Below are positions 1-64,000 of a stretch of DNA of 64,000 nucleotides, piece after piece (within the stretch, counting starts at the first letter, position 1; each line of letters opens with the position of its first letter). The stretch comes from Picosynechococcus sp. PCC 7117 (GTDB taxonomy: Bacteria; Cyanobacteriota; Cyanobacteriia; Cyanobacteriales; MRBY01). Under the pieces are notes generated by a model. It saw nothing but the letters and a program-made list of their open reading frames with translations. It did not search any database and had not been told where the DNA came from. The translations under genes and the position numbers were made by a program. The stretch is taken from positions 2,418,001 to 2,482,000 of the forward strand of contig NZ_CP016477.1 of the NCBI RefSeq assembly GCF_001693275.1, given 5' to 3'.

Positions 1-440
1 TGGTTATAGGAAGTGTAATAGCCCGCTTCATCGTTGGTAATCGTCGCTTCCAGGGTGCCACTGACATCGTTTGTGGGTTCTACGAGCAGTTCGGCGATCG
101 CCTGGATGGTTTGCTCTTCGGTGCGGTAGCAATAGGCCCCGGCCTCTAGGGTCGTTTTATTGGTGATCTTGGGGGCGGCACTGTCGGCGGGCGCACTTTG
201 GATCGGCTCCCCCTGCACCACCAGATTATCTTTGGGGGGGCTATTGTTATTTTTCGCGTTAGGAACTTGGGGCGCATTTTCTACGGGGATTTCTTCCGTT
301 GGCAGAGGTTGAGACTCAGGGATAACGGCCTCCTCTGGGGAATTTTCACCACCACCACAACTACTCAGCAGCATCAAAGTCAGCAGCAGAACTGGCCCCA
401 AAAATTTTGTCCTGTGTTGGGCAGAGAACAACGCAACCAT
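1..440 (-). CDS. Secreted lipoprotein, N-terminal part (runs off the left edge)
   Basis: The first 146 residues are visible; the C-terminus lies outside the window. The protein opens with a short basic region, a hydrophobic stretch rich in Leu, and a lipobox ending LLSSC at about residues 24-28, followed by GGG. This is a classic signal-peptidase II site, so the mature protein should be a lipid-anchored envelope protein. After the Cys comes a low-complexity linker rich in Pro, Glu, Asn and Ser (about residues 32-85), then the start of a folded region with TTLEAGAYCYRTEE. I do not recognise the family. Its start is an ATG shortly before bvdR's 3' end, on the same strand, about 75 bases downstream of bvdR, so co-transcription is possible. 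The lipoprotein assignment is firm; the function is unknown. Confidence 0.75.
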   Translation of the reverse strand, partial: MVALFSAQHRTKFLGPVLLLTLMLLSSCGGGENSPEEAVIPESQPLPTEEIPVENAPQVPNAKNNNSPPKDNLVVQGEPIQSAPADSAAPKITNKTTLEAGAYCYRTEEQTIQAIAELLVEPTNDVSGTLEATITNDEAGYYTSYN

Positions 441-514
441 AATTTTCCCAAGGTAAATCGTGACTCTATTTTATCGAGCGGCATGGGCCGAGAGCGGCGA
501 AGTCGGGGAAATAT

Positions 515-1474
515 TTAGGTTTGGCCCAGGGCAGCCCGTTGGATTTGGGCGGCCACCTGGAGAGCGTACAGGCTTTGTTCTGGCTGAATGTAGAGGGGTT
601 TGCCCGCGGTTAAATGATCCAGCACTGCCACCGTATCCTGCAAGAAAACGCCGCGCCGACTGCCCGCATCGAGGTTTGTCTGGCGATCGCCTTGGGTGAG
701 AATGCCTTGGTTGCCGTTGAATTCCAAAGTGCCTTTTTCGCCATAGAGACTAAAACGGCGATCGCCTTTGGGGATCAAGACTCCTTTACCGTAGGTGAGG
801 TGGGCAATCACACCACTTTGAAACTTCAGTTGCGCCGTACAGAGACAATTTTGATAATAGCCGGGCAACTCCGCCGGGAGAAATTGGGCCGCCCCGGTGA
901 CTGTTTCGACCGTGCCAAAGAGATCTAGCAATCGGTTTACCCGTGACAGGGCCGCCACAAACGGAAAACCATAATCCTCGTAATGGTATGTCCAGTGGGG
1001 TAGGGTTTTCGCTTTGGGAGCAAGGGTAATGTAATGGCCATAGGCGATCGCGCCCAGTTCCGGTAAGGTCTGCCGAATCGTTTGGTGCAGTCCCCCCAAC
1101 AGTTCAATATGCTCCACATGGAGGAGTCGTTTTTTCGCCTGGGCCAGTTGAATCAATTCAGCCGCTTCGGTGGGATCCAAGGACAAAGGATATTCCACAA
1201 CTACGTGTTTCCCCGCTTCGAGGGCCGCCCGCACCACTGCCCCATGGCGTCGGTTGACCGTACACACGACGATTAAATCGAGATCGTCCCGCTGGATTAG
1301 ATTTTCCCAAGAGGCGATCGCCGCTAAATCATAGTTACTAGCGAACTGTTCCCGTGCCGTTTGCCATTGACCCGCCACGGCCATTAGTTCTGCCCGTCCA
1401 TCCCGTAAAAAGGCCTCTGCCCGCCGTTTCGCTGCGTAACCAGTACCGACAATGCCCACTCGAAATTTTGCCAT
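515..1474 (-). CDS. bvdR: Biliverdin reductase
   Basis: Reduces biliverdin IX-alpha to bilirubin with NAD(P)H in the cytosol. The 319-residue protein is a GFO/IDH/MocA-type oxidoreductase. It has an N-terminal Rossmann fold with the dinucleotide motif GIVGTGYAAKRRAE (about residues 7-20) and a segment EYPLSLD after strand beta-5. The signature HVEHIELLGG (about residues 119-128) and the C-terminal GSRRGVFLQDT and GKPLYI blocks match my memory of cyanobacterial BvdR (Synechocystis slr1784) along the whole length. It is transcribed divergently from the first ferredoxin gene, with about 116 bases between the starts. BvdR uses pyridine nucleotide rather than ferredoxin, so the neighbourhood does not prove a shared pathway. 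Confidence 0.88.
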   Translation of the reverse strand: MAKFRVGIVGTGYAAKRRAEAFLRDGRAELMAVAGQWQTAREQFASNYDLAAIASWENLIQRDDLDLIVVCTVNRRHGAVVRAALEAGKHVVVEYPLSLDPTEAAELIQLAQAKKRLLHVEHIELLGGLHQTIRQTLPELGAIAYGHYITLAPKAKTLPHWTYHYEDYGFPFVAALSRVNRLLDLFGTVETVTGAAQFLPAELPGYYQNCLCTAQLKFQSGVIAHLTYGKGVLIPKGDRRFSLYGEKGTLEFNGNQGILTQGDRQTNLDAGSRRGVFLQDTVAVLDHLTAGKPLYIQPEQSLYALQVAAQIQRAALGQT

Positions 1475-1590
1475 CGCCTAACGCTTTTTCCTCAAACTGC
1501 TGTGTGCTTGCTGGGGCAGGTATTTTCCCGGAGCCCCCAAACGGGTTTAATGGAAACTGAAAACCCTAGTTGCAAAATTACATTACCGCA

Positions 1591-1884
1591 ATGGCAAGTT
1601 ACGAAGTTACTCTGAAAACCCCCGAAGGCGAATATACCGTCAGCGTTCCCGATGATATGTATATCCTCGACGAAGCCGAAAACCAAGGGATCGATATTCC
1701 CTATTCCTGCCGAGCCGGGGCTTGTTCTAGTTGTGCCGGAAAACTGATTTCGGGCACCGTTGACCAGAGTGATCAAAATTTCCTCAGCCCTGAACAGGTG
1801 GCCGCAGGTTATGTGCTCACTTGCATCGCTTACCCCACATCTAACTGTGTGATCGAGACTCACAAAGAAGAAGATCTCTACTAA
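1591..1884 (+). CDS. Plant-type [2Fe-2S] ferredoxin (second copy)
   Basis: Small soluble electron carrier of 97 residues in the PetF family. The cluster ligands are the three Cys of CRAGACSSC plus a fourth in VLTCIAY, at spacing identical to the next gene (Cys40, 45, 48 and 78). The start is the ATG of MASYEV: it aligns exactly with the downstream paralogue, and the upstream in-frame TTG would add a non-conserved tail. It differs from the downstream copy mainly in the first third and at the C-terminus, and has an extra Cys in TSNCVIE. No strong Shine-Dalgarno is visible upstream, unlike the second gene. It may be a specialised or weakly expressed isoform; its partner enzymes cannot be read from sequence. 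Confidence 0.9.
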
Positions 1885-2541
<657 letters not shown>

Positions 2542-2583
2542 AATTTCTCGGCCCACCTTGGGCAATTAGATAAATAGAACATT

Positions 2584-2620
2584 TAGAAGTGTTTCCCCTG
2601 GGAAGCGCTTCTATTTTTTT
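2584..2620 (+). terminator. Rho-independent terminator of petF
   Basis: A 13-pair stem (2584-2596 with 2601-2613, with two G-T wobbles) closes a four-base loop CCTG and is followed directly by seven T. The position 40 bases after the petF stop fits transcription ending there. Confidence 0.85.
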
Positions 2621-2639
2621 GCGACTAGGGTTCAAGCAC

Positions 2640-2664
2640 AAAAAAATCCCCGACGGATCGGGGA
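2640..2664 (-). terminator. Rho-independent terminator of ndhD (minus strand)
   Basis: TCCCCGA at 2647-2653 pairs with TCGGGGA at 2658-2664 around loop CGGA. Read on the minus strand, the stem is followed by a T run (the A run at 2640-2646). It lies about 40 bases beyond the ndhD stop and sits tail to tail with the petF terminator. Confidence 0.8.
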
Positions 2665-2701
2665 CTTAGGGATATTACTTCATTGAAAACTGCACACAGA
2701 T

Positions 2702-4354
2702 TTAGCGCAGGGGGCTTAATTCTGGGGCTTGTAAAGTGGCGATGGGTTCGCTGGGTTGCTTGGCGATCGCCTGGGCCTGACGCACACTGGTATTGAGGGT
2801 TTGGGTTTTCGCATCGTACATTTGCATCAGCAGTTTCGGATAGAGTCCCACGCCGATAATCAAAACGGTAAAACAAGTGGCGATAAAGATTTCCCGGGGT
2901 CGCGCATCTTCATAAATGGCATTGCTCGGTAATACGCAGTCATTCCCAAAACACACGGGGGCATTGCCGGCGATCGCCACATTGGTCGGTTGACCGAGAT
3001 CGCAACTGAGATCCATCTCGCGGGTGTAGAACATTTCCCGGAGCATCGAGAGCAGATAAATGGGCGTGAGGATTACGCCGACGGCAGCAAGGAAAACCGT
3101 AATTGTACGGAAGGTTGCGCTATAGGTATCGCTGGTGGCGAGGCCCACAAATACCGAGAGTTCCCCCACAAAACCACTCATGCCCGGTAGCGCCAGGGAA
3201 GCCAAAGCCCCCACCGTAAACATCGCAAAAACCTTGGGCATAACCTGACCGAGACCCCCCACTTCCGCGAGGACCATCGTCTTCGTGCGATCATAGGTCA
3301 CCCCAGCGAGGAAAAAGAGCACCGACGCAATCAGACCGTGGGAGAGCATTTGCAGCATCGCCCCATTGATCCCTAGATCCGTAAAGGAGGCAATGCCAAT
3401 CAGGACAAATCCCATGTGGGACACAGAGGAGTAGGCGAGGCGACGTTTCATGTTGGTCTGGCCAAAGGAACTAAACGCGCCATAAACAATATTGACCACC
3501 CCCAAAATCACCAACAGGGGCGCAAACCGCACGTGGGCATCGGGCAACAGTTCCATATTGAAGCGCATGAGACCGTAGCCCCCCATCTTCAGCAGGACGC
3601 CAGCCAGGAGCATGGAAACGGGAGAGGAAGCTTCGCCATGGGCATCGGGCAACCAGGTGTGGAGGGGAAAAATCGCTAACTTCACGCCAAAGGAAACTAA
3701 CAGCCCAGCATAGAGCCACATTTGTAATCCCAGAGGATAATCCTGTTGGGCGATCGCCTCCAGGTCAAAATTCGGGCCACCGGGAAGATTTAAGCTCAGG
3801 GCCAGGGCCGCAACGAGAATGAAAATAGAAGCTGCGGCTGTGTAGAGGAGAAACTTCATCGCTGCATAACGACGGCGTTTTCCACCCCAAATACAAACGA
3901 GGAGATACACAGGGATCAGTTCGATCTCCCACATTAGGAAGAATAAAAATAAATCCTTGGCGACAAATACCCCAATCTGCGCCGAATAGAGCAGCAGCAT
4001 CAAGGCATAAAAAAGCCGGGGGCGTTGATTAACTTGCCAGGCCGAAAACATCGCGAGGGTCGTCACAAAACCAGCGAGGAGAACAAGGGGCGCGGAAATT
4101 CCATCTACCGCCACGCTCCACTGAATTCCCAAGGACGGCAGCCAACGATAACTTTCTGCCAATTGAAACTCCGTCGCCTGGGGATCGAAATGTTGCCAAA
4201 AGGCAAAACACATCAGCGCAAAATCGACTAAACCGACGATTAGGGCGTACCAACGTACAGTTTTTCCTTCTTTATCAGGAAGCAACGGGATCAATAGGGT
4301 CGAAAGAGCTGGCAGGGCAATGATTGCCGTCAACCATGGGAAATCTGGTGCCAT
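2702..4354 (-). CDS. ndhD: NDH-1 complex subunit 4 (NdhD, D1/D2 type)
   Basis: Proton-pumping antiporter-like subunit of the thylakoid NDH-1 complex, used in respiration and cyclic electron flow. The protein has 550 residues and about 14 membrane helices. The conserved helix with [15 protein letters not shown] carries the key Glu, and [20 protein letters not shown] and SHMGFVLIG mark the Nqo13/ND4 family. I chose the ATG that begins [13 protein letters not shown] because it matches the usual family start; a longer reading frame upstream runs into repeat DNA and is not conserved. The sequence looks more like the NdhD1/D2 (respiratory and cyclic) clade than the CO2-uptake D3/D4 clade, but I cannot say which number. 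It stands alone, convergent with petF, whose product is the electron donor of NDH-1. Confidence 0.9.
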
Positions 4355-4449
4355 GAGTTGTTCGCTTCTATATGTAGAAATGTTTAGAATCCCAGCATCA
4401 TACCAAAGAGGTGTGCTTTCTCCGCAAAATGTCGCAATCCCCCTGCCCA

Positions 4450-4743
4450 AATCCTCCCTTGAGGGAGGTGGTCGAAGACCGGAGGGTGTTCTCAATCAGT
4501 TATTGATAACCCACCCGTAGCCCCTCCCAGGAGGGGATAATTAGCCGGTGCACTGGAAAGTTCTAAAAATCCTCCCTTGAGGGAGGTGGTTGAAGACCGG
4601 AGGGTGCCATTCTCCCCTCGTAGGGGAGTTAGAGGGGTGTTCTCAGTCAACCCACCCGTAGCCCCTCCCAGGAGGGGATAATTGGCCGGTGTTCCGGAAA
4701 AGCAAAAAAATTCTCCCCTCATAGGGGAGCTAGAAGGGTGTCC
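4450..4743. repeat. Interleaved array of three palindromic repeat families
   Basis: The 478-base gap between ndhD and serS holds six repeat units in the order A-B-A-C-B-C. A (4450-4490 and 4568-4607) has stem CCTCCC/GGGAGG and a second small stem GGTC-GAA-GACC. B (4508-4550 and 4650-4692) has stem CCCCTC/GAGGGG and ends in GCCGGTG. C (4609-4640 and 4709-4743) has stem CTCCCCT/AGGGGAG. Copies differ mainly in loops, or change a G-C to a G-T pair in the small stem of A, so pairing is kept. No plausible protein is encoded. Such GC-rich intergenic palindromes are known as dispersed repeats in cyanobacteria; the interleaved order is what stands out. Confidence 0.8.
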
Positions 4744-4832
4744 CTAGAGACAGTACCAAGCAGGATTCGATTGATTATTACTAGCCCATCATGAATAATG
4801 TTGGGTGATTCAACCGCAGCAAAGCAAAGTCC

Positions 4833-6116
4833 GTGCTAGACATTAAACTCCTCCGCGAAAATCCGACCCTTGTCCAAGAACGCCTCGATGCCCGTAAAGC
4901 GGGAGAATACGATATTCAACCAATTCTTGATCTAGATATTCAACAACGCACCCTCGAAGGCGATCGCAGCCAACTCCAGGCCCGCAGCAATGAGATCGGT
5001 AAACTCATCGGCCAAAAGATTAAGGGCGGTGCCGATCCCAGAGGCGAAGAAATTGCCACCCTCAAAGCGGAGGGGAATGAAATCAAACAAAAGCTCGCCG
5101 ACCTCGAACCCCAGGAAAAAGAACTCAAAGCCCAAATTTACAATCTGCTGTTAGCGCTGCCGAATCTGCCGGATCAAAGCACCCCCGTAGGCACCAACGA
5201 AACTGAAAATGTCGAAGTGCGCCGCTGGGGAGAAGAACATAAGCCCACCAATGAAAACATCTTGCCCCACTGGGAAATTGGTGAACAGCTCGGTATTCTC
5301 GAATTTGCCCGGTCAGTAAAAGTCGCCCAAAGTCGCTTTGTGAGCCTCGTCGGTGCAGGAGCAGCCCTAGAACGGGCTTTGATCAACTTCATGTTAGATC
5401 AGCAAATTGCGGCGGGTTACGTAGAAGTCATGCCCCCGGTGTTGATCAATAGTGATTCCCTTACTGGAACAGGACAACTGCCAAAATTTGCCGAGGAAAG
5501 TTTCCGCTGTGCCGACGATGATCTCTGGCTAACTCCCACGGCTGAAGTGCCCGTCACAAATCTCTACCGTGATGAAATTCTCGAAGCGGAAAATTTGCCC
5601 ATTTACCATTGTGCCTACACCCCTTGTTTTCGGCGGGAAGCAGGTAGTTATGGCAAAGACACCCGTGGGCTAATTCGGCTGCATCAGTTTAATAAAGTCG
5701 AACTTGTAAAATTTGTCCATCCTGAAACCTCGGCGGCAGAACACGAAAAACTCGTTGCCAATGCCGAAGCGATTCTCCAAGCCCTCAAGCTGCCCTATCG
5801 CGTTCTTGAACTCTGTAGTGGCGATCTCGGTTTCAGTGCCGGGAAATGCTATGACCTGGAAGTGTGGCTTCCCTCCGCAGACACCTACCGGGAAATTTCT
5901 AGTTGTTCTAATTTCTATGATTTCCAAGCGCGACGGGCGGGGATTCGCTTTAAGGAAGCAGGGAAAAAAGGCACTCAGTTTGTCCATACCCTCAACGGTT
6001 CTGGGTTGGCGATCGGTCGCACCATGGCGGCAATCCTCGAAAATTATCAACAACCGAACGGAACGGTAGCTGTACCGGAGGTGCTGCGGCCCTACCTTAA
6101 GCGTGATTTTCTCTAG
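4833..6116 (+). CDS. serS: Seryl-tRNA synthetase
   Basis: Charges tRNA-Ser (and tRNA-Sec where present) with serine in the cytosol. The 427-residue length is typical. Residues 1 to about 110 form the antiparallel coiled-coil arm, rich in Gln, Glu and Lys, that binds the tRNA variable arm. The class II core follows, with [10 protein letters not shown], motif 2 around [20 protein letters not shown] and motif 3 around [16 protein letters not shown]. The start codon is GTG, preceded by AGCAAAG, giving [11 protein letters not shown], the usual family N-terminus. It is followed 17 bases later by ureF, so the two may share a transcript although they are functionally unrelated. Confidence 0.96.
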
Positions 6117-6133
6117 TCCATACGAGGTCACTG

Positions 6134-6811
6134 GTGCAACAACTGATTCTCTGGCAACTGATTAATTCAAACTTTCCCCTTGGAGCTTATAACTATTCGG
6201 AGGGTTTGGAATATTTGGTAGAGTCGGCTGGATGTTCTGAGATAGGAAGCTTTCAGGATTGGTTGGGGTTGCACCTGCGTTATGGTTCGATCCGCGCTGA
6301 AGTGAGCGTTGTGCTGCGGATTGTACAGGCGATCGCCGCTGATGATTTGACCCCATTGCAGTATTGGAATAGTTGGTTGAATGGGACGCGGGAAACCAAG
6401 GAGCTCCGGCAACAAAGTATCCAGATGGGCAATAGTTTATTGAAACTGTTGGGGGATTTAGACGAAAACAAACGACCACAGTTAGGGGCTTGCCGGGAGC
6501 AGATCGGCAAAAACTGCCATTATGCGATCGCCTTTGGGATTGCTGTGGCTCTTTGGGACATTGAGCCGCACCAGGCCGTTTTAGGTTATCTCCATAGCTG
6601 GCTGAGTAACTTGGTGAGTGCGGGGGTAAAGTTGATTCCCCTCGGACAAACCCAAGGCCAACGGATCATCTACCAGTTACAACCCCTAATCACCGAGATC
6701 GCAGAGACTTTGGTGACGCAAAAAGAGATGGATCTTTATGCCTGTACCTGGGGTTTAAGTTTGGCGAGTATGAACCATGAAACCCAATACACTCGCCTTT
6801 TTCGGAGTTGA
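6134..6811 (+). CDS. ureF: Urease accessory protein UreF
   Basis: Assists insertion of nickel into urease as part of the UreD-UreF-UreG chaperone complex in the cytosol. The 225-residue all-helical protein has the family opening LWQLINSNFPLGAYNYSEGLE (split: the hallmark is FPLGAYNYSEG), the central region AIAFGIAVALW, and the C-terminal SLASMNHETQYTRLFRS, matching the UreF end that carries functional residues. The start is a GTG 17 bases after serS. None of ureA, B, C, D, E or G is in this window; dispersed urease genes are common in cyanobacteria. Assignment is strong from the N- and C-terminal signatures. Confidence 0.9.
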   Translation: MQQLILWQLINSNFPLGAYNYSEGLEYLVESAGCSEIGSFQDWLGLHLRYGSIRAEVSVVLRIVQAIAADDLTPLQYWNSWLNGTRETKELRQQSIQMGNSLLKLLGDLDENKRPQLGACREQIGKNCHYAIAFGIAVALWDIEPHQAVLGYLHSWLSNLVSAGVKLIPLGQTQGQRIIYQLQPLITEIAETLVTQKEMDLYACTWGLSLASMNHETQYTRLFRS

Positions 6812-6866
6812 CCCCCAGGGGTTAAGATAAGGGGCATTCTTTTTTTCGGTGAATGGCTCAATGACG

Positions 6867-7661
6867 ATGCACCTCAAGCTCGGCTGGCTCTACCCCACCC
6901 TCATGGGCACCTATGGCGATCGCGGCAATGTGATTTGCCTAGAAAAACGAGCCCAATGGCGACAGATTACCGTTGAAGTGATCCCCCTCGATAAAGAAGC
7001 GCCCCTAAACGTTTGGGAAGAGGTCGATCTGATTGTGGGCGGCGGCGCCCAAGACCGCCAGCAGGAGATTGTCATGCGGGATCTCCAAGGGGCCAAGGCA
7101 GAACAATTAAAAGCCCTCATCGAAGATCAAGTGCCAGGCGTCTTCACCTGCGGCTCACCACAACTGCTCGGTAAATATTATGAACCCGCCCTCGGCCAAC
7201 GCATCGAAGGTCTCGGCATTTTAGATCTTGTCAGCAAACATCCGGGCTTTGGGGTAAAACGTTGCATCGGGAATGTCGCCTTTGAAATCACCGCTGAACC
7301 CCTCGCCACAGAATTAAAGGCCAAACTCAGCGATCGCCCCATTGCCATCGGCTTTGAAAACCACGGTGGGCGTACCTACTTAGGAGAGGTGCAACCCCTA
7401 GGCAAAGTCCTCAAGGGCTACGGTAATAACGGCGAAGATGGTTGGGAAGGGGCATTCTACCAAAAGGCGATCGCCACCTATGCCCATGGGCCACTGCTAC
7501 CGAAAAATCCGTTCCTGGCCGATTGGCTCCTCGAAAAAGCCCTGGAACGGAAGTACAACACCGAAATTCACCTTGATCCCCTCGACGATCAACTGGCCCA
7601 CCAAGCGCGCCAGACCATGTTCCAGCGCCTCACATTGTCTGTATCGAGCAGCCCCATTTAA
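6867..7661 (+). CDS. gatD: GatD-like type 1 glutamine amidotransferase (CobB/CobQ-like)
   Basis: Predicted glutaminase subunit of the lipid II isoglutaminyl synthase, which amidates D-Glu in the peptidoglycan stem together with MurT. The protein has about 264 residues: an N-terminal WLYPTLMGTYGDRGN block typical of the family, a VGGGAQDRQQ segment, the nucleophile in VFTCGSPQLLG (Cys95), and a C-terminal YAHGPLLPKNP block with the catalytic His (about 207). The usual Cys-Gly-Gly-Tyr around the nucleophile reads Cys-Gly-Ser-Pro. I take the ATG of MHLKLGWLYP; a GTG at 6849 and an ATG at 6861 are alternatives, and no good RBS decides. No murT neighbour is present, so the GatD role is inferred from family similarity. 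Confidence 0.75.
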   Translation: MHLKLGWLYPTLMGTYGDRGNVICLEKRAQWRQITVEVIPLDKEAPLNVWEEVDLIVGGGAQDRQQEIVMRDLQGAKAEQLKALIEDQVPGVFTCGSPQLLGKYYEPALGQRIEGLGILDLVSKHPGFGVKRCIGNVAFEITAEPLATELKAKLSDRPIAIGFENHGGRTYLGEVQPLGKVLKGYGNNGEDGWEGAFYQKAIATYAHGPLLPKNPFLADWLLEKALERKYNTEIHLDPLDDQLAHQARQTMFQRLTLSVSSSPI

Positions 7662-7720
7662 GCAACCCCGTTTAAACTTAGCAAGTAGACCCTTCTCACC
7701 AGCACTGCCTGACAAAACCA

Positions 7721-8335
7721 ATGGAGAAAGATGCGAAAAGCCCCTTGATCCTGATCATTCCCTGCACCCTGTTAATGACTGTATTTTTCAGTGTTTGGAC
7801 GATCTGTGTGGTGGCGATCGCCTGTGTGGTGGCCTGGTATCTCTGGCAACAGTACCGCTGGCAGCAACTCTCAATCACCCTCACCCCCGATTTCCGTCGC
7901 CTGATCGAAGCCAACCAAGGGAAAATTACCGTAGCCGACTTAACCCTTGCTACGGGCTTATCGGGGAATGATGTCCGTTGGTTTCTCGAACGCAAAGCAA
8001 AGGAGTACGCCGCCCAGGCTGTGGTTTACCAAAAAACAGGCATTGTCTATTACTTTTTGACGAGCGGTGCCCTGGGCAGTATGTTCAATGGCAGTGATCC
8101 CGAAATCCCAGAGCCAGACCCCCAGGAACCCACGCCTCCAACACCTTTGGCTTCAAAATCACCGCCAGCACCGATGATTCAAACGGAACTCGCGAAACGT
8201 TTTTCCGTACATCCCAGCACCCTCCGTAAACGCCGGGGCCGTGATAATTTTGCCGAATGGAGTCAGGCTAAAGATCCCGATAATATTCCCTGGCGCTACG
8301 ATCCCAATACCCGTCAGTTTTCGCCCCAGCAATAA
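7721..8335 (+). CDS. Membrane-anchored protein with HTH-like C-terminus, function unknown
   Basis: The 204-residue protein has a hydrophobic segment at about residues 9-43 (one long or two short helices). A basic-aromatic junction, WYLWQQYRWQQ, leads into a soluble region that resembles a winged-helix domain (TVADLTLATGLSGNDVRWFLERKAKEYAA, described here in parts: TLATGLSGNDVRWFLER). A Pro-rich linker (about 128-148) follows. The C-terminus has ELAKRFSVHPSTLRKRR and FAEWSQAKDPDNIPWRYD. That last motif looks like a cyanobacterial HTH-type tail I have seen on several unrelated proteins. It lies between the GatD-like gene and a C-S lyase, all on one strand. A membrane-tethered nucleic-acid-binding role is possible but unproven. 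Confidence 0.7.
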   Translation: MEKDAKSPLILIIPCTLLMTVFFSVWTICVVAIACVVAWYLWQQYRWQQLSITLTPDFRRLIEANQGKITVADLTLATGLSGNDVRWFLERKAKEYAAQAVVYQKTGIVYYFLTSGALGSMFNGSDPEIPEPDPQEPTPPTPLASKSPPAPMIQTELAKRFSVHPSTLRKRRGRDNFAEWSQAKDPDNIPWRYDPNTRQFSPQQ

Positions 8336-8375
8336 CTCTGTTCGTTTTTACCCCCATAATTTAATTCATTCTCCC

Positions 8376-9533
8376 ATGCCCGATCTGCACCAACATCGCC
8401 AACAGTTTCCTGCCCTCGCCCACAAAACTTACTTTAACTACGGTGGCCAGGGGCCGTTACCCCAGTCGAGCCTTAATGCCATCCTCGACAGTTATCACCA
8501 GGGCGATCGCCAAGGGCCTTTTTCCCTCGCCCAGGGTCAATGGGAAACGGGCATCATTCAAGAATTGCGGGGGGCGATCGCCGCTGAACTCCAAGCTCAA
8601 CCCCAAAATATTGCCCTCACCGAAAATGTAACCGCTGGCTGCAACATTGCCCTCTGGGGAATCAACTGGCAACCGGGGGACGAAATCCTCCTCGGTGATT
8701 GTGAACATCCAGGCATTGTCGGCATTGTCCAGGAGATTGCGGCCCGCTTCGACGTGAAGATTCACATTTGTCCCCTCTTTGACACCCTCAATGGGGGTGA
8801 TCCTACAGCGGCGATCGTCCAACATTTAACCCCCCAAACTCGCCTCTTGGTGATCAGCCATCTTTTTTGGAATACAGGCCAGATATTGCCTTTAAAGGAA
8901 ATTTGTACCCTCTGCCATGGCCAAAATACCCTGGTGCTGGTGGACGCGGCCCAATCCTTCGGGATGCTACCCCTTGATTTGCCAGCCTTGGGGGTCGATT
9001 TCTATGCCTTTACGGGTCATAAGTGGTGGTGCGGCCCGGCTGGGGTCGGCGGACTTTATATCTCCACCGAGGCGATCGCCCAGCATCGACCGACCTTTAT
9101 TGGCTGGCGGGGGGTAACCCAGTGGGAGACAACAACTGAAGTGGCCCTCGCCCAGGATGCCCGCCGTTATGAAGTCGCAACTTCCGCTTATCCTCTCTAC
9201 GTTGGCTTAATGGAGGCGATCCGCTTCCATCAACAATGGGGTGATACGGCCAGCCGTTATCAACAAATCTGTGATCGCAGTGCCTACTGTTGGGAAAAAC
9301 TCAACGCGATCCCCCAGGTGCAATGTCTCAAGGCTACGCCACCCGCTTCGGGGTTAGTCTCCTTTCAAGTCGATACCGCCCAAAGCCACAGTGATATTGT
9401 CAAAGCCCTCGAAGCCCAGGGGTTTTGTCTCCGGACGATCCGCTTCCCGGATTGTATCCGCGCCTGTACCCATTACTTCACCACCCCCGCAGACATCGAC
9501 CAATTGGCGATCGCCCTCACCACCCTCACCTGA
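8376..9533 (+). CDS. L-cysteine/cystine C-S lyase-like PLP enzyme (class V aminotransferase fold)
   Basis: Predicted pyridoxal-phosphate enzyme that releases reduced sulfur from cysteine or cystine for Fe-S cluster assembly. The 385-residue sequence follows Synechocystis C-DES (slr2143) closely as I remember it: TYFNYGGQGPLP near the N-terminus, ENVTAGCNIALWG, GDCEHPGIVGIVQEIAARF, VISHLFWNTGQ, VLVDAAQSFG, and the PLP lysine in FTGHKWWCGPAGVGGLY. The C-terminal LRTIRFPDCIRACTHYFTT is also shared. I chose the ATG of MPDLHQHRQQFPAL; the frame stays open upstream but there overlaps the preceding gene and is not conserved. Cysteine desulfurase (NifS/SufS) is the related alternative; the C-DES-type signatures favour the lyase. 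Confidence 0.85.
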   Translation: MPDLHQHRQQFPALAHKTYFNYGGQGPLPQSSLNAILDSYHQGDRQGPFSLAQGQWETGIIQELRGAIAAELQAQPQNIALTENVTAGCNIALWGINWQPGDEILLGDCEHPGIVGIVQEIAARFDVKIHICPLFDTLNGGDPTAAIVQHLTPQTRLLVISHLFWNTGQILPLKEICTLCHGQNTLVLVDAAQSFGMLPLDLPALGVDFYAFTGHKWWCGPAGVGGLYISTEAIAQHRPTFIGWRGVTQWETTTEVALAQDARRYEVATSAYPLYVGLMEAIRFHQQWGDTASRYQQICDRSAYCWEKLNAIPQVQCLKATPPASGLVSFQVDTAQSHSDIVKALEAQGFCLRTIRFPDCIRACTHYFTTPADIDQLAIALTTLT

Positions 9534-9552
9534 GGCTCCCAAAACCTTTTAG

Positions 9553-10053
9553 ATGAAACAGCGCTATATCTACTCATTATTGTTCCTATTACCTGGCTTC
9601 TCTGTCTCTCTACTGGGTACTTGGATCATAATGGGTACTGTCCTCGGAATACTCTGGTTATATGTCTTTGGCGACAATCCATGGCCAACGTGGATAGAGC
9701 CGCTGATATCTGTCTTGTTTTTGTTAATATTCTCTGGCTCATGGCTAATAATTACCGTAGCGGGCTATCGTGTCGGCAAAAAATTAGAGGCGAGGTCAGG
9801 GTTTAAAAGCAAACACCTTTGGCTATCTCTATGGGCAACCTTACTACCAATCGCGATTATTTTGCTCCATCAGTTAGGTAATGGCAACCTCGGCCCCAAA
9901 TCTCCACAAGAACGTTGTCACGACTATTGTCTTTATCATGGCTATCAATCCAGCAGCACATCGCCACAGAACTCTGGCGGACAAACCTGTAGTTGCCTGG
10001 GACAGTATGGTGCGGTGGAAAGAATACAGCCGATTGATCAATTGCCACGCTGA
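9553..10053 (+). CDS. Small membrane protein with Cys-rich tail, unknown
   Basis: I do not recognise this 166-residue protein. It has three likely membrane helices (about residues 8-38, 48-72 and 88-108) and then a soluble tail with CHDYC and, about 20 residues later, TCSC, which could form disulfides or bind a metal. The gene contains no HIP1 palindrome, and by eye its codons are more AT-rich than those of its neighbours, a hint of recent arrival or weak constraint. It starts 19 bases after the C-S lyase stop on the same strand and ends 13 bases before the 3' end of the oppositely oriented beta-lactamase gene. Real coding is supported by length and clear membrane topology; function is unknown. 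Confidence 0.6.
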   Translation: MKQRYIYSLLFLLPGFSVSLLGTWIIMGTVLGILWLYVFGDNPWPTWIEPLISVLFLLIFSGSWLIITVAGYRVGKKLEARSGFKSKHLWLSLWATLLPIAIILLHQLGNGNLGPKSPQERCHDYCLYHGYQSSSTSPQNSGGQTCSCLGQYGAVERIQPIDQLPR

Positions 10054-10066
10054 AGGGCGGAAGCGG

Positions 10067-10933
10067 TCAAGGCAAAATCCCCAATTCCTGTAAACAGCGA
10101 CGGGTAACCTCCAGGCGAGCGGAACCATCTTGGGGACTATTGATATCAATGTTGGTCGCAAAAAAGTACACATCATCGCCCCGTTCCACATAGCCCACAT
10201 ACCAACCAATATTCTGAACTCCGGGGTTCCCAAAACCAAACCAGCCTGTTTTGGCTCGAATCGTGTAATTGGGGGTTTGTTCAGCGATCATGATTTCCTT
10301 GACCATGGCGATCGCCTTTTCCGAAAAAGGTAATTCATTGGCATAGAGACGGCGCACAAAGTCCACTTGACCTTGGGGGGTGATTTGTAATGTGCCATTC
10401 AGCCAAAACTGATCAATATTCTCTAGAGCGCCAATGGTTTGATTGCCATAGGCGATCGCCTCGATCCACTGTTTCATCCGGTCATGGCCCGTCCGCCGTG
10501 CGAGGACTTGGTAAAACCACACCGCCGAATGTTTAAAGGCTTCCTTGAGATTCAGATCCCGATTCCACACCGGTAATTCCCGCGTAATCCCATCCCAGGT
10601 GAGTAACGCCAGCTCATTGGGGATTACCCCCGTTTCGAGGGCAATCAAGGAATTGGGAATTTTAAAAGTTGACGCGACCGGAAAAGCGGTGCGGTTGCGG
10701 TGGGCATTGTACTGAAAAGTCCGGTTGGCTTTCAGATCGTAGATTAGAATCGATCCCTCCAGCCTTAAGGCTTGGAAATGCTGCTGGAAATCAACCGTCT
10801 CCGATACTGTGGTAAGGGACGGGGGCGCTGCTGCCAATCCTGGTGAATCGCTAGACAGGGTGTATATCCCCATGAAGGATAAGGAAGTTCCTATCAGCAA
10901 TGCTACGGTTCGGAAGGGGATCAAGGCAGGCAT
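10067..10933 (-). CDS. Class D (OXA-type) beta-lactamase
   Basis: Serine hydrolase of the penicillin-binding fold, expected in the periplasm and expected to open beta-lactam rings. All class D motifs are present: STFK (Ser88 nucleophile, Lys91 for carboxylation), SAV (Ser136-Val138), YGN (162-164), a Trp at 177 in DQFWLNG that can stabilise carboxy-Lys, and KTGW (228-231). Residues 1-36 form a signal peptide or anchor ending near GLAAAP. Length is 288, normal for the class. Two HIP1 sites lie inside the gene (near 10309 and 10452), as in native neighbours, so it looks long resident. A BlaR-type sensor is the main alternative, but no sensor transmembrane region is present. Activity and spectrum cannot be read from sequence. 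Confidence 0.88.
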   Translation of the reverse strand: MPALIPFRTVALLIGTSLSFMGIYTLSSDSPGLAAAPPSLTTVSETVDFQQHFQALRLEGSILIYDLKANRTFQYNAHRNRTAFPVASTFKIPNSLIALETGVIPNELALLTWDGITRELPVWNRDLNLKEAFKHSAVWFYQVLARRTGHDRMKQWIEAIAYGNQTIGALENIDQFWLNGTLQITPQGQVDFVRRLYANELPFSEKAIAMVKEIMIAEQTPNYTIRAKTGWFGFGNPGVQNIGWYVGYVERGDDVYFFATNIDINSPQDGSARLEVTRRCLQELGILP

Positions 10934-11085
10934 AATTGCACAGGGTAATCGCTTATCACTTCATCCTAGGGCCAAAGAGTTACGTTGAATTTGGTTTCAT
11001 GCCTTGTTTGTCGATGTTCCCAAAGAATCATTCAAGGCGATCGCCTACAATCAAACTTTGAAGATTCCATTGGTTTGTCGTTGCT

Positions 11086-11604
11086 ATGAATTATCTGATC
11101 GCCGTATTCCCAGACCGTATGACCGCCGAAGAAGCCTATACCCAACTGGAAAAAGCTAAAGTTCCCACCAAACATCTAGCTATTGTTGGTCAAGGCTACC
11201 AAACCGCCGATGAATTTGGCTTTATCGATCCCTCTAAGCAGGGGCGCAAGCGAGCAAAATTGATGGCCTATTGGCTAATCCCCTTCGGCTTCTTTGGGGG
11301 TTTTGTCTTCGATTACATTACGGGGTTAGATACCTTCGCCTGGGCTGGCACACCGGGTAATCATATTGTCGGGGGTCTCGCTGGAGCTGTTGGCGGGGCC
11401 ATGGGGAGCTATTTCGTCGGCACAACCGTTGGTTTGGCGGTGGGGAGTGGCGATGCCCTGCCCTATCGCAATCGCCTCAATGCAGGGAAATACCTTGTGA
11501 TTTATAAATATGAGTTGAACAAATACCGCGATTTGGTGACCCGGCTTCTCCAGGAACAAAATCCGGAAAATCTCCAGGGCTATTCAGAATCTGGAGGGAT
11601 GTAA
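11086..11604 (+). CDS. Conserved cyanobacterial membrane-associated protein, unknown
   Basis: The 172-residue protein starts with a predicted small alpha/beta domain (NYLIAVFPDRMTAEEAYTQL... KHLAIVGQ; read as a ferredoxin-like fold similar to proteins that sense or bind across subunits). It then has two glycine-rich hydrophobic stretches: LIPFGFFGGFVFDYITG (about 65-81) and a longer one with VGGLAGAVGGAMGSYFVG (about 98-125). The C-terminus returns to a beta strand, KYLVIYKYEL, and an amphipathic helix. This pattern resembles DUF1269 and general-stress-17M-like proteins, but I could not confirm membership. A HIP1 site precedes the gene. It lies nine bases before the YraN-family gene on the same strand, so co-transcription is likely. 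Confidence 0.65.
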   Translation: MNYLIAVFPDRMTAEEAYTQLEKAKVPTKHLAIVGQGYQTADEFGFIDPSKQGRKRAKLMAYWLIPFGFFGGFVFDYITGLDTFAWAGTPGNHIVGGLAGAVGGAMGSYFVGTTVGLAVGSGDALPYRNRLNAGKYLVIYKYELNKYRDLVTRLLQEQNPENLQGYSESGGM

Positions 11605-11613
11605 GCATTTGCC

Positions 11614-12036
11614 ATGGCCGACACCCCTTCACCCAAAAAATTAGCGGCCCTTGCCGTTGGTGAGCAGGGAGAGCTTTTTGTAGAGCAGCACCTCGAAAGC
11701 CAAGGTTGGCAAATTGTCGCAACCCGTTGGCGCTGTCGTTGGGGAGAATTGGATCTGGTGGCGTTCCATGCCCAGACAAAAATTCTTGCTTTTGTAGAGG
11801 TAAAAACCCGACAACAGCACAGCTTGGATTATCAAGGTTTACTGGCGATCACCCCCAGCAAACAACGCAAAACCGTCCGGGCAGCTCTGCAATTTCTAGG
11901 CAATTTTCCCCAATATGAAACCTACGGTTGTCGCTTTGATGTGGCCCTTGTCACCTACAGCAAAACTGCAACCTTTCCCCAGGGTTTCCGCCTAGCTACT
12001 TACTTGGAAGGGGCATTCGAGGCCGATGCATTCTAG
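11614..12036 (+). CDS. UPF0102/YraN-family putative endonuclease-fold protein
   Basis: A 140-residue protein with the YraN signature: GEQGELFVEQHLESQGW at the start, RCRWGELDLVAF in the middle (the Glu and Asp of a PD-(D/E)xK-like site), ILAFVEVKTR (Glu-x-Lys), and CRFDVALVTY near the end. The fold is that of restriction-endonuclease-like nucleases, and family members are suspected Holliday-junction or DNA-processing proteins, but no activity is established. The ATG at MADTPS sits nine bases after the preceding stop with little RBS. Length is typical of the family. Confidence 0.85.
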   Translation: MADTPSPKKLAALAVGEQGELFVEQHLESQGWQIVATRWRCRWGELDLVAFHAQTKILAFVEVKTRQQHSLDYQGLLAITPSKQRKTVRAALQFLGNFPQYETYGCRFDVALVTYSKTATFPQGFRLATYLEGAFEADAF

Positions 12037-12084
12037 AATGTAGGGTGTTTTCCGTGATTCTTAAAGCCCTGTGGCGATCGCCCC

Positions 12085-13575
12085 ATGACCACTTCTGAAC
12101 TTAGCCCCACCTCCGCACAAAATTTACCTACCGTTGGCCCATTTACCATGTTTCGCCTGGGACTTTTTAACCTGGGTTTGGGTCTGATGGCGGTGTTAAC
12201 CCTAGCGGTGCTCAACCGGGTGATGATTAGTGAACTGGATATTCCGGCGACGGTGACGGCAGGGGCTTTGGCAGTACCACAATTTATGGCTCCAGCGCGG
12301 GTCTGGTTCGGGCAACTGTCCGACAGCAAAAAGATTTTTAAGCTCCACCGCAGTGGCTATGTCTGGATTGGGACGGTGTTGTTCGGTTCGGCAATCTTTG
12401 TGGCGGTACAAATCGTCTGGCAGTTGGCCCTAGCGGTACGAGAAAATGGCGGCTGGGCCTGGTCTGGAGAGATGTTGCTGTGGGCGATCGCCCTGGGGGC
12501 AGTGCTCGGTTTCTATGGCCTGGCCCTCAGTTCTACATCCACCCCCTTTACGGCGCTGTTGGTGGATATTTCCGATGAAAATAATCGCTCAAAAATTGTG
12601 GCGGTGGTCTGGTCGATGTTGTTGCTGGGGGTTGTGATTGGCGGGATCAGTGGCAGTATTTTCCTCGATCAGGTACAACAAGCCGGGGTCATCCTGGGGG
12701 CCAATGCCGGAGCAATCATCACCCAAGGGGAAAAGCTCCTGAATACGCCCATCGAAAGTTTACAGGGGCCAATTAATTCTCTTTTTCTAGTCGTGCCGGC
12801 GATCACCTTTGGTTTGGGGCTACTCGGTATCCTTGGGATCGAACGCAAATATTCTCGCTTTAGTCGACGGACTGCCCCCACAACGCGGGAAGACCAAATC
12901 ACCTTTCGGGACTCCATTAAAGTCGTCCGTAGCAGTCCACAAACAGCCATTTTCTTTAACTTTCTGGTAACTTTTACAATCAGCCTATTTATGCAAGAAG
13001 CCGTGCTGGAACCCTATGGCGGTGAAGTGTTTGGGATGTCCATCGGCGAAAGTACCCTGCTCAATTCCTACTGGGGGATCGGTGTTCTCGTGGGCTATAG
13101 CGTGACCGGATTTTTGGTGGTGCCGCGCCTAGGGAAGAAAAATACTGCCCGTTTAGGTTGTTTGCTCACAGCGGCTTGTTTCTTTTTAATCATTTTGGCC
13201 GGGTTCACCCAACAGCCCCAGATCCTCAGATATGCTCTCGTTCTCTTTGGGATGGCCACGGGGATCGGTACCATTGGCGCGATTAGTTTAATGCTTGATC
13301 TCACCGCCGCCGAAACCGCTGGTACTTTCATTGGCACCTGGGCGCTGGCCCAAGCGATGTCCCGGGCGATCGCCACTTTAATGGGGGGAGTCGTGTTAGA
13401 TATTGGGCGGGCGATTTTTCAAACCCCCCTCTTGGCCTACAGTTCTGTTTTTGTGCTCCAAGCCGTGGGGATGTTCAGTGCCATTTTTATTCTCAATAAC
13501 GTGAATATCCGTGAATTCAAAGAAAATACCAGGCAGGCGATCGCCACGATCCTCGAAGGAGAACTAGATGGCTAG
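12085..13575 (+). CDS. PucC/BCD-family MFS carrier (chlorophyll-related transporter)
   Basis: Polytopic membrane protein of 496 residues with about 12 helices, related to PucC and LhaA, which aid assembly of (bacterio)chlorophyll-binding complexes. Family marks include [25 protein letters not shown] at the first helix (core: [19 protein letters not shown]), [32 protein letters not shown] between helices 4 and 5, and a C-terminal [20 protein letters not shown]. These fit the BCD branch of the major facilitator superfamily as found in cyanobacteria. It probably sits in the thylakoid or plasma membrane and delivers chlorophyll or helps insert pigment-proteins; the exact substrate is unknown. A HIP1 site lies immediately before the ATG (near 12074). 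Confidence 0.82.
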
Positions 13576-13641
13576 ACAAAGTGTCTATCTCTCGCTACCG
13601 TTAGGAAAACCATCTGAACAGTCATCGTTCCAGAACTAACC

Positions 13642-14571
13642 ATGCGAATTCTAGTGACCGGCGGCGCAGGGTTCATCGGCTCCCATCTCATTGATCGCCT
13701 GATGACCGAAGGCCATGAAGTCATTTGCCTCGATAACTTTTACACAGGCCGCAAGCATAACCTTTTGCAGTGGATTGGCAACCCCTACTTTGAAATGGTG
13801 CGCCACGACATCACCGAACCGATCCGCCTCGAAGTGGATCAGGTTTACCACCTCGCTTGTCCTGCCTCACCGATCCATTACCAGTTCAACGCCATCAAAA
13901 CCGTTAAAACCAATGTCATGGGCACCCTAAATATGCTGGGGTTAGCCAAACGGGTCAAAGCGAGAATTCTGTTGGCGTCTACCTCTGAAGTCTATGGCGA
14001 TCCAGATGTCCATCCCCAGCCCGAGACTTACCATGGCAATGTGAATCCAATTGGGGTTCGCTCCTGTTACGACGAGGGGAAGCGGATGGCGGAAACCCTG
14101 GCTTTTGATTACCACCGCTCTAATAATGTTGATATCCGTGTCGCCCGAATTTTTAATACCTATGGCCCCAATATGTTGCCGAATGATGGGCGGGTAGTGA
14201 GTAATTTTATCGTCCAAGCCTTGCAAGGCAAACCACTGACGGTCTATGGGGATGGTTCCCAAACCCGGAGTTTTTGCTACGTAAGTGATTTGGTCGAAGG
14301 TTTGATTCGTTTGATGAACCGAGACTTTATCGGCCCTGTCAATTTAGGGAATCCCGATGAGTACACGATTTTGGAGTTGGCCCAAACGATTCAGAATATG
14401 GTCAATCCTGATGTTGAGGTGGCCTTTGAGCCGCTGCCCCAGGATGATCCGCGTCAACGGCAACCGGACATTACCCGTGCTAAAACCTACTTGGATTGGC
14501 AGCCAACGGTGCCCCTCAAGGTGGGCTTAGAAAAAACGATCGCCTATTTCCGCGATCGCCTCGCAGAATAA
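13642..14571 (+). CDS. uxs: UDP-glucuronate decarboxylase (UDP-xylose synthase), SDR family
   Basis: Converts UDP-glucuronate to UDP-xylose in the cytosol with bound NAD+. The protein is an extended SDR of 309 residues with the nucleotide motif [10 protein letters not shown] (about 6-15), a UXS-specific block [21 protein letters not shown], and the catalytic YDEGK (Tyr-x-x-x-Lys). Downstream are [10 protein letters not shown] and [12 protein letters not shown]. These are diagnostic of UXS rather than GalE or RfbB. The next gene, ugd, makes the substrate, and only 39 bases separate them, so they form a two-gene operon for pentose or uronate donors of surface polysaccharide. UDP-apiose synthase is a remote alternative. 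Confidence 0.92.
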
Positions 14572-14610
14572 CTAACGGACAACAACACGAGAAATTCACT
14601 AGAAATTGCG

Positions 14611-15960
14611 ATGAAAGTTTGTGTAATTGGAACGGGTTACGTGGGCTTGGTCACAGGGGTTTGCCTGGCGCACATGGGCCATGATGTCGTCTGCATCGAC
14701 AATAATGAGCAGAAAATCAAGCTCATGCAGGCGGGGCGATCGCCGATCTATGAACCCGGTCTAGCGGAACTGATGCAGCAGAAAATGGCCACCGGACGCT
14801 TGCAATTTAGTACAGACCTCAGTTTTGGTGTCAATCATGGGGAAATTCTGTTTATCGCTGTGGGTACCCCAGCCTTGCCAACGGGGGAAAGCGACACCCG
14901 CTATGTGGAGGCCGTGGCGAAGGGCATTGGTGAACATTTACCCGCCGATAGTTACAAAGTAATTGTTAACAAATCAACGGTTCCGATTGGGTCGGGGGAC
15001 TGGGTGCGGATGATTGTCCTCGATGGAGTCAAACAGAAACAAAACGGCCATACGGTGCAGTTTGATGTGGTCAGTAACCCCGAATTTCTCCGGGAAGGGT
15101 CAGCAATTTTCGATACTTTTAACCCCGATCGCATTGTTCTAGGTAGTAGCAACTCCAAGGCGATCGCCTTGATGAAACAGCTTTATGATCCCCTCATCCA
15201 AGGGCAATTTAGCGCGCCAGAACACCCCAAACCGATTCCGGTGGTGGAAACTGACCTAAATTCCGCCGAAATGATTAAATATGCCGCCAATGCTTTCCTC
15301 GCAACGAAAATTAGCTTTATTAATGAAGTGGCGAATGTGTGCGATCGCGTGGGAGCAGACATTCTCCAGGTGGCGAAGGGCATCGGCCTCGATAGTCGCA
15401 TTGGCAATAAATTTCTCCAGGCAGGCTTGGGTTGGGGCGGTTCTTGTTTCCCGAAAGATGTGGCCGCTTTAGTACACACTGCCGAAGATTATGGCTACCA
15501 GGCGCAACTCCTCGCAGCGGCAGTGACGGTGAATAATCGGCAAAAATTAATCGTCGTCGAAAAACTCCAACAGGAATTGAAAATTCTTAAGGGGAAAACC
15601 ATTGGTTTGTTGGGGTTAACCTTCAAGCCAGACACCGATGATATGCGCGATGCTCCATCCCTGAAGCTGATTGCAGAACTTAATCGTCTAGGAGCACGGG
15701 TAAAAGCCTACGATCCGATTGTGTCCCAAAATGGCATTGGTCACGGCCTATCAGGGGTGATCATCGAAGATAGCCCAGAAATGTTAGCGGACACCTGTGA
15801 TGCTTTGGTTTTAGTCACAGACTGGCAAGAATTCTTGCACCTCGACTATGGACAATTAGGCGATCGCCTCCAAAATCGGTTGATCATCGATGGCCGGAAT
15901 TTCCTCGACCGAGACGCCCTCGAAACCCTGGGGTTCCGCTATGTGGGCATTGGCCATTAA
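14611..15960 (+). CDS. ugd: UDP-glucose 6-dehydrogenase
   Basis: Oxidises UDP-glucose to UDP-glucuronate with two NAD+, feeding the decarboxylase encoded just upstream. The 449-residue protein has the N-terminal Rossmann motif GTGYVGLVTG (about 7-16), the central helix EMIKYAANAFLATKISFINE, the catalytic Cys in GWGGSCFPKD, and the C-terminal UDP-binding domain with GLTFKPDTDDMRDAPS. All residues expected for activity are visible. The ATG is 39 bases after uxs. The gene holds several HIP1 sites. It ends 12 bases before the 3' end of the oppositely oriented sbcD-like gene. Confidence 0.95.
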   Translation: MKVCVIGTGYVGLVTGVCLAHMGHDVVCIDNNEQKIKLMQAGRSPIYEPGLAELMQQKMATGRLQFSTDLSFGVNHGEILFIAVGTPALPTGESDTRYVEAVAKGIGEHLPADSYKVIVNKSTVPIGSGDWVRMIVLDGVKQKQNGHTVQFDVVSNPEFLREGSAIFDTFNPDRIVLGSSNSKAIALMKQLYDPLIQGQFSAPEHPKPIPVVETDLNSAEMIKYAANAFLATKISFINEVANVCDRVGADILQVAKGIGLDSRIGNKFLQAGLGWGGSCFPKDVAALVHTAEDYGYQAQLLAAAVTVNNRQKLIVVEKLQQELKILKGKTIGLLGLTFKPDTDDMRDAPSLKLIAELNRLGARVKAYDPIVSQNGIGHGLSGVIIEDSPEMLADTCDALVLVTDWQEFLHLDYGQLGDRLQNRLIIDGRNFLDRDALETLGFRYVGIGH

Positions 15961-15972
15961 GTGTTTTAAGCT

Positions 15973-17199
15973 TCAAGTTGAGGTTTGTGACATCAGTTCT
16001 GTGGCAGTTTCGCGCATGGCCAGGGCAATATCCTGCAAATCCTCGCGGTTCGTGAGGTAAGTATCTAGGGCATTCATCGGATCGAGGGATTGACCAATGC
16101 CCAGTTCCGGTAGACGGGGCCGGGACAGTTGGCTCACCAGTTCCGCTTGAATGGAAGCTTGATGGGCGGCTTTGAGGGCTTTTCTGAGGGCACGTTGGTC
16201 AATGAGTTCTGTCTGTTCGGGGCGAATTTTGTAGATGAGGCGGACAACGGTATCGGTGATCGAAACCTGTGCAATTTCGTTGAGAATCGCAGTTTCTGGC
16301 TCGTCTGCGTCGCTCACATCAATTTTGATCGTGCGGAACGCCCGGGCCGGGAGGGGCACAAATTCCCAATCCGCTTGACCTTTGCGGAGGTTGATTAAAA
16401 CATAGCCCTTTGCTTCTTTTTCCTCGCTAAAATCAACCCGTTCAATGCTGCCAGGATAGATAATCGGGGGATCATTGCTGGGGTTGAGGTTTTGGTGGCG
16501 GTGCACGTGGCCGAGGGCTACATAATCGAGTTCAGAACGATTTAAGAAGGCCACTGGAATGTTAAAGCCTTTGCCCACAGCGAGGAAGCGCTCGGCCCCC
16601 AGGTTGGCGCGGTCGGCCATCAGATGACCCGCCAGGATCGCGGGAATTTCGGGATCGAGGCGACGAATTTCTGCTTCGAGGATCGGTTCGAGTTTCTGAA
16701 GGAGGATCTGGTGAATTTCGTTGAGGGTTTTGCCTTCGGTTTGTTGCCGGGTGAGGAGGGTGGCTTGGTTCAGCCAGGGCAGGGTAATGATTTGCAGGGG
16801 GCCTTTGGGCAGTTCGAGGGTGTGGGTGCGGAGGCGATCGCCCACGATAAAACCAGGCACCGCCAGGGTGCGATAGATATTTAAACTAGCGCCCCCATTG
16901 CCTTGGGAATATTGGTCATGGTTGCCGACGACAAGCACCGCCGGGATATTGTGGGCGACAAGGCGGCGAAATTGGCCCGCAAAGGCTTCGTGAATGTAGG
17001 GGGCGGGGGTGGCATCGGGGAAGGCATCCCCAGCAAAAATAACAAGGTCTACGGGGTCGGCGATCGCCCGGTCGATACAAAGCCCTAGGGTCTGCTCAAA
17101 ATCTTCGAGGCGGGAATTGAGTCCGGTTTCTGGGTTCACCCGGCCATGGGAAAAACCGCTGCCCATATGGATATCGGCGAAGTGAAGAATTCTGAACAT
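15973..17199 (-). CDS. sbcD: SbcD/Mre11-like DNA repair exonuclease
   Basis: Calcineurin-like phosphoesterase predicted to work as the nuclease subunit of an SbcCD-type double-strand-break complex. The 408-residue protein has the metal-binding blocks in order: FADIHMG (Asp and His), FAGDAFPD (Gly-Asp), VVGNHDQY (Gly-Asn-His-Asp/Glu) and, further on, GHVHRHQ (Gly-His-x-His). The C-terminal half corresponds to the capping and SbcC-contact region. No sbcC is nearby. It is divergent from the peptidoglycan-binding gene, with 72 bases between the starts containing a HIP1 site. Other phosphoesterases are possible in principle, but motif order and length fit SbcD best. Confidence 0.85.
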   Translation of the reverse strand: MFRILHFADIHMGSGFSHGRVNPETGLNSRLEDFEQTLGLCIDRAIADPVDLVIFAGDAFPDATPAPYIHEAFAGQFRRLVAHNIPAVLVVGNHDQYSQGNGGASLNIYRTLAVPGFIVGDRLRTHTLELPKGPLQIITLPWLNQATLLTRQQTEGKTLNEIHQILLQKLEPILEAEIRRLDPEIPAILAGHLMADRANLGAERFLAVGKGFNIPVAFLNRSELDYVALGHVHRHQNLNPSNDPPIIYPGSIERVDFSEEKEAKGYVLINLRKGQADWEFVPLPARAFRTIKIDVSDADEPETAILNEIAQVSITDTVVRLIYKIRPEQTELIDQRALRKALKAAHQASIQAELVSQLSRPRLPELGIGQSLDPMNALDTYLTNREDLQDIALAMRETATELMSQTST

Positions 17200-17271
17200 G
17201 GTGGCGGTGGTTTATTGTTTGATTTCTTACAATGGAAGGCGATCGCCCCTCCCATCACCCCCAATCATAAT

Positions 17272-18750
17272 ATGAAGCGTCACCGTGAGTCCGCCACCAC
17301 TGTCTGTGAACGTCCTTCCCTCAAACGCCCCCGGCAACTGCAATGCCAGGCGATCGCCAATGATGATGTGGGTTATTTGCAAGCTTTTTTGCGGGCTGCT
17401 GGATTTTTACCCCGTTCGGCGGTGATTGACGGCATTTTTGGGCGCACCACGGAAGCGGCGGTTCGGTCATTTCAACGGGCGAATAAATTGCCGAAAACGG
17501 GCACCGTTGATCCCCGCACCTGGCGAACCATTGAACGTTATCAACAATTATTTTTAGCTTCTCCCGCGACGGCTGAACCTCCCTCCGAACAGGCCCCGGA
17601 ACCCACTTCCCTTTTGCAACAAGATCGGCCCGAAAAACTTCTGTTGCGCCGGGGGGCTGGCTTTGAAATTTCGCCCCAACAGCAGGCCGTATATTATCTG
17701 CAAAAATTGCTGCAACGGGGTTTATTTATCCCAGAAACGGCCAAGCTGGACGGAAAGTTTGGTCGGCAAACGGAAAATGGGGTGAAGTTTTTTCAGGTGC
17801 GCCAAAAATTGGTGACCGATGGCATTGTGGGACTGTCCACCTGGGAAGCTTTGGAAAAATTCGTTTGGGATCAAGAGGTGATCGCCAAAAAATATGCTGA
17901 TTTGCAACATTTTGCCAGTGGGGAATTTCAAGCCAGTGACCGCAAATATCCCATCCTTCACTTGGGCGATGGTTTAGCGACGCCTCAACTCCACGCCTCG
18001 GTGCGCTATTTACAACGCTTGCTGCAGCGGTTGCTGTCCCTGGAGCATTTCCCCATTGATGGTCACTTTGGCCCCCAAACTGAACAGGCGGTTAGACGCT
18101 TTCAGATGATTGCGGAATTAACCATTGATGGCGTCGTTGGTGCTCAAACTTGGATGACGCTTTTGAATCAATGGGTGGAAGTTTATCTACCCCTACGCCC
18201 CCTCAGAAGCTATGGCGATCGCCTGATTGCCTCCTTAGAAAATCATCCCCATCAGGATGCCGCCCGCAAAACGATTCCGATGCTTTTAGAAACCTGCCAA
18301 CGTTGCGGGATCATCGAACCGACTCAAGTGGCTTATATTCTCGCTACGGCGGGCTATGCAGGGAATTTTGGTGCCAGTCTTGTGGAGCCGACCCCAGACC
18401 CAAACCTCGAAAGTCGCCGCGATTTGGGAAATATCCAACCGGGCGATGGACTGCGCTACCAGGGCCGGGGCTTCGTAAAAATTGCGGGTCGGTTAAACTA
18501 TACCCGGTGGGGCGATCGCACCGGGGTTAACCTTGTCGATCACCCAGACTTTGCTGCCGAACCTCACCTCGCGGCGATCATCCTCGTGCTGGGGCTACGC
18601 GACGGTTCGTTTACGGGCCAAAAATTAGACGATTACCTCAATGGCGATCGCCAAGATTTTTACCATGCCCGGCGCATTGTCGCGGATCTCGATCCCGCCG
18701 CCGCAATAATTGCCCAATCTGCCATTGATTTCTTCAAGGTACTCCATTGA
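17272..18750 (+). CDS. Triple peptidoglycan-binding protein with a GH19-like domain lacking the catalytic Glu
   Basis: A 492-residue protein with three PG_binding_1 modules (about residues 33-90, 138-196 and 241-300). Each carries the core VDGxFGxxTExAVxxFQ-type pattern and a closing Trp (for example [17 protein letters not shown]). A C-terminal domain (about 345-490) resembles GH19 chitinase-type endolysins: [33 protein letters not shown], and [14 protein letters not shown]. The usual catalytic His-Glu after ATA is replaced by Tyr-Ala (GYAGN, 361-365), so hydrolysis is doubtful and binding or scaffolding is more likely. No signal peptide is visible. I start at the ATG of [10 protein letters not shown]; the open frame upstream overlaps sbcD. 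The stop overlaps the start of map (TTGA). Confidence 0.78.
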
Positions 18751-19589
18751 AACAGTTACTCAATCTTCTGATCCCCGAACCCAAAAAAGCCCAAGTGGGC
18801 CTCCCCCGTCGCCGTAAAAAAAGCAAAGTCAAAATCAAAACCGCCGCTGAAATTGCGATTATGCGGCAATCGGCGCGGATTGTCGCCACCGTCCTTAAGG
18901 AAATGAGTGAGATCATCAAGCCGGGGATGACGACCCTCGAAGTGGATGCCTATGCCGAACAGCGGATCCGCGAAATGGGCGCGACACCGAGCTTTAAAGG
19001 CTACTACGGTTTTCCCGGTTCGATCTGTATCTCGATCAACGATGAAGTTGTCCATGGCATTCCCCGGGCCGATAAACGCATCCACCAAGGGGATATCGTC
19101 AAAGTCGATACGGGGGCCTTCTTCAATGGCTACCATGGCGATTCTTGTATTACCGTCGGCGTTGGCAAAAAGATTAAACCAGAGGCCAAACGGCTAATGC
19201 AGGCAGCCGAAGAAGCGCTCTACAAAGGCATTGAGCAGGTAAAAGCAGGCAATACGCTCCTGGATATTGCCGGGGCCGTGGAAGACCATGTGCACAGCTA
19301 CGGTTACCAGGTGGTGGAAGATTTTACAGGCCATGGGGTCGGCCAAGCGCTCCATGAGGAGCCATCGGTGTTTAACTTCCGTACCCGTGACCTGCCCAAT
19401 GTCATCCTAGAAGCGGGCATGGTGTTGGCGATCGAACCGATTGTCAATGCTAAAACCAAGGAAACCATTACCCTCGAAGACAAATGGACGGTGATTACCC
19501 CCGATAAGTCCCTGTCGGCCCAGTTTGAACATACGGTGCTGGTGACGGAAACGGGCTACGAAATCCTCACGGATCGCGATCTGGTGTAA
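18747..19589 (+). CDS. map: Methionine aminopeptidase, type I
   Basis: Removes the N-terminal Met from nascent proteins, downstream of deformylase. The 280-residue protein has a basic N-terminal extension ([11 protein letters not shown]) and the pita-bread fold. Metal ligands can be seen in [16 protein letters not shown] (Asp, Asp), the His of TGHGVG, the Glu of AIEPI, and the Glu of [20 protein letters not shown] is also conserved. The likely start is a TTG that overlaps the preceding stop in TTGA, implying translational coupling; the next in-frame ATG (MRQSARIV) would delete a conserved helix. Cyanobacteria often have several map paralogues; this type has the extended N-terminus. Confidence 0.9.
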
Positions 19590-19647
19590 TTACCCAAAAA
19601 GCGAAAAAACTCAATACAATGGGCGGCAATGTGTGTGGAATGTTGGT

Positions 19648-20970
19648 ATGTTTTTTCCCTTCTTTATTGCCCAAGCGCCGCCCCCAGTTGAAATTGTCCG
19701 TCCCCAGGAAGTACGAGTTTTACCAGGGCAGTTAGACCAAATCCCTGTGTTTAATAGCAACAGCCCAGAAAAGGTGTTGGGGGAAGGAATTCTGCTGTCC
19801 ACATTTCCCGCCACTGGCAAAACCCATCCAGATGCCCACCTAGATTTTTCTTTTTCGGGACGGTTTGATCTGTTTGCCCACCACGTCGCCCAGGGTTCCC
19901 CGGAGGATCTACGCAGTCTGCACATTGGGGCGATCGCCTACAATCCGAGCGATCAACCCGTTACCCTTTATTTTCTCAATGGAGCCAGTTATTTAAGTCA
20001 ACCGGATGCCCCTTTTATTGCCCTTGATCCCCAAGTGCCGAATCCGAGGGGGAATGTTTACGCCGGGCCGGGCAGTCGGGTAATGGATAATCTGCTGCGC
20101 CGTCGTCTCCAGGAACAGTTTCCGAAGCAGTTGACCATCGCCCCCCAGAGCTACCAGATGATTTTTGATCTGCCGATTCCGGTGCGGGAATTGGAACCGC
20201 CCCTCAATGGTCGCTCGACCTACCTGGAGTTAACCAGCACTGGCCCCGTGTATGTGGCGAGTTTAGCCCTCTTTGAAAAACCCGATGGTCAAGGTGATTT
20301 CCGGCCTCCCACCCTGGCAGAATGGCAAGCGCTCTTAGAAATGGGGGAACTCTCTAGCCCCCGCGATCGCCCTCCCTCCGTTCCCGGTGCTCCAGGGGGA
20401 CTAATCTATGGTCGGGTGGCTGGCGTTTCTGAAGGCAGCACTTGGAAAACCCAAATTTATGACAGTCCCACCTGGGATCTCACGATTCCTGCCCCAGGGG
20501 AAGCCTTTTCCTATGGCATTAGCACCCTCGTCGGCGGCACCCATGGCACGGGCCAGATCCAAACGGCAGAAATGTTGCGTCGCTATCCTGATACCGCCTA
20601 TGCTGCTCACGGCAACTATGGGGTGCTCTACGATTTGACCCTGCCCCTCCACAATCCCACCGAGGCAACCCAAACCGTGGCGATCGCCCTTGAAACTCCT
20701 ATCAAACAAGATGCCACCGACGAGGCTTTGCGCTTTTTTGATCCCCTGCCGACGGCGACCTTTTTCCGGGGGCCAGTGCGGGTCAACTACAAAGACGATA
20801 CGGGCCGCTTGCGTACCGATTATTTCCACCTCGTGCAAAAGCGTGGCCAAGCCGGAGAACCCCTCGTCACCTTGGAAATGCCCCCAGGCGATCGCCGTTT
20901 AGTGAATATCCAACTGCGCTATCCTCCCGATGCCACACCGCCCCAGGTATTAACTGTTAAAACAGAATAG
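19648..20970 (+). CDS. DUF3370-family protein, likely exported
   Basis: The 440-residue protein matches the cyanobacterial DUF3370 family in my recall: an N-terminal IVRPQEVRVLPGQLDQIPVFNSNSPE-type block (core: RPQEVRVLPGQLD), GILLSTFPATGK, HIGAIAYNPSDQPVTLYFLNG, and a C-terminal GTHGTGQIQTAEML and NYGVLYDLTLPLHNP. The N-terminus is short and hydrophobic (MFFPFFIAQAPPP), suggesting export with cleavage near AQA. Function is unknown; such proteins may be periplasmic. I chose the ATG; a GTG five codons upstream (19633) is also possible. It is followed almost directly by the 3' end of corA on the other strand. HIP1 sites lie within it. Confidence 0.75.
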   Translation: MFFPFFIAQAPPPVEIVRPQEVRVLPGQLDQIPVFNSNSPEKVLGEGILLSTFPATGKTHPDAHLDFSFSGRFDLFAHHVAQGSPEDLRSLHIGAIAYNPSDQPVTLYFLNGASYLSQPDAPFIALDPQVPNPRGNVYAGPGSRVMDNLLRRRLQEQFPKQLTIAPQSYQMIFDLPIPVRELEPPLNGRSTYLELTSTGPVYVASLALFEKPDGQGDFRPPTLAEWQALLEMGELSSPRDRPPSVPGAPGGLIYGRVAGVSEGSTWKTQIYDSPTWDLTIPAPGEAFSYGISTLVGGTHGTGQIQTAEMLRRYPDTAYAAHGNYGVLYDLTLPLHNPTEATQTVAIALETPIKQDATDEALRFFDPLPTATFFRGPVRVNYKDDTGRLRTDYFHLVQKRGQAGEPLVTLEMPPGDRRLVNIQLRYPPDATPPQVLTVKTE

Positions 20971-20971
20971 T

Positions 20972-22132
20972 TTAATGAAAATTACTAATTTTGAGCCAGC
21001 CTTTACGTCGGAAAAAAAGGAGTAAATAACTGGTGATCGCCCCCATAATTCCCAAACAAAAAAGATAACCCAGTGGCCAATTCAACTCTGGCATATTCCA
21101 GGGTGACTTTTCAGTATTGAAATTCATCCCATAAATCCCAGCAATAAAAGTCAAGGGAATAAAAATCGTCGAAATCACCGTTAGCAGTTGCATCACTTCA
21201 TTCATGCGATTGCTCACTGCGGATAAATAAACATCCATTAGCCCAGACGCTAATTCTCGGTAGGTTTCGATCACATCAATGATCATCACTGTATGGTCAT
21301 AACAATCCCGAAGATAGCGCTTTACATCTTCCCTAACCAGTGGATGGCCGTCTCGAATTAACGTATTGAGAGCATCCCTTTGTGGCCAGATCGCCCGGCG
21401 TAAAGCTAATAATTCCCGCTTTATTTGATGGATTTCGGTCAGGGTTGCCGGGGTTGGGGCGACGACAACTTTGTCTTCTAAATCTTCAAGGCGATCGCCT
21501 AAGGTTTCAAGCACCGGAAAAAAACCGTCAATTACCGCATCCCAAAGGGCATAGGCCAAAAAATCGGCCCCCTGGTGCCGCATTAAACCCTGATTTAAAC
21601 TAAGGCGATCACGTATTCTCCCAAAACAATCCGCTTCAGACTCTTCCTGCACCGTCAAAAGATAATGCGCCGATAAAACTAAACTCACCTGCTCCAACCA
21701 AAAACCAGGATGATTCGGCTTGAGCATCACCATCTGAGTGATAATCAATAATTGATCCTGTTGTTCCTCTATTTTGGGCCGCTGAGGGACATTTGCAACA
21801 TCTTCTAAAATCAGTGGGTGTAACCGAAAAGTTTCTCCTATTGCCTGAAATGTATTTGCATCACTCACTCCCCCAATATCAATCCAAGAAACAGAGTCTG
21901 TTTGTAGATAAGGATGACATTTTTCTAGGGAAATATCGTCGATTTTCAAGTAATGATTATCATCATAATCGATTAAAGTAATCCGGGGCTGAGATACTTT
22001 TTGGGGAATCCGTAAAGTCCCTTGAATACTGCCAGGTGAATGATAAGAATAACTAAATAATTTTTGATTTTTCCTACTTGCCTGACTTGAAAAACGATAT
22101 TTCTTAAAGAGATTTTGATGCATATTTAGCAC
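20972..22132 (-). CDS. corA: CorA-family magnesium/cobalt transporter
   Basis: Pentameric channel for Mg2+ in the plasma membrane. The 386-residue protein has a long cytosolic domain (alpha/beta N-terminus, then helices including DAVIDGFFPVLETLGDRLEDLEDK) and two C-terminal membrane helices (about 320-375). The selectivity signature is YGMNFN between them, a form of the family's GMN. The last residues, FFRRKGWL, are basic as expected for the inside. The N-terminus may start at M1 or at M4 (MHQNL); neither has an obvious strong RBS. The gene's upstream end faces the terminator of chlN on the same strand. Zn2+ or Co2+ transport by a ZntB-like protein is an alternative. Confidence 0.9.
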   Translation of the reverse strand: MLNMHQNLFKKYRFSSQASRKNQKLFSYSYHSPGSIQGTLRIPQKVSQPRITLIDYDDNHYLKIDDISLEKCHPYLQTDSVSWIDIGGVSDANTFQAIGETFRLHPLILEDVANVPQRPKIEEQQDQLLIITQMVMLKPNHPGFWLEQVSLVLSAHYLLTVQEESEADCFGRIRDRLSLNQGLMRHQGADFLAYALWDAVIDGFFPVLETLGDRLEDLEDKVVVAPTPATLTEIHQIKRELLALRRAIWPQRDALNTLIRDGHPLVREDVKRYLRDCYDHTVMIIDVIETYRELASGLMDVYLSAVSNRMNEVMQLLTVISTIFIPLTFIAGIYGMNFNTEKSPWNMPELNWPLGYLFCLGIMGAITSYLLLFFRRKGWLKISNFH

Positions 22133-22154
22133 AACCGGAGCTATTTCAAGATAA

Positions 22155-22199
22155 AAAATAAAGGCGGGTTCACATTGATTGTGTTTACGCCTTTATTTT
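22155..22199 (-). terminator. Terminator after chlN (possibly bidirectional)
   Basis: A 12-pair stem, AAAATAAAGGCG (22155-22166) with CGCCTTTATTTT (22188-22199), encloses a loop that can form a small inner hairpin (CAC/GTG). Read on the minus strand the stem is followed by T-rich sequence. It lies 17 bases beyond the chlN stop, ahead of corA on the same strand. Confidence 0.75.
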
Positions 22200-22215
22200 G
22201 TCATCAACTATTGCA

Positions 22216-23664
<1,449 letters not shown>

Positions 23665-23751
23665 TTATGGAAATGGTGAATTAGAAATGGGGTGACACGA
23701 TTGTTGCTCAGGGAATGCCCCCCAAAGAAATGAAGGGCAAACGGTGAGAAA

Positions 23752-24105
23752 TTATTCGGTGGGTAAAACGGTTGGACTTGGGGGCGTAATCATTGGCTTT
23801 GCGGCCGCTCCTTTTTCCTCTAGGTTTCGGAGTTCCAAGAGTGGGTCAAAGTTTAGCCCTAAAACATCAACAATCGTGTCAAAATTCGCTTCAACTAAAG
23901 AAAACAGATAAAGACTTTCGGCGAGGCGGGGTTCCTTGGCGCTGATGGCACCGAGAATCACGGAACCTTGGGGGCGTCGGCCACCGTCGGGGGTCGCCAC
24001 AGATTCGCCGCGATCCATCAGGATATTTAGCCAGTCTTGGTTATTTTCAAAATAATCTAGCCATTTGGTTTTGATGCTGGGTTTAATTTGCTCGAAAAAG
24101 CTCAC
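23752..24105 (-). CDS. DUF5331-family protein between chlL and chlN
   Basis: A 117-residue soluble protein, mostly helical at the start: SFFEQIKPSIKTKWLDYFE, then a basic-Pro loop with DGGRRPQGSVILGAI, a helical ESLYLFSLVEANFD region, and a disordered Pro/Thr tail. I choose the GTG start because AGGAG stands ten bases before it (the CTCCT at 24116-24120 on the plus strand). The longer frame from 24150 contains the RBS inside it, so it is unlikely. The gene sits between chlL and chlN on the same strand. A family labelled DUF5331 is known at this position in cyanobacteria. A helper or regulator of the reductase is a plausible but untested role. Confidence 0.78.
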   Translation of the reverse strand: MSFFEQIKPSIKTKWLDYFENNQDWLNILMDRGESVATPDGGRRPQGSVILGAISAKEPRLAESLYLFSLVEANFDTIVDVLGLNFDPLLELRNLEEKGAAAKPMITPPSPTVLPTE

Positions 24106-24288
24106 AATATTTACTCTCCTCGTAAATCCACTGCAAGGGTTGTTTGACATTGGCGATCGCCTTTTTTGATCATTAGTGCCGTTTAGGGCGATCGCCTCTA
24201 TTTTGAAGCAAAATTTAACCCATGAGGATGATCCAGGTGAACGATTGTCGGATCAGCGATTTCGAGACCAAGCCCAGCATCCTCTGGC

Positions 24289-25155
24289 CTAGACCATCAT
24301 CAGATCCAGCTCATCCTCCTGGGTCTTTTCGACGGGCGGATTGAGATAATAATCCGAAAGCAAACTAAACAATTCCCGATCCGAAGCTTCGCTGGGCACA
24401 ACTCCCTCTGGAGCCGCTAAGACTTGATCAGCAATATTGAGATAAAAATCACAGACATAATCCAACATCGAGTCCCCTTCTGCCATCTCAAAGAGGGTCT
24501 TTCCCTTCACCCGCGACACCCGGATATCTTCGATGAGGGGCAACACTTCCAGCACAGGCATCGGCACATGGCTCACATATTTTTCGATCAAATCCCGCTT
24601 CGAGGTGCGGTTCCCAATTAAACCAGCCAGCCGGAGGGGGTGCGTCCGGGCTTTTTCTCGCACAGAAGCCGCAATGCGATTCGCCGCAAACAACGCATCA
24701 AAGCCATTGTCCGTCACGATCAAACAGTAATCTGCGTAATTGAGTGGTGCCGCAAAGCCCCCACAAACTACGTCTCCCAACACATCGAACAAAATCACAT
24801 CGTATTCATCGAAGGCATTGAGTTCTTTGAGGAGTTTGACCGTTTCCCCGACCACATAACCACCGCAGCCTGCCCCAGCCGGAGGTCCGCCTGCTTCCAC
24901 GCAATCGACGCCGCCATAGCCTTTGTAAATTACATCTTCTGGCCAAATGTCTTCGTAGTGAAAATCTTTTTCCTGGAGAGTATCGATGATCGTCGGGATC
25001 AAAAAGCCCGTCAAAGTGAAGGTGCTGTCGTGCTTGGGGTCACAGCCAATTTGGAGAACCTTTTTACCGCGTTTGGCGAGGGCGACGGAAATATTACAAC
25101 TGGTGGTAGATTTGCCGATGCCACCTTTGCCGTAAACCGCGAGGGTCATTGTCAT
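24289..25155 (-). CDS. chlL: Dark-operative protochlorophyllide reductase ATP-binding subunit L
   Basis: NifH-like homodimeric Fe protein that hydrolyses ATP and passes electrons to ChlN-ChlB. The 288-residue protein has the P-loop [14 protein letters not shown] (about 8-21), the switch segment [12 protein letters not shown] with a cluster Cys, and the second cluster Cys in [16 protein letters not shown]. It ends with an acidic tail after the conserved SDYYLNPP. Start is the ATG of [12 protein letters not shown], preceded by AGGAGCACG. A 599-base AT-rich leader precedes it. Downstream on the same strand come the DUF5331 gene and chlN, with 180- and 115-base gaps, so they are probably one regulon and perhaps one transcript. 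Confidence 0.96.
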
Positions 25156-25754
25156 GGGATTGCGTGCTCCTAAAAAATTCCGTTAGCTGCATTATTGGCA
25201 ATCCTTGGGGGAATGGAAAGGTGCAACGGTTTGGGATCTAGCATTCAAACAGACTTATAGAGACTTGGAAGCTTTTATAGACATTCAAAATTTTAAAAAT
25301 CAGTAAAAATCTCTAAATATTTTACAAAGATAATATTTATGTCTTTAGTTTATATAAATAAAGACAATACACAAAAAATAGATTTACAAATAAACCTGAG
25401 TATAAATGCGGGTTCTATCCAAAAAGGCGATCGCCAAATTTGATGCCCCCACATAATCCCCGCAGTAGGCCAACAGCCCTCCATAGACGAAAGCCAGCTT
25501 CTGTCTTTTGTAAAATCTGAGATTCAAAACAATGTTTGTGGCAACGATCCTTCTGGGCTACCCTAGGCATTTGCTAACGAAACGTAAATTTTTTGCTGTT
25601 TGATACAAAACGCAACCTTGCCGAAGATTAGGCAATAAAAAAGACGACCACCTCACAGGGCAGAACGTCTATCTCACTGGACGGCGATCGCCTGATGCAG
25701 ATGTCATACAGCACTCAGTTACCGTCATGTTGAAACTTGCAAGGCAAAAAAAAT
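25156..25754. other. Long AT-rich intergenic region between chlL and def
   Basis: This 599-base stretch lies upstream of chlL and downstream of def (both minus strand). From about 25245 to 25400 it is strongly AT-rich, with the related strings TATAGAGAC and TATAGACAT about 20 bases apart (25256 and 25276), and could hold the chlL promoter. A HIP1 site lies near 25426 and another near 25683. At 25642-25670 a weak AGACG/CGTCT hairpin followed on the minus strand by a T run may end def transcription. I see no tRNA or clear coding sequence. Confidence 0.4.
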
Positions 25755-26318
25755 TTAAGCGATGCGCTGTACCGATTTCAGGGCAAATCCCCGTTGTTTT
25801 AATTGGCTACTGAGGGCAATTTCATTTTCGACGCGATCGACGAACATCACCCCATCGAGATGGTCAATTTCATGCTGAATCACCCGGGACAACAGCCCAG
25901 AAGCTTTAATTCTTTTGGGTTTGCCCTGCTCATCCCGATAGCTCACTTCAATTTCGTCCGGGCGGATCACCCCAAGGTAAACCCCTGGAATGCTCAGGCA
26001 ACCCTCTTCCATAGAACAAAGCTGTTTACCTGTTTTTTTAATTTCAGGGTTGATTAAAACCAGTGGTGCATTGGCCGGATTTTCTGGATCGGTATCAATG
26101 ACAATGATGCGTTTGTTAACACCAACTTGGGGCGCAGCCAGACCGATTCCCTGGGAAGAATACATGGTTTGCAGCATTTCCTTCGCCAGGGTGCGGATTT
26201 CGTCATCCACTTTGGCGATGCGTTTTGCTTTTTGGCGTAGCACTTTGTCGCCGAGGTAATGGAGTTCTAAGGGAGGAGTATCTTGCTTCCCTTTTTCGAC
26301 AGATATACCAACAGTCAT
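25755..26318 (-). CDS. def: Peptide deformylase
   Basis: Removes the formyl group from the N-terminal fMet of nascent proteins, using Fe2+ or Zn2+. The 187-residue protein has all three family motifs: GIGLAAPQVG (motif 1), EEGCLSIPG (motif 2, metal Cys) and QHEIDHLDG (motif 3, two metal His and the catalytic Glu). The N-terminal 20 residues are an extension, commonly seen in cyanobacterial and plastid-type enzymes. Together with map (18.7 kb) it covers both steps of N-terminal Met processing, although the two genes are not linked. Start ATG MTVGIS is preceded by AAAACTTTAGAAAATTT with no clear RBS. Confidence 0.96.
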   Translation of the reverse strand: MTVGISVEKGKQDTPPLELHYLGDKVLRQKAKRIAKVDDEIRTLAKEMLQTMYSSQGIGLAAPQVGVNKRIIVIDTDPENPANAPLVLINPEIKKTGKQLCSMEEGCLSIPGVYLGVIRPDEIEVSYRDEQGKPKRIKASGLLSRVIQHEIDHLDGVMFVDRVENEIALSSQLKQRGFALKSVQRIA

Positions 26319-26390
26319 AAATTTTCTAAAGTTTTAGGGTAACGACAATTTTTCTTGATATCATGTGCTTCCATTTTAACAAGGATTCCT

Positions 26391-26795
26391 ATGGCTTCCT
26401 GTAATTGGCGGATTGCGGAGTTACCCGGCCTGAGCAAAGAACAACAGACCCAACTCGCCGCCCAAGGGATTCGCACCACCCATCAGCTTTTGTTAGCTAC
26501 TCGCACATCCCAGGCAAAACAACAGTTAGCCCGTCGCCTCAAAATTCATCCCAATTACGTTTTGAAATGGGTGGCCCTGGCGGATTTGGCGAGAGTACCG
26601 AGTATTGGCACACAATATTGCGGCCTAGTATTGCACAGTGGCGTGGCATCGGTAAATCAGCTCGCCCAAACACCCTTTTCGCGACTCCACCAAAATATTA
26701 TGAAGTTACAGGTGGCGAACCTCCAGCGCAAGGATTTGGCGCCGCCCCTGGGGTTGGTCAAGCAATGGGTGACAGAAGCACGACAGTTCCTCTAG
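26391..26795 (+). CDS. DUF4332-family helix-hairpin-helix protein
   Basis: A 134-residue protein. The layout of two repeats (IAELPGLSKEQQTQLAAQGIRTTHQLLLAT, seen as ELPGLSKEQQTQLAAQGI; then LADLARVPSIGTQYCGLVLHSGV) is that of DUF4332, a helix-hairpin-helix fold often tied to nucleic-acid binding. The first hairpin LPGLS and the second VPSIG each carry the turn glycine. Start at the ATG of MASCNW with upstream AAGGATTCCT as a partial RBS; the frame is open further upstream without conservation. It is divergent from def (72 bases between starts). A structural or DNA-associated role is possible; nothing in the neighbourhood settles it. Confidence 0.78.
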   Translation: MASCNWRIAELPGLSKEQQTQLAAQGIRTTHQLLLATRTSQAKQQLARRLKIHPNYVLKWVALADLARVPSIGTQYCGLVLHSGVASVNQLAQTPFSRLHQNIMKLQVANLQRKDLAPPLGLVKQWVTEARQFL

Positions 26796-26889
26796 GCATT
26801 GGACTAGGGCTTTGCTCTGGGAGGGAAAACACTGTAACCCAGAATCATTAAGCCTTGTGTGTTCTTAATCGGGTTTTAACGACAAAGGG

Positions 26890-27126
26890 TTGAAATCCCC
26901 GCCCCTTGGGGCGTAATTAATGCTCTATAATCATAAATCATATCGTTGACACGGCAACGGATAGCGAAAACCAAGCTAAATACATACAAAGTATTTTTTG
27001 TAACCGTGATTTTTGTCCTCGGGAACCGGGGAGTCCGCCTATCGCCAGAATATAAGACTCGCTATTCCTCGGAATAGAAAGCTGTTCTTTGGGTAGGAAG
27101 CCCCGCTGCTTGCGGCGGGGTAGTTC
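26890..27126 (+). mobile_element. Relict of an IS200/IS605-type element with omega-RNA-like right end
   Basis: About 237 bases with the end structures of a TnpB-type element but no transposase gene. The left end has CGCCCC-TT-GGGGCG (26900-26913). The right end has hairpin CTATTCC-TC-GGAATAG (27062-27077) and then CCCCGCTG-CTTG-CGGCGGGG (27101-27120, one wobble) leading to TAGTTCAC, the sort of end that TnpB omega-RNAs use. Between them lies AT-rich sequence with stop codons in every frame. The left boundary is approximate. It sits in the 379-base gap before the CHAD gene, and the right end is 49 bases from its ATG. A non-autonomous MITE derived from such an IS is the likely origin. Confidence 0.6.
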
Positions 27127-27174
27127 ACAATTGCACCTCTTAAGATCGAAGTGGTGAGATTGATTTGGGCATAA

Positions 27175-28149
27175 ATGATGCAGCCACCCCAAACACAAAG
27201 TTTTGGCGATTGGGCACATAAGGCGATCGCCAAGCATTACAAAAAAATCCTCAGCCACGAAGCGGGGGTTTTAGCCGACCGTGATCCGGAAGAATTGCAC
27301 CAAATGCGGGTGGGGATGCGACGCTTGCGGAGTGTGTTGTTAGGGTTTGCCCCTGTCCTGGTTTTACCGGAGGCTTTGACCCCGAAACAGGTGGGCCGTT
27401 ATGGTCGGGTTCTGGGGAAGTTGCGGGATGTGGATGTGATGACTCTGACTTTTCGGGAGCGATATCTGCCCCAACTGCCGACCGTTGAAGTCACAATTCT
27501 CGAAATTGCCCTCAAAAAATTAGCCAAGCGTCGTCAAAAACAACTGACTAAGGTGCGGAAATTTCTCAACTCGGCCCGTTATGGGGAATTCAAAGGGGCG
27601 ACCCAGGCTTGGTTGGATCAACCCCAATATCAGGCGATCGCCTCGGTGGATATTCAGCTGATCTTGCCGGATTTACTCTTGCCCCAACTCAGCGAACTGT
27701 TGCTCCATCCCGGTTGGTGGGTCGGTTATAGTCCGAAGAAGCTCTCGAAAAAACAATTAGAAACACTTTTTGCAACCGACAGCCCAATTCTCCATGACCT
27801 CCGCAAGGCCGCCAAGCGATCGCGCTATACCATGGAAATTTTTGCGCCTTTTTATGGCGAAGATTATGCCGGTCAGCTCCAGGCGATTAAGAAAGTCCAA
27901 ACCCTCATCGGTTTGCTCCAGGATGATGCAGTACTACAAACATTTTTAGAAAAAGCCCTCGGTAAAACGTTCGATCAGGAGTTGCCTACCCTCTGTCAAA
28001 TTTTCCACGATAATCGCCACCAAACTTGGCACCAGTGGACAAAACTCCAGCACCAATTTCTCGATGCCGAATACCGCTATCAACTACACCAAACCCTCTG
28101 CCAACCGGAGCCTAGGCCACCCGTCGCTCAAAAATCAACGTCGAACTAA
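27175..28149 (+). CDS. CHAD-domain protein
   Basis: A 324-residue helical protein. CHAD domains bind polyphosphate through conserved His, Arg and Lys residues, visible here as ELHQMRVGMRRLRSVL near residue 40, GKLRDVDV, RRQKQLTKVRKF, and LHDLRKAAKRSRYTME in the second half. This is a stand-alone CHAD, without the CYTH (ThTPase) domain it is often fused to. Polyphosphate-granule association is the known theme for the family; no polyphosphate gene is nearby. The two starts, ATG at 27175 and 27178, are equivalent. The 3' end overlaps the oppositely oriented DUF3598 gene by 38 bases. Confidence 0.87.
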   Translation: MMQPPQTQSFGDWAHKAIAKHYKKILSHEAGVLADRDPEELHQMRVGMRRLRSVLLGFAPVLVLPEALTPKQVGRYGRVLGKLRDVDVMTLTFRERYLPQLPTVEVTILEIALKKLAKRRQKQLTKVRKFLNSARYGEFKGATQAWLDQPQYQAIASVDIQLILPDLLLPQLSELLLHPGWWVGYSPKKLSKKQLETLFATDSPILHDLRKAAKRSRYTMEIFAPFYGEDYAGQLQAIKKVQTLIGLLQDDAVLQTFLEKALGKTFDQELPTLCQIFHDNRHQTWHQWTKLQHQFLDAEYRYQLHQTLCQPEPRPPVAQKSTSN

Positions 28150-28945
28150 CCCATTCACCCCGGTCATTGTAATTGCGCATGATCCGTTGTCGTTCGTTGT
28201 CGCTGACGAGCCAACCTGCTTCCACAAAAAAAGCTTGCCGCTGGGCCAATTGGGGCGGCACATTCATCGAAGTCCCATCGGGTAATAGCACCAGATTGCG
28301 GGGCGTCCTGCCTTCCGTAAAATGAATTGTGTTGCCTTGGATCTGTCCTTTGGAGGCGATGGTTTGGTGTTCTAATTCGAGGGTCTGGTGGAGATAATCG
28401 CCTTCTTTGCTGAGGGTTAAGCGGCTCTGGTGCACCTTGGGGGGATCAAGGTCGGGGGTGTAAACGTGGTATTCCGCTTCCCAGGTACCCAAAAGTTGTT
28501 CCACAGTCAGTGGTGGTCGTTCCTGGGCATTGCTTCCCTCGCGAAATTCTCGGATAAAGACCAATTTATTGAAGGTAAAGGCATCGCCATACATTTGCAC
28601 CATCCGCATCCGGCGATCGCCTTTGATAAATCCATATTCGGCGATAAACGATGAGATGGACGAGAGACACATGGAACCTTTCGAGAAAGAGCCCGTATCG
28701 AAAAACATCGTGTGCCGCCCCAATCCGGTAAACTCCTGGGACATATTGCTGGTGGGTTCGCTGTCATAGCCGCCATTTTCAAAGCGCCGCAGGGTAAACA
28801 GCACCTTATCCCGGTTCCCGTCGATGAGTGATAGGGTCAAAATAGAGGGGACTTCCGTAGTGATCTCGCCATCTAGATTGACCCCCGCAAAGGAACCGCG
28901 CCAGTTCCCCAGATTTTTTAGAAAATTTTCCCACTGACTGGCCAT
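28112..28945 (-). CDS. DUF3598-family lipocalin-like protein
   Basis: A 277-residue soluble protein with two related beta-rich halves. N-terminal marks are WENFLKNLGNWRGSFAG and, later, GYDSEPTSNMSQEFTGLGRHTMFFDTGSFSKG (noted as TSNMSQEF and FFDTGSFSKGS). The second half has LLGTWEAEYHVYTPD and ends with WVSSTLIFERRV. These recall the DUF3598/lipocalin-like family in cyanobacteria, distant kin of CpcS-type bilin lyases that also form calycin barrels. Start: the ATG of MASQWENF, with AGGGAAAC upstream; the longer N-terminus is not conserved. The 38-base convergent overlap with the CHAD gene is unusual. Ligand unknown. Confidence 0.78.
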   Translation of the reverse strand: MASQWENFLKNLGNWRGSFAGVNLDGEITTEVPSILTLSLIDGNRDKVLFTLRRFENGGYDSEPTSNMSQEFTGLGRHTMFFDTGSFSKGSMCLSSISSFIAEYGFIKGDRRMRMVQMYGDAFTFNKLVFIREFREGSNAQERPPLTVEQLLGTWEAEYHVYTPDLDPPKVHQSRLTLSKEGDYLHQTLELEHQTIASKGQIQGNTIHFTEGRTPRNLVLLPDGTSMNVPPQLAQRQAFFVEAGWLVSDNERQRIMRNYNDRGEWVSSTLIFERRVA

Positions 28946-29283
28946 CGTTATGTTTCCCTGACTAAACTGCACGGTCTTCTATTGTGCCGGAGAAAGAAAA
29001 GGGAAAGCAACTCCATCATGGATCCATGCGGGAAGGTCAAGGTTAACAATGCTTCAGCATGGCTCTAATTCCTTCACCTAATGTAAGACATTATCCCCTT
29101 GATTTAATTACTTTTAGTTGCACCTTAACTAAAAAATATTTGACTAAAAAACAACAATAAAATCACAAAAAATAGTCTTTACAAAATCTAAAATTAAACT
29201 TTGCTTAGTTTCTTTTTAACTCAATCAATTCTCTTTCCATTGTATCGTTGGGGTCGTGGTATTAATCAGATAAATATTAGGTA
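28946..29283 (+). promoter_or_regulatory. Upstream region of the propeller gene with a candidate Pho box
   Basis: No gene in this 338-base gap. At 29103-29131 three octamers resemble the cyanobacterial PhoB site (PyTTAAPyPyT/A): TTTAATTA, TTTAGTTG and CTTAACTA. The first and third fit the consensus fully; the second has two mismatches. Spacers are two and three bases, close to the expected three. The site is about 150 bases before the start codon. Phosphate control would be sensible for a secreted alkaline-phosphatase-like propeller, but A+T-rich DNA gives such matches by chance. Confidence 0.3.
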
Positions 29284-30765
29284 ATGAACTTAAATAGTGG
29301 TGTGAAAAGCTTAGTGGCATCAATGGTGAAGCCCAAGCTACAAACTGGTTTCAAGTTAGCTCTCTTATCCACTCTTGCCGGCCTTCCATTGGGCACGCTA
29401 ATCTTTCCGCCCCAAGCGATCGCCCAAAACGCAACTATTCGAGGTGAAGTTGTTTTCACATTAACGGATCTCGCCGGCGCAGAAATGCTCGCTGTCACAA
29501 AAGATGGTCGCCACGCCCTTGTGGTCGGCGCAAAAACAGCGACCTTAGTGGCGATCGAAGATAATGCCTTAACCGTTGAAGGGACTTGGACCCTAACGGA
29601 TGAATTTTTGCCCGCAGGTTCTGCGGACGCCGAACTCACTGGAGTTTCCATTAGCCCAGACGGGGCCTTCGCACTCATCGGGGTCAAAGACGCAGATGAC
29701 GCAAATCTGGATACCTTTGACGAAATGCCAGGCAAGGTCGTGGCCCTCTCTCTCCCCGATCTAGAACCCCTTGGGCACGTAACTGTAGGTCGCGGCCCAG
29801 ACTCCGTGGCGATCGCCCCGAACGGTCAGTTTGCCGCCGTCGCCAATGAAGATGAAGAAAACGAAGAAGATCTGACGAACCTAGAAAATGGTGCTGGAAC
29901 CGTTTCGATCATTGATCTCCGACGTGGCCCCAATCGCATGACCCAGGTCGAGGTGCCCATTCCCCCCGACAATATTCCCTTTTTCCCCCACGACCCACAG
30001 CCTGAGACGGTTCGCATCGCGGCTGATAGCTCTTTTATTGTCGCCACACTACAAGAAAATAATGCTGTCGCTCGCATTGAAATTCCCTCTCCTTTGCCCA
30101 GACGTCTAACCCCTGATATCTTTTCGGTGCAAAACTTTGATGTCGGCGTTCGTACGGGTTTCGGTTTAGTTCAAGATAAAGTTGGAGAAGGAAGCTGTCG
30201 TTCTGGCAGCTATGACCTATCCCTCAGACAAGAATTCACCTCTGCCCGTGAACCCGATGGCATTGCCATTACCCCAGATGGTCGCTACTTTGTCACCGCC
30301 GATGAAGATAATTTGACCAATGTCAATAACCAGTCCTACGAAGGAATTCCCTTAAGTCCCCATGGTACCCGCAGTATTAGTGTCTTTGACGCAACCACGG
30401 GTGAACTTTTGGGAGATAGCGGCAATTCCATCGAAGAAAGCATCATTGCCCTCGGCTTGCCCCAGCGCTGTAACAGCAAAGGCCCGGAACCTGAGGTTGT
30501 TTCTGTTGGTGTTGTAAATGGTCGTACCCTGGCATTCGTGGCGATCGAGCGTTCAGATGCGATCACAATCCATGACATTTCCAACCCTAGAAATGTTCAG
30601 CTGCTCGATACAGTCGTTCTCAACCCTGATGTTGTTCGGGCCGATCAAGAGGCTGGGTTTGAGCCAGAAGGGATTGAATTTATTCCTGCAACGAATCAAG
30701 TGATCGTCTCCAACCCAGAAGGCAACGCCATGAGCTTGGTAAACATCAATGTGATGCCACGCTAG
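29284..30765 (+). CDS. Secreted beta-propeller, choice-of-anchor I-like protein
   Basis: A 493-residue exported protein. Residues 1-48 are a long signal peptide with hydrophobic core ending at PPQAIAQ, followed by mature sequence. It contains beta-propeller repeats with SPDGAFALIGVKD, APNGQFAAVANED, TPDGRYFVTADED and an acidic stretch EDEENEEDLTN that may bind Ca2+. A family known as choice-of-anchor I includes several alkaline-phosphatase-related proteins in cyanobacteria and other bacteria; I assign it by the pattern of repeats and the GPEPEVVSVGVVNGRTLAFVAIER region. No catalytic residues for a phosphatase are evident. A candidate Pho box lies upstream. The gene is followed by a terminator that also serves clpB. 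Confidence 0.7.
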   Translation: MNLNSGVKSLVASMVKPKLQTGFKLALLSTLAGLPLGTLIFPPQAIAQNATIRGEVVFTLTDLAGAEMLAVTKDGRHALVVGAKTATLVAIEDNALTVEGTWTLTDEFLPAGSADAELTGVSISPDGAFALIGVKDADDANLDTFDEMPGKVVALSLPDLEPLGHVTVGRGPDSVAIAPNGQFAAVANEDEENEEDLTNLENGAGTVSIIDLRRGPNRMTQVEVPIPPDNIPFFPHDPQPETVRIAADSSFIVATLQENNAVARIEIPSPLPRRLTPDIFSVQNFDVGVRTGFGLVQDKVGEGSCRSGSYDLSLRQEFTSAREPDGIAITPDGRYFVTADEDNLTNVNNQSYEGIPLSPHGTRSISVFDATTGELLGDSGNSIEESIIALGLPQRCNSKGPEPEVVSVGVVNGRTLAFVAIERSDAITIHDISNPRNVQLLDTVVLNPDVVRADQEAGFEPEGIEFIPATNQVIVSNPEGNAMSLVNINVMPR

Positions 30766-30817
30766 GCTTTTTCTTGCGTTGAGTTTAAACAAATAAATAT
30801 TTAGAATTAGAAACTCA

Positions 30818-30856
30818 AAACCCTGTGTGAGAGGCTTAGAAGCTAACACAGGGTTT
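30818..30856. terminator. Bidirectional terminator between the propeller gene and clpB
   Basis: An 11-pair stem AAACCCTGTGT (30818-30828) with ACACAGGGTTT (30846-30856) separates two convergent genes. On the minus strand it is followed by a T-rich stretch (TTTTGAGTTTC); on the plus strand the T run is short. It probably ends both transcripts, more firmly clpB's. Confidence 0.65.
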
Positions 30857-30883
30857 GTTGATGAAGATGAATTTTAAAGGCGT

Positions 30884-33478
30884 TTAAACACTAAAAGTCA
30901 AACGTTCATCTTTCACATCGACTGTAATGGCACTGCCTGCTTTAAATTCACCCTTGAGAATCCCTTTGGCGATCGCCGTTTCGACATATTTCTGGACGGC
31001 CCGCTTGAGGGGTCTCGCACCATAGACCGGGTTATAGCCCACCTCGGCAATGAAATCATAGGCTTCTGGGGTGAGTTGAATGCTGATCTTTTGTTCGGCA
31101 AGGCGTTCGGCGAGGCGATTCACCTGAAGTTGAACAATGGAACGCAGTTGATCCTTTTGTAGACCATGGAAAATAATCAGTTCATCGATGCGGTTGAGAA
31201 ATTCCGGCCGGAAGTTTGCATTCATCGCGTCCATTACCCGATTGCGCATTTCCTCGTAACGGGCATCATCCCCGGCAATATCGAGGATAAATTGGGAACC
31301 GATATTACTGGTCATGATGATCACCGTGTTTTTAAAGTCCACTGTCCGCCCCTGGGAATCGGTCAAACGGCCATCATCTAGGATTTGCAGCATCACATTA
31401 AACACATCGGCGTGGGCCTTTTCAATTTCATCAAAGAGAATCACCGAGTAGGGACGGCGGCGAATTGCTTCCGTTAACTGGCCCCCTTCTTCATAGCCCA
31501 CATAGCCTGGAGGCGCTCCCATTAAACGGGAAACGGCGTGTTTCTCCATGTATTCGGACATATCGATCCGCACGAGGGCTTCTTCGGTATCAAAGAGGAA
31601 TTGGGCGAGGGCTTTGGCGAGTTCCGTTTTCCCCACCCCCGTCGGCCCCAGGAAAATAAAGCTAGCCGTAGGACGGTTCGGATCAGCAAGTCCGGCGCGC
31701 GATCGCTGGATCGCTTCGGCAACGGCGGTAACGGCTTCTTCTTGGCCGACAACCCGACGGTGGAGTTCTGCTTCGAGGTGGAGCAGCTTTTCTTTTTCCG
31801 ATTCGATTAATTTACTAATCGGGATACCTGTCCATTTTGAAATGATTTCAGCGATATCCGACTCGATCACTTCTTCGCGCAACAGAGATTCTCCAGTTAC
31901 CTGTTGGGCCGCAAGATTGCTCTCGATATCTTTGATTTTCTGTTGCAGTTCCGTCAACTTCCCGTAGCGCAACTCTGCCGCCTTATTGAGGTCATAATTG
32001 CGTTCGGCCTGTTGAATTTCTAGGTTGGTTTTATCGATTTCCTCCTTGAGAAAGCGAATTTTGTCGATAAATTCTTTTTCCGATTGCCACTGGGCGTTGA
32101 GTTGGGACTGCTCTTCCTTGAAATTAGCCAGTTCTTTTTCCAGCTTGGCGAGTCGCTCAAGGGAAACTTCATCTTTTTCCTTTTGGATGGAGAGTTTTTC
32201 CATTTCCAACTGGAGAATTTTCCGGTCAATTTCATCCAATTCTTCTGGCTTGGAGGTGATCTCCATCTTCAGTTTGGCGGCGGCTTCGTCCACTAGATCA
32301 ATGGCTTTGTCCGGTAAAAAGCGATCGCTAATGTAACGGTTGGAGAGCATCGCGGCAGCAACGAGGGCTGTATCGGCAATTTTGACCCCGTGGTGCACTT
32401 CGTAGCGTTCCTTCAGACCCCGCAGAATCGAGATGGTATCGACCACATTCGGTTCGTTGACCATCACCGACTGGAAGCGCCGTTCCAAGGCCGCATCTTT
32501 TTCGATGTATTTGCGGTATTCATCGAGGGTCGTCGCGCCAATACAGCGCAGTTCACCCCGGGCGAGCATGGGTTTGAGCAGGTTCCCGGCATCCATTGCC
32601 CCCTGGGTTGCGCCAGCGCCGACAACGGTGTGGATTTCGTCAATAAAGAGAATAATTTGCCCTTCGGAATCGGTGACTTCCTTTAAAACAGCTTTGAGAC
32701 GTTCCTCAAATTCGCCGCGATATTTTGCCCCGGCAATCAGCGACCCCATATCCAAGGCGATCAGGGTGCGATCTTTTAGGGATTCGGGGACATCACGGTT
32801 AACGATCCGCTGGGCTAATCCTTCGGCGATCGCCGTTTTCCCGACCCCTGGTTCCCCGATTAAAACCGGATTATTTTTCGTGCGGCGGGAGAGAATTTGA
32901 ATCGTGCGGCGAATTTCATCATCGCGACCAATGACCGGGTCTAGTTTGCCGTTGCGGGCGAGACTCGTTAAATCACGGCCATATTTGTCTAAGGATTCGT
33001 ATTTCCCTTCCGGGTTTTGGTCGGTCACCTTTTGATTACCTCGAATTTGCGTAATGATCGTCTTTAATTTATTTTCTGTGAGGTCAAATTCTTTGTAGAG
33101 ATTTTTGCCAAAACGGTCATCTTTGGCATAGCTCAAGATTAAATGTTCAACGGAAATAAAGTCATCCCCAAAAGATTTTCGGTGTTGATCGGCGCGGTCT
33201 AAAAGGAGGTCTAAACTCCGCCCTAAATAAACCGATTCGCTCGGTTGGGATATTTTCGGTTGCTGGGCAATAAAGGTTGCGGTGCGGTCTCGCAATTTGG
33301 CGAGGGGAATCTCTGCTTTGGTAAAAATACTTTTCGCGAGGCCGTCTTGCTCTAGCAGTGCCTGTAGCAGATGTTCAGATTCGATCTGCTGCTGCTGATT
33401 TTGTTTGGCAAGATCCGGCGTTTGGGCGATCGCCTGCCAGGCTTTTTCGGTAAATTGATTCGGGTTAGTGGGTTGCAT
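30884..33478 (-). CDS. clpB: ATP-dependent disaggregase ClpB
   Basis: Hexameric AAA+ chaperone that rescues aggregated proteins with DnaK. The 864-residue protein has the N-domain (1-145), the first AAA+ ring with [13 protein letters not shown] (Walker A) and [14 protein letters not shown] (Walker B), a long middle coiled coil (about 400-530, rich in Glu, Lys and Leu) and the second ring with [14 protein letters not shown] and ILFDEIEKA. The coiled-coil insert distinguishes it from ClpC. Start MQPTNPNQF (ATG at 33478). Cyanobacteria often carry ClpB1 (heat-shock) and ClpB2; I cannot tell which this is. Downstream is a shared terminator. Confidence 0.96.
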
Positions 33479-33581
33479 AGGACAGAACAATAAATATTAA
33501 GATAAAGTCCCATCGCTTCTCCGAAAAGAAACCCTAGAACTTACTCATTTATTGTATTTTTGTCTGGAGAATTTGACAGTA

Positions 33582-33613
33582 GGGGAATCCGTCTCGAAAA
33601 GTCCAGATTCCCC
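33582..33613 (-). terminator. Weak stem-loop after leuB, possible terminator
   Basis: GGGGAATC (33582-33589) pairs with GATTCCCC (33606-33613) around a 16-base loop, in the gap between leuB and clpB, both on the minus strand. No long T run follows on that strand, so this may be an attenuator, a pause site or the clpB leader. It is the only notable structure in this 205-base gap. Confidence 0.3.
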
Positions 33614-33683
33614 ATGGCCAAAAAGCGTTTTCAAAAAAATGGCCTGCCAGATTTTTTCTCAACATCAACGCCCAGGGTAAGAC

Positions 33684-34769
33684 CTAAGCATTAAGGGCTG
33701 CCAGGAGTTTTTCGCCCATGCCTTTGCAACCCAGGAGAGTCATGCCCTCAGACATAATATCGCCAGTGCGGAAGCCTTGATCAAGCACCGTCTGCACCGC
33801 CTGCTCAATTTTTGCCGCTGCTTCCGGTTGGTCAAAAGAATAGCGCAACATCATCGCTGCACTGAGCACCATCGCCAAGGGATTCGCCTTATCCTGACCG
33901 GCAATATCTGGCGCAGACCCATGGACGGGCTCGTAAACCCCTGGGCCATCCGCCCCCAAACTAGCCGAGGGCAACATCCCGATACTCCCCGTAAGCATGG
34001 CGGCCGCATCGGAAAGGATATCCCCAAACAGATTCCCCGTAACAATGGTGTCAAACTGCTTGGGGGCGCGGATAAGCTGCATGGCGGCATTATCAACGTA
34101 GAGATGGGACAGTTCCACATCGGGATAATTTTCGGCCATTAGATTCAGGCGATCGCGCCATAGTTGCGACACATCCAGAACATTCGCCTTATCCACAGAA
34201 CAGAGACGTTTACCCCGTTTTTGGGCAATTTCAAAGGCGACTTTCGCAATGCGATCCACTTCCGATTCGTCATAGACCATGGTATTGAAGCCCCGTTTCT
34301 CGCCCGTTTCTAAAGTGACGCTGCCTTTGGGCTTCCCGAAATAAATACCGCCAGTAAGTTCCCGCACCACCATGATATCGACCCCTTCAACCACGTCCCG
34401 CTTCAGGGTAGAGGCATCAATGAGCTGGGGCAAAATCGTGGCCGGACGCAAATTTGCAAACAGACCCAGGCCCGCCCGCAAACCCAATAGACCCGTTTCT
34501 GGCCGTTGCGTCCGGGGCAGGTTATCCCACTTGTAGCCACCAATGGCCGCAAACAATACCGCATCGCTGGCTTTACAAGCATCTAGGGTCGCTTGGGGGA
34601 GGGGTTCCCCGGTGGCATCAATGGCCGCGCCCCCCATCAAAGCTTCGGTAAAAACAAACTCTAGATCAAATTGTTGGCCAATGGTTTTTAAAACGTCCAC
34701 TGCCACGGCCAAAATCTCGGGGCCAATGCCATCGCCAGGGAGGAGGGTGATCCGGTATTGCTGGGTCAT
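33684..34769 (-). CDS. leuB: 3-Isopropylmalate dehydrogenase
   Basis: Oxidises 3-isopropylmalate with NAD+ in leucine synthesis (cytosol). The 361-residue length is typical. It shows [11 protein letters not shown] at the start, the substrate loop [32 protein letters not shown] (the Tyr of the active site), [15 protein letters not shown] (catalytic Lys), and the NAD-binding [16 protein letters not shown] near the C-terminus, which points to NAD+ and to isopropylmalate rather than isocitrate. Start at [14 protein letters not shown]; the longer open frame upstream is not conserved. No other leu genes are nearby, as is usual in cyanobacteria. Confidence 0.95.
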
Positions 34770-34880
34770 AGGAGGGTGTTGATCTAGATATTTTTGCAAC
34801 TGTTTATGATAGCGGGTTTTGGGCGGCCCCAAGGGGCAAATGTTAAACTAGAGACGTTATTTGACCCGGTGTGTCGCCCT

Positions 34881-35075
34881 GTGAATCGCTCCAATTCTTC
34901 CGGTGTTCTCTACCTCTTTATTACTTGTCTCGTCTGCTTTTTATTGCTCTGGATTTTGCGGGGGTTTGGGGTGCCGCCCTTTACGCTACTGCCGGGGGGC
35001 ATTATCAATATCATGTTGCTCCTGACGCTCCTTTCTGGGATCCTCTATGGGCTGGAGTGGACAAAGAATTACTAA
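34881..35075 (+). CDS. Small two-helix membrane protein, unknown
   Basis: The GTG start gives 64 residues: a short polar N-terminus (MNRSNSSG), a hydrophobic helix VLYLFITCLVCFLLLWILR, a short turn with GFGVPPFTLLPGG, a second helix INIMLLLTLLSGILYG, and a charged end WTKNY. The GTG is placed so that the protein begins just before the first helix. I do not recognise the family. It is divergent from leuB (111 bases apart) and only six bases before the FAD-oxidase gene on the same strand, so the two are probably one transcript. Topology suggests an integral-membrane accessory protein. Confidence 0.55.
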   Translation: MNRSNSSGVLYLFITCLVCFLLLWILRGFGVPPFTLLPGGIINIMLLLTLLSGILYGLEWTKNY

Positions 35076-35081
35076 CAAACC

Positions 35082-36314
35082 ATGGCAAGATTAATCGTCG
35101 TTGGGGGTGGTGCGGCGGGTTTTTTTGGGGCGATCGCCGCTGCCCGGACGAACCCAAAGTTAGAGGTGATTATCCTCGAAGCGGGTAAAACATTTCTCAG
35201 TAAAGTAAAAATCTCTGGGGGCGGCCGCTGTAATGTCACCCACCATTGCTTTGATCCCGTGGAATTAGTCAAGGCCTATCCGAGGGGCCAGCGGGAATTA
35301 CGGGGGGCCTTCAGTCAGTTTCAACCCCAGGACATGATTGCTTGGCTCAAGGCCGAAGGGGTCAATCTCAAAACCGAAGCCGACGGACGAATGTTCCCGG
35401 TGACGGACGATTCCGAAACGATTATTCGCGCTTTTCTCGCAGCGGCAACTAGGGCAAAGATTCAATGCCGCACCGGGGCTGTTGTGCAAAGCATTATTCA
35501 AGATGAAACAGGACAATTTCAGGTGAATCTCAAGGGAGGCGATCGCCTTTTTGCCGATTTCATTTTGTTAGCAACGGGAAGTCATCCTTCCGGGCATCGA
35601 TTGGCCACTACCTTGGGCCACAAGATTATTCCGCCGCAACCATCGTTATTTACGTTTCAGATTAATGATCCCCGTCTCCAAGGTTTAGCGGGAGTGAGTG
35701 TGCCTGGGGCGACCGTCAGCATCAAGTTAGATAAAAAGAAAAAACTCGAACAAATGGGGCCACTCCTGATCACCCATTGGGGCCTCAGTGGGCCAGCGGT
35801 TTTAAAACTCTCGGCTTGGGGGGCGCGCACGTTAGCCGAACATCGTTACACAATGCTTCTCACAGTGAATTGGCTCCCGGACATCAATCCGGAAACCCTC
35901 CGTCAAGACATCCAAACTTTTAAAACTCAACATCCCAAAAAGAAAATAACGACCCTCGCCCCAGTGGATATTCCCAAGCGCCTATGGCAAAGTTTGACCC
36001 AAGCTGCGGGGATTAGTCCCGATCAAAATTGGGCGGATTTATCAAAGAAACAATTAAATGTTCTCTGCCAAGAATTAACCCAGGGCCAATACAACATCCA
36101 GGGGAAAGGCGTTTTTAAAGACGAATTTGTGACCTGTGGCGGCGTTTCCCTCAAGGAAGTGAACTTCAAAACCCTCGAAAGTCGCCGCTGTCCTGGCCTC
36201 TTTTTCGCCGGGGAAGTGCTCGACATTGATGGGATTACGGGGGGCTTCAATTTCCAGAGTGCTTGGACGACCAGTTGGCTCGCGGGTCAGGCGATCGCCC
36301 AAAATATTCATTAA
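35082..36314 (+). CDS. HI0933/YhiN-family FAD-dependent oxidoreductase
   Basis: Flavoprotein of 410 residues. It has a dinucleotide-binding motif VVGGGAAGFFGAIAA (about 6-20), GGRCNVTH (family signature, about 47-54), an LLATGSHPSGHRLA segment, and the C-terminal GEVLDIDGITGGFNFQSAWTT, which marks the HI0933 (BaiN-like) family. Members are annotated as aminoacetone oxidase or dehydrogenases of unknown substrate; the reaction is not known in cyanobacteria. It lies six bases after a small membrane protein and 30 bases before tldD on the same strand. FAD binding is well supported; the substrate is not. Confidence 0.85.
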   Translation: MARLIVVGGGAAGFFGAIAAARTNPKLEVIILEAGKTFLSKVKISGGGRCNVTHHCFDPVELVKAYPRGQRELRGAFSQFQPQDMIAWLKAEGVNLKTEADGRMFPVTDDSETIIRAFLAAATRAKIQCRTGAVVQSIIQDETGQFQVNLKGGDRLFADFILLATGSHPSGHRLATTLGHKIIPPQPSLFTFQINDPRLQGLAGVSVPGATVSIKLDKKKKLEQMGPLLITHWGLSGPAVLKLSAWGARTLAEHRYTMLLTVNWLPDINPETLRQDIQTFKTQHPKKKITTLAPVDIPKRLWQSLTQAAGISPDQNWADLSKKQLNVLCQELTQGQYNIQGKGVFKDEFVTCGGVSLKEVNFKTLESRRCPGLFFAGEVLDIDGITGGFNFQSAWTTSWLAGQAIAQNIH

Positions 36315-36344
36315 GATCGCAACAACCTCATTCTTTTTTAAACC

Positions 36345-37829
36345 ATGGTCCAAGCCGCGCCTCACCCCCAGCACATGACCTTTACCGACCTCGCCCAGGC
36401 TGCCATTCAGCTAATCCGAAACCAGGGTTGTGAGTACGGCGAAATTCGTCTTTGTACCTATCGCAAGCAGCGACTCTGGGCCCAGGATCGTTCCCTCAAA
36501 CGCTTCAGTGATAATGTGAGCGCTGGTTTTGGGGTGCGGGTCCTGTGGCAGGGGGCCTGGGGATTTGCCGCGAGTCACCGGCGGACAACCGCAGAAATTG
36601 TGCGCGTTGTGCAGTTGGCCATTGATATTGCTAAAGGCAGTCGTCTCAGCCAACGGGAACCGATTCGCTTGGTGCCAGTGCCAGCCTACTGCGATCGCTA
36701 CGAAACGCCGATTCAAATTGATCCCTTCGCGGTATCCCTCACGGAAAAGACAGACCTCCTCCTCGATTTAACGGATCGGTTCTTAGGCCATGATCCCCAG
36801 ATTAAAAAAGCCTATGCCTATTTGAGCTTTACCCAAGAGGATAAAATTTTTGCGTCTACGGAAGGGTCGTTAATTGAACAACGGCTCTATCGCAGTGGCG
36901 CCGGGATGGGTTGTACGGCAGTAGCCAATGGGGATGCCCAGGGTCGCAAATACGAGCGATCGCCTTTGAACCTCGGCTACGAACACATCGAACCGGAAAC
37001 CCTCCGGAACAATGTCGCGCGCGTCGCCCAGGAAGCTATTGAGAAAGTCCACGCCCCCGAAGCCCCCAGCGGTGAAACCACCTTGATCCTCAAGCCGAGT
37101 CATCTCTGGTTGCCGATCCATGAATCCGTCGGCCATCCCACGGAGTTAGACCGGGTCTATGGCTATGAGGCAAATTTTGCCGGGACGAGCTTCGCCACAA
37201 CAAATCATCTCAATCAACTGCAATACGCAGCCCCCTGGGTCAATTTCAAGGCCGACCGCACCCAACCCGGTGGCCGCAGCACCGCTGGCTATGATGACGA
37301 AGGAGTCAAGGCCCAGGCATGGTACGTGGTCAAAGATGGTATTTTGACGGATTATCTCACCGACCGGGAAACCGCCCATCGCCTTGGTCGCCCGAAAAGT
37401 AATGGCTGTGCCTTTGCCGATAGTTGGGCCAGTGTTCCCATGGTGCGGATTCCGAATCTGGGCCTTGAACCTGGGGAACCAGGGGGCGATCGCACAGCAA
37501 CCCTCGCGGCAATGATCGCCGATACCAAAGATGGTTATCTCATCGACGGGGATGATACTTTTTCCATTGACCAACAACGGCGGAATTTCCAGTTCGGCGG
37601 CAATGGCGTCTGGCGGATTAAAAATGGCCAGCTTCAAGGCATGGTCAAAAATCTTACCTACCAAAGCATGACCACAGAATTTTGGAATAAAGTCGAGGCG
37701 ATCGCCCCGGCCTCGGAATTAGAACAGCGCGGCACCGATATGTGCGGCAAAGGCGAACCGATGCAGATTGCCCAAATGACCCACGCCTGCGTCCCCATCC
37801 GGGTGGGGAACATCACCATTGGTCGTTAA
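36345..37829 (+). CDS. tldD: TldD-type metalloprotease subunit
   Basis: Subunit of a TldD-TldE (PmbA) heterodimeric Zn protease known for maturation of certain peptides and for antitoxin CcdA degradation in E. coli. The 494-residue protein carries the catalytic HExxxH as HESVGH (about residues 259-264), a second region GRSTAGYDDEGVKAQAW and a C-terminal RGTDMCGKGEPMQIAQMTHA with a Cys that may be a metal ligand. The presence of HExxxH identifies it as TldD rather than TldE/PmbA. No pmbA partner is near. A second ATG, at residue 6 (MTFTDLAQ), is also possible. The physiological substrate is unknown. Confidence 0.88.
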   Translation: MVQAAPHPQHMTFTDLAQAAIQLIRNQGCEYGEIRLCTYRKQRLWAQDRSLKRFSDNVSAGFGVRVLWQGAWGFAASHRRTTAEIVRVVQLAIDIAKGSRLSQREPIRLVPVPAYCDRYETPIQIDPFAVSLTEKTDLLLDLTDRFLGHDPQIKKAYAYLSFTQEDKIFASTEGSLIEQRLYRSGAGMGCTAVANGDAQGRKYERSPLNLGYEHIEPETLRNNVARVAQEAIEKVHAPEAPSGETTLILKPSHLWLPIHESVGHPTELDRVYGYEANFAGTSFATTNHLNQLQYAAPWVNFKADRTQPGGRSTAGYDDEGVKAQAWYVVKDGILTDYLTDRETAHRLGRPKSNGCAFADSWASVPMVRIPNLGLEPGEPGGDRTATLAAMIADTKDGYLIDGDDTFSIDQQRRNFQFGGNGVWRIKNGQLQGMVKNLTYQSMTTEFWNKVEAIAPASELEQRGTDMCGKGEPMQIAQMTHACVPIRVGNITIGR

Positions 37830-38020
37830 GCCGACGAAATTACGCCGGACGTCGTGGGTAAACGATCAAGGTCAGCCCACGCTTTGGCTTACTTTTGTCA
37901 AGGAATTTCGACATCCGCCTTTGATTTTAAGTATTTATGCGGGGAAACAACACCTGCTAAGATTTGTAAAATATGACTTGCAATTTTCCTGGCTTTTTAG
38001 AAACCAGCACTCCATAATCT

Positions 38021-38800
38021 ATGGCTGAAAGGGTGCAAAAAATTCTCGCCCGTTGGGGCATTGCGTCACGGCGGGGCGCAGAAAAACTCATTCTCGCTGG
38101 ACGGGTGACCCTCAATGGCAAACCTGTTCAATTGGGTGATCAAGCCGATCCAGAAGGCGATCGCCTCTGTGTTGACGGTAAACCCCTCAAGGCGACCGAA
38201 CGCCCGCGACATTACTATTACCTCATTCACAAACCCAAGGGAGTCGTTTCCACCTGCGCTGATCCCAAGGGACGATCGACGGTTTTAGATTTGCTGCCCC
38301 CACCGCTCCGACAGGGAAAGGGGATCCATCCCATCGGCCGCCTCGATGCCCAATCCACAGGGGCGTTGCTGCTGACCAACGACGGTAATTTCACCCTGGC
38401 CTTGACCCACCCCCGCTACCACATTCCCAAAACCTATCGCGTTTGGCTCAAGGGAAAAGTACCAGAGCATGTCCTCGATCAGTGGCGTCAGGGGGTAATG
38501 CTGGGCGATCGCCGTACCTTGCCCACCCAAATTCACCTCAAAACCATTACCCAAGATAAAACCTGTATTGATATCATGCTTACCGAAGGGCGCAACCGCC
38601 AGATCCGTCGGGTCGCTGAACAGCTCGGTTTTCCTGTGGTAAAACTCCATCGTCTCGCCATTGGTAACCTACACTTGGGCGATCTGCAACGGGGCCAAGC
38701 CCGTCCCCTAACGAAAGCGGAGATCAAACAGCTCCGATCCCAATATAATTCTAATTTCCCATTCCATTCATCCGCCCCAGTCCGGGAGTACCAAGCATGA
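38021..38800 (+). CDS. RsuA/RluB-family pseudouridine synthase
   Basis: Converts a uridine in ribosomal RNA to pseudouridine. The 259-residue protein has an N-terminal S4 RNA-binding domain (ERVQKILARWGIASRRGAE, seen from residue 3), a linker, and the RsuA catalytic domain: YLIHKPKGVVST, then GRLDAQSTGALLLTNDG with the active-site Asp, and NRQIRRVAEQLGFPVVKLHR. The S4 domain is typical of RsuA, RluB, RluE and RluF; the target is not clear, but RluB (23S U2605) is the usual cyanobacterial assignment. Its stop overlaps the next start by four bases (ATGA), suggesting translational coupling with the RodZ-like protein. Confidence 0.87.
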   Translation: MAERVQKILARWGIASRRGAEKLILAGRVTLNGKPVQLGDQADPEGDRLCVDGKPLKATERPRHYYYLIHKPKGVVSTCADPKGRSTVLDLLPPPLRQGKGIHPIGRLDAQSTGALLLTNDGNFTLALTHPRYHIPKTYRVWLKGKVPEHVLDQWRQGVMLGDRRTLPTQIHLKTITQDKTCIDIMLTEGRNRQIRRVAEQLGFPVVKLHRLAIGNLHLGDLQRGQARPLTKAEIKQLRSQYNSNFPFHSSAPVREYQA

Positions 38801-39630
38801 AGGAGACAGCGATCCATTCCCCCATCCCCCAGCAAGAATATCTCGCCCAAATTGGTGTCCAGTTGCAGCAACAACGCCTCGCCAAAGACTGGTCCCTCGC
38901 CTTTGTGTCCCGTAAAACGAACATTCGTCGGGCACTCCTTGAAAATATTGAAGCGGGTCGCCTAGAGCAACTCCCAGAACCGGTTTATCTCCAAGGTCTC
39001 CTGCGCTGCTATGCGGAATGTCTTGGCCTCGATGGCACGGCGATCGCCCAGGAATTTCCCCAAGCCGAAACCCAGAACCGTTGGCATATTCCCCGTTGGA
39101 GCCAATTTATTTACCATTTCCAGTTGCGGCCGAGTCATCTGTACCTTGCCTATTTGTTGATCATTGTTGCCACGGTGCAATCCCTGGGCAACATCGTCCG
39201 CAACCAAAACCCCAGTCTGACGCCCCAACTTGATCCAGCCCTCCTGGAGAGCACAACCCCAGCCCGCCAGGAACGTAACACAGCCCAGACCACAGCACTA
39301 TCCCCGTCAGTCACCGCCCCGATCGACTCCAACAACAATGGGGCAGATGTACCAGAGTCCGTGGTGGTGGATATTCGCGCCCAGGAAATGGCCTGGATGC
39401 GCGTCGAAATCGATGGTCAAACGGCCTTTGAAGGCACCCTCGCCAAGGGCACCCAAAAACAATGGATCGCCGATGAAAGTGTGCGCGTCCGTTCCGGCAA
39501 TGCGGGGGCCGTTTACATCACCATCAACAACCAGCAACCCCACCGTTTAGGGGAACCCGGTGCCGTCGAAGAATTTACTTACCAGGCTAAAGCAGACAAC
39601 AACAAGCCCAAAACCCAAGCGTCTTCCTAG
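38797..39630 (+). CDS. RodZ-like membrane protein with HTH domain
   Basis: A 277-residue protein: HTH_25 domain at about 13-90 (IGVQLQQQRLAKDWSLAFVSR, FVSRKTNIRRALLENIEAG), a single membrane helix at about 113-131 (LYLAYLLIIVATVQSLG), a disordered Pro/Ala/Asn linker (about 135-185), and a beta-rich C-terminal domain (DUF4115-like) with VVVDIRAQEMAWMRVEIDGQ. This order matches RodZ, which links MreB filaments to the membrane, and cyanobacterial RodZ-like proteins. The gene starts inside the pseudouridine synthase stop (ATGA). Its 3' end is three bases from that of rsmI. A transmembrane transcription regulator is the alternative. Confidence 0.8.
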   Translation: MKETAIHSPIPQQEYLAQIGVQLQQQRLAKDWSLAFVSRKTNIRRALLENIEAGRLEQLPEPVYLQGLLRCYAECLGLDGTAIAQEFPQAETQNRWHIPRWSQFIYHFQLRPSHLYLAYLLIIVATVQSLGNIVRNQNPSLTPQLDPALLESTTPARQERNTAQTTALSPSVTAPIDSNNNGADVPESVVVDIRAQEMAWMRVEIDGQTAFEGTLAKGTQKQWIADESVRVRSGNAGAVYITINNQQPHRLGEPGAVEEFTYQAKADNNKPKTQASS

Positions 39631-39632
39631 AG

Positions 39633-40478
39633 TTAACCCTCTAGCTCTGTGCTGAGTTGGTAGATATGGCGGCGGGATAAATTCAGCTGTTGGGCGAGGG
39701 TGCGGCTAGCCCCAGAACGACTCATGCCCTGTTGCATTAACGCCTGAAGTTGGGCCAAAATTTCAGCATCGGTCAGTGCCTCGTGGTCAGTTTGTGGGCT
39801 CGCTCCGGCCAAGATCAGGGTAAATTCTCCCTTGGGGTTGTGCTGCTGGTAATGGGTGAGGGCTGTTTCGAGGGGGCCGCGCCAAAATTCTTCATGGAGT
39901 TTTGTCAGTTCTCTCGCGCAGACAAGGGGGCGATCGCCTTCAAAATGTTCCAGCAAATCCGTTAAGGTTTTTACCAATCGGTGGGGCGCTTCGTAGAAAA
40001 TTAGGGTGCGGGGTTCTTGGGATAACTCCGTTAGTAACTGGTGGCGATCCTTCTTTTTGGGAGGTAAAAAACCTTCAAAGACAAATTTTTCCGGCGATAA
40101 TCCAGAGGCAATTAAGCCCGTGAGTCCGGCACTAACCCCAGGAATGGGTACCACCGTAATTTCTGCGTCGATCGCACTGGTGACCAACTCAAAGCCCGGA
40201 TCGCTGATCCCCGGTAATCCGGCATCACTCACGAGGGCAATATTTAGCCCACTGCGTAATTTTTCGAGGAGTTGCGTCTGCCGTTGGTGACGGTTGTGGT
40301 CATGGTAGCTGATTTGGGGGGTGGTAATTTGGAAATGCTTGAGAAGTTTGCCGGTGTGTCGGGTGTCTTCGGCGGCGATCAGATCGACGTTTTTGAGGGT
40401 GGCGATCGCCCGGAAAGTCATGTCATCGAGATTGCCGATGGGGGTGCCCACCAAATAAAGGGTGCCGGAGGTCGTCAT
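39633..40478 (-). CDS. rsmI: 16S rRNA (cytidine-1402-2'-O)-methyltransferase
   Basis: Methylates the ribose of C1402 in the ribosomal decoding centre using SAM. The 281-residue protein has the tetrapyrrole-methylase fold with LYLVGTPIGNLDDMT at the start, AEDTRHTGKLL, SDAGLPGISDPG and PGVSAGLTGLIASGL, and FEGFLPPKKKDR, all diagnostic of RsmI. The C-terminal helical region (ILAQLQALMQQGMSRSGA) is also typical. It is convergent with the RodZ-like gene at three bases. Its own upstream neighbour on the strand is the FAD-dependent oxidase, about 34 bases away. Confidence 0.93.
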   Translation of the reverse strand: MTTSGTLYLVGTPIGNLDDMTFRAIATLKNVDLIAAEDTRHTGKLLKHFQITTPQISYHDHNRHQRQTQLLEKLRSGLNIALVSDAGLPGISDPGFELVTSAIDAEITVVPIPGVSAGLTGLIASGLSPEKFVFEGFLPPKKKDRHQLLTELSQEPRTLIFYEAPHRLVKTLTDLLEHFEGDRPLVCARELTKLHEEFWRGPLETALTHYQQHNPKGEFTLILAGASPQTDHEALTDAEILAQLQALMQQGMSRSGASRTLAQQLNLSRRHIYQLSTELEG

Positions 40479-40512
40479 GATTTACGTGAGAAAAATTAGG
40501 GACTGGGACAAA

Positions 40513-41619
40513 CTAAAAAGGAATGGTTTCTGGGGCCAGGAGCCAATCGCGGATCGTTAGGGCCGTCGCTGGGGCCAGGAGGACACCATTGCGGTAGTGA
40601 CCCGTGGCCAGGAGGATATTGTCGTAATCCGCTAACCCTTTGAGAACGGGAGCGCCTTGACCGTTGGGCCGGGGCCGTTTCCCTGACCAATGCCGGAGAA
40701 TTTCTGCATTTTTTAAAAGCGGATAGAAGGCGATCGCCTTTTGGAGCACTTGATCAGCGAGGGTGGTGTCTGGAGTAATTCCACCCGTTTCAGCGGGAAA
40801 TTCCACCGTCGCCCCCACCCAATATTCCCCTTGGCCCAGGGGTACCACATGGATATCTTCAAAGCTAACCACGGGTTGAAAAGGGCTTTGCGGTTCAAGA
40901 TTTTTTGGCACGCGCAGGTGAAAAGCTTGCCCCAACACTGGCCCCAGGGACAGGCTTTCGGTTAGATGTTTCGTAATTTCCAGGGAACCCAGACCCGCTG
41001 AAACAATGAGCCAATCGCAAGGATAGCTGTTTTGATCTGTGCTAATTTTTTGACAATGTTGATCCGTGATATCCAGTCTGGGCTGAGAAATTCCAAAGTG
41101 GCAGTGCGCACCATTCTGTTGGGCGACGGCTAGTAAGGCTTCGGTGAAGGGGACGGGCTGCACCTGGAAATCCTGGGGCGAAAAAACGCCGCCAGCGGCT
41201 TCCTTGGCTTGGAGGTGGGGACAATGTTGTTGAATGATTTCTTGATCCCAGATCGCTAACTGCCAGCCCGATGCTTGGCGCAATTCCCGGAGGCGATCGC
41301 CTTTTTCTAGTTCCTCTGGTTCCCGCAATAATTTCAAAATGCCGTGGGGATTGTGGGGTACTGGCTGACCTGCGGCGGCAAGTTCCTCTAAAAGTCTCGG
41401 AAAGCGTTCCATACTGCGGCGGCGTAATGTCCAGGCACGTCCTTTCGTTTTGCGACTGATGATCCCCATCAGCACCCCCAAGGCAGCCCCCGTCGAGCCC
41501 CTGGCGGGTTGGGCTGTGTCCAAAACCGTAATCTCGAACTGATCCAGTTGACTCAATTCATAGGCGATCGCCGCCCCAACGACCCCTGCACCCAAAATCA
41601 CAACCCGTTTTACCATCAC
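40513..41619 (-). CDS. FAD-dependent amino-acid oxidase (ThiO/DadA-like)
   Basis: A 368-residue DAO-fold flavoprotein with VVILGAGVVGAAIAYELS at the N-terminus, ARGSTGAALGVLMGI, PQDFQVQPVPFTEALL, and the C-terminal HWSGKRPRPNGQGAPVLKG and HYRNGVLLAPATAL, which resemble glycine oxidase ThiO (thiamin synthesis) and other amine oxidases. The arginine in the GHYRNGV segment is where ThiO binds glycine carboxylate, which favours ThiO. It is adjacent to the methyltransferase gene (the start abuts its stop) and upstream of rsmI on the same strand. No thiamin genes are near, so ThiO is tentative. Confidence 0.72.
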   Translation of the reverse strand: MMVKRVVILGAGVVGAAIAYELSQLDQFEITVLDTAQPARGSTGAALGVLMGIISRKTKGRAWTLRRRSMERFPRLLEELAAAGQPVPHNPHGILKLLREPEELEKGDRLRELRQASGWQLAIWDQEIIQQHCPHLQAKEAAGGVFSPQDFQVQPVPFTEALLAVAQQNGAHCHFGISQPRLDITDQHCQKISTDQNSYPCDWLIVSAGLGSLEITKHLTESLSLGPVLGQAFHLRVPKNLEPQSPFQPVVSFEDIHVVPLGQGEYWVGATVEFPAETGGITPDTTLADQVLQKAIAFYPLLKNAEILRHWSGKRPRPNGQGAPVLKGLADYDNILLATGHYRNGVLLAPATALTIRDWLLAPETIPF

Positions 41620-42543
41620 TTAATCCCTGACCTTGGCAATAACCGTGCGGTGACGGACGGTATTTTCTTGGATGAAGGGCGCTTCAAACCCAGCCCGCTG
41701 CAACTCCTCGGCCACATCAAGGCTGAAATACTGATCCAAATAGGGTTCTGTACTTTTGAGCAACGTCAAAATATAGGGGGGCATTTTTTTATAAACTTCT
41801 GCCTGGGGATTCATGTCCATCATTGCAAAATAGCCGCCCGGTTTCAGGAGTCGTTTCGCTTCCCGGAAAATGGCGATCGCCGCTGTTTGGGGAAGCTCAT
41901 GGAAAATCAAAGAACAAGACACCAAATCAAAAGATTGCCCAGGCAGTTGGGTGTCCTCTCCGGGCGCGTGGCACCAAGTAAACTGATCAGCGTGATTGGC
42001 GGTGCGATATTTTGCCACTGCCAGAAAATAGGGCGACAAATCCACCCCTGTTAACTGAGCATTGGGGAAAACCTGCTGCAGCGCCTCCGTGCTCATGCCC
42101 ACACTGCAGCCAATATCAACAATTTTTTTCGGGGTAATATCGATATTGAATTTCAAAATTTGGTGATAACTATCCCGCAACAACGCATCCCCTTGGACGT
42201 TCGGTTCCCCAAACAAGGTTGAATGGACAGAATAGGCCGCCGACTCGACCTCTAGGGCCGACTCCCAACCCAAATTTCCGGCTTCATAGGCATGGAAGGA
42301 ACGCAGGTAGTATTCGGGATAAGCTAAATCTGGATTTTCAACCGCCGCGAGATCTGCTTGCCAATCCCGTTTTTGTAGGGTCGCCACAGTTTCTCGCCAG
42401 GGCACCCCTAACTTTTCGGCCCGTTGAATCATCATTGCCCTAGCACGGTTTTTTGCCAGGGCGGCGATTGGTCGGATCGCTAAAAGGCCGTTGACTAGCT
42501 TGACACGGAAATCAGTGGGTTGGCGAGGCGGTCTTACGGTCAT
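41620..42543 (-). CDS. Class I SAM-dependent methyltransferase
   Basis: A 307-residue methyltransferase with an N-terminal helical extension of about 135 residues (AYPEYYLRSFHAYEAGNL) and a Rossmann core: KIVDIGCSVGMSTEALQ (motif I), LTGVDLSPYFLAVAKYR (motif II), FDLVSCSLIFHELP (motif IV), and KRLLKPGGYFAMMDMNP (motif V). The N-terminal region and FHAYEAGNLGWESA are like those of cyanobacterial UbiE/COQ5-type enzymes of unknown substrate. It ends one base before the start of the ThiO-like gene, so they are likely co-transcribed. Substrate is not known. Confidence 0.83.
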   Translation of the reverse strand: MTVRPPRQPTDFRVKLVNGLLAIRPIAALAKNRARAMMIQRAEKLGVPWRETVATLQKRDWQADLAAVENPDLAYPEYYLRSFHAYEAGNLGWESALEVESAAYSVHSTLFGEPNVQGDALLRDSYHQILKFNIDITPKKIVDIGCSVGMSTEALQQVFPNAQLTGVDLSPYFLAVAKYRTANHADQFTWCHAPGEDTQLPGQSFDLVSCSLIFHELPQTAAIAIFREAKRLLKPGGYFAMMDMNPQAEVYKKMPPYILTLLKSTEPYLDQYFSLDVAEELQRAGFEAPFIQENTVRHRTVIAKVRD

Positions 42544-42747
42544 CGTCGAAATGAATACAACAGGGTTTGTGGGCGTAATCTATTTTACAGGTGATCTTCC
42601 CTGGGGAATTTTTGGGGGCGATCGCCTTCGTGATTCACACCATTGGCCCCTAGCACTCTCTCTAGGCTCTCCGGTTACCCACCATGTACAGTCCGATAAA
42701 TAAAAGCTAAAGTGGGGGGTGAGCAGTAAATATTTTCGGACTAAGGA

Positions 42748-43092
42748 ATGATTTTTAACTCTGACTTCTTTTCCGCCGACGTTGACGAACAAGCCGCAAA
42801 CAATTTAATGGAATACTTGCAACAGCAAAATCCGGACGTACTTGCACGGGTGGCCCAGTCCGCTAGCTCGGAGATAAAAGATATCATCGCCCACAATGTC
42901 AGAGGCTTAATCGGTGTCTTACCCCCAGATGATTTTCAAGTGAGCATCACCACCGACCGCGAAAATTTAGCAAATCTCCTGGCGTCCGCCATGATGACGG
43001 GCTATTTCCTCGGTCAGATGGAACAACGCATGAACCTAGAATCGAGCTTAGTGGAATCGGGTTCTCTCCATACGGACTTAGATTTTGAATAG
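42748..43092 (+). CDS. DUF760-family protein
   Basis: A small 114-residue helical protein with the DUF760 pattern: NNLMEYLQQQNPDVLARVAQSAS, then EIKDIIAHNVRGLIGVLPPDDFQVSITTDRENLANLLASAMMTGYFL (key run: IAHNVRGLIGVLP and LLASAMMTGYFLGQ). DUF760 is found in cyanobacteria and plant chloroplasts; its role is unknown. An AAGGA site four bases before the ATG, at the end of a 204-base gap, supports the start. It is convergent with the S1 gene, 108 bases apart. Confidence 0.85.
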   Translation: MIFNSDFFSADVDEQAANNLMEYLQQQNPDVLARVAQSASSEIKDIIAHNVRGLIGVLPPDDFQVSITTDRENLANLLASAMMTGYFLGQMEQRMNLESSLVESGSLHTDLDFE

Positions 43093-43200
43093 TCGCTGGC
43101 AAAATTTGCCCAAAAAAAAGATGGTCTAAAAAAACCACCTCAAATAATCAAATTGTTTGATTCCGGTTCACAAGGGAAACTTTTCCCTTATTTTTATGCC

Positions 43201-44091
43201 TTAAACCAGATTGAGTTTTTTGCGGGCTGCCTCTACCCGTTCCTCGGCATTGGTTTGTACTGTGTCGAACTGTTCAATCACTTCACCGGGGAATTTTTCG
43301 AGGGCCTGGAGGGAAAGGGAAATGCGATTATTATTTTCTTCGATGTCCGTGATCAGCACTCGCACCGTCTGGCCGATACTAAAAAGGGCTTCGAGTTGGT
43401 CAACGGGCTTGGCGCTAATTTGACTGCGGTGGAGCAGCCCGGTCATGCCATCGAGTTCAATAAAAACGCCGTAGGGTTTAATGTTCACCACGGTGCCACT
43501 GACTAAAGCCCCAATCGACAGGCGACGCATCACTTCGGCTTGGGCGGCATAGCGCTGGGACAGAACCAATTTGCGACGTTCTTGGTCAAACTCCAGGAAA
43601 TTAACCGTTAGGAGTTGCCCCATTAGATCATCGATATTTTTATCGACTAGGTGAGAGTTGGGAATAAAGCCCCGCAGTCCTTGAACATCACCAGTGACGC
43701 CGCCCCGGTTACTGCCTGTGACGCGCATTTGGACGGAGTTGCCTGCTTCGGCGGCTTGGGCGAGATCTTCCCATACCCGCTGTTCAGCTAATTTGCGGCG
43801 GGACAGGGTGACTTGGCCCTCGGCATTTTGGCCCCGGACAATCAAAAATTCAACGGTTTCGCCCACGGGCAGAGCTGTATGGGCATCTGTTTCACCTGCC
43901 AGGAGTGCGTCCCGGAGAGGAGAAAACCCAGGTGATTTTCCACCAATATCCACGAGGACGCCATCGGATAGATGTTCAAAAATTTTTCCTGTGACCACTT
44001 GTCCCTGTTCGAAATGGTAGTCATGTTCGGTGAGGGCATGCTCAAAGTCGTCCATGGAAAAGGCGATCGCGGGATTAGGCTCTGCAGTCAT
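43201..44091 (-). CDS. Ribosomal protein S1 homologue (three S1 domains)
   Basis: A 296-residue protein with three S1/OB-fold domains at about residues 25-100, 115-175 and 190-265. Marks: GQVVTGKIFEHLSDGVLVDIGGKSPGF, QMRVTGSNRGGVTGDVQGLRGFIPNSHLV and GALVSGTVVNIKPYGVFIELDGMTGLLHRSQI (each shown only as short motifs: VLVDIGGKSPGF, LRGFIPNSHL, YGVFIELDGMTG). Enterobacterial S1 has six domains; cyanobacteria have shorter S1 paralogues (Rps1a, Rps1b), and the length and short C-tail suggest the B form. It binds mRNA and helps initiation. A general RNA-binding role is the alternative. Confidence 0.85.
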   Translation of the reverse strand: MTAEPNPAIAFSMDDFEHALTEHDYHFEQGQVVTGKIFEHLSDGVLVDIGGKSPGFSPLRDALLAGETDAHTALPVGETVEFLIVRGQNAEGQVTLSRRKLAEQRVWEDLAQAAEAGNSVQMRVTGSNRGGVTGDVQGLRGFIPNSHLVDKNIDDLMGQLLTVNFLEFDQERRKLVLSQRYAAQAEVMRRLSIGALVSGTVVNIKPYGVFIELDGMTGLLHRSQISAKPVDQLEALFSIGQTVRVLITDIEENNNRISLSLQALEKFPGEVIEQFDTVQTNAEERVEAARKKLNLV

Positions 44092-44177
44092 TGTGAATAA
44101 ATGTCTGATACGAAAAAAGTTTGGAATAGGCTTAATCCTATCGTACTCCGGTTCTTTCGTAGCGTCAGGGTCGGAAG

Positions 44178-45989
44178 CTAGGCGGGATTAGGGGAGATGG
44201 GACATGGCTCGTAAAAGTTTTGGTCGGCCTGGAGCATGGCTGTAAATTTTTCGGCGGGCACCGGCGGACTAAACAAAAACCCCTGGATCTCGTCACAATG
44301 TTGCGCCTTGAGGAATTCTAATTCGGCCATGGTTTCGACCCCCTCGGCGACGGTGGTCAGTTCGAGTTGTTTCGCCATCATGATGATGTGTTTGACGATG
44401 GTGGAGTTGGTAATGTTGTGGGCGACGTTGCGGACAAAGCAGCGGTCTATTTTGAGGATATCGAAGGGGAAATTTTGGAGATAACTCAGGGAGGAGTAGC
44501 CTGTCCCAAAATCATCAATGGCAATGGGAAAACCGGAGTTTTTTAGGGCTTGCAGATGGGCGATCGCCAACTCCACATCCGAGATCAAAATACTTTCGGT
44601 CACTTCCAGTTCGATTTGGGCCGGATTAATCCCATACTGCTGGGTAATTTCGACCAGATTTTCGACCAGTTGAGCTTGATAAAACTGCCGTCCTGATAGA
44701 TTAACAGCGATTTTAGGATCAGTAATTATTCCCCCTTGCATCCACTGTTGAGCCTGGTGACAAGCAGCTCGAAAGACCCATTCCCCAATGCTGGTGATCA
44801 AACCATTTTTTTCAGCGAGGGGAATAAACTTCGCTGGTGAAACCATACCTAAGGTGGGATGAAACCAGCGAATGAGCGCTTCTGCACCAACAATTTTGCC
44901 AGTCGTTGTATTAATTTTAGGTTGGTAATACAGGGTCAGTTGATTGTCTTGGATCGCGTCGTAGAGATCCGCATCAAGCAGTAGATTTTGGTGATTGGCA
45001 TTAATTTGCGCTTCTTGGAAATGGAAATAATAGTTTGTGTTGCCCCGTTGCCGCGCCGTTTCCATCGCCTCTTTTGCTTGGTTGAGGTACTTATCAAAGT
45101 TGTATTCCCGGTAAGGCATGGTAATCATCCCGATGTACCAATTGATCAAGATCTTTTGCCCATTGACCGTCAGGGGGCTGCCAAAGGCTTCTAGGATCTG
45201 CTCTGCCATTTGATTGAGTTCGGCCTCATCCACCGCACAACTAGGGGGATAAATCACCACAAAATCTGTGTAATTTAAACAGGCTAAATAAGCATCTTCA
45301 GCCACCACTGTTACTAACTGGCGCACAATATGTTTGAGGACAGCATTACCAAATTGATAGCCAAATAATTCGTTGATTTTTTCAAAGCGATCAATGCTTA
45401 AGTAGAAAATAGGAATTTGCCACGACTCATGGGGTTTGAGTTGCTGCTGAACGGACGGTTCCCACTGTTTTAGGAGGCGGTTGAGGTCATCCCGGAGGGC
45501 GAGTTGGTTGGGAAGCTGGGTAATGGGATCGTGGGTAACGGCGTAGTTGATTTGTTGGCGATCGCCGGCCTGTTTTTTTTGCTGAAAATACCCCTGCCAG
45601 GAGCGATGTTTCCGCAAACGTGTTTTGATGGCGTCAAGTAACTCGTAGGTGGTAAAGGGCTTTGTGAGGTAATCATCGGCCCCCAAGTTCATCCCTTGGC
45701 GAATGTTTTCTTTCGTACCTTTGGCCGTTAAAAAGATGAATGGAATCGTTTCGGTTTCTGGATCTGCTTGGAGCACTTCTAAGACACCATAACCGTCCAT
45801 GCCCGGCATCATGATGTCGCAAATAATTAGATCTGGACGATTTTCAATGGCAATGCCGACGCCAATCTGCCCATTTTCTGCTTCTAGTACCTGATAATCT
45901 TCGGCGATGAGCAGGGTAACGATGAGCTCTCGGATCGAATCTTCGTCTTCAATAACGAGAATGGTGGGGGAAAGTGAGGAGGCAACCAT
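44178..45989 (-). CDS. Response regulator with degenerate GGDEF and intact EAL domain
   Basis: A 603-residue two-component output protein. Residues 1-130 are a receiver domain: acidic pair around Glu14-Asp15, phosphoacceptor Asp58 (IICDIMMPGMDG), and Lys110 (YLTKPF). A GGDEF-like domain follows (about 150-315), but the signature place reads NYTDF, so it should not make c-di-GMP. The EAL domain (about 330-590) keeps GAEALIRW, the NLSGRQF and EVTESILI segments, IDDFGTGYSSLSYL and VAEGVET, so it should hydrolyse c-di-GMP. It lies directly downstream of a PAS-histidine kinase on the same strand (33 bases), its likely partner. Confidence 0.9.
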   Translation of the reverse strand: MVASSLSPTILVIEDEDSIRELIVTLLIAEDYQVLEAENGQIGVGIAIENRPDLIICDIMMPGMDGYGVLEVLQADPETETIPFIFLTAKGTKENIRQGMNLGADDYLTKPFTTYELLDAIKTRLRKHRSWQGYFQQKKQAGDRQQINYAVTHDPITQLPNQLALRDDLNRLLKQWEPSVQQQLKPHESWQIPIFYLSIDRFEKINELFGYQFGNAVLKHIVRQLVTVVAEDAYLACLNYTDFVVIYPPSCAVDEAELNQMAEQILEAFGSPLTVNGQKILINWYIGMITMPYREYNFDKYLNQAKEAMETARQRGNTNYYFHFQEAQINANHQNLLLDADLYDAIQDNQLTLYYQPKINTTTGKIVGAEALIRWFHPTLGMVSPAKFIPLAEKNGLITSIGEWVFRAACHQAQQWMQGGIITDPKIAVNLSGRQFYQAQLVENLVEITQQYGINPAQIELEVTESILISDVELAIAHLQALKNSGFPIAIDDFGTGYSSLSYLQNFPFDILKIDRCFVRNVAHNITNSTIVKHIIMMAKQLELTTVAEGVETMAELEFLKAQHCDEIQGFLFSPPVPAEKFTAMLQADQNFYEPCPISPNPA

Positions 45990-46022
45990 AGTAGATGTTT
46001 CTCATGGGACTTGATGCGTCAG

Positions 46023-47141
46023 TCAGGCTTTACTCACGAAAGAGCAGGGAATTTTAACGCGGAATGTGGTGCCAGAATTCACGAGACTTGCGACCATAAT
46101 CGTACCATTGTGTAAGTCAACGTAACGTTTCACAATGTGTAACCCTAAGCCTGTGCCTGGAATTTTGCCAACATTTTGGGCCCGGTGAAAGGGTTCAAAT
46201 AGATGGGGTAAATCGGCTTGGGGAATGCCAATTCCCCGATCAGTGATGGTGATGCTGATTTGGCGATCGCCACAACAAACTACTAGGCTGACGGCTTCAC
46301 CGGGAAAAGAGTATTTGAGGGCATTCGAGAGTAAATTAGACAGAATATGGCGAATAATCTTGGCGTCTAGGACGGGGAAGAGGCGGCGATCGCCTTGGTA
46401 TTGGGGAACGAAATCAAACTGGATCGGGTGGGTATGGCCAAACACCACTTGCAACTCTTCGATAATGTCCTGGCACAGCCCTTCAAAATGCACGGACGCT
46501 GGCTCTAGGGTGAGTTGTCCTGCATCGACGCGACTGACCGAAAGGACATCGTCAACGAGGGTTTGGAGCCGTTGGGCCGCCCCTTTAATTCGCTGTAGAT
46601 GCCGCCGTTGCGCTTCTGGGTTGAATTTGTGGGCGTATTGTTCGAGGAGTTCAGTAAAGCCCAAAATCGAAGTCAAAGGGGTGCGGAATTCATGGGAGGC
46701 AATGTCAATGAAGCGGGTTTTCAGTTGATTGAGTTCTTTTTCGCGCATCAGGGCATTGTGCATATCTAGCTCTACCTGTTTGCGATCGCTAATGTCACGC
46801 ATCACCCCAATCACCCAAAACTGATCCGAATCTTGCGCAGTAATATCCTTAGGAACTCCTCGGTCTTGGATCCAAACATAGGAGCCGTCATGGTGCTGAA
46901 ACCGATAGTCCAACTCGTAGGCTTGCTGTTGGGCGAAGGCTTGTTCGAGGGTGGCCAAAACTTTCGTTTGATCGTCCGGATAGATCCGCTCTAGCCAAGT
47001 TTGACAATCATTACCCATTTCCGCCGCCGAATACCCCAAAACCCGCGTAAAATCCCCGTACCAAACCATTGCACCTGAGGTTAAACAGCGTTCATAGACG
47101 ATGTCGCCAAGGGCTTGAATTAGAGCAGGATTATATTGCAT
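46023..47141 (-). CDS. PAS-containing sensor histidine kinase
   Basis: A 372-residue kinase without membrane helices. It has a PAS domain (residues 15-120, with WLERIYPDDQTKV and GSYVWIQDRG plus a PAC-like end GVMRDISDRK), a dimerisation domain with the phosphoacceptor His150 in IASHEFRTPLTSI, and an ATPase domain with HILSNLLSNALKYS (N box), ITDRGIGIP (G1), HLFEPFHRA (F box) and GTGLGLHIV (G2). All elements needed for autophosphorylation are visible. It lies upstream of the EAL response regulator on the same strand. The signal is not evident; the PAS suggests a cytosolic small-molecule or redox/light input. Confidence 0.92.
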   Translation of the reverse strand: MQYNPALIQALGDIVYERCLTSGAMVWYGDFTRVLGYSAAEMGNDCQTWLERIYPDDQTKVLATLEQAFAQQQAYELDYRFQHHDGSYVWIQDRGVPKDITAQDSDQFWVIGVMRDISDRKQVELDMHNALMREKELNQLKTRFIDIASHEFRTPLTSILGFTELLEQYAHKFNPEAQRRHLQRIKGAAQRLQTLVDDVLSVSRVDAGQLTLEPASVHFEGLCQDIIEELQVVFGHTHPIQFDFVPQYQGDRRLFPVLDAKIIRHILSNLLSNALKYSFPGEAVSLVVCCGDRQISITITDRGIGIPQADLPHLFEPFHRAQNVGKIPGTGLGLHIVKRYVDLHNGTIMVASLVNSGTTFRVKIPCSFVSKA

Positions 47142-47321
47142 GGGCAGGGTGGGATAAGACGCACAGAAAAAAAAGAAAAATCAGACGAGAAATGATGGGG
47201 GATTGCTGATCCTTAAACGGCAATCAATTTGAAAAGTTTGATAAGAAAGCCTCTGGAAATTAGTGTAATACTGATTAAATAAACTCATGGATGCTTTGCA
47301 ACTAAGCTTTAAGGTTGGGCA

Positions 47322-47922
47322 ATGGTAATGGTTCGGGAAAAAAATTTTTGGGAAGAAAAATATCAAACGGCTCAACATCGCTGGGATCTCGGCCAAGCAG
47401 CGCCACCGCTCCAGGATTTTTTCGCAAAGACAGCGCCATTACCCCAAGGGGAATGGGGGGTTTTGGGTTGTGGCCAGGGCCATGATGCTGTGTTTTTAGC
47501 AAAACAGGGGTTCTCAGTAACGGGGGTTGATTTTGCCCCAGCGGCGATCGCCGCCGCGAAAGCCTTAAGTCAAGATCATGGTGTTACCCTTACTTTACTC
47601 GAAGAAAATATTTTTGATCTCAAAAAAAGTCATAAAAGTCACTTTGATTATCTGTTCGAGCATACCTGTTTCTGTGCGATCGCCCCAGAGCAGCGTCCCG
47701 ATTACGTTAGCTTGGCGGCCACAATTCTTAAACCAGAGGCCAAACTCTACGGTATTTTCTACACCCACAACAAAACGGGAGGCCCGCCCTTTGGCACAAC
47801 CCCCCCAGGAAGTAATTCAGTTGTTTTCCCCACAATTTAAGATTCTTGCCCTCGATCCGATTCAAAATTCTGTGCCGAGTCGGCAGGGAGACGAACATTG
47901 GGGCATCTTCCAGAAAAAATAG
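47322..47922 (+). pseudogene. Thiopurine-type SAM methyltransferase, frameshifted near the 3' end
   Basis: A TPMT-like protein: FWEEKYQTAQHRWDLG near the start, then GEWGVLGCGQGHDAVFLAKQGFSVTGVDF (motif I as VLGCGQGHDAVFLA), HFDYLFEHTCFCAIAPEQRPDYV, and YGIFYTHNKTGGPPFGTTP. In frame 1 the gene stops at 47840 with an aberrant tail (PGSNSVVFPTI). A seven-C run at 47800-47806 is the likely cause: with six C the reading continues as GTTPQEVIQLFSPQFKILAL and ends at 47922 with HWGIFQKK, matching a normal C-terminus. So a one-base insertion (or sequencing error, or a phase-variable tract) breaks it. The fold covers the SAM site; the missing end holds conserved residues. Confidence 0.8.
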
Positions 47923-47931
47923 GCGATCGCT

Positions 47932-48699
<768 letters not shown>

Positions 48700-48805
48700 C
48701 TATCTCTCCAAAAGTCTTTGCGTTTTGATGACTGGGTTATCATAGGAGTTAGGGTCGTGCGATCGCAACAATTCCCCTCGCAATCTCGTTTCGGAGCTAT
48801 TTTCC

Positions 48806-49129
48806 ATGGCTGTCAAAAAACAATTTTCCAGTTTTGAAGCAATGTTACAGGCCGCTGAAAAGCCTGTTTTAGTCGATTTTTATGCAACCTGGTGTGGCCC
48901 CTGCCAAATTATGGGCAAAACCCTCGAAGAAATCAGTCCCCAAATGGCCAATGAAATTCAAATCGTCAAAGTAGACGGCGATCGCTATCCGGCCCTTGCC
49001 TCCCACCACGGTGTCCATGCCTATCCCACCCTCGTGCTCTACAACAAAGGACAATTAGTTTCCCGCATCGAAGGGGCCGTTGCCGCGCCACAACTGATGC
49101 AACAAATCCGCCGCGCCCTCCAAAATTAA
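48806..49129 (+). CDS. Thioredoxin
   Basis: A 107-residue disulfide reductase with the redox centre WCGPC (29-33), the cis-Pro in HAYPTLVLYNKG, and a C-terminal helix. The start MAVKKQFSSFEAML matches a class of cyanobacterial thioredoxins that I remember as the y-type (TrxQ, Synechocystis slr0233), but this class assignment is only from memory. It is expected to be reduced by ferredoxin-thioredoxin reductase or NTR. A clean terminator follows 88 bases after the stop. It is divergent from fabG. Confidence 0.9.
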   Translation: MAVKKQFSSFEAMLQAAEKPVLVDFYATWCGPCQIMGKTLEEISPQMANEIQIVKVDGDRYPALASHHGVHAYPTLVLYNKGQLVSRIEGAVAAPQLMQQIRRALQN

Positions 49130-49216
49130 GCCTTCAATATCACTCTCCTGGTGGCGAGCTTAACGGTTACTGCTCAAAATATTCAATCTAAATCCCAGGG
49201 AATATTTACATTTCTT

Positions 49217-49237
49217 GACCCGGCCGGGTCTTTTTTT
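49217..49237 (+). terminator. Terminator downstream of thioredoxin
   Basis: The palindrome GACCC-GGCC-GGGTC (49217-49230) is followed immediately by seven T (49231-49237). The rest of the 310-base gap (49130-49439) to the next gene shows no coding sequence; an AGGGAG RBS stands before the next ATG. Confidence 0.75.
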
Positions 49238-49439
49238 GTGAGCAAAAAATCACATCGTAAACTTATGAGAAGAAAGGCTTTTTTCCCCTTCCATTAGGGT
49301 TTCGATTTACGTTACAGTCAGAGATAAGGAAATCAAATAAAGTCACAGAAAAATTTTTTGCCAGTAATCCAAAAATTGGGGAATTTTTCGGGACATAATC
49401 GAGATTTTTGGCAGTTGATAGAGATTTAGGGAGCGCAAT

Positions 49440-50003
49440 ATGGTGTGGCAAAAGTTAAGAAAATTCGCAGGGCATTTCGTGGCGCGGCCAGTGGCGCTGC
49501 TGCTGGGTTTAGGCCTGACGGCGATCACCCCAAATTTAGCCCAGGGAGCAACCCTCGAACACCGTGCCCTGAGTCGGAGTGAAAACTTTTTTGCATCCCT
49601 AAATACCCGCTTGATTGCCCAGCAGCAAAGTGCCGTTTTCGTTTATGGAACTTCTCCCGTTGCCCAACAATTAGGCCAGGACTACATGGTGCTCCAGGTG
49701 AATGACAACAACCGGGTGCAAGGGGTCTTTTACCAAGTGAATTCGGAATATGCTTGCTTTTCGGGCGCGATTAACAACGGTAAGTTAGATTTAGCCGTCC
49801 TCGATCCCTACGAACAGGTGGCCTACGATTACCAACTGGATTATGTGGCTAAGGGGTTTGTCGCCGCTGGTGGCGATCGCCCGACGTTGCAGATGGTTCC
49901 GGCGGGTTTCCAACCGATCAATGTTCCTAGTGAGCTAGATTATGCCCTGCTCAAAGAATGTGCCGATTTCCAGACGCCAACTAAGGCCGTTGTTGATATT
50001 TAA
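49440..50003 (+). CDS. Secreted protein, unknown (conserved in cyanobacteria)
   Basis: A 187-residue protein with a signal peptide: basic start VWQKLRKF, hydrophobic VALLLGLGLTAI, and cleavage near LAQGA (about residue 37). The mature part is beta-rich with SAVFVYGTSPVAQQLGQDYMV, YACFSGAINNGKLDLAVLDPYEQ, and a conserved Cys near the end (LLKECADF). It has no domain I recognise. The start is preceded by AGGGAG. It stands alone with terminators on either side (49217 and 50029). Periplasmic localisation is likely; the function is unknown. Confidence 0.7.
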   Translation: MVWQKLRKFAGHFVARPVALLLGLGLTAITPNLAQGATLEHRALSRSENFFASLNTRLIAQQQSAVFVYGTSPVAQQLGQDYMVLQVNDNNRVQGVFYQVNSEYACFSGAINNGKLDLAVLDPYEQVAYDYQLDYVAKGFVAAGGDRPTLQMVPAGFQPINVPSELDYALLKECADFQTPTKAVVDI

Positions 50004-50028
50004 CACGCTTTTGAACCTTAAGATTCAG

Positions 50029-50061
50029 TCCCCCTAGATGAAAAAATTTAGGGGGATTTTT
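50029..50061 (+). terminator. Terminator after the secreted protein gene
   Basis: TCCCCCTAGA (50029-50038) pairs with TTTAGGGGGA (50047-50056; one G-T pair) around an A-rich loop and is followed by five T (50057-50061). It is 26 bases after the stop and 22 bases before the MltA 3' end, and may serve both. Confidence 0.75.
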
Positions 50062-50082
50062 GATCGAGAAATTGGGCGAGGC

Positions 50083-51231
50083 TTAATCCTTGAGGAGGAG
50101 ATAGTAAAGATTACCCGGATCGTTGACGAGACCGGCGCGGGTTTGGGTGTTTGGCCCAGTACCGAGGAAAATATCAACCCGGCCAGCCCCTTTGATCGCG
50201 CTGCCTGTGTCTTGATCGAGGACATAACGACTGACGGGGAGTTTTAACCAGTCTCCATTGGCCCGCTGGTAGGGGAGTTGGGTCGCAATAAAGGCGATCG
50301 CCCCTGGGGGAAAAATGCTTTTGTCGGTGGCGATCGACCGCTCTGCTAAGACGGGAACCCCGATACTACCGATGGGCGGCGACCCGAAGGTTTCCCGGAA
50401 AAAGATAAAGCGATTATTGCGGGGAATGTAATTACTGAGTTCTGTGGGATTCGCCTCAAAATAGTCAATTAATTTAGGGAGGCTCAATTCTTCTGGCTGA
50501 AAAATCCCTTCATTAATCAACTCCTTGCCCAAGCTGACATATTCATAATCGGTACTGCCATCAAAACCAATGGTCATGGTGCGGCCATCGGTCAGTTGCA
50601 ACCGGGCGGAACCTTGCACCTGAATTAGATAGGCTTCGAGGCGACTTTTTAGCCAAACCAATTCATGTCCCCGCAAAGGACTATTGCTGGAGGGAATACC
50701 ATCACGGCCTTCTAAGGCTACACGACCGGGGTGGGGTTGCGACCAAGTTTTAAAACCGGGGGGCTGACGATAGAGGGGATATTGAAATTCGTTAGTTTTA
50801 ACGGGGCTGGCAACGTAGGCTGGTTCAAAGTAAGCGGTAAAGTCCACCTGGCCCGTGCCATCTTTACCCACAGACCGATAGAAGACAAATTCCCGCTGGA
50901 TCGCTTGGTGTAATTGTCGGGGGTCGGGATATTGTTGCACCAACTGCCGAAAGCGCACTAGCGATCGCCGCACCTTTTCCCGACTGAAGCCGGGGACTTG
51001 TACCGCTGCATAATCCGCTTGGGCAGTATTGGTATCGATGTAGCGCAGGCTATGGTCAATGGCGTTAAGTAACTTTTGGCGTTCTTGGTTTTGCCACAGA
51101 CCGTAATCCGGTAAGGTGATCGCCCCTGGATTTGTGGTCGGTTGGAGTACCTGGGCGAGGCCCGGTTGACTGACCAAACTTGCGCTGGCTCCCAGGGTGG
51201 CAATGGTTAGACTTGACCAAAAAATTTTCAT
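50083..51231 (-). CDS. mltA: MltA-like lytic murein transglycosylase
   Basis: Cleaves peptidoglycan glycan strands, forming 1,6-anhydro ends, in the periplasm. The 382-residue protein has a signal peptide ending around LVSQPGLAQ (residue 27), the MltA beta-barrel domain (FYRSVGKDGTGQVDFTAYFEPAYVAS and GHELVWLKSRLEAYLIQVQGSARLQL) and the C-terminal 3D domain with the DTGSAIKGAGRVDIFLG signature that includes catalytic Asp residues. No lipobox, so it is likely soluble in the periplasm. I take the ATG of MKIFWSSL, since the longer start lies before the signal peptide and has no support. It is divergent from bicA, 331 bases apart. Confidence 0.9.
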   Translation of the reverse strand: MKIFWSSLTIATLGASASLVSQPGLAQVLQPTTNPGAITLPDYGLWQNQERQKLLNAIDHSLRYIDTNTAQADYAAVQVPGFSREKVRRSLVRFRQLVQQYPDPRQLHQAIQREFVFYRSVGKDGTGQVDFTAYFEPAYVASPVKTNEFQYPLYRQPPGFKTWSQPHPGRVALEGRDGIPSSNSPLRGHELVWLKSRLEAYLIQVQGSARLQLTDGRTMTIGFDGSTDYEYVSLGKELINEGIFQPEELSLPKLIDYFEANPTELSNYIPRNNRFIFFRETFGSPPIGSIGVPVLAERSIATDKSIFPPGAIAFIATQLPYQRANGDWLKLPVSRYVLDQDTGSAIKGAGRVDIFLGTGPNTQTRAGLVNDPGNLYYLLLKD

Positions 51232-51562
51232 AACATCTTCTTTCCTTAGACGCCCCACAGAATCTTGCCATTGTAACTTGAAGCCTAGAAATCTCCCGAT
51301 TGCGTCCGGCCATAGGCGATCGCCACCTATGTTTTAGATAAAAAAAACTTATTCAATTCATCAAAAAGATAGTTTTCCCAATGGAGACAATTGGTAGGGG
51401 GCTATGGTTAGATGTTAATCAATACAAAATAAAATTTTCATAGATATTAAACTATGCTCCTGTTGCACTGACAACTTAACTCACACCCAACAGGCTAAGC
51501 AACGAATCCTTTATGGTTTGTTTAAGTGCTTTGCTCATCACTGATCTGAAAAATGCGTAACC
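51232..51562 (+). promoter_or_regulatory. mltA-bicA divergent intergenic region with inverted repeats upstream of bicA
   Basis: AT-rich 331-base divergent region. Two short inverted repeats stand out: CCAAT-N7-ATTGG (51378-51394) and CATAG-N8-CTATG (51439-51456), the second about 106 bases before the bicA ATG. Both are the size and symmetry of LysR-type operators (T-N11-A-like), and LysR regulators such as CcmR/CmpR are known to control low-CO2 genes in cyanobacteria. I did not find the NdhR consensus TCAATG-N10-ATCAAT, so this is only a candidate. A HIP1 site lies at about 51318. Confidence 0.35.
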
Positions 51563-53263
51563 ATGCAGATAACCAACAAAATTCACTTTAGGAATATCCG
51601 CGGCGATATTTTTGGCGGGCTAACGGCGGCGGTCATTGCGTTGCCCATGGCCCTCGCCTTCGGGGTGGCATCCGGTGCCGGGGCCGAGGCCGGTCTCTGG
51701 GGTGCTGTGCTTGTGGGCTTCTTTGCCGCCCTCTTTGGGGGAACCCCCACCCTCATTTCTGAACCCACAGGGCCGATGACGGTGGTTATGACCGCTGTGA
51801 TTGCCCATTTCACAGCCAGCGCCGCTACTCCAGAAGAAGGTTTGGCGATCGCCTTTACCGTCGTGATGATGGCGGGGATTTTCCAAATTATTTTTGGCTC
51901 CCTCAAACTCGGCAAATACGTCACCATGATGCCCTACACCGTGATTTCTGGCTTCATGTCAGGGATCGGGATTATCCTGGTCATTTTGCAGTTAGCGCCC
52001 TTCCTGGGACAGGCGAGTCCGGGGGGCGGCGTCATCGGCACGCTCCAAAATTTACCCACACTGCTGAGTAATATTCAACCGGGCGAAACAGCCTTAGCTT
52101 TAGGCACCGTGGCGATCATCTGGTTTATGCCAGAGAAGTTTAAAAAGGTAATCCCGCCCCAATTGGTCGCCCTTGTCTTGGGAACGGTAATCGCCTTTTT
52201 TGTTTTCCCGCCAGAAGTAAGCGATCTCCGTCGCATCGGTGAAATTCGAGCCGGGTTCCCAGAGCTGGTAAGACCGAGCTTCAGTGCAGGGGAATTCCAG
52301 AGGATGATTCTCGATGCGGCAGTGCTAGGGATGCTCGGTTGTATCGATGCCCTCTTGACTTCGGTCGTTGCCGATAGCTTGACCCGGACAGAACATAATT
52401 CCAACAAAGAATTAATTGGTCAGGGTCTAGGGAACCTCTTTTCCGGCTTGTTTGGCGGGATTGCCGGGGCTGGGGCCACCATGGGGACTGTGGTGAATAT
52501 CCAGTCCGGTGGTCGATCTGCACTGTCTGGATTGGTGCGGGCCTTTGTCCTGTTGGTTGTGATCCTGGGGGCTGCGAGTTTGACGGCAACCATTCCCCTG
52601 GCTGTGTTAGCGGGGATTGCCTTCAAGGTCGGGGTTGACATTATTGACTGGAGTTTCCTGAAACGGGCCCACGAAATCTCCCCCAAAGGTGCCTTTATTA
52701 TGTACGGCGTCATTTTGTTGACGGTCTTAGTTGACTTGATTGTTGCCGTGGGTGTGGGTGTCTTTGTGGCTAATGTGCTCACCATCGAACGGATGAGTAA
52801 TCTCCAGTCCGAAAAAGTCCAAACGGTCAGTGATGCTGACGATAATATCCGCCTGACTACCACCGAAAAACGCTGGTTGGATGAAGGTCAAGGCCGCGTT
52901 CTTTTGTTCCAACTCAGTGGGCCGATGATCTTTGGGGTCGCAAAGGCGATCGCCAGGGAACACAATGCGATGGGTGACTGTGACGCTCTCGTCTTTGATA
53001 TCGGTGAAGTACCCCACATGGGAGTGACCGCTTCCCTAGCCTTAGAAAATGCCATTGAAGAGGCCCTCGACAAAGAACGCCAGGTTTATATCGTCGGTGC
53101 TGCGGGCCAAACCCGTCGCCGTCTGGAAAAACTCAAGCTCTTTAAGCGGGTTCCCCCCGATAAATGTTTAATGTCGCGGGAAGAAGCCCTCAAGAATGCC
53201 GTGCTCGGAATCTATCCCCATTTGGCGGATGGTGTGACGGCTCCTAGTTCAGAGATGGGTTAA
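51563..53263 (+). CDS. bicA: Sodium-dependent bicarbonate transporter BicA (SulP family)
   Basis: Takes up HCO3- with Na+ across the plasma membrane, feeding the carboxysome. The 566-residue protein has about 14 membrane segments (about 15-430) including the SulP signatures ISEPTGPMTVVMTAVIAHF and CIDALLTSVVADS, followed by a STAS domain (about 440-555) with FDIGEVPHMGVTASLALE. As I remember it, the sequence is almost identical to BicA of Synechococcus PCC 7002, which is why the identification is firm. It is followed by a Na+/H+ antiporter gene and an mrp operon on the same strand. Low-CO2 induction is known for bicA in this group. Confidence 0.95.
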   Translation: MQITNKIHFRNIRGDIFGGLTAAVIALPMALAFGVASGAGAEAGLWGAVLVGFFAALFGGTPTLISEPTGPMTVVMTAVIAHFTASAATPEEGLAIAFTVVMMAGIFQIIFGSLKLGKYVTMMPYTVISGFMSGIGIILVILQLAPFLGQASPGGGVIGTLQNLPTLLSNIQPGETALALGTVAIIWFMPEKFKKVIPPQLVALVLGTVIAFFVFPPEVSDLRRIGEIRAGFPELVRPSFSAGEFQRMILDAAVLGMLGCIDALLTSVVADSLTRTEHNSNKELIGQGLGNLFSGLFGGIAGAGATMGTVVNIQSGGRSALSGLVRAFVLLVVILGAASLTATIPLAVLAGIAFKVGVDIIDWSFLKRAHEISPKGAFIMYGVILLTVLVDLIVAVGVGVFVANVLTIERMSNLQSEKVQTVSDADDNIRLTTTEKRWLDEGQGRVLLFQLSGPMIFGVAKAIAREHNAMGDCDALVFDIGEVPHMGVTASLALENAIEEALDKERQVYIVGAAGQTRRRLEKLKLFKRVPPDKCLMSREEALKNAVLGIYPHLADGVTAPSSEMG

Positions 53264-53441
53264 GGCCCTGATCTGCGGTGGGTTCCTGGCTATCTTGGTC
53301 TAACCTTCCGGCTTATCTTAGTGCGGTATGGTCGGCAGATAGCCCTCTCCGGGTTCGATGCAACCTATCCCTTTTCACTTTTGTCCCATCCCTGCAATAT
53401 TTGCGATCGCTTTTTACCACAACGTTTGAGGCAAAAATTCT

Positions 53442-54860
53442 ATGCTAAGTCCCACAATCTTTTCTGGTAGTCTGCCAGGATTGACGGATTTCGTTCCTTC
53501 CCTGTCCCTGGCGACAACCCCGGAAGCTGACTATGGTTCATTTGTTTTAACCGGCGTTTTAATGACCCTGGTCGTGATCTATGCCATGAGTAAGTTGGGG
53601 GGAGAACTCTCCAAACGGGTCGGCTTACCCCCTGTATTAGGGGAACTGGTCGGAGGTGTTCTAGTTGGGGTCTCGGCGCTCCACCTCATTGTCTTTCCGG
53701 AAACAGGGGCCACGGCGGCCGACTCAAGTTTAATGCTGTTTTTGCAGCAGCTTGGTGGTTTAGATGGCACTGCCCTTGAGCATATTTTTGCCAGCCAAAG
53801 CGAAGTGATCTCGGTATTGGCAGAGCTTGGGGTCATTGTGCTGTTATTTGAGATTGGCCTGGAGTCAGATCTCCGGGAGCTGAGTAAAGTGGGTTCCCAG
53901 GCTGCGGTGGTCGCGATTGTCGGGGTGGTGGCACCTTTCCTCTTGGGGACGGTAGGCCTAGTGACGTTGTTCCATACGCCGATTATCCCTGCTATTTTTG
54001 CGGGGGCCGCCCTCACGGCCACGAGTATTGGCATTACCTCTAAGGTGCTGTCGGACTTGGGTCAGCTAAAGTCCACCGAAGGCAAAATTATCGTTGGTGC
54101 GGCGGTGATTGACGATGTGCTGGGGATTATTGTTCTAGCGGTCGTCGCGAGTTTGGCCAAGACCGGGGAAGTGGATCTCCTGAATGTGGTCTATCTGATT
54201 ATTGGGGCCAGTGCTTTTCTGTTGGGTTCGATTCTGCTCGGTAAATTCTTTAACCAAGGTTTTGAGGCGATCGCCGCCAAACTAAAAACCCGGGGCGCGC
54301 TGTTGATTCCGGCCTTTGCCTTTGCGTTGGTGATGGCGATTATTGCGAACCTCATCCATTTAGAAGCCATTTTAGGGGCCTTCGCGGCGGGTCTCGTGTT
54401 GGATGAAACGGATCTCCGTAAAGAGTTAGACCGTCAGGTGATGCCCATTGCCGACTTTTTAGTGCCGATCTTTTTTGTAACCGTGGGAGCAAAAGCAGAC
54501 CTTGGTGTTCTGAACCCCTTTGAGTCTGCCAACCGCGCCGGATTAGTGATTGCTGCGTTCCTCATCGTTGTGGCGATTGTCGGGAAGGTAATCACGGGCT
54601 GGGCCGTCTTTGGTCAACCGGGGGTGAATCGCTTGGCCATTGGTTTTGGGATGATTCCCCGGGGAGAAGTGGGCCTCGTTTTTGCGGGCATTGGTTCTGC
54701 CAGTGGTGTGTTAGATAAGCCCCTAGAAGCAGCGATCATTGTGATGGTGATCTTGACCACTTTCTTGGCACCGCCGCTCCTCCAGGCTGTTTTAAATAAG
54801 CCCCAGGATCCGGATGTGCCTGCCGACCGGGAAGCCCTTGAGAAAAGTTTGTCGGTGTAG
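53442..54860 (+). CDS. CPA2-family Na+(K+)/H+ antiporter
   Basis: A 472-residue membrane protein with about 12 helices, similar to Synechocystis NhaS3-type antiporters. Family marks include KRVGLPPVLGELVGGVLVG, LAELGVIVLLFEIGLESDLREL, SIGITSKVLSDLG, and GAAVIDDVLGIIVLAVV with the paired Asp that bind the cation. IPRGEVGLVFAGIG is near the end. It lies 178 bases after bicA on the same strand and 62 bases before mrpC. The likely task is export of Na+ that BicA brings in, possibly at the thylakoid or plasma membrane. K+ transport is the alternative. Confidence 0.87.
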   Translation: MLSPTIFSGSLPGLTDFVPSLSLATTPEADYGSFVLTGVLMTLVVIYAMSKLGGELSKRVGLPPVLGELVGGVLVGVSALHLIVFPETGATAADSSLMLFLQQLGGLDGTALEHIFASQSEVISVLAELGVIVLLFEIGLESDLRELSKVGSQAAVVAIVGVVAPFLLGTVGLVTLFHTPIIPAIFAGAALTATSIGITSKVLSDLGQLKSTEGKIIVGAAVIDDVLGIIVLAVVASLAKTGEVDLLNVVYLIIGASAFLLGSILLGKFFNQGFEAIAAKLKTRGALLIPAFAFALVMAIIANLIHLEAILGAFAAGLVLDETDLRKELDRQVMPIADFLVPIFFVTVGAKADLGVLNPFESANRAGLVIAAFLIVVAIVGKVITGWAVFGQPGVNRLAIGFGMIPRGEVGLVFAGIGSASGVLDKPLEAAIIVMVILTTFLAPPLLQAVLNKPQDPDVPADREALEKSLSV

Positions 54861-54922
54861 GAAATCATTAATGGGGGATTGTCGTCAGGGACATCCCCCA
54901 CTCGGACGGAGGGAATTCAGCC

Positions 54923-55273
54923 ATGTCGATGTCTATGCTCGAAGCCTGTGTGTTTGCAGTAATCTTCATTGGGTTTTTCGGCATCATTTTCAAAAAAAAT
55001 CTGATTATGAAAATCCTGGCGATGGATGTGATGAGTACGGGGGTGATCGCGTATTACATTCTCGTGGCAGCCCGGGGGGGAATTTTTGCCCCCATTGTGG
55101 ATGCTGACCAGGGGGCGATCACCTATGCCGATCCGGTGCCCCAAGCGGTTATTTTGACGGCAATTGTGATTGGCTTTTCGATTCAGGCCTTGATGCTCGT
55201 GGGCGTGATGAAGTTGTCACGGGATAATCCGACCTTAGAAACCAGCGAAATCGAGAAAAGCCACACGCCATGA
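54923..55273 (+). CDS. mrpC: Mrp antiporter subunit C (NuoK-like)
   Basis: A 116-residue, three-helix protein related to NuoK/MnhC with GFFGIIFKKNLIMKILAMDVMSTGVIAYYIL and DPVPQAVILTAIVIGFSIQALML (core: DPVPQAVILTAIVIG). In Mrp complexes it forms a membrane subunit of the proton path. The start is the ATG of MSMSML with GGAGG 13 bases upstream. Its stop overlaps mrpD1 (ATGA), typical of this operon. The full set of subunits in the region supports the call beyond sequence similarity. Confidence 0.9.
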   Translation: MSMSMLEACVFAVIFIGFFGIIFKKNLIMKILAMDVMSTGVIAYYILVAARGGIFAPIVDADQGAITYADPVPQAVILTAIVIGFSIQALMLVGVMKLSRDNPTLETSEIEKSHTP

Positions 55274-56706
55274 TCGACGACATCACAATTATTTGGATTT
55301 TGTTGCCGTTTGTTGTGGGGTTCAGTATTTATCTCTTGCCCCGCTGGAACCGTTACTTTGCTTTGGCGATCGCCGCTCTATCGGTGGTCTATAGTATCGG
55401 TCTGCTTTGGAGTCTAGAGCCTTTTACCCTAGAACTCTTGGATAGCTTCGGCGTCACCCTGATGTTCGATGAACTGAGCGGCTATTTCATTTTGATGAAT
55501 GGGCTGGTGACGGGGGCTGTACTTCTTTATTGTTTTGACAAACAGAAATCACCGTTTTTCTACACCCAACTGGTGATCCTCCATGGGGCCGTGAATGCAA
55601 CATTTTGCTGTGCCGATCTGATCAGTCTGTATGTCGCCCTAGAGTGCATTGGGATTGCTGCATTTTTATTAATCACCTATTCCCGGAGCGATCGCTCCCT
55701 TTGGGTCGGCCTGCGCTATCTCTTCATTAGCAATACCGCGATGTTGTTTTATCTCATTGGTGCGGTATTGGTCTACCAAGCGAGTAATTCCTTTGCTTTT
55801 TCGGGTTTGGCGGTGGCCCCCAAGGAGGCGATCGCCTTAATCTTTTTAGGCTTACTGACCAAGGGGGGCATTTTTGTCTCTGGTCTGTGGCTCCCCCTCA
55901 CCCATGGAGAATCAGAAACCCCCGTATCTGCCCTTTTATCAGGGGTTGTGGTTAAAGCTGGCGTTTTTCCCCTGGCCCGCTGCGCCCTATTAGTGCCAGA
56001 GCTTGATCCTGTGGTGCGATTATTCGGTGTGGGTACGGCTCTGTTGGGGGTTGGCTATGCGGTTTTTGAGAAAGATACAAAACGAATGTTGGCTTTTCAC
56101 ACCGTTTCCCAATTGGGTTTTGTGTTGGCTGCGCCAGCGGTGGGGGGGTTTTATGCCCTCACCCATGGCCTCGTTAAAGGTGCTCTCTTTCTCACGGCGG
56201 GACAGTTATCCAGTCGCAATTTTAAGGTTTTGCGCGAACAGTCGATTCCCCGGGCCTACTGGTGGGTCTTGGTGTTAGCCTGTGCTTCGATCTCTGGCTT
56301 GCCCTTTTTGGCGGGCTACAGTTCTAAAATTCTGACGATGAAAAATATCCTGCCTTGGCAAAGCCTTGCCCTCAATGTGGCGGCGGTGGGGACAGCGATT
56401 TCCTTTGCGAAATTCATTTTTCTCCCGAAAAAAACAGACCCCAGCCTCAAAATTTTGCCGAATTTTTATGGCGCGATTGTGCTGCTCCTGGGGGGGTTGT
56501 TTGTGACCAATAGTTTTTACCTGGAAGCTTATCAACCCAGTAATATCCTCAAGGCGTTAGTCACCATCGGCATCGGTTGGCTGGCCTATGGGCTAATTTT
56601 CCAGCGGATTACGGTCAAGCTGCCCCGGGTCGTGGAGCAATTTGAACATCTGGTGGGGGTGATGAGTCTTGTGTTGACGGGTTTGTTTTGGCTGGTGTTA
56701 GCTTAG
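55270..56706 (+). CDS. mrpD: Mrp antiporter subunit D, first copy (MrpD1)
   Basis: A 478-residue NuoM/NuoL-like proton-translocating subunit with about 14 helices. The conserved Glu is in ISLYVALECIGIAAF and Lys in LLTKGGIFVSGLWLPLTHGESETP and VVKAGVFPLARC (key residues for H+ transfer). The end region VEQFEHLVGVMSLVLTGLFWL is also seen in its paralogue. It starts inside the mrpC stop (ATGA). It is followed by a second, very similar gene of the same length, 40 bases later. Two MrpD-like genes in one operon mark the cyanobacterial type of Mrp cluster. Confidence 0.9.
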   Translation: MIDDITIIWILLPFVVGFSIYLLPRWNRYFALAIAALSVVYSIGLLWSLEPFTLELLDSFGVTLMFDELSGYFILMNGLVTGAVLLYCFDKQKSPFFYTQLVILHGAVNATFCCADLISLYVALECIGIAAFLLITYSRSDRSLWVGLRYLFISNTAMLFYLIGAVLVYQASNSFAFSGLAVAPKEAIALIFLGLLTKGGIFVSGLWLPLTHGESETPVSALLSGVVVKAGVFPLARCALLVPELDPVVRLFGVGTALLGVGYAVFEKDTKRMLAFHTVSQLGFVLAAPAVGGFYALTHGLVKGALFLTAGQLSSRNFKVLREQSIPRAYWWVLVLACASISGLPFLAGYSSKILTMKNILPWQSLALNVAAVGTAISFAKFIFLPKKTDPSLKILPNFYGAIVLLLGGLFVTNSFYLEAYQPSNILKALVTIGIGWLAYGLIFQRITVKLPRVVEQFEHLVGVMSLVLTGLFWLVLA

Positions 56707-56746
56707 GACAACTCTCAGTGGTCGTTAGTTTAGGGAGGAGATAACC

Positions 56747-58183
56747 ATGAATGAATTGACCATTGGCTGGGTAATTTTTCCCTTTGTGGTGGGCTTTAGT
56801 ATTTATTTACTGCCCAAAATTGATCGTTATCTGGCGATTTTCGTTTCTGTTTGTTCGTTAATCTTTGGTTTTGTCCAAATTTTTCAGCCGGAACCCTACA
56901 GCCTCAAGCTCCTGGGAATGTATGGGGTAGATCTGCTGGTGGATGACCAGAGCGGCTATTTTATTTTGACCAATGCGGCGGTGGCGATCGCCGTGACGGT
57001 GTACTGCTGGAAAAGTAACAAAAGTGCTTTTTTCTTTACCCAGTTGGTGGTTTTGCACGGGGCCCTCAATGCTGTTTTTGTCTGCGCCGATCTGATTAGC
57101 CTCTATGTTGCCCTGGAGGCCATTAGCATTGTGGCTTTTTTGTTGATGACCTACCAGCGCACCGATCGTTCCATTTGGATTGGTCTCAGGTATTTATTCC
57201 TCAGCAATACGGCGATGCTGTTCTATCTCATTGGGGCGGTGCTAGTTTACCAAGCAACAAAATCCTTCGCTTTTGCGGGTCTGGCCGAAGCCCCCAGCGA
57301 GGCGATCGCCCTAATTTTCCTAGGCCTACTCACCAAGGGAGGCGTCTTTATTTCGGGACTCTGGTTGCCCTTAACCCACTCCGAAGCAGAAACCCCCGTA
57401 TCGGCGATGTTGTCCGGTGTCGTGGTTAAAGCGGGTATTTTCCCTCTCCTGCGCTGCGGCATTTTGGTGCCAGACCTGGATCTGTGGCTGAGACTATTCG
57501 GGCTGGCCACTGCTCTGTTGGGAATTACCTTTGCCATTCTCGAAACCGATGCCAAACGTTTACTGGCCTTTAGCACCATCTCAAAATTAGGGTTGTTGCT
57601 CTCAGCACCGGCGGTGGCGGGTTTGGCGGCCCTCTCCCATGGTTTAGTGAAATCTTCTTTATTTTTGATGGCGGGGCAATTGCCCACCCGCAATTTTCAG
57701 GAACTGCGCCAAACTAAAATCGCGAGCAGTCTGTGGCTGCCCTTGGCGATCGCCTGCCTGTCGATGGTCGGGATGCCGTTACTGGTTGGCTTCAGCTCAA
57801 AGGCCCTACTGCTTAAAAATATTGCGCCCTGGCAGGAAATGGGTCTGAATATTGCCGCCGTGGGGACAGCCCTGGCCTTCGCCAAATTCTTGTTTATTCC
57901 CCATGATGCCGCGACGAAATTTACTGCAAAAAGTGTGACCTTTTGGGGGGCGATCGCCTTTTTATTAAGCGGTGTCATCCTCGGCAATGGTTTTTATCTC
58001 GAAGCCTATGAATTTTCTAATATCCCCAAGGCCTTGATCAAAATTGCCCTTGGCTGGGTGTTGTACTGGCTGATTATGAAACGTCTCGAATTCAAGCTGC
58101 CCCGGATCTTTGAAGAATTTGAGCAGCTGATCGGCGGCATGAGCGTTGTCTTAACTGGATTATTTTGGATGGTGACCCTATGA
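56747..58183 (+). CDS. Mrp antiporter subunit D, second copy (MrpD2)
   Basis: A 478-residue paralogue of the preceding gene with the same key residues: Glu in ISLYVALEAISIVAF, and Lys in LLTKGGVFISGLWLPL and VVKAGIFPLLRC. The N-terminus is MNELTIGWVIFPFVVGFSIYL, and GGAGG lies eight bases before the ATG. In standard Mrp complexes the other large antiporter-like subunit is the N-terminal part of MrpA; here it may be replaced by this second MrpD. The two copies differ throughout, so the duplication is not recent. The stop overlaps mrpE. Confidence 0.88.
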   Translation: MNELTIGWVIFPFVVGFSIYLLPKIDRYLAIFVSVCSLIFGFVQIFQPEPYSLKLLGMYGVDLLVDDQSGYFILTNAAVAIAVTVYCWKSNKSAFFFTQLVVLHGALNAVFVCADLISLYVALEAISIVAFLLMTYQRTDRSIWIGLRYLFLSNTAMLFYLIGAVLVYQATKSFAFAGLAEAPSEAIALIFLGLLTKGGVFISGLWLPLTHSEAETPVSAMLSGVVVKAGIFPLLRCGILVPDLDLWLRLFGLATALLGITFAILETDAKRLLAFSTISKLGLLLSAPAVAGLAALSHGLVKSSLFLMAGQLPTRNFQELRQTKIASSLWLPLAIACLSMVGMPLLVGFSSKALLLKNIAPWQEMGLNIAAVGTALAFAKFLFIPHDAATKFTAKSVTFWGAIAFLLSGVILGNGFYLEAYEFSNIPKALIKIALGWVLYWLIMKRLEFKLPRIFEEFEQLIGGMSVVLTGLFWMVTL

Positions 58184-58569
58184 TCGGCATTCTCGATATT
58201 TTTCTGATTTTAATGATCTGGTTTCTGCTCACGGCAGACCTGAGTGCCGCCAATATTCTCATCGGCGTGATTATTGCGATCTTGATGCCCGGTAAACGCT
58301 TTGATGCGGCTCAGATCAAAGATTGGCTCCATGTGTTTTGGGAAATTATCATTGCGATTCCCCAGGCCTATTTTGAAGCCTTTGAAATGATTTTTCGCCC
58401 CCATCTCTATGAAACCGTCACCATGGAGCGGGTGAAGCCAAATCGGACTCCAGGCTTAATTTTTCTCGATATTTTTCTGATTACCTTTACCCCGAAAACA
58501 ATTGTGCTGCATTATCACAAAGACGGTTGGTACGAAGTTCACCGTGTGCAAAGGAGGAAACTCAAATGA
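58180..58569 (+). CDS. mrpE: Mrp antiporter subunit E
   Basis: A 129-residue membrane protein with two helices near the N-terminus (IFLILMIWFLLTADLS and ANILIGVIIAILMPG) and a soluble end that includes GLIFLDIFLITFTPKTIVLHYHKDGWYEVHRV, a form of the MrpE/MnhE family motif (TPxTxV). I start it at the ATGA overlap with mrpD2, since an upstream in-frame start would lie inside that gene. Its stop overlaps mrpF (ATGA). The role within the complex is structural or in Na+ path assembly. Confidence 0.87.
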   Translation: MIGILDIFLILMIWFLLTADLSAANILIGVIIAILMPGKRFDAAQIKDWLHVFWEIIIAIPQAYFEAFEMIFRPHLYETVTMERVKPNRTPGLIFLDIFLITFTPKTIVLHYHKDGWYEVHRVQRRKLK

Positions 58570-58817
58570 CCTGGATTTTTGGGGCGATGATCGGCGCGTT
58601 ACTGCTGCCAATTTATGAAGCAATACAGGATCAAGATATTTGGCAAAAGCTCCTGGCCTTCGCCAGCATTGCCAGTAAGACCTCGGTGATGATTTTGGTG
58701 ATTTCGGTGCTGCGGGATGACTGGACGGTCGGGGTTGTCGGTGTCCTAATTTTGTGCGTCGGCAATGCGGCGTTAATGCTACTAGCTCACATTTTGAGGC
58801 GGGTGAATTTACCATGA
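58566..58817 (+). CDS. mrpF: Mrp antiporter subunit F
   Basis: An 83-residue small membrane protein with three helices (WIFGAMIGALLLPIY, LAFASIASKTSVMILVISVL, VGVVGVLILCVGNAALMLLAHIL). It matches MrpF in size and position, including the conserved charged pair between helices (KTSVMILVISVLRDD). The ATG is in the mrpE stop (ATGA), and GGAGG is eight bases upstream. Its stop overlaps mrpG. Confidence 0.85.
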   Translation: MTWIFGAMIGALLLPIYEAIQDQDIWQKLLAFASIASKTSVMILVISVLRDDWTVGVVGVLILCVGNAALMLLAHILRRVNLP

Positions 58818-59107
58818 GCACTTTGATCAATATCCTCAGCTACGGCTGCATCATTGTGGGGGTGATCTTTTGGTTTTGGGGCACGGCTCCCCTGCTGGGT
58901 AATCGTTCTGTGTTGTTTAAATTGCATACTCTGTCGGTCTCTGACACCTTGGGTTCGATGGCGATTATGGCGGGGCTACTGCTAAAAATTCCTAGGGAAT
59001 GGCCCCTGCTGATTTTGGCAATTATTGCCCTCGCTATTTGGAACACGGTACTGGGGTATGTGCTGGCCTATTGTTCGAGTCGTGGAGGCGGTGATGAACG
59101 GATCTAA
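58814..59107 (+). CDS. mrpG: Mrp antiporter subunit G
   Basis: A 97-residue three-helix membrane protein of the MnhG/PhaG family: IIVGVIFWFWGTAPLLG, the connecting LHTLSVSDTLGSMAIMAGLLL, and LLILAIIALAIWNTVLGYVLA. The length and the GSMAIMAGL core fit MrpG. It starts in the mrpF stop (ATGA) and its end overlaps mrpA' by 14 bases, showing tight packing of the operon. All other usual Mrp subunits are adjacent. Confidence 0.85.
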   Translation: MSTLINILSYGCIIVGVIFWFWGTAPLLGNRSVLFKLHTLSVSDTLGSMAIMAGLLLKIPREWPLLILAIIALAIWNTVLGYVLAYCSSRGGGDERI

Positions 59108-59690
59108 TTTTGACTGGTTTGTGGGGGCGATCGCCTTGTTATTGCCCGTGACGGGGGGATTATTAGTCGCCCAAAAAAATCCTTACTATGCGTTGGTGAT
59201 TCGGGGAATCCTGGGGGCGATCGCCGCGCTCCTTTATGCAATGTTCGGGGCGGCGGATGTGGCTTTAACCGAAGCCTTGGTGGGGACGATGCTGTCCATT
59301 ACCCTCTATGCGGTGGCCGTGCGTTCTTCGATGAGTATGCGTTTAGGGGTTTTGGCCACTGGCACAGATACCGTTAATCTCATCCAAAAAATTAATCCTC
59401 TGCTCAAGCAGGTACTGGGCAAATATCATTTACGCCTGGAACCCGTGGTATTTGAAGATACCCAAGCCCTGGGTCAAGCCCTGGCGCAGAAAAATGTGCA
59501 CTGTATTTTGCAGGTGGATGGCGATGGGCACCTTCATGTCCTGAAAACCCGTGTACCACGGCTCTATGAAATCTTTAAAACCTCAGCCCTGACGGATGTG
59601 ATCGAACTGCAACTGCTAGAGCCACAGCCTACCCCTGAAGTCGTTGGGCCGTCGTCGCCGCAATCCCTTATGGAGAATCATCAATCATGA
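59094..59690 (+). CDS. MrpA C-terminal-type subunit (DUF4040/MbhD-like) with extra soluble tail
   Basis: A 198-residue protein. Residues 1-90 are a membrane domain with ALLYAMFGAADVALTEALVGTMLSITLYAVAV (core: AMFGAADVALTEALVGTML), which corresponds to the C-terminal MbhD-like piece of MrpA. Residues 90-198 form a soluble domain not seen in the usual MbhD: LRLEPVVFEDTQALGQALAQKNVHCILQVDGDG and VPRLYEIFKTSALTDVIELQLLEP. The start is the ATG after GGAGGCGGTG. So MrpA is reduced to its C-terminal part, and a new domain has been added. A regulatory or nucleotide-binding role for the tail is only a guess. Confidence 0.8.
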   Translation: MNGSNFDWFVGAIALLLPVTGGLLVAQKNPYYALVIRGILGAIAALLYAMFGAADVALTEALVGTMLSITLYAVAVRSSMSMRLGVLATGTDTVNLIQKINPLLKQVLGKYHLRLEPVVFEDTQALGQALAQKNVHCILQVDGDGHLHVLKTRVPRLYEIFKTSALTDVIELQLLEPQPTPEVVGPSSPQSLMENHQS

Positions 59691-60349
59691 AGTGGGTTTA
59701 CCTTGCCTTTGGTATTTCTTTATTTGTGAAAATGCTCGTCTTCCCGAATTTTGCGATGGAAGGGGAGATTGGGGCGATCGCCGAAGTGGTGGCCGCCGAA
59801 GCGGGGGTACCCAATGCCGTATCGGGGATTATTTTGCGCAATCGCCTCTACGACACCGGCTTTGAAGTGATGGTTTTCACCCTGGCGATCATGGGCGTGC
59901 GTTTTTTACTGGCCGACGAACACCCCTCGAAGGAAGTTAAGCAATTTACCGATTCCCCTTCCATTGTCCTGGCGCGGTTGGGGGCGACCATTGCGGCCCT
60001 GATTGGGATTGAACTGGCCATTCGGGGACACCTCAGCCCTGGGGGTGGTTTTGCCGCTGGTGTTGCGGGGGGGACGGCCATTGGTTTGGTGGCGATCGTC
60101 TCTTCGCCTCAATGGATGGATGCCATTTATAAAAAGTGGAATGCGGCGATTCTCGAAAAAATTTCGGTACTGGTCTTTTTTCTCTTAGCAGCATTGTCTC
60201 TGATGGGCTTCCAGCTCCCCCACGGTGAATTTGGCACGTTATTTAGTGGTGGTTGGATCACGATCCTCAATATCATCGTGGCGGTCAAGGTTGCCCTGGG
60301 TTCCTGGGCGGCGATTTTAATGTTTATTCGCTATCGCGGTTTACTGTAG
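59687..60349 (+). CDS. mrpB: Mrp antiporter subunit B
   Basis: A 220-residue membrane protein with the MnhB domain in the C-terminal half: GIELAIRGHLSPGGGFAAGVAGGTAIGLVAI (the HLSPGGGFAAG motif is diagnostic), then LVFFLLAALSLMGFQLPHGEFGTLFSGG. The first 90 residues are an N-terminal extension with two helices, like the first part of MrpB in this clade. It starts in the mrpA' stop (ATGA) and ends the operon. It is convergent with the TM0106 nuclease gene, nine bases apart. Confidence 0.9.
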   Translation: MKWVYLAFGISLFVKMLVFPNFAMEGEIGAIAEVVAAEAGVPNAVSGIILRNRLYDTGFEVMVFTLAIMGVRFLLADEHPSKEVKQFTDSPSIVLARLGATIAALIGIELAIRGHLSPGGGFAAGVAGGTAIGLVAIVSSPQWMDAIYKKWNAAILEKISVLVFFLLAALSLMGFQLPHGEFGTLFSGGWITILNIIVAVKVALGSWAAILMFIRYRGLL

Positions 60350-60358
60350 CCCACGGGA

Positions 60359-61828
60359 TCAACGTAAAACCATGGTTTTTTGCTGGGATTCTAGGAAGCT
60401 GGTGATCCATTGTTTGAGGTGATGGGTTGCCCGACAATCATCTTCGTTGTAGCGGACAATGGCCTCTAATAATTGGCGATCGCCCGTTTCTAACCATTGG
60501 TCATACCAGCATACGGTTTGATCGCCGCTGACCCCCTGTTCGCGCCATTGGTAACCGAGGCAATTGGCCAGGGCCTTGAGGGAATAACTTTCTACGGGAA
60601 ACACGAGATATTTTGTCACCCATTGGTGAATATCCATTAGGCGACCCACAATTTTTTGGAGTTGCTGGGGCGGTGTGCCGTATTTTTTCCCCAGGCGATT
60701 GAGGGTGTCCCGTTCATAGGGGGAAAAATGAAAAATCGGTGCTTCGGGAAATTGCGTGACAAATTCCACAAATTCTTGCCAAATTTTGCCTTCTTCCTCT
60801 AAAGTTTCTGCCACAAAACCGTAAAACTTTTCCCTTTGGTTTTGGTGATCGACCAGATACACCCCCAGGAGATAATCAACGTTGCGGTCGGGTTCTGCTT
60901 CGATATCAAAAAAAAGTTCGACGCTTCCCTGGGGAATGGGCTGGGTTTTGTTGGGACGATTGATGCGCCAGACGACTTCTTGGTGGACGATCGCCCGCGC
61001 CTGTTGTTGGAGTTGCATGGCGATATCGGCGCCTAGGTGTTGGCCCAGATGTTTGGGGGAGGTTTGGGCGAGGGATTCGAGGGTATTGACGCCGATGCCC
61101 TGGAGGGATTCGTAGCGGTTGGGGGTGACGCCGGGCACGAGGGATAAATGGTTATCCGCTTGGGCGATCGCATAGCAATGGTTGTGCCAAGAGCAGAGGT
61201 GACAGCGTTGCCGGGAAATAAAGACTTCTGGCTCTAATTCGGGTAATAGGAGGTTAATGCAGTCGGTGATCGTCTCCTGGAGTTTGTCGGCCCAGAGGTC
61301 TACGTCAACGCGGTGGGGACGGCGAGCCCGCAAAATGAGTTGGGTTAAGCGGGGCGATCGCCCTTGGATGGCCTCTAATAGAAAAGTGTGGAACATCGCC
61401 ACCAGCTTGTATTCTGGCTTTGGTTTTTGGCCTAATTTGACGCTGATCGGTCGATAATGCCACTTGCCCCAGCGAGAAGGGCCTGGCTGTCGCAAGAGAA
61501 CCGTGGGTTTTCCCACCAGGGTTAACTGTTCAATGGGTGTATCGGGCCATTGGTCAAAGTGATACAGTAAGACCCCCCGATAAATGCATTCGACCCCTGC
61601 GGCCATCAGTGCTTCTGTTTCGGCAGCACAGGTTTCCCAATCGGCGGCGGCGGGTTCGTGGTAGGGGCGTTGACCCAGATATTCCTGAATTTGGCGCTGG
61701 TTTTCCTTGCGTAATTTTTGGAGAAAATCTTTTTCCGATGTCTGCTCAGTGCGATCGCCATACAGGTCTAAAAAAGCCCGACGTTCACACCGCTTAAAAT
61801 TCAACAACAGATCATCGCTCAGTAACAT
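60359..61828 (-). CDS. TM0106-family RecB-like putative nuclease
   Basis: A 489-residue protein of the TM0106 type: an N-terminal RecB/Cas4-like nuclease part (CERRAFLDLYGD, AGVECIYRGVLLYHFD, EYKLVAMFHTFLLE; with a Cys cluster in SRQRCHLCSWHNHCYA resembling a Fe-S or Zn site) and a C-terminal RNase-H-like exonuclease part with FFDIEAEPDRNVDYLLG and IVRYNEDDCRATHHLK that carries the acidic metal residues. The family's biological role is unknown; single-strand DNA processing is suggested. It is not near CRISPR or other repair genes. It is convergent with mrpB. Confidence 0.82.
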   Translation of the reverse strand: MLLSDDLLLNFKRCERRAFLDLYGDRTEQTSEKDFLQKLRKENQRQIQEYLGQRPYHEPAAADWETCAAETEALMAAGVECIYRGVLLYHFDQWPDTPIEQLTLVGKPTVLLRQPGPSRWGKWHYRPISVKLGQKPKPEYKLVAMFHTFLLEAIQGRSPRLTQLILRARRPHRVDVDLWADKLQETITDCINLLLPELEPEVFISRQRCHLCSWHNHCYAIAQADNHLSLVPGVTPNRYESLQGIGVNTLESLAQTSPKHLGQHLGADIAMQLQQQARAIVHQEVVWRINRPNKTQPIPQGSVELFFDIEAEPDRNVDYLLGVYLVDHQNQREKFYGFVAETLEEEGKIWQEFVEFVTQFPEAPIFHFSPYERDTLNRLGKKYGTPPQQLQKIVGRLMDIHQWVTKYLVFPVESYSLKALANCLGYQWREQGVSGDQTVCWYDQWLETGDRQLLEAIVRYNEDDCRATHHLKQWITSFLESQQKTMVLR

Positions 61829-61909
61829 GTAGCACTCGGAATAAAAGAATCTCCTTGGAAAATAACATATCCCCCTGACCTCAGGCTGAGTAAATCTTTG
61901 CGGACTCCT

Positions 61910-62689
61910 TTAACCTAGGGGAGATTGGTGAAACAACAGGAGCGATAAAAAGAAATCCAACATAAAAATACCGATCCAAGTCGTCACCACCGCTGAGGTG
62001 GCAGAGCGGCCCACCTGCTGCGTACTGCCGACGGTGGTCAGCCCCCAACTACAGCCGATAATCCCTACCAACAGACCAAACAGAATCCCTTTGACGCCGA
62101 CATTAATCAGGTCTCGGGGCTGGAGAAAAGTTTGTACAGACGTTAAAAAATTAATGGGGGCAAGATCATAGAACTGATAGGCGGCTCCGGTACCCCCGAT
62201 CACCCCCACCACCAAGGCAAAGACCGTTAAAATCGGCAACATCAAACAGCAGGCCACCACCCGGGGCATCACCAAATAATCAACGGGATTAGACCGGAGC
62301 ATATACAGAGCATCGATCTGTTCGGTAATTTTCATCGAGCCTAATTCCGCCGCAAAGGCCGACCCCACCTGGCCTGCAATAATGCTCGCGGTCAAAATCG
62401 GGGCCAGTTCTCGACAAAAGGCGATCGCAAACGCCCCCCCGACAAAACTTTCGGCCCCAAAGGTGGTGAGTTCCCTTGCAGTTTGGATCGTGAAGATCAT
62501 GCCCCCAAAAAAAGCGACCAGCAGCACTGGCACCAACGCCTTCGGTCCCGCCGTTAGCATTTGTTCCGTGATCTGGTCACGCCGGAGTTTCCCACGCAGG
62601 AGACGCCATAGCACCTGGCCCAGCATTAAGCCTGCGCAGTAAAGCCGATACCAGAGACTCGGATCGCGTTTTTCCTCGATGGGTTCCAT
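61910..62689 (-). CDS. MlaE-type ABC transporter permease
   Basis: A 259-residue permease of an MCE/Mla-type lipid transporter. It has the MlaE features ALVPVLLVAFFGGMIFTIQTARELT, FCRELAPILTASIIAGQVGSAFAAELGSMKITEQIDAL (core: ELGSMKITEQIDAL), and PILTVFALVVGVIGGTGAAY. About five helices. In cyanobacteria such permeases (Synechocystis slr1045) are linked with envelope lipid or LPS transport. The MlaF ATPase and MlaD binding protein are not nearby. It is upstream on the same strand as the nuclease gene, 81 bases away. Confidence 0.88.
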   Translation of the reverse strand: MEPIEEKRDPSLWYRLYCAGLMLGQVLWRLLRGKLRRDQITEQMLTAGPKALVPVLLVAFFGGMIFTIQTARELTTFGAESFVGGAFAIAFCRELAPILTASIIAGQVGSAFAAELGSMKITEQIDALYMLRSNPVDYLVMPRVVACCLMLPILTVFALVVGVIGGTGAAYQFYDLAPINFLTSVQTFLQPRDLINVGVKGILFGLLVGIIGCSWGLTTVGSTQQVGRSATSAVVTTWIGIFMLDFFLSLLLFHQSPLG

Positions 62690-62754
62690 CTACTTTTGGC
62701 GATCGCCTTCAAAATGATGCGACTCTGACAAACTGAACGATCTCCAAACCTGCC

Positions 62755-63447
62755 TTAAAGCTCGAAATTAAAGCCAGCTTCCTTGAGCCGTTGATATTTA
62801 GCCTCATCAAAGGAGTAAAGCCGTGCCGCACGGTGGGCGACCCCAGTTTGCAACTCATCTAATTTAATCAGGAGATCCATTTTAAGGATTTTGCGCCGGA
62901 AGTTCCGTTTATCTAACTGGGTTCCTAAAATCTGCTCGTAGAGTTTTTGGAGTTGGGTCAAGGTAAATTTGCGGGGCAGCAGCTCAAAGCCAATGGGTTC
63001 ATAGCGGAGTTTACCCTGGAGCCGTTGGGTCGCCACATCAATGATTTGCTGGTGATCAAAAGCGACATTGGGCAGTTCATCCAGCGAGAACCAAGCCACA
63101 GCATCGGCATCCGTTTGGGCATGAATTGGGTGATCCTCTAGGTTAATCAAAGCATAGTAGGCCACGGTAATCACCCGATCGCGGGGGTCACGATCCGGAG
63201 CCCCAAAGGTGTAAAGCTGCTCTAGAAATATTTTTTCGACGCCCGTTTCTTCCCGGAGTTCGCGCATGGCCGCTTCTTCGAGGGATTCATCAAGGCGTAC
63301 AAACCCCCCCGGTAAGGCCCATTCCCCTTTAAAGGGTTCAACGCCCCGCTGAATCAGCATCATTTTCAGAGTATGGGTGGCGTCGAGGCCGAAAACAACA
63401 CAGTCAACGGTAACGCTCGGTTTTGGATATTCGTAAGTGTAAGACAT
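62755..63447 (-). CDS. nrtR: NrtR-type Nudix regulator of NAD metabolism
   Basis: A 230-residue protein with a Nudix domain at residues 10-140 and a C-terminal winged-helix (about 150-225, with [16 protein letters not shown] and NFRRKILK). NrtR proteins bind ADP-ribose and repress NAD-synthesis genes. Here the Nudix box is complete (G-x5-E-x7-RELREETGV), so hydrolysis of ADP-ribose-like substrates is possible too; many NrtR have lost this. Synechocystis slr1690 has the same arrangement as I recall. No NAD genes are near. A NUDIX hydrolase without regulatory function is the alternative. Confidence 0.82.
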
Positions 63448-63494
63448 AGGATTTATGGGTTTTATGGGTTTCTTTTAAAAAGTAGAAGTAATGG

Positions 63495-64000
63495 TTAGCT
63501 CGCTTGGGCCTGGGGAATCAGGTTTTCGCGGTAGACATGGAAGCCCCCCTGTCGGAGTGCCAAGAGGGCCTGGTGATCGTCCTCGACCCAATAGTCTTGC
63601 CCAAGGCGAATAAAGGTGCGATCGCCGCCCCTCCCAACGATCACGATCACCGGGATCCGCCCCCGCTTCTTCTTATCCCCAGCCTGCTGTGACAAAATTT
63701 GCTTCAGTCGTTGCTGACTTTGGGTGTGATGAAGCTCACTCGGAGAGAGGCGAATCATCAACATTCGCACCTCTTCAATGGGTTCGAGATCGTCCACAAT
63801 CAGTTGCGTTCGATCCTCTTTCTGTTGCACTTTGCCCCACACAATGACACGGCTATCAAGCTGTAAGAGTTGCTCAACTTTCTGATAAGTGCGGGGAAAG
63901 ACAATCCCTTCTACTTGACCCGAAATATCTTCTAATTGAATAAAGGCCATAGGTTCATTGTTGGCCTTCGTAAAAATCTTGCGCATGTCCGTGAGAATCG
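63495..64000 (-). CDS. dnaE: DNA polymerase III alpha subunit, C-terminal fragment (dnaE 3' end)
   Basis: The last 167 residues of the replicative polymerase alpha subunit; the rest runs off the right edge. The visible part holds the OB-fold domain: frame open at ILTDMRKIFTKANNEPMAFIQLED (short motif ILTDMRKIFT), FPRTYQKVEQLLQLD, VWGKVQQKEDRTQLIVDDL, and the C-terminal tau-binding region. In cyanobacteria dnaE is split into two genes joined by a protein trans-splicing intein; this would be the C-terminal gene, but the intein part would lie outside the window. It is the first gene before nrtR on the strand. Confidence 0.9.
   Translation of the reverse strand, partial: ILTDMRKIFTKANNEPMAFIQLEDISGQVEGIVFPRTYQKVEQLLQLDSRVIVWGKVQQKEDRTQLIVDDLEPIEEVRMLMIRLSPSELHHTQSQQRLKQILSQQAGDKKKRGRIPVIVIVGRGGDRTFIRLGQDYWVEDDHQALLALRQGGFHVYRENLIPQAQAS

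Follow-up and report, generated by a model that had tools for sequence, protein, structure and literature searches.

The mrpA' gene of a cyanobacterial mrp operon joins a reduced, MbhD-type piece of MrpA to a folded tail, which is predicted from modelling to correspond to lobe I of the type II periplasmic binding proteins (PBPs), a loop that varies in length standing where lobe II would be. Our preferred reading, to which we give about even confidence, is that the tail docks as a cap over the sodium entrance on the cytosolic side, where it would stabilize and probably gate the Mrp complex. Neither the MbhD part nor the Mrp operon is new; what is new is the fold reading of the tail.

Here 'the window' refers to the whole stretch of DNA that was analysed, 64,000 nucleotides from Picosynechococcus sp. 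PCC 7117.

The mrp operon and its reduced mrpA gene

The features of the operon, its upstream neighbours and the parts of the mrpA' protein are collected in Table 1. The two large subunits, encoded by mrpD1 and mrpD2, are 61% identical, and for both the best score is that of subunit D. The window's mrp operon lacks a gene for the NuoL-like half of MrpA.

Table 1 Features of the mrp region, with positions counted from the first letter of the window
Feature	Position	Strand	Basis or remark
bicA, Na+-dependent bicarbonate transporter	51563..53263	+	NF050096 above cut-off
CPA2-like cation/proton antiporter	53442..54860	+	TIGR00932 E 4.7e-51, below its cut-off
mrpC	54923..55273	+	PF00420
mrpD1	55270..56706	+	NF005564
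mrpD2	56747..58183	+	NF005564
mrpE, divergent, start codon uncertain	58165..58569	+	PF01899 23.1 bits, below cut-off 27
mrpF, divergent	58566..58817	+	weak NCBIfam PRK08381 E 0.0059, operon place
mrpG	58814..59107	+	PF03334 E 9.8e-18
mrpA' (MbhD/DUF4040 + cytosolic tail, tail side predicted)	59094..59690	+	198 aa, ATG start
mrpA' residues 1-79, MbhD/NuoJ-like, TM helices 4-26, 30-50, 54-78	59094..59330	+	PF13244, model, VIA
mrpA' residues 80-175, predicted single-lobe type II PBP-like domain	59331..59618	+	AlphaFold2, Foldseek, VIA, weak sequence matches
mrpA' H136, at putative membrane-proximal pole with R83, R114, R153, R156	59499..59501	+	invariant 63/63
mrpA' residues 141-147, short loop at presumed lobe II place	59514..59534	+	VIA-aligned ranges
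mrpA' residues 176-198, C-terminus	59619..59687	+	pLDDT
mrpB with N-terminal extension resembling MrpA end (MbhE-like)	59687..60349	+	PF04039, NF009288

The mrpA' reading frame shares 14 bases with mrpG and 4 bases (ATGA) with mrpB. Its protein consists of a three-helix MbhD (DUF4040) part at residues 1–79, a folded tail at 80–175 and a loose end. The C-terminus is probably disordered, the AlphaFold2 model being of low confidence from residue 181 (mean pLDDT of 70 at 181–190 and 59 at 191–198).

PF13244 (MbhD) matches residues 16–78 with an E-value of 1.1e-14 (54.8 bits against a cut-off of 27.2), and it matches all 63 members of a 63-row alignment when E is allowed up to 10. No other Pfam family matches the whole protein, tail included, up to E 1, and the N-terminal, NuoL-like part of MrpA is not fused to the MbhD domain. 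Thus the statement in the initial annotation that MrpA is reduced to its MbhD-like domain holds. The tail was then placed from residue 90, a start that needs correction: the domain begins at about residue 80, directly after TM3, and extends to near 175.

The NCBIfam model NF005628 (PRK07377.1-4) spans residues 1–191 (E 1.1e-100, 335 bits, cut-off 151) under the label 'hypothetical protein', with fold and role unstated. Because this model covers the protein, the family is already familiar to annotators, though unnamed. In the literature searched, no account of the tail's role, fold or place was found; papers on Anabaena or Aphanothece mrpA may mention the tail.

Two side observations concern the neighbouring subunits. 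Residues 35–151 of MrpB align with positions 733–863 of NF009288, an MrpA model, which suggests that the MrpB extension is an MbhE-like piece joined to MnhB. MrpE, which scores under the Pfam cut-off, and MrpF, which has no fitting Pfam family, were nearly missed by standard models.

Directly upstream of mrpC, bicA and the CPA2-like antiporter gene form a compact Na+/bicarbonate island (51563–54860).

Predicted fold of the tail

AlphaFold2 was run on the mrpA' protein with 63 aligned sequences, and mean pLDDT is 84.8 for the whole protein and 88.3 for the tail modelled alone. The tail comprises β81–87, α92–109, β114–120, α123–131, β137–141, β147–152, α155–162 and β171–174, and these elements are identical in the two models. 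The small alpha/beta domain that had been proposed from the sequence is therefore what both models predict, and its arrangement resembles a PBP lobe.

In a Foldseek comparison with the PDB, the top matches of the tail are PhnD, MetQ, PqqT, TpN32, porphobilinogen deaminase (PBGD) and LysR effector domains, all binding-protein folds. The best match has E 2.6e-3 at prob 1.00, and none lies at or below E 1e-3. By VIA, the tail alone aligns with PBGD 5ov5 at Z 9.6 (2.0 Å, 85 aligned residues, chain range 0–220) and with the isolated domain 1 of ArgBP (6y16_A, 127 residues) at Z 8.2 (2.8 Å, 86 aligned residues). Because 85 residues are spread across 220, the former alignment must jump a long stretch of 5ov5, which we take, from domain layouts, to be the second lobe.

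The tail has at least 50 VIA matches, and 49 of the 50 listed are binding-protein folds by title, under fold labels that we assigned to those titles ourselves; the exception, 5gzs, is unplaced. Best VIA Z scores of 7–8 are frequent where there is no clear match, and 9.6 is modestly above them, so the fold call rests on the agreement of methods and not on Z alone.

The likeness to type II PBPs is partial. The lobe I fold is found in the predicted model, and two lobes with a hinge are absent, the tail having only ~95 residues. Periplasmic export is not indicated, as TM3 precedes the tail and the charge pattern predicts the cytosol. The window protein scores 12.2 bits with the PhnD-family model TIGR01098, against a curated cut-off of 112. 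At the presumed place of lobe II, the loop at residues 141–147 ranges from 4 to 27 residues over the 63 aligned sequences. Homologues with a full second lobe were looked for in 20 loci, picked mostly for unusual reading frames, and none was found.

Sequence support for PBP kinship

Sequence support for the kinship is weak and mostly points one way. TIGR01098 matches residues 78–136 of the window protein at E 0.095. A profile of the tail finds TpN32 (E 0.22) and YaeC (E 0.36) in the PDB, and the next two chains, with E of 1.2 and 2.4, are unrelated; a search of the PDB with the tail sequence of the window protein gives no match up to E 10. Among Pfam families, NlpA lipoprotein is the commonest weak match of the tails (14 of 63 members, with 3 for the next family), and the best E-values of single members are 0.0027 for NlpA and 0.0076 for PhnD. 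At similar E, single members also match the unrelated families PHA-1 (0.0032), AsnA (0.0046) and MtlR (0.0016). The window's own tail has no NlpA or PhnD match in Pfam, only weak ones to CesT (0.1) and DAGK_cat (0.17). No score with a PBP family passes its curated cut-off.

In hhalign, the tail scores 31.3 and 29.4 against two PhnD sets, from 29 and 27 of 30 loci, and 27.6 against a set of weak NlpA-family matches (12 of 12). This last, MetQ/NlpA-like set came from a PF03180 search in which 1 of the 12 matches exceeded the cut-off, and it may consist mainly of other binding proteins. As controls, 100 shuffles of the columns of the PhnD set gave scores no higher than 16.7, and four reversed sets stayed at or below 19.9. 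The hhalign probabilities are low (17–44%).

LysR effector domains, tried as the nearest source, score 13.8 (set from 30 of 30 loci) and are rejected for now; the TrkA_N nucleotide-binding domain was tried likewise and scores 10.4 (23 of 30). The negative LysR result, for a set that has this fold, counts against a generic fold signal.

Alignments A2 and A3 contain the window and 62 of the 80 loci described below; A1 combines the window with 21 loci from the first 30. The 18 loci left out of A2 and A3 are near-duplicate, truncated or irregular; in L078 and L100 no open reading frame was found by motif.

Membrane orientation and the sodium entrance

Lysine and arginine number 1.13 per sequence in loop 1 and 1.98 after TM3, and 0.00 in loop 2, over the 63 aligned sequences. 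With positive charge in loop 1 and after TM3 and none in loop 2, the tail is predicted to be cytosolic.

The modelled MbhD part takes the MrpA/MbhD/NuoJ fold, with VIA Z of 9.0–9.5 to MrpA 7qru, MbhD 6cfw_D and NuoJ 8qby_J. Its TM3 glutamate, E60, is invariant in A2. E60 aligns with a glutamate of MbsD (E58 by count), and a gapless offset leads to E69 of MbhD; the MbsD residue is termed a key element (PMC7684303), and MbhD E69 is treated in an eLife paper (PMC7419157). Bacillus MrpA has Gln in this column and Glu687 four residues later.

Residue 79 of the model aligns by VIA with residue 702 of Bacillus pseudofirmus MrpA. In the Mrp complex of that species, MrpA Glu707 and MrpC Arg27 lie close to the cytosolic end of a proposed sodium tunnel (PMC9568556). 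From this proximity between distant homologues we infer that the tail starts at the tunnel mouth. Since its first strand follows TM3 directly, the domain would sit where the MbhD helix layer opens to the cytosol. In line with a cytosolic tail, the C-terminal extension of the homologous MbsD reaches the peripheral (cytoplasmic) domain of the partner complex in MBS (PMC7684303).

A conserved pole and a variable pole

From the last turn of TM3 through the tail, R77, S78, S79, G85, L126 and H136 are invariant in all 63 sequences, and R83, R114, E116, R153 and R156 are kept in at least 59. Poles were assigned from fold logic without coordinates. Mean entropy is 1.18 bits at the membrane-side ends of the elements (23 positions) and 2.77 bits at the opposite ends (18 positions). 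This contrast has a Mann–Whitney P of 8e-6, which is descriptive because the position sets were picked from fold logic after conservation was known.

Loop lengths follow a similar division. Each of the three membrane-side loops has exactly 5 residues in every one of the 63 rows, and two of the three far-side loops vary, from 5 to 32 and from 4 to 27 residues; the third (121–123) is fixed, and every row has Tyr or Phe at the neighbouring position 120. Binding proteins hold their ligand at the pole that corresponds to the far side of the tail. A conserved membrane-side pole together with a mostly variable ligand pole favours docking over ligand sensing, on balance. The conserved basic, His-bearing pole would lie towards the membrane and the adjoining small subunits.

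Spread and variants among relatives

The mrpA' protein was matched in 73 of 100 relatives. In two different samples of the phylum, NF005628 matches in 119 of 386 genomes and a tail-only model in 104 of 373. The tail is therefore not limited to one genome, and it recurs in mrp operons of cyanobacteria. Its unlikeness to known Mrp subunits stands in part: the tail is absent from the matched MbhD, MrpA and NuoJ structures, whereas an NCBIfam family and predicted PBP-lobe relatives do exist. It is ordinary in cyanobacteria, and the papers searched give it no role.

The gene neighbourhood was studied in 80 loci, kept out of 398 relatives, with the window's genes sought by tblastn. mrpB is found in 69 of 69 loci having more than 900 bases downstream; among loci with more than 2500 bases upstream, mrpG is found in 76 of 76, mrpE in 76 of 76 and mrpD in 74 of 76. 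Over all 80, mrpF was matched in 79 and mrpE in 78, and one locus (L046) has no D gene between C and E. Within flanks of up to 6 kb, at least 28 of the 80 carry a BicA-like gene and at least 30 a CPA2-like gene.

Two D subunits are not a general rule: mrpC and mrpE were both matched in 73 loci, of which 65 have a single D, with a gap below 2.2 kb. Two copies with a longer gap occur in 4, from Nodosilinea/Leptolyngbya, and another 4 fit neither pattern. Both D queries often match one gene, so 'D1-D2' labels from tblastn do not equal two copies.

Free-standing tails were also sought. The window's own genome has a single match to the tail-only model, as do 102 of the 104 positive genomes of the phylum sample; two genomes (G201 and G295) have a second, partial match, which in G295 is a 70-codon frame on another contig. 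In a search for tails outside cyanobacteria, 72,556 plasmid records gave no match.

The titles of 79 of the 80 loci are cyanobacterial, and the remaining one (L081) is a 'Thermodesulfobacteriota' MAG. Its gene order is that of the window and its identity to the window is 49%, similar to cyanobacterial rows; this likeness makes it probable that the contig is mis-binned.

Two variants of the tail were seen. In family f41 (L144–L153 and L158–L160), the 13 genomes read, of 14 that match NF005628, keep the MbhD part with a shorter, degenerate tail from which the KE[VI]H motif is absent; several of these tails have His-Gly in a similar stretch, by reading without alignment. In the related genomes L141 and L142, strand 1 and helix 1 are separated by a long repetitive stretch of low complexity in which Asn, Leu and Glu abound.

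Possible roles of the tail

We conceive of the protein as an MbhD-type MrpA piece that became fused to a cytosolic PBP lobe I, the second lobe being gone. The cap would dock through its basic, His-bearing pole on the membrane and the small subunits, with the former ligand edge facing the cytosol. Most likely it would hold the cytosolic face of Mrp together and control Na+ access or the pH response there; a gating role is plausible. Of this picture, the reading frame, its conservation and the operon are observed and the fold and topology are computed, while the facing of the poles, the docking at the tunnel and any gating are inferred. The complex would recycle Na+ for Na+/bicarbonate symport, as the bicA and CPA2-type antiporter genes upstream suggest. 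Uptake of bicarbonate by BicA and SbtA needs Na+, and a review tentatively assigns the building of the Na+ gradient to the Mrp-like complex (PMC4390856). The Synechocystis mnh operon (slr2006–slr2013) is a member of the CcmR regulon, which serves the carbon-concentrating mechanism (PMC3401165); judged by its kinds of genes, it appears to be the counterpart of the window operon. In a proteome study, MrpA was slightly up at pH 9.2, with the other Mrp subunits undetected (PMC12382314).

Several observations count against the cap: MBH-type MbhD functions without such a tail, the 13 f41 members keep only a reduced tail without KE[VI]H, and on the far side loop 121–123 is fixed and Y/F120 conserved. 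Bracing is a close rival of gating, and we regard it as a real possibility at well below even confidence that the tail is a structural brace only, which would take the place of a clamp and be needed for assembly or dimerization without any gating. The lack of a NuoL-like MrpA gene in the operon, with both large subunits best as D, would suit such a brace, as would a docking face made of the conserved basic pole and the fixed loops, and the C-terminal tail of MbsD makes a dimer contact in MBS (PMC7684303). However, MBH lost its MrpA homologue too (PMC7684303) and its MbhD, 78 residues in structure 6cfw_D, has no such domain, and an invariant His exceeds what a brace needs.

A metabolite sensor is unlikely: the lobe, by itself or paired with another across a dimer, would still bind a carbon-status metabolite or small anion (bicarbonate, 2-oxoglutarate or 2-phosphoglycolate) and so switch the antiporter, but the ligand edge of the PBP fold is mostly variable in sequence and length and the LysR set gives no sequence signal. 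What speaks for such sensing is that the fold is common to sensor domains, including 2-oxoglutarate-bound CcmR (5y2v) among the Foldseek matches, that 6y16 is by its title a structure of the isolated ArgBP domain 1 with guanidinium, that the Synechocystis mnh operon is in the CcmR regulon, and that bicA lies upstream in the window. Still less probable, indeed very unlikely, is a chance likeness, in which the tail is a small alpha/beta domain of cyanobacterial origin, unrelated to binding proteins, that shares with them only a common beta-alpha-beta arrangement. Foldseek E-values of about 1e-3 to 1e-2, the low hhalign probabilities, the negative LysR set and the scatter of weak matches over other families would fit it, but independent methods converge on one fold and one stretch, nearly all listed VIA matches are binding-protein folds by title, and the shuffled and reversed hhalign controls score lower. 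The sheet order of binding proteins is 2-1-3-n.

If the docked cap is real, it would place a conserved domain on the cytosolic side of the sodium entrance and so offer a direct handle on the control of Na+ recycling. It would also be a case in which the complex I superfamily has taken over a binding-protein lobe for a structural or regulatory purpose. A bolder form, which we consider rather doubtful, is that the lobe of an ABC-importer binding protein was recruited as the Mrp gate, through which internal pH or carbon status would switch Na+ extrusion together with BicA/SbtA uptake.

Comparison with known systems

Like MbhD and MbsD, the mrpA' protein has three TM helices and a TM3 glutamate, E60. 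Unlike it, they have no folded tail of ~95 residues, MbsD carrying only a short Trp-rich extension (PMC7684303).

What the tail has in common with PhnD, MetQ/NlpA and other type II PBPs is weak sequence similarity and, in the predicted model, the fold of lobe I. The tail differs from them in being one lobe, predicted to be cytosolic and fused to an antiporter subunit, with a mostly variable ligand edge. Domain 1 of Thermotoga maritima ArgBP (6y16) is likewise a single lobe whose fold is shared with the predicted tail over the aligned residues, although it is, by its title and length, a cut-out domain and not a natural fusion.

The gene order of the window operon is equal to that of mrpCD1D2EFGAB in Aphanothece halophytica, which is reported to act as a Na+/H+ antiporter in E. 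coli (PMC5703873).
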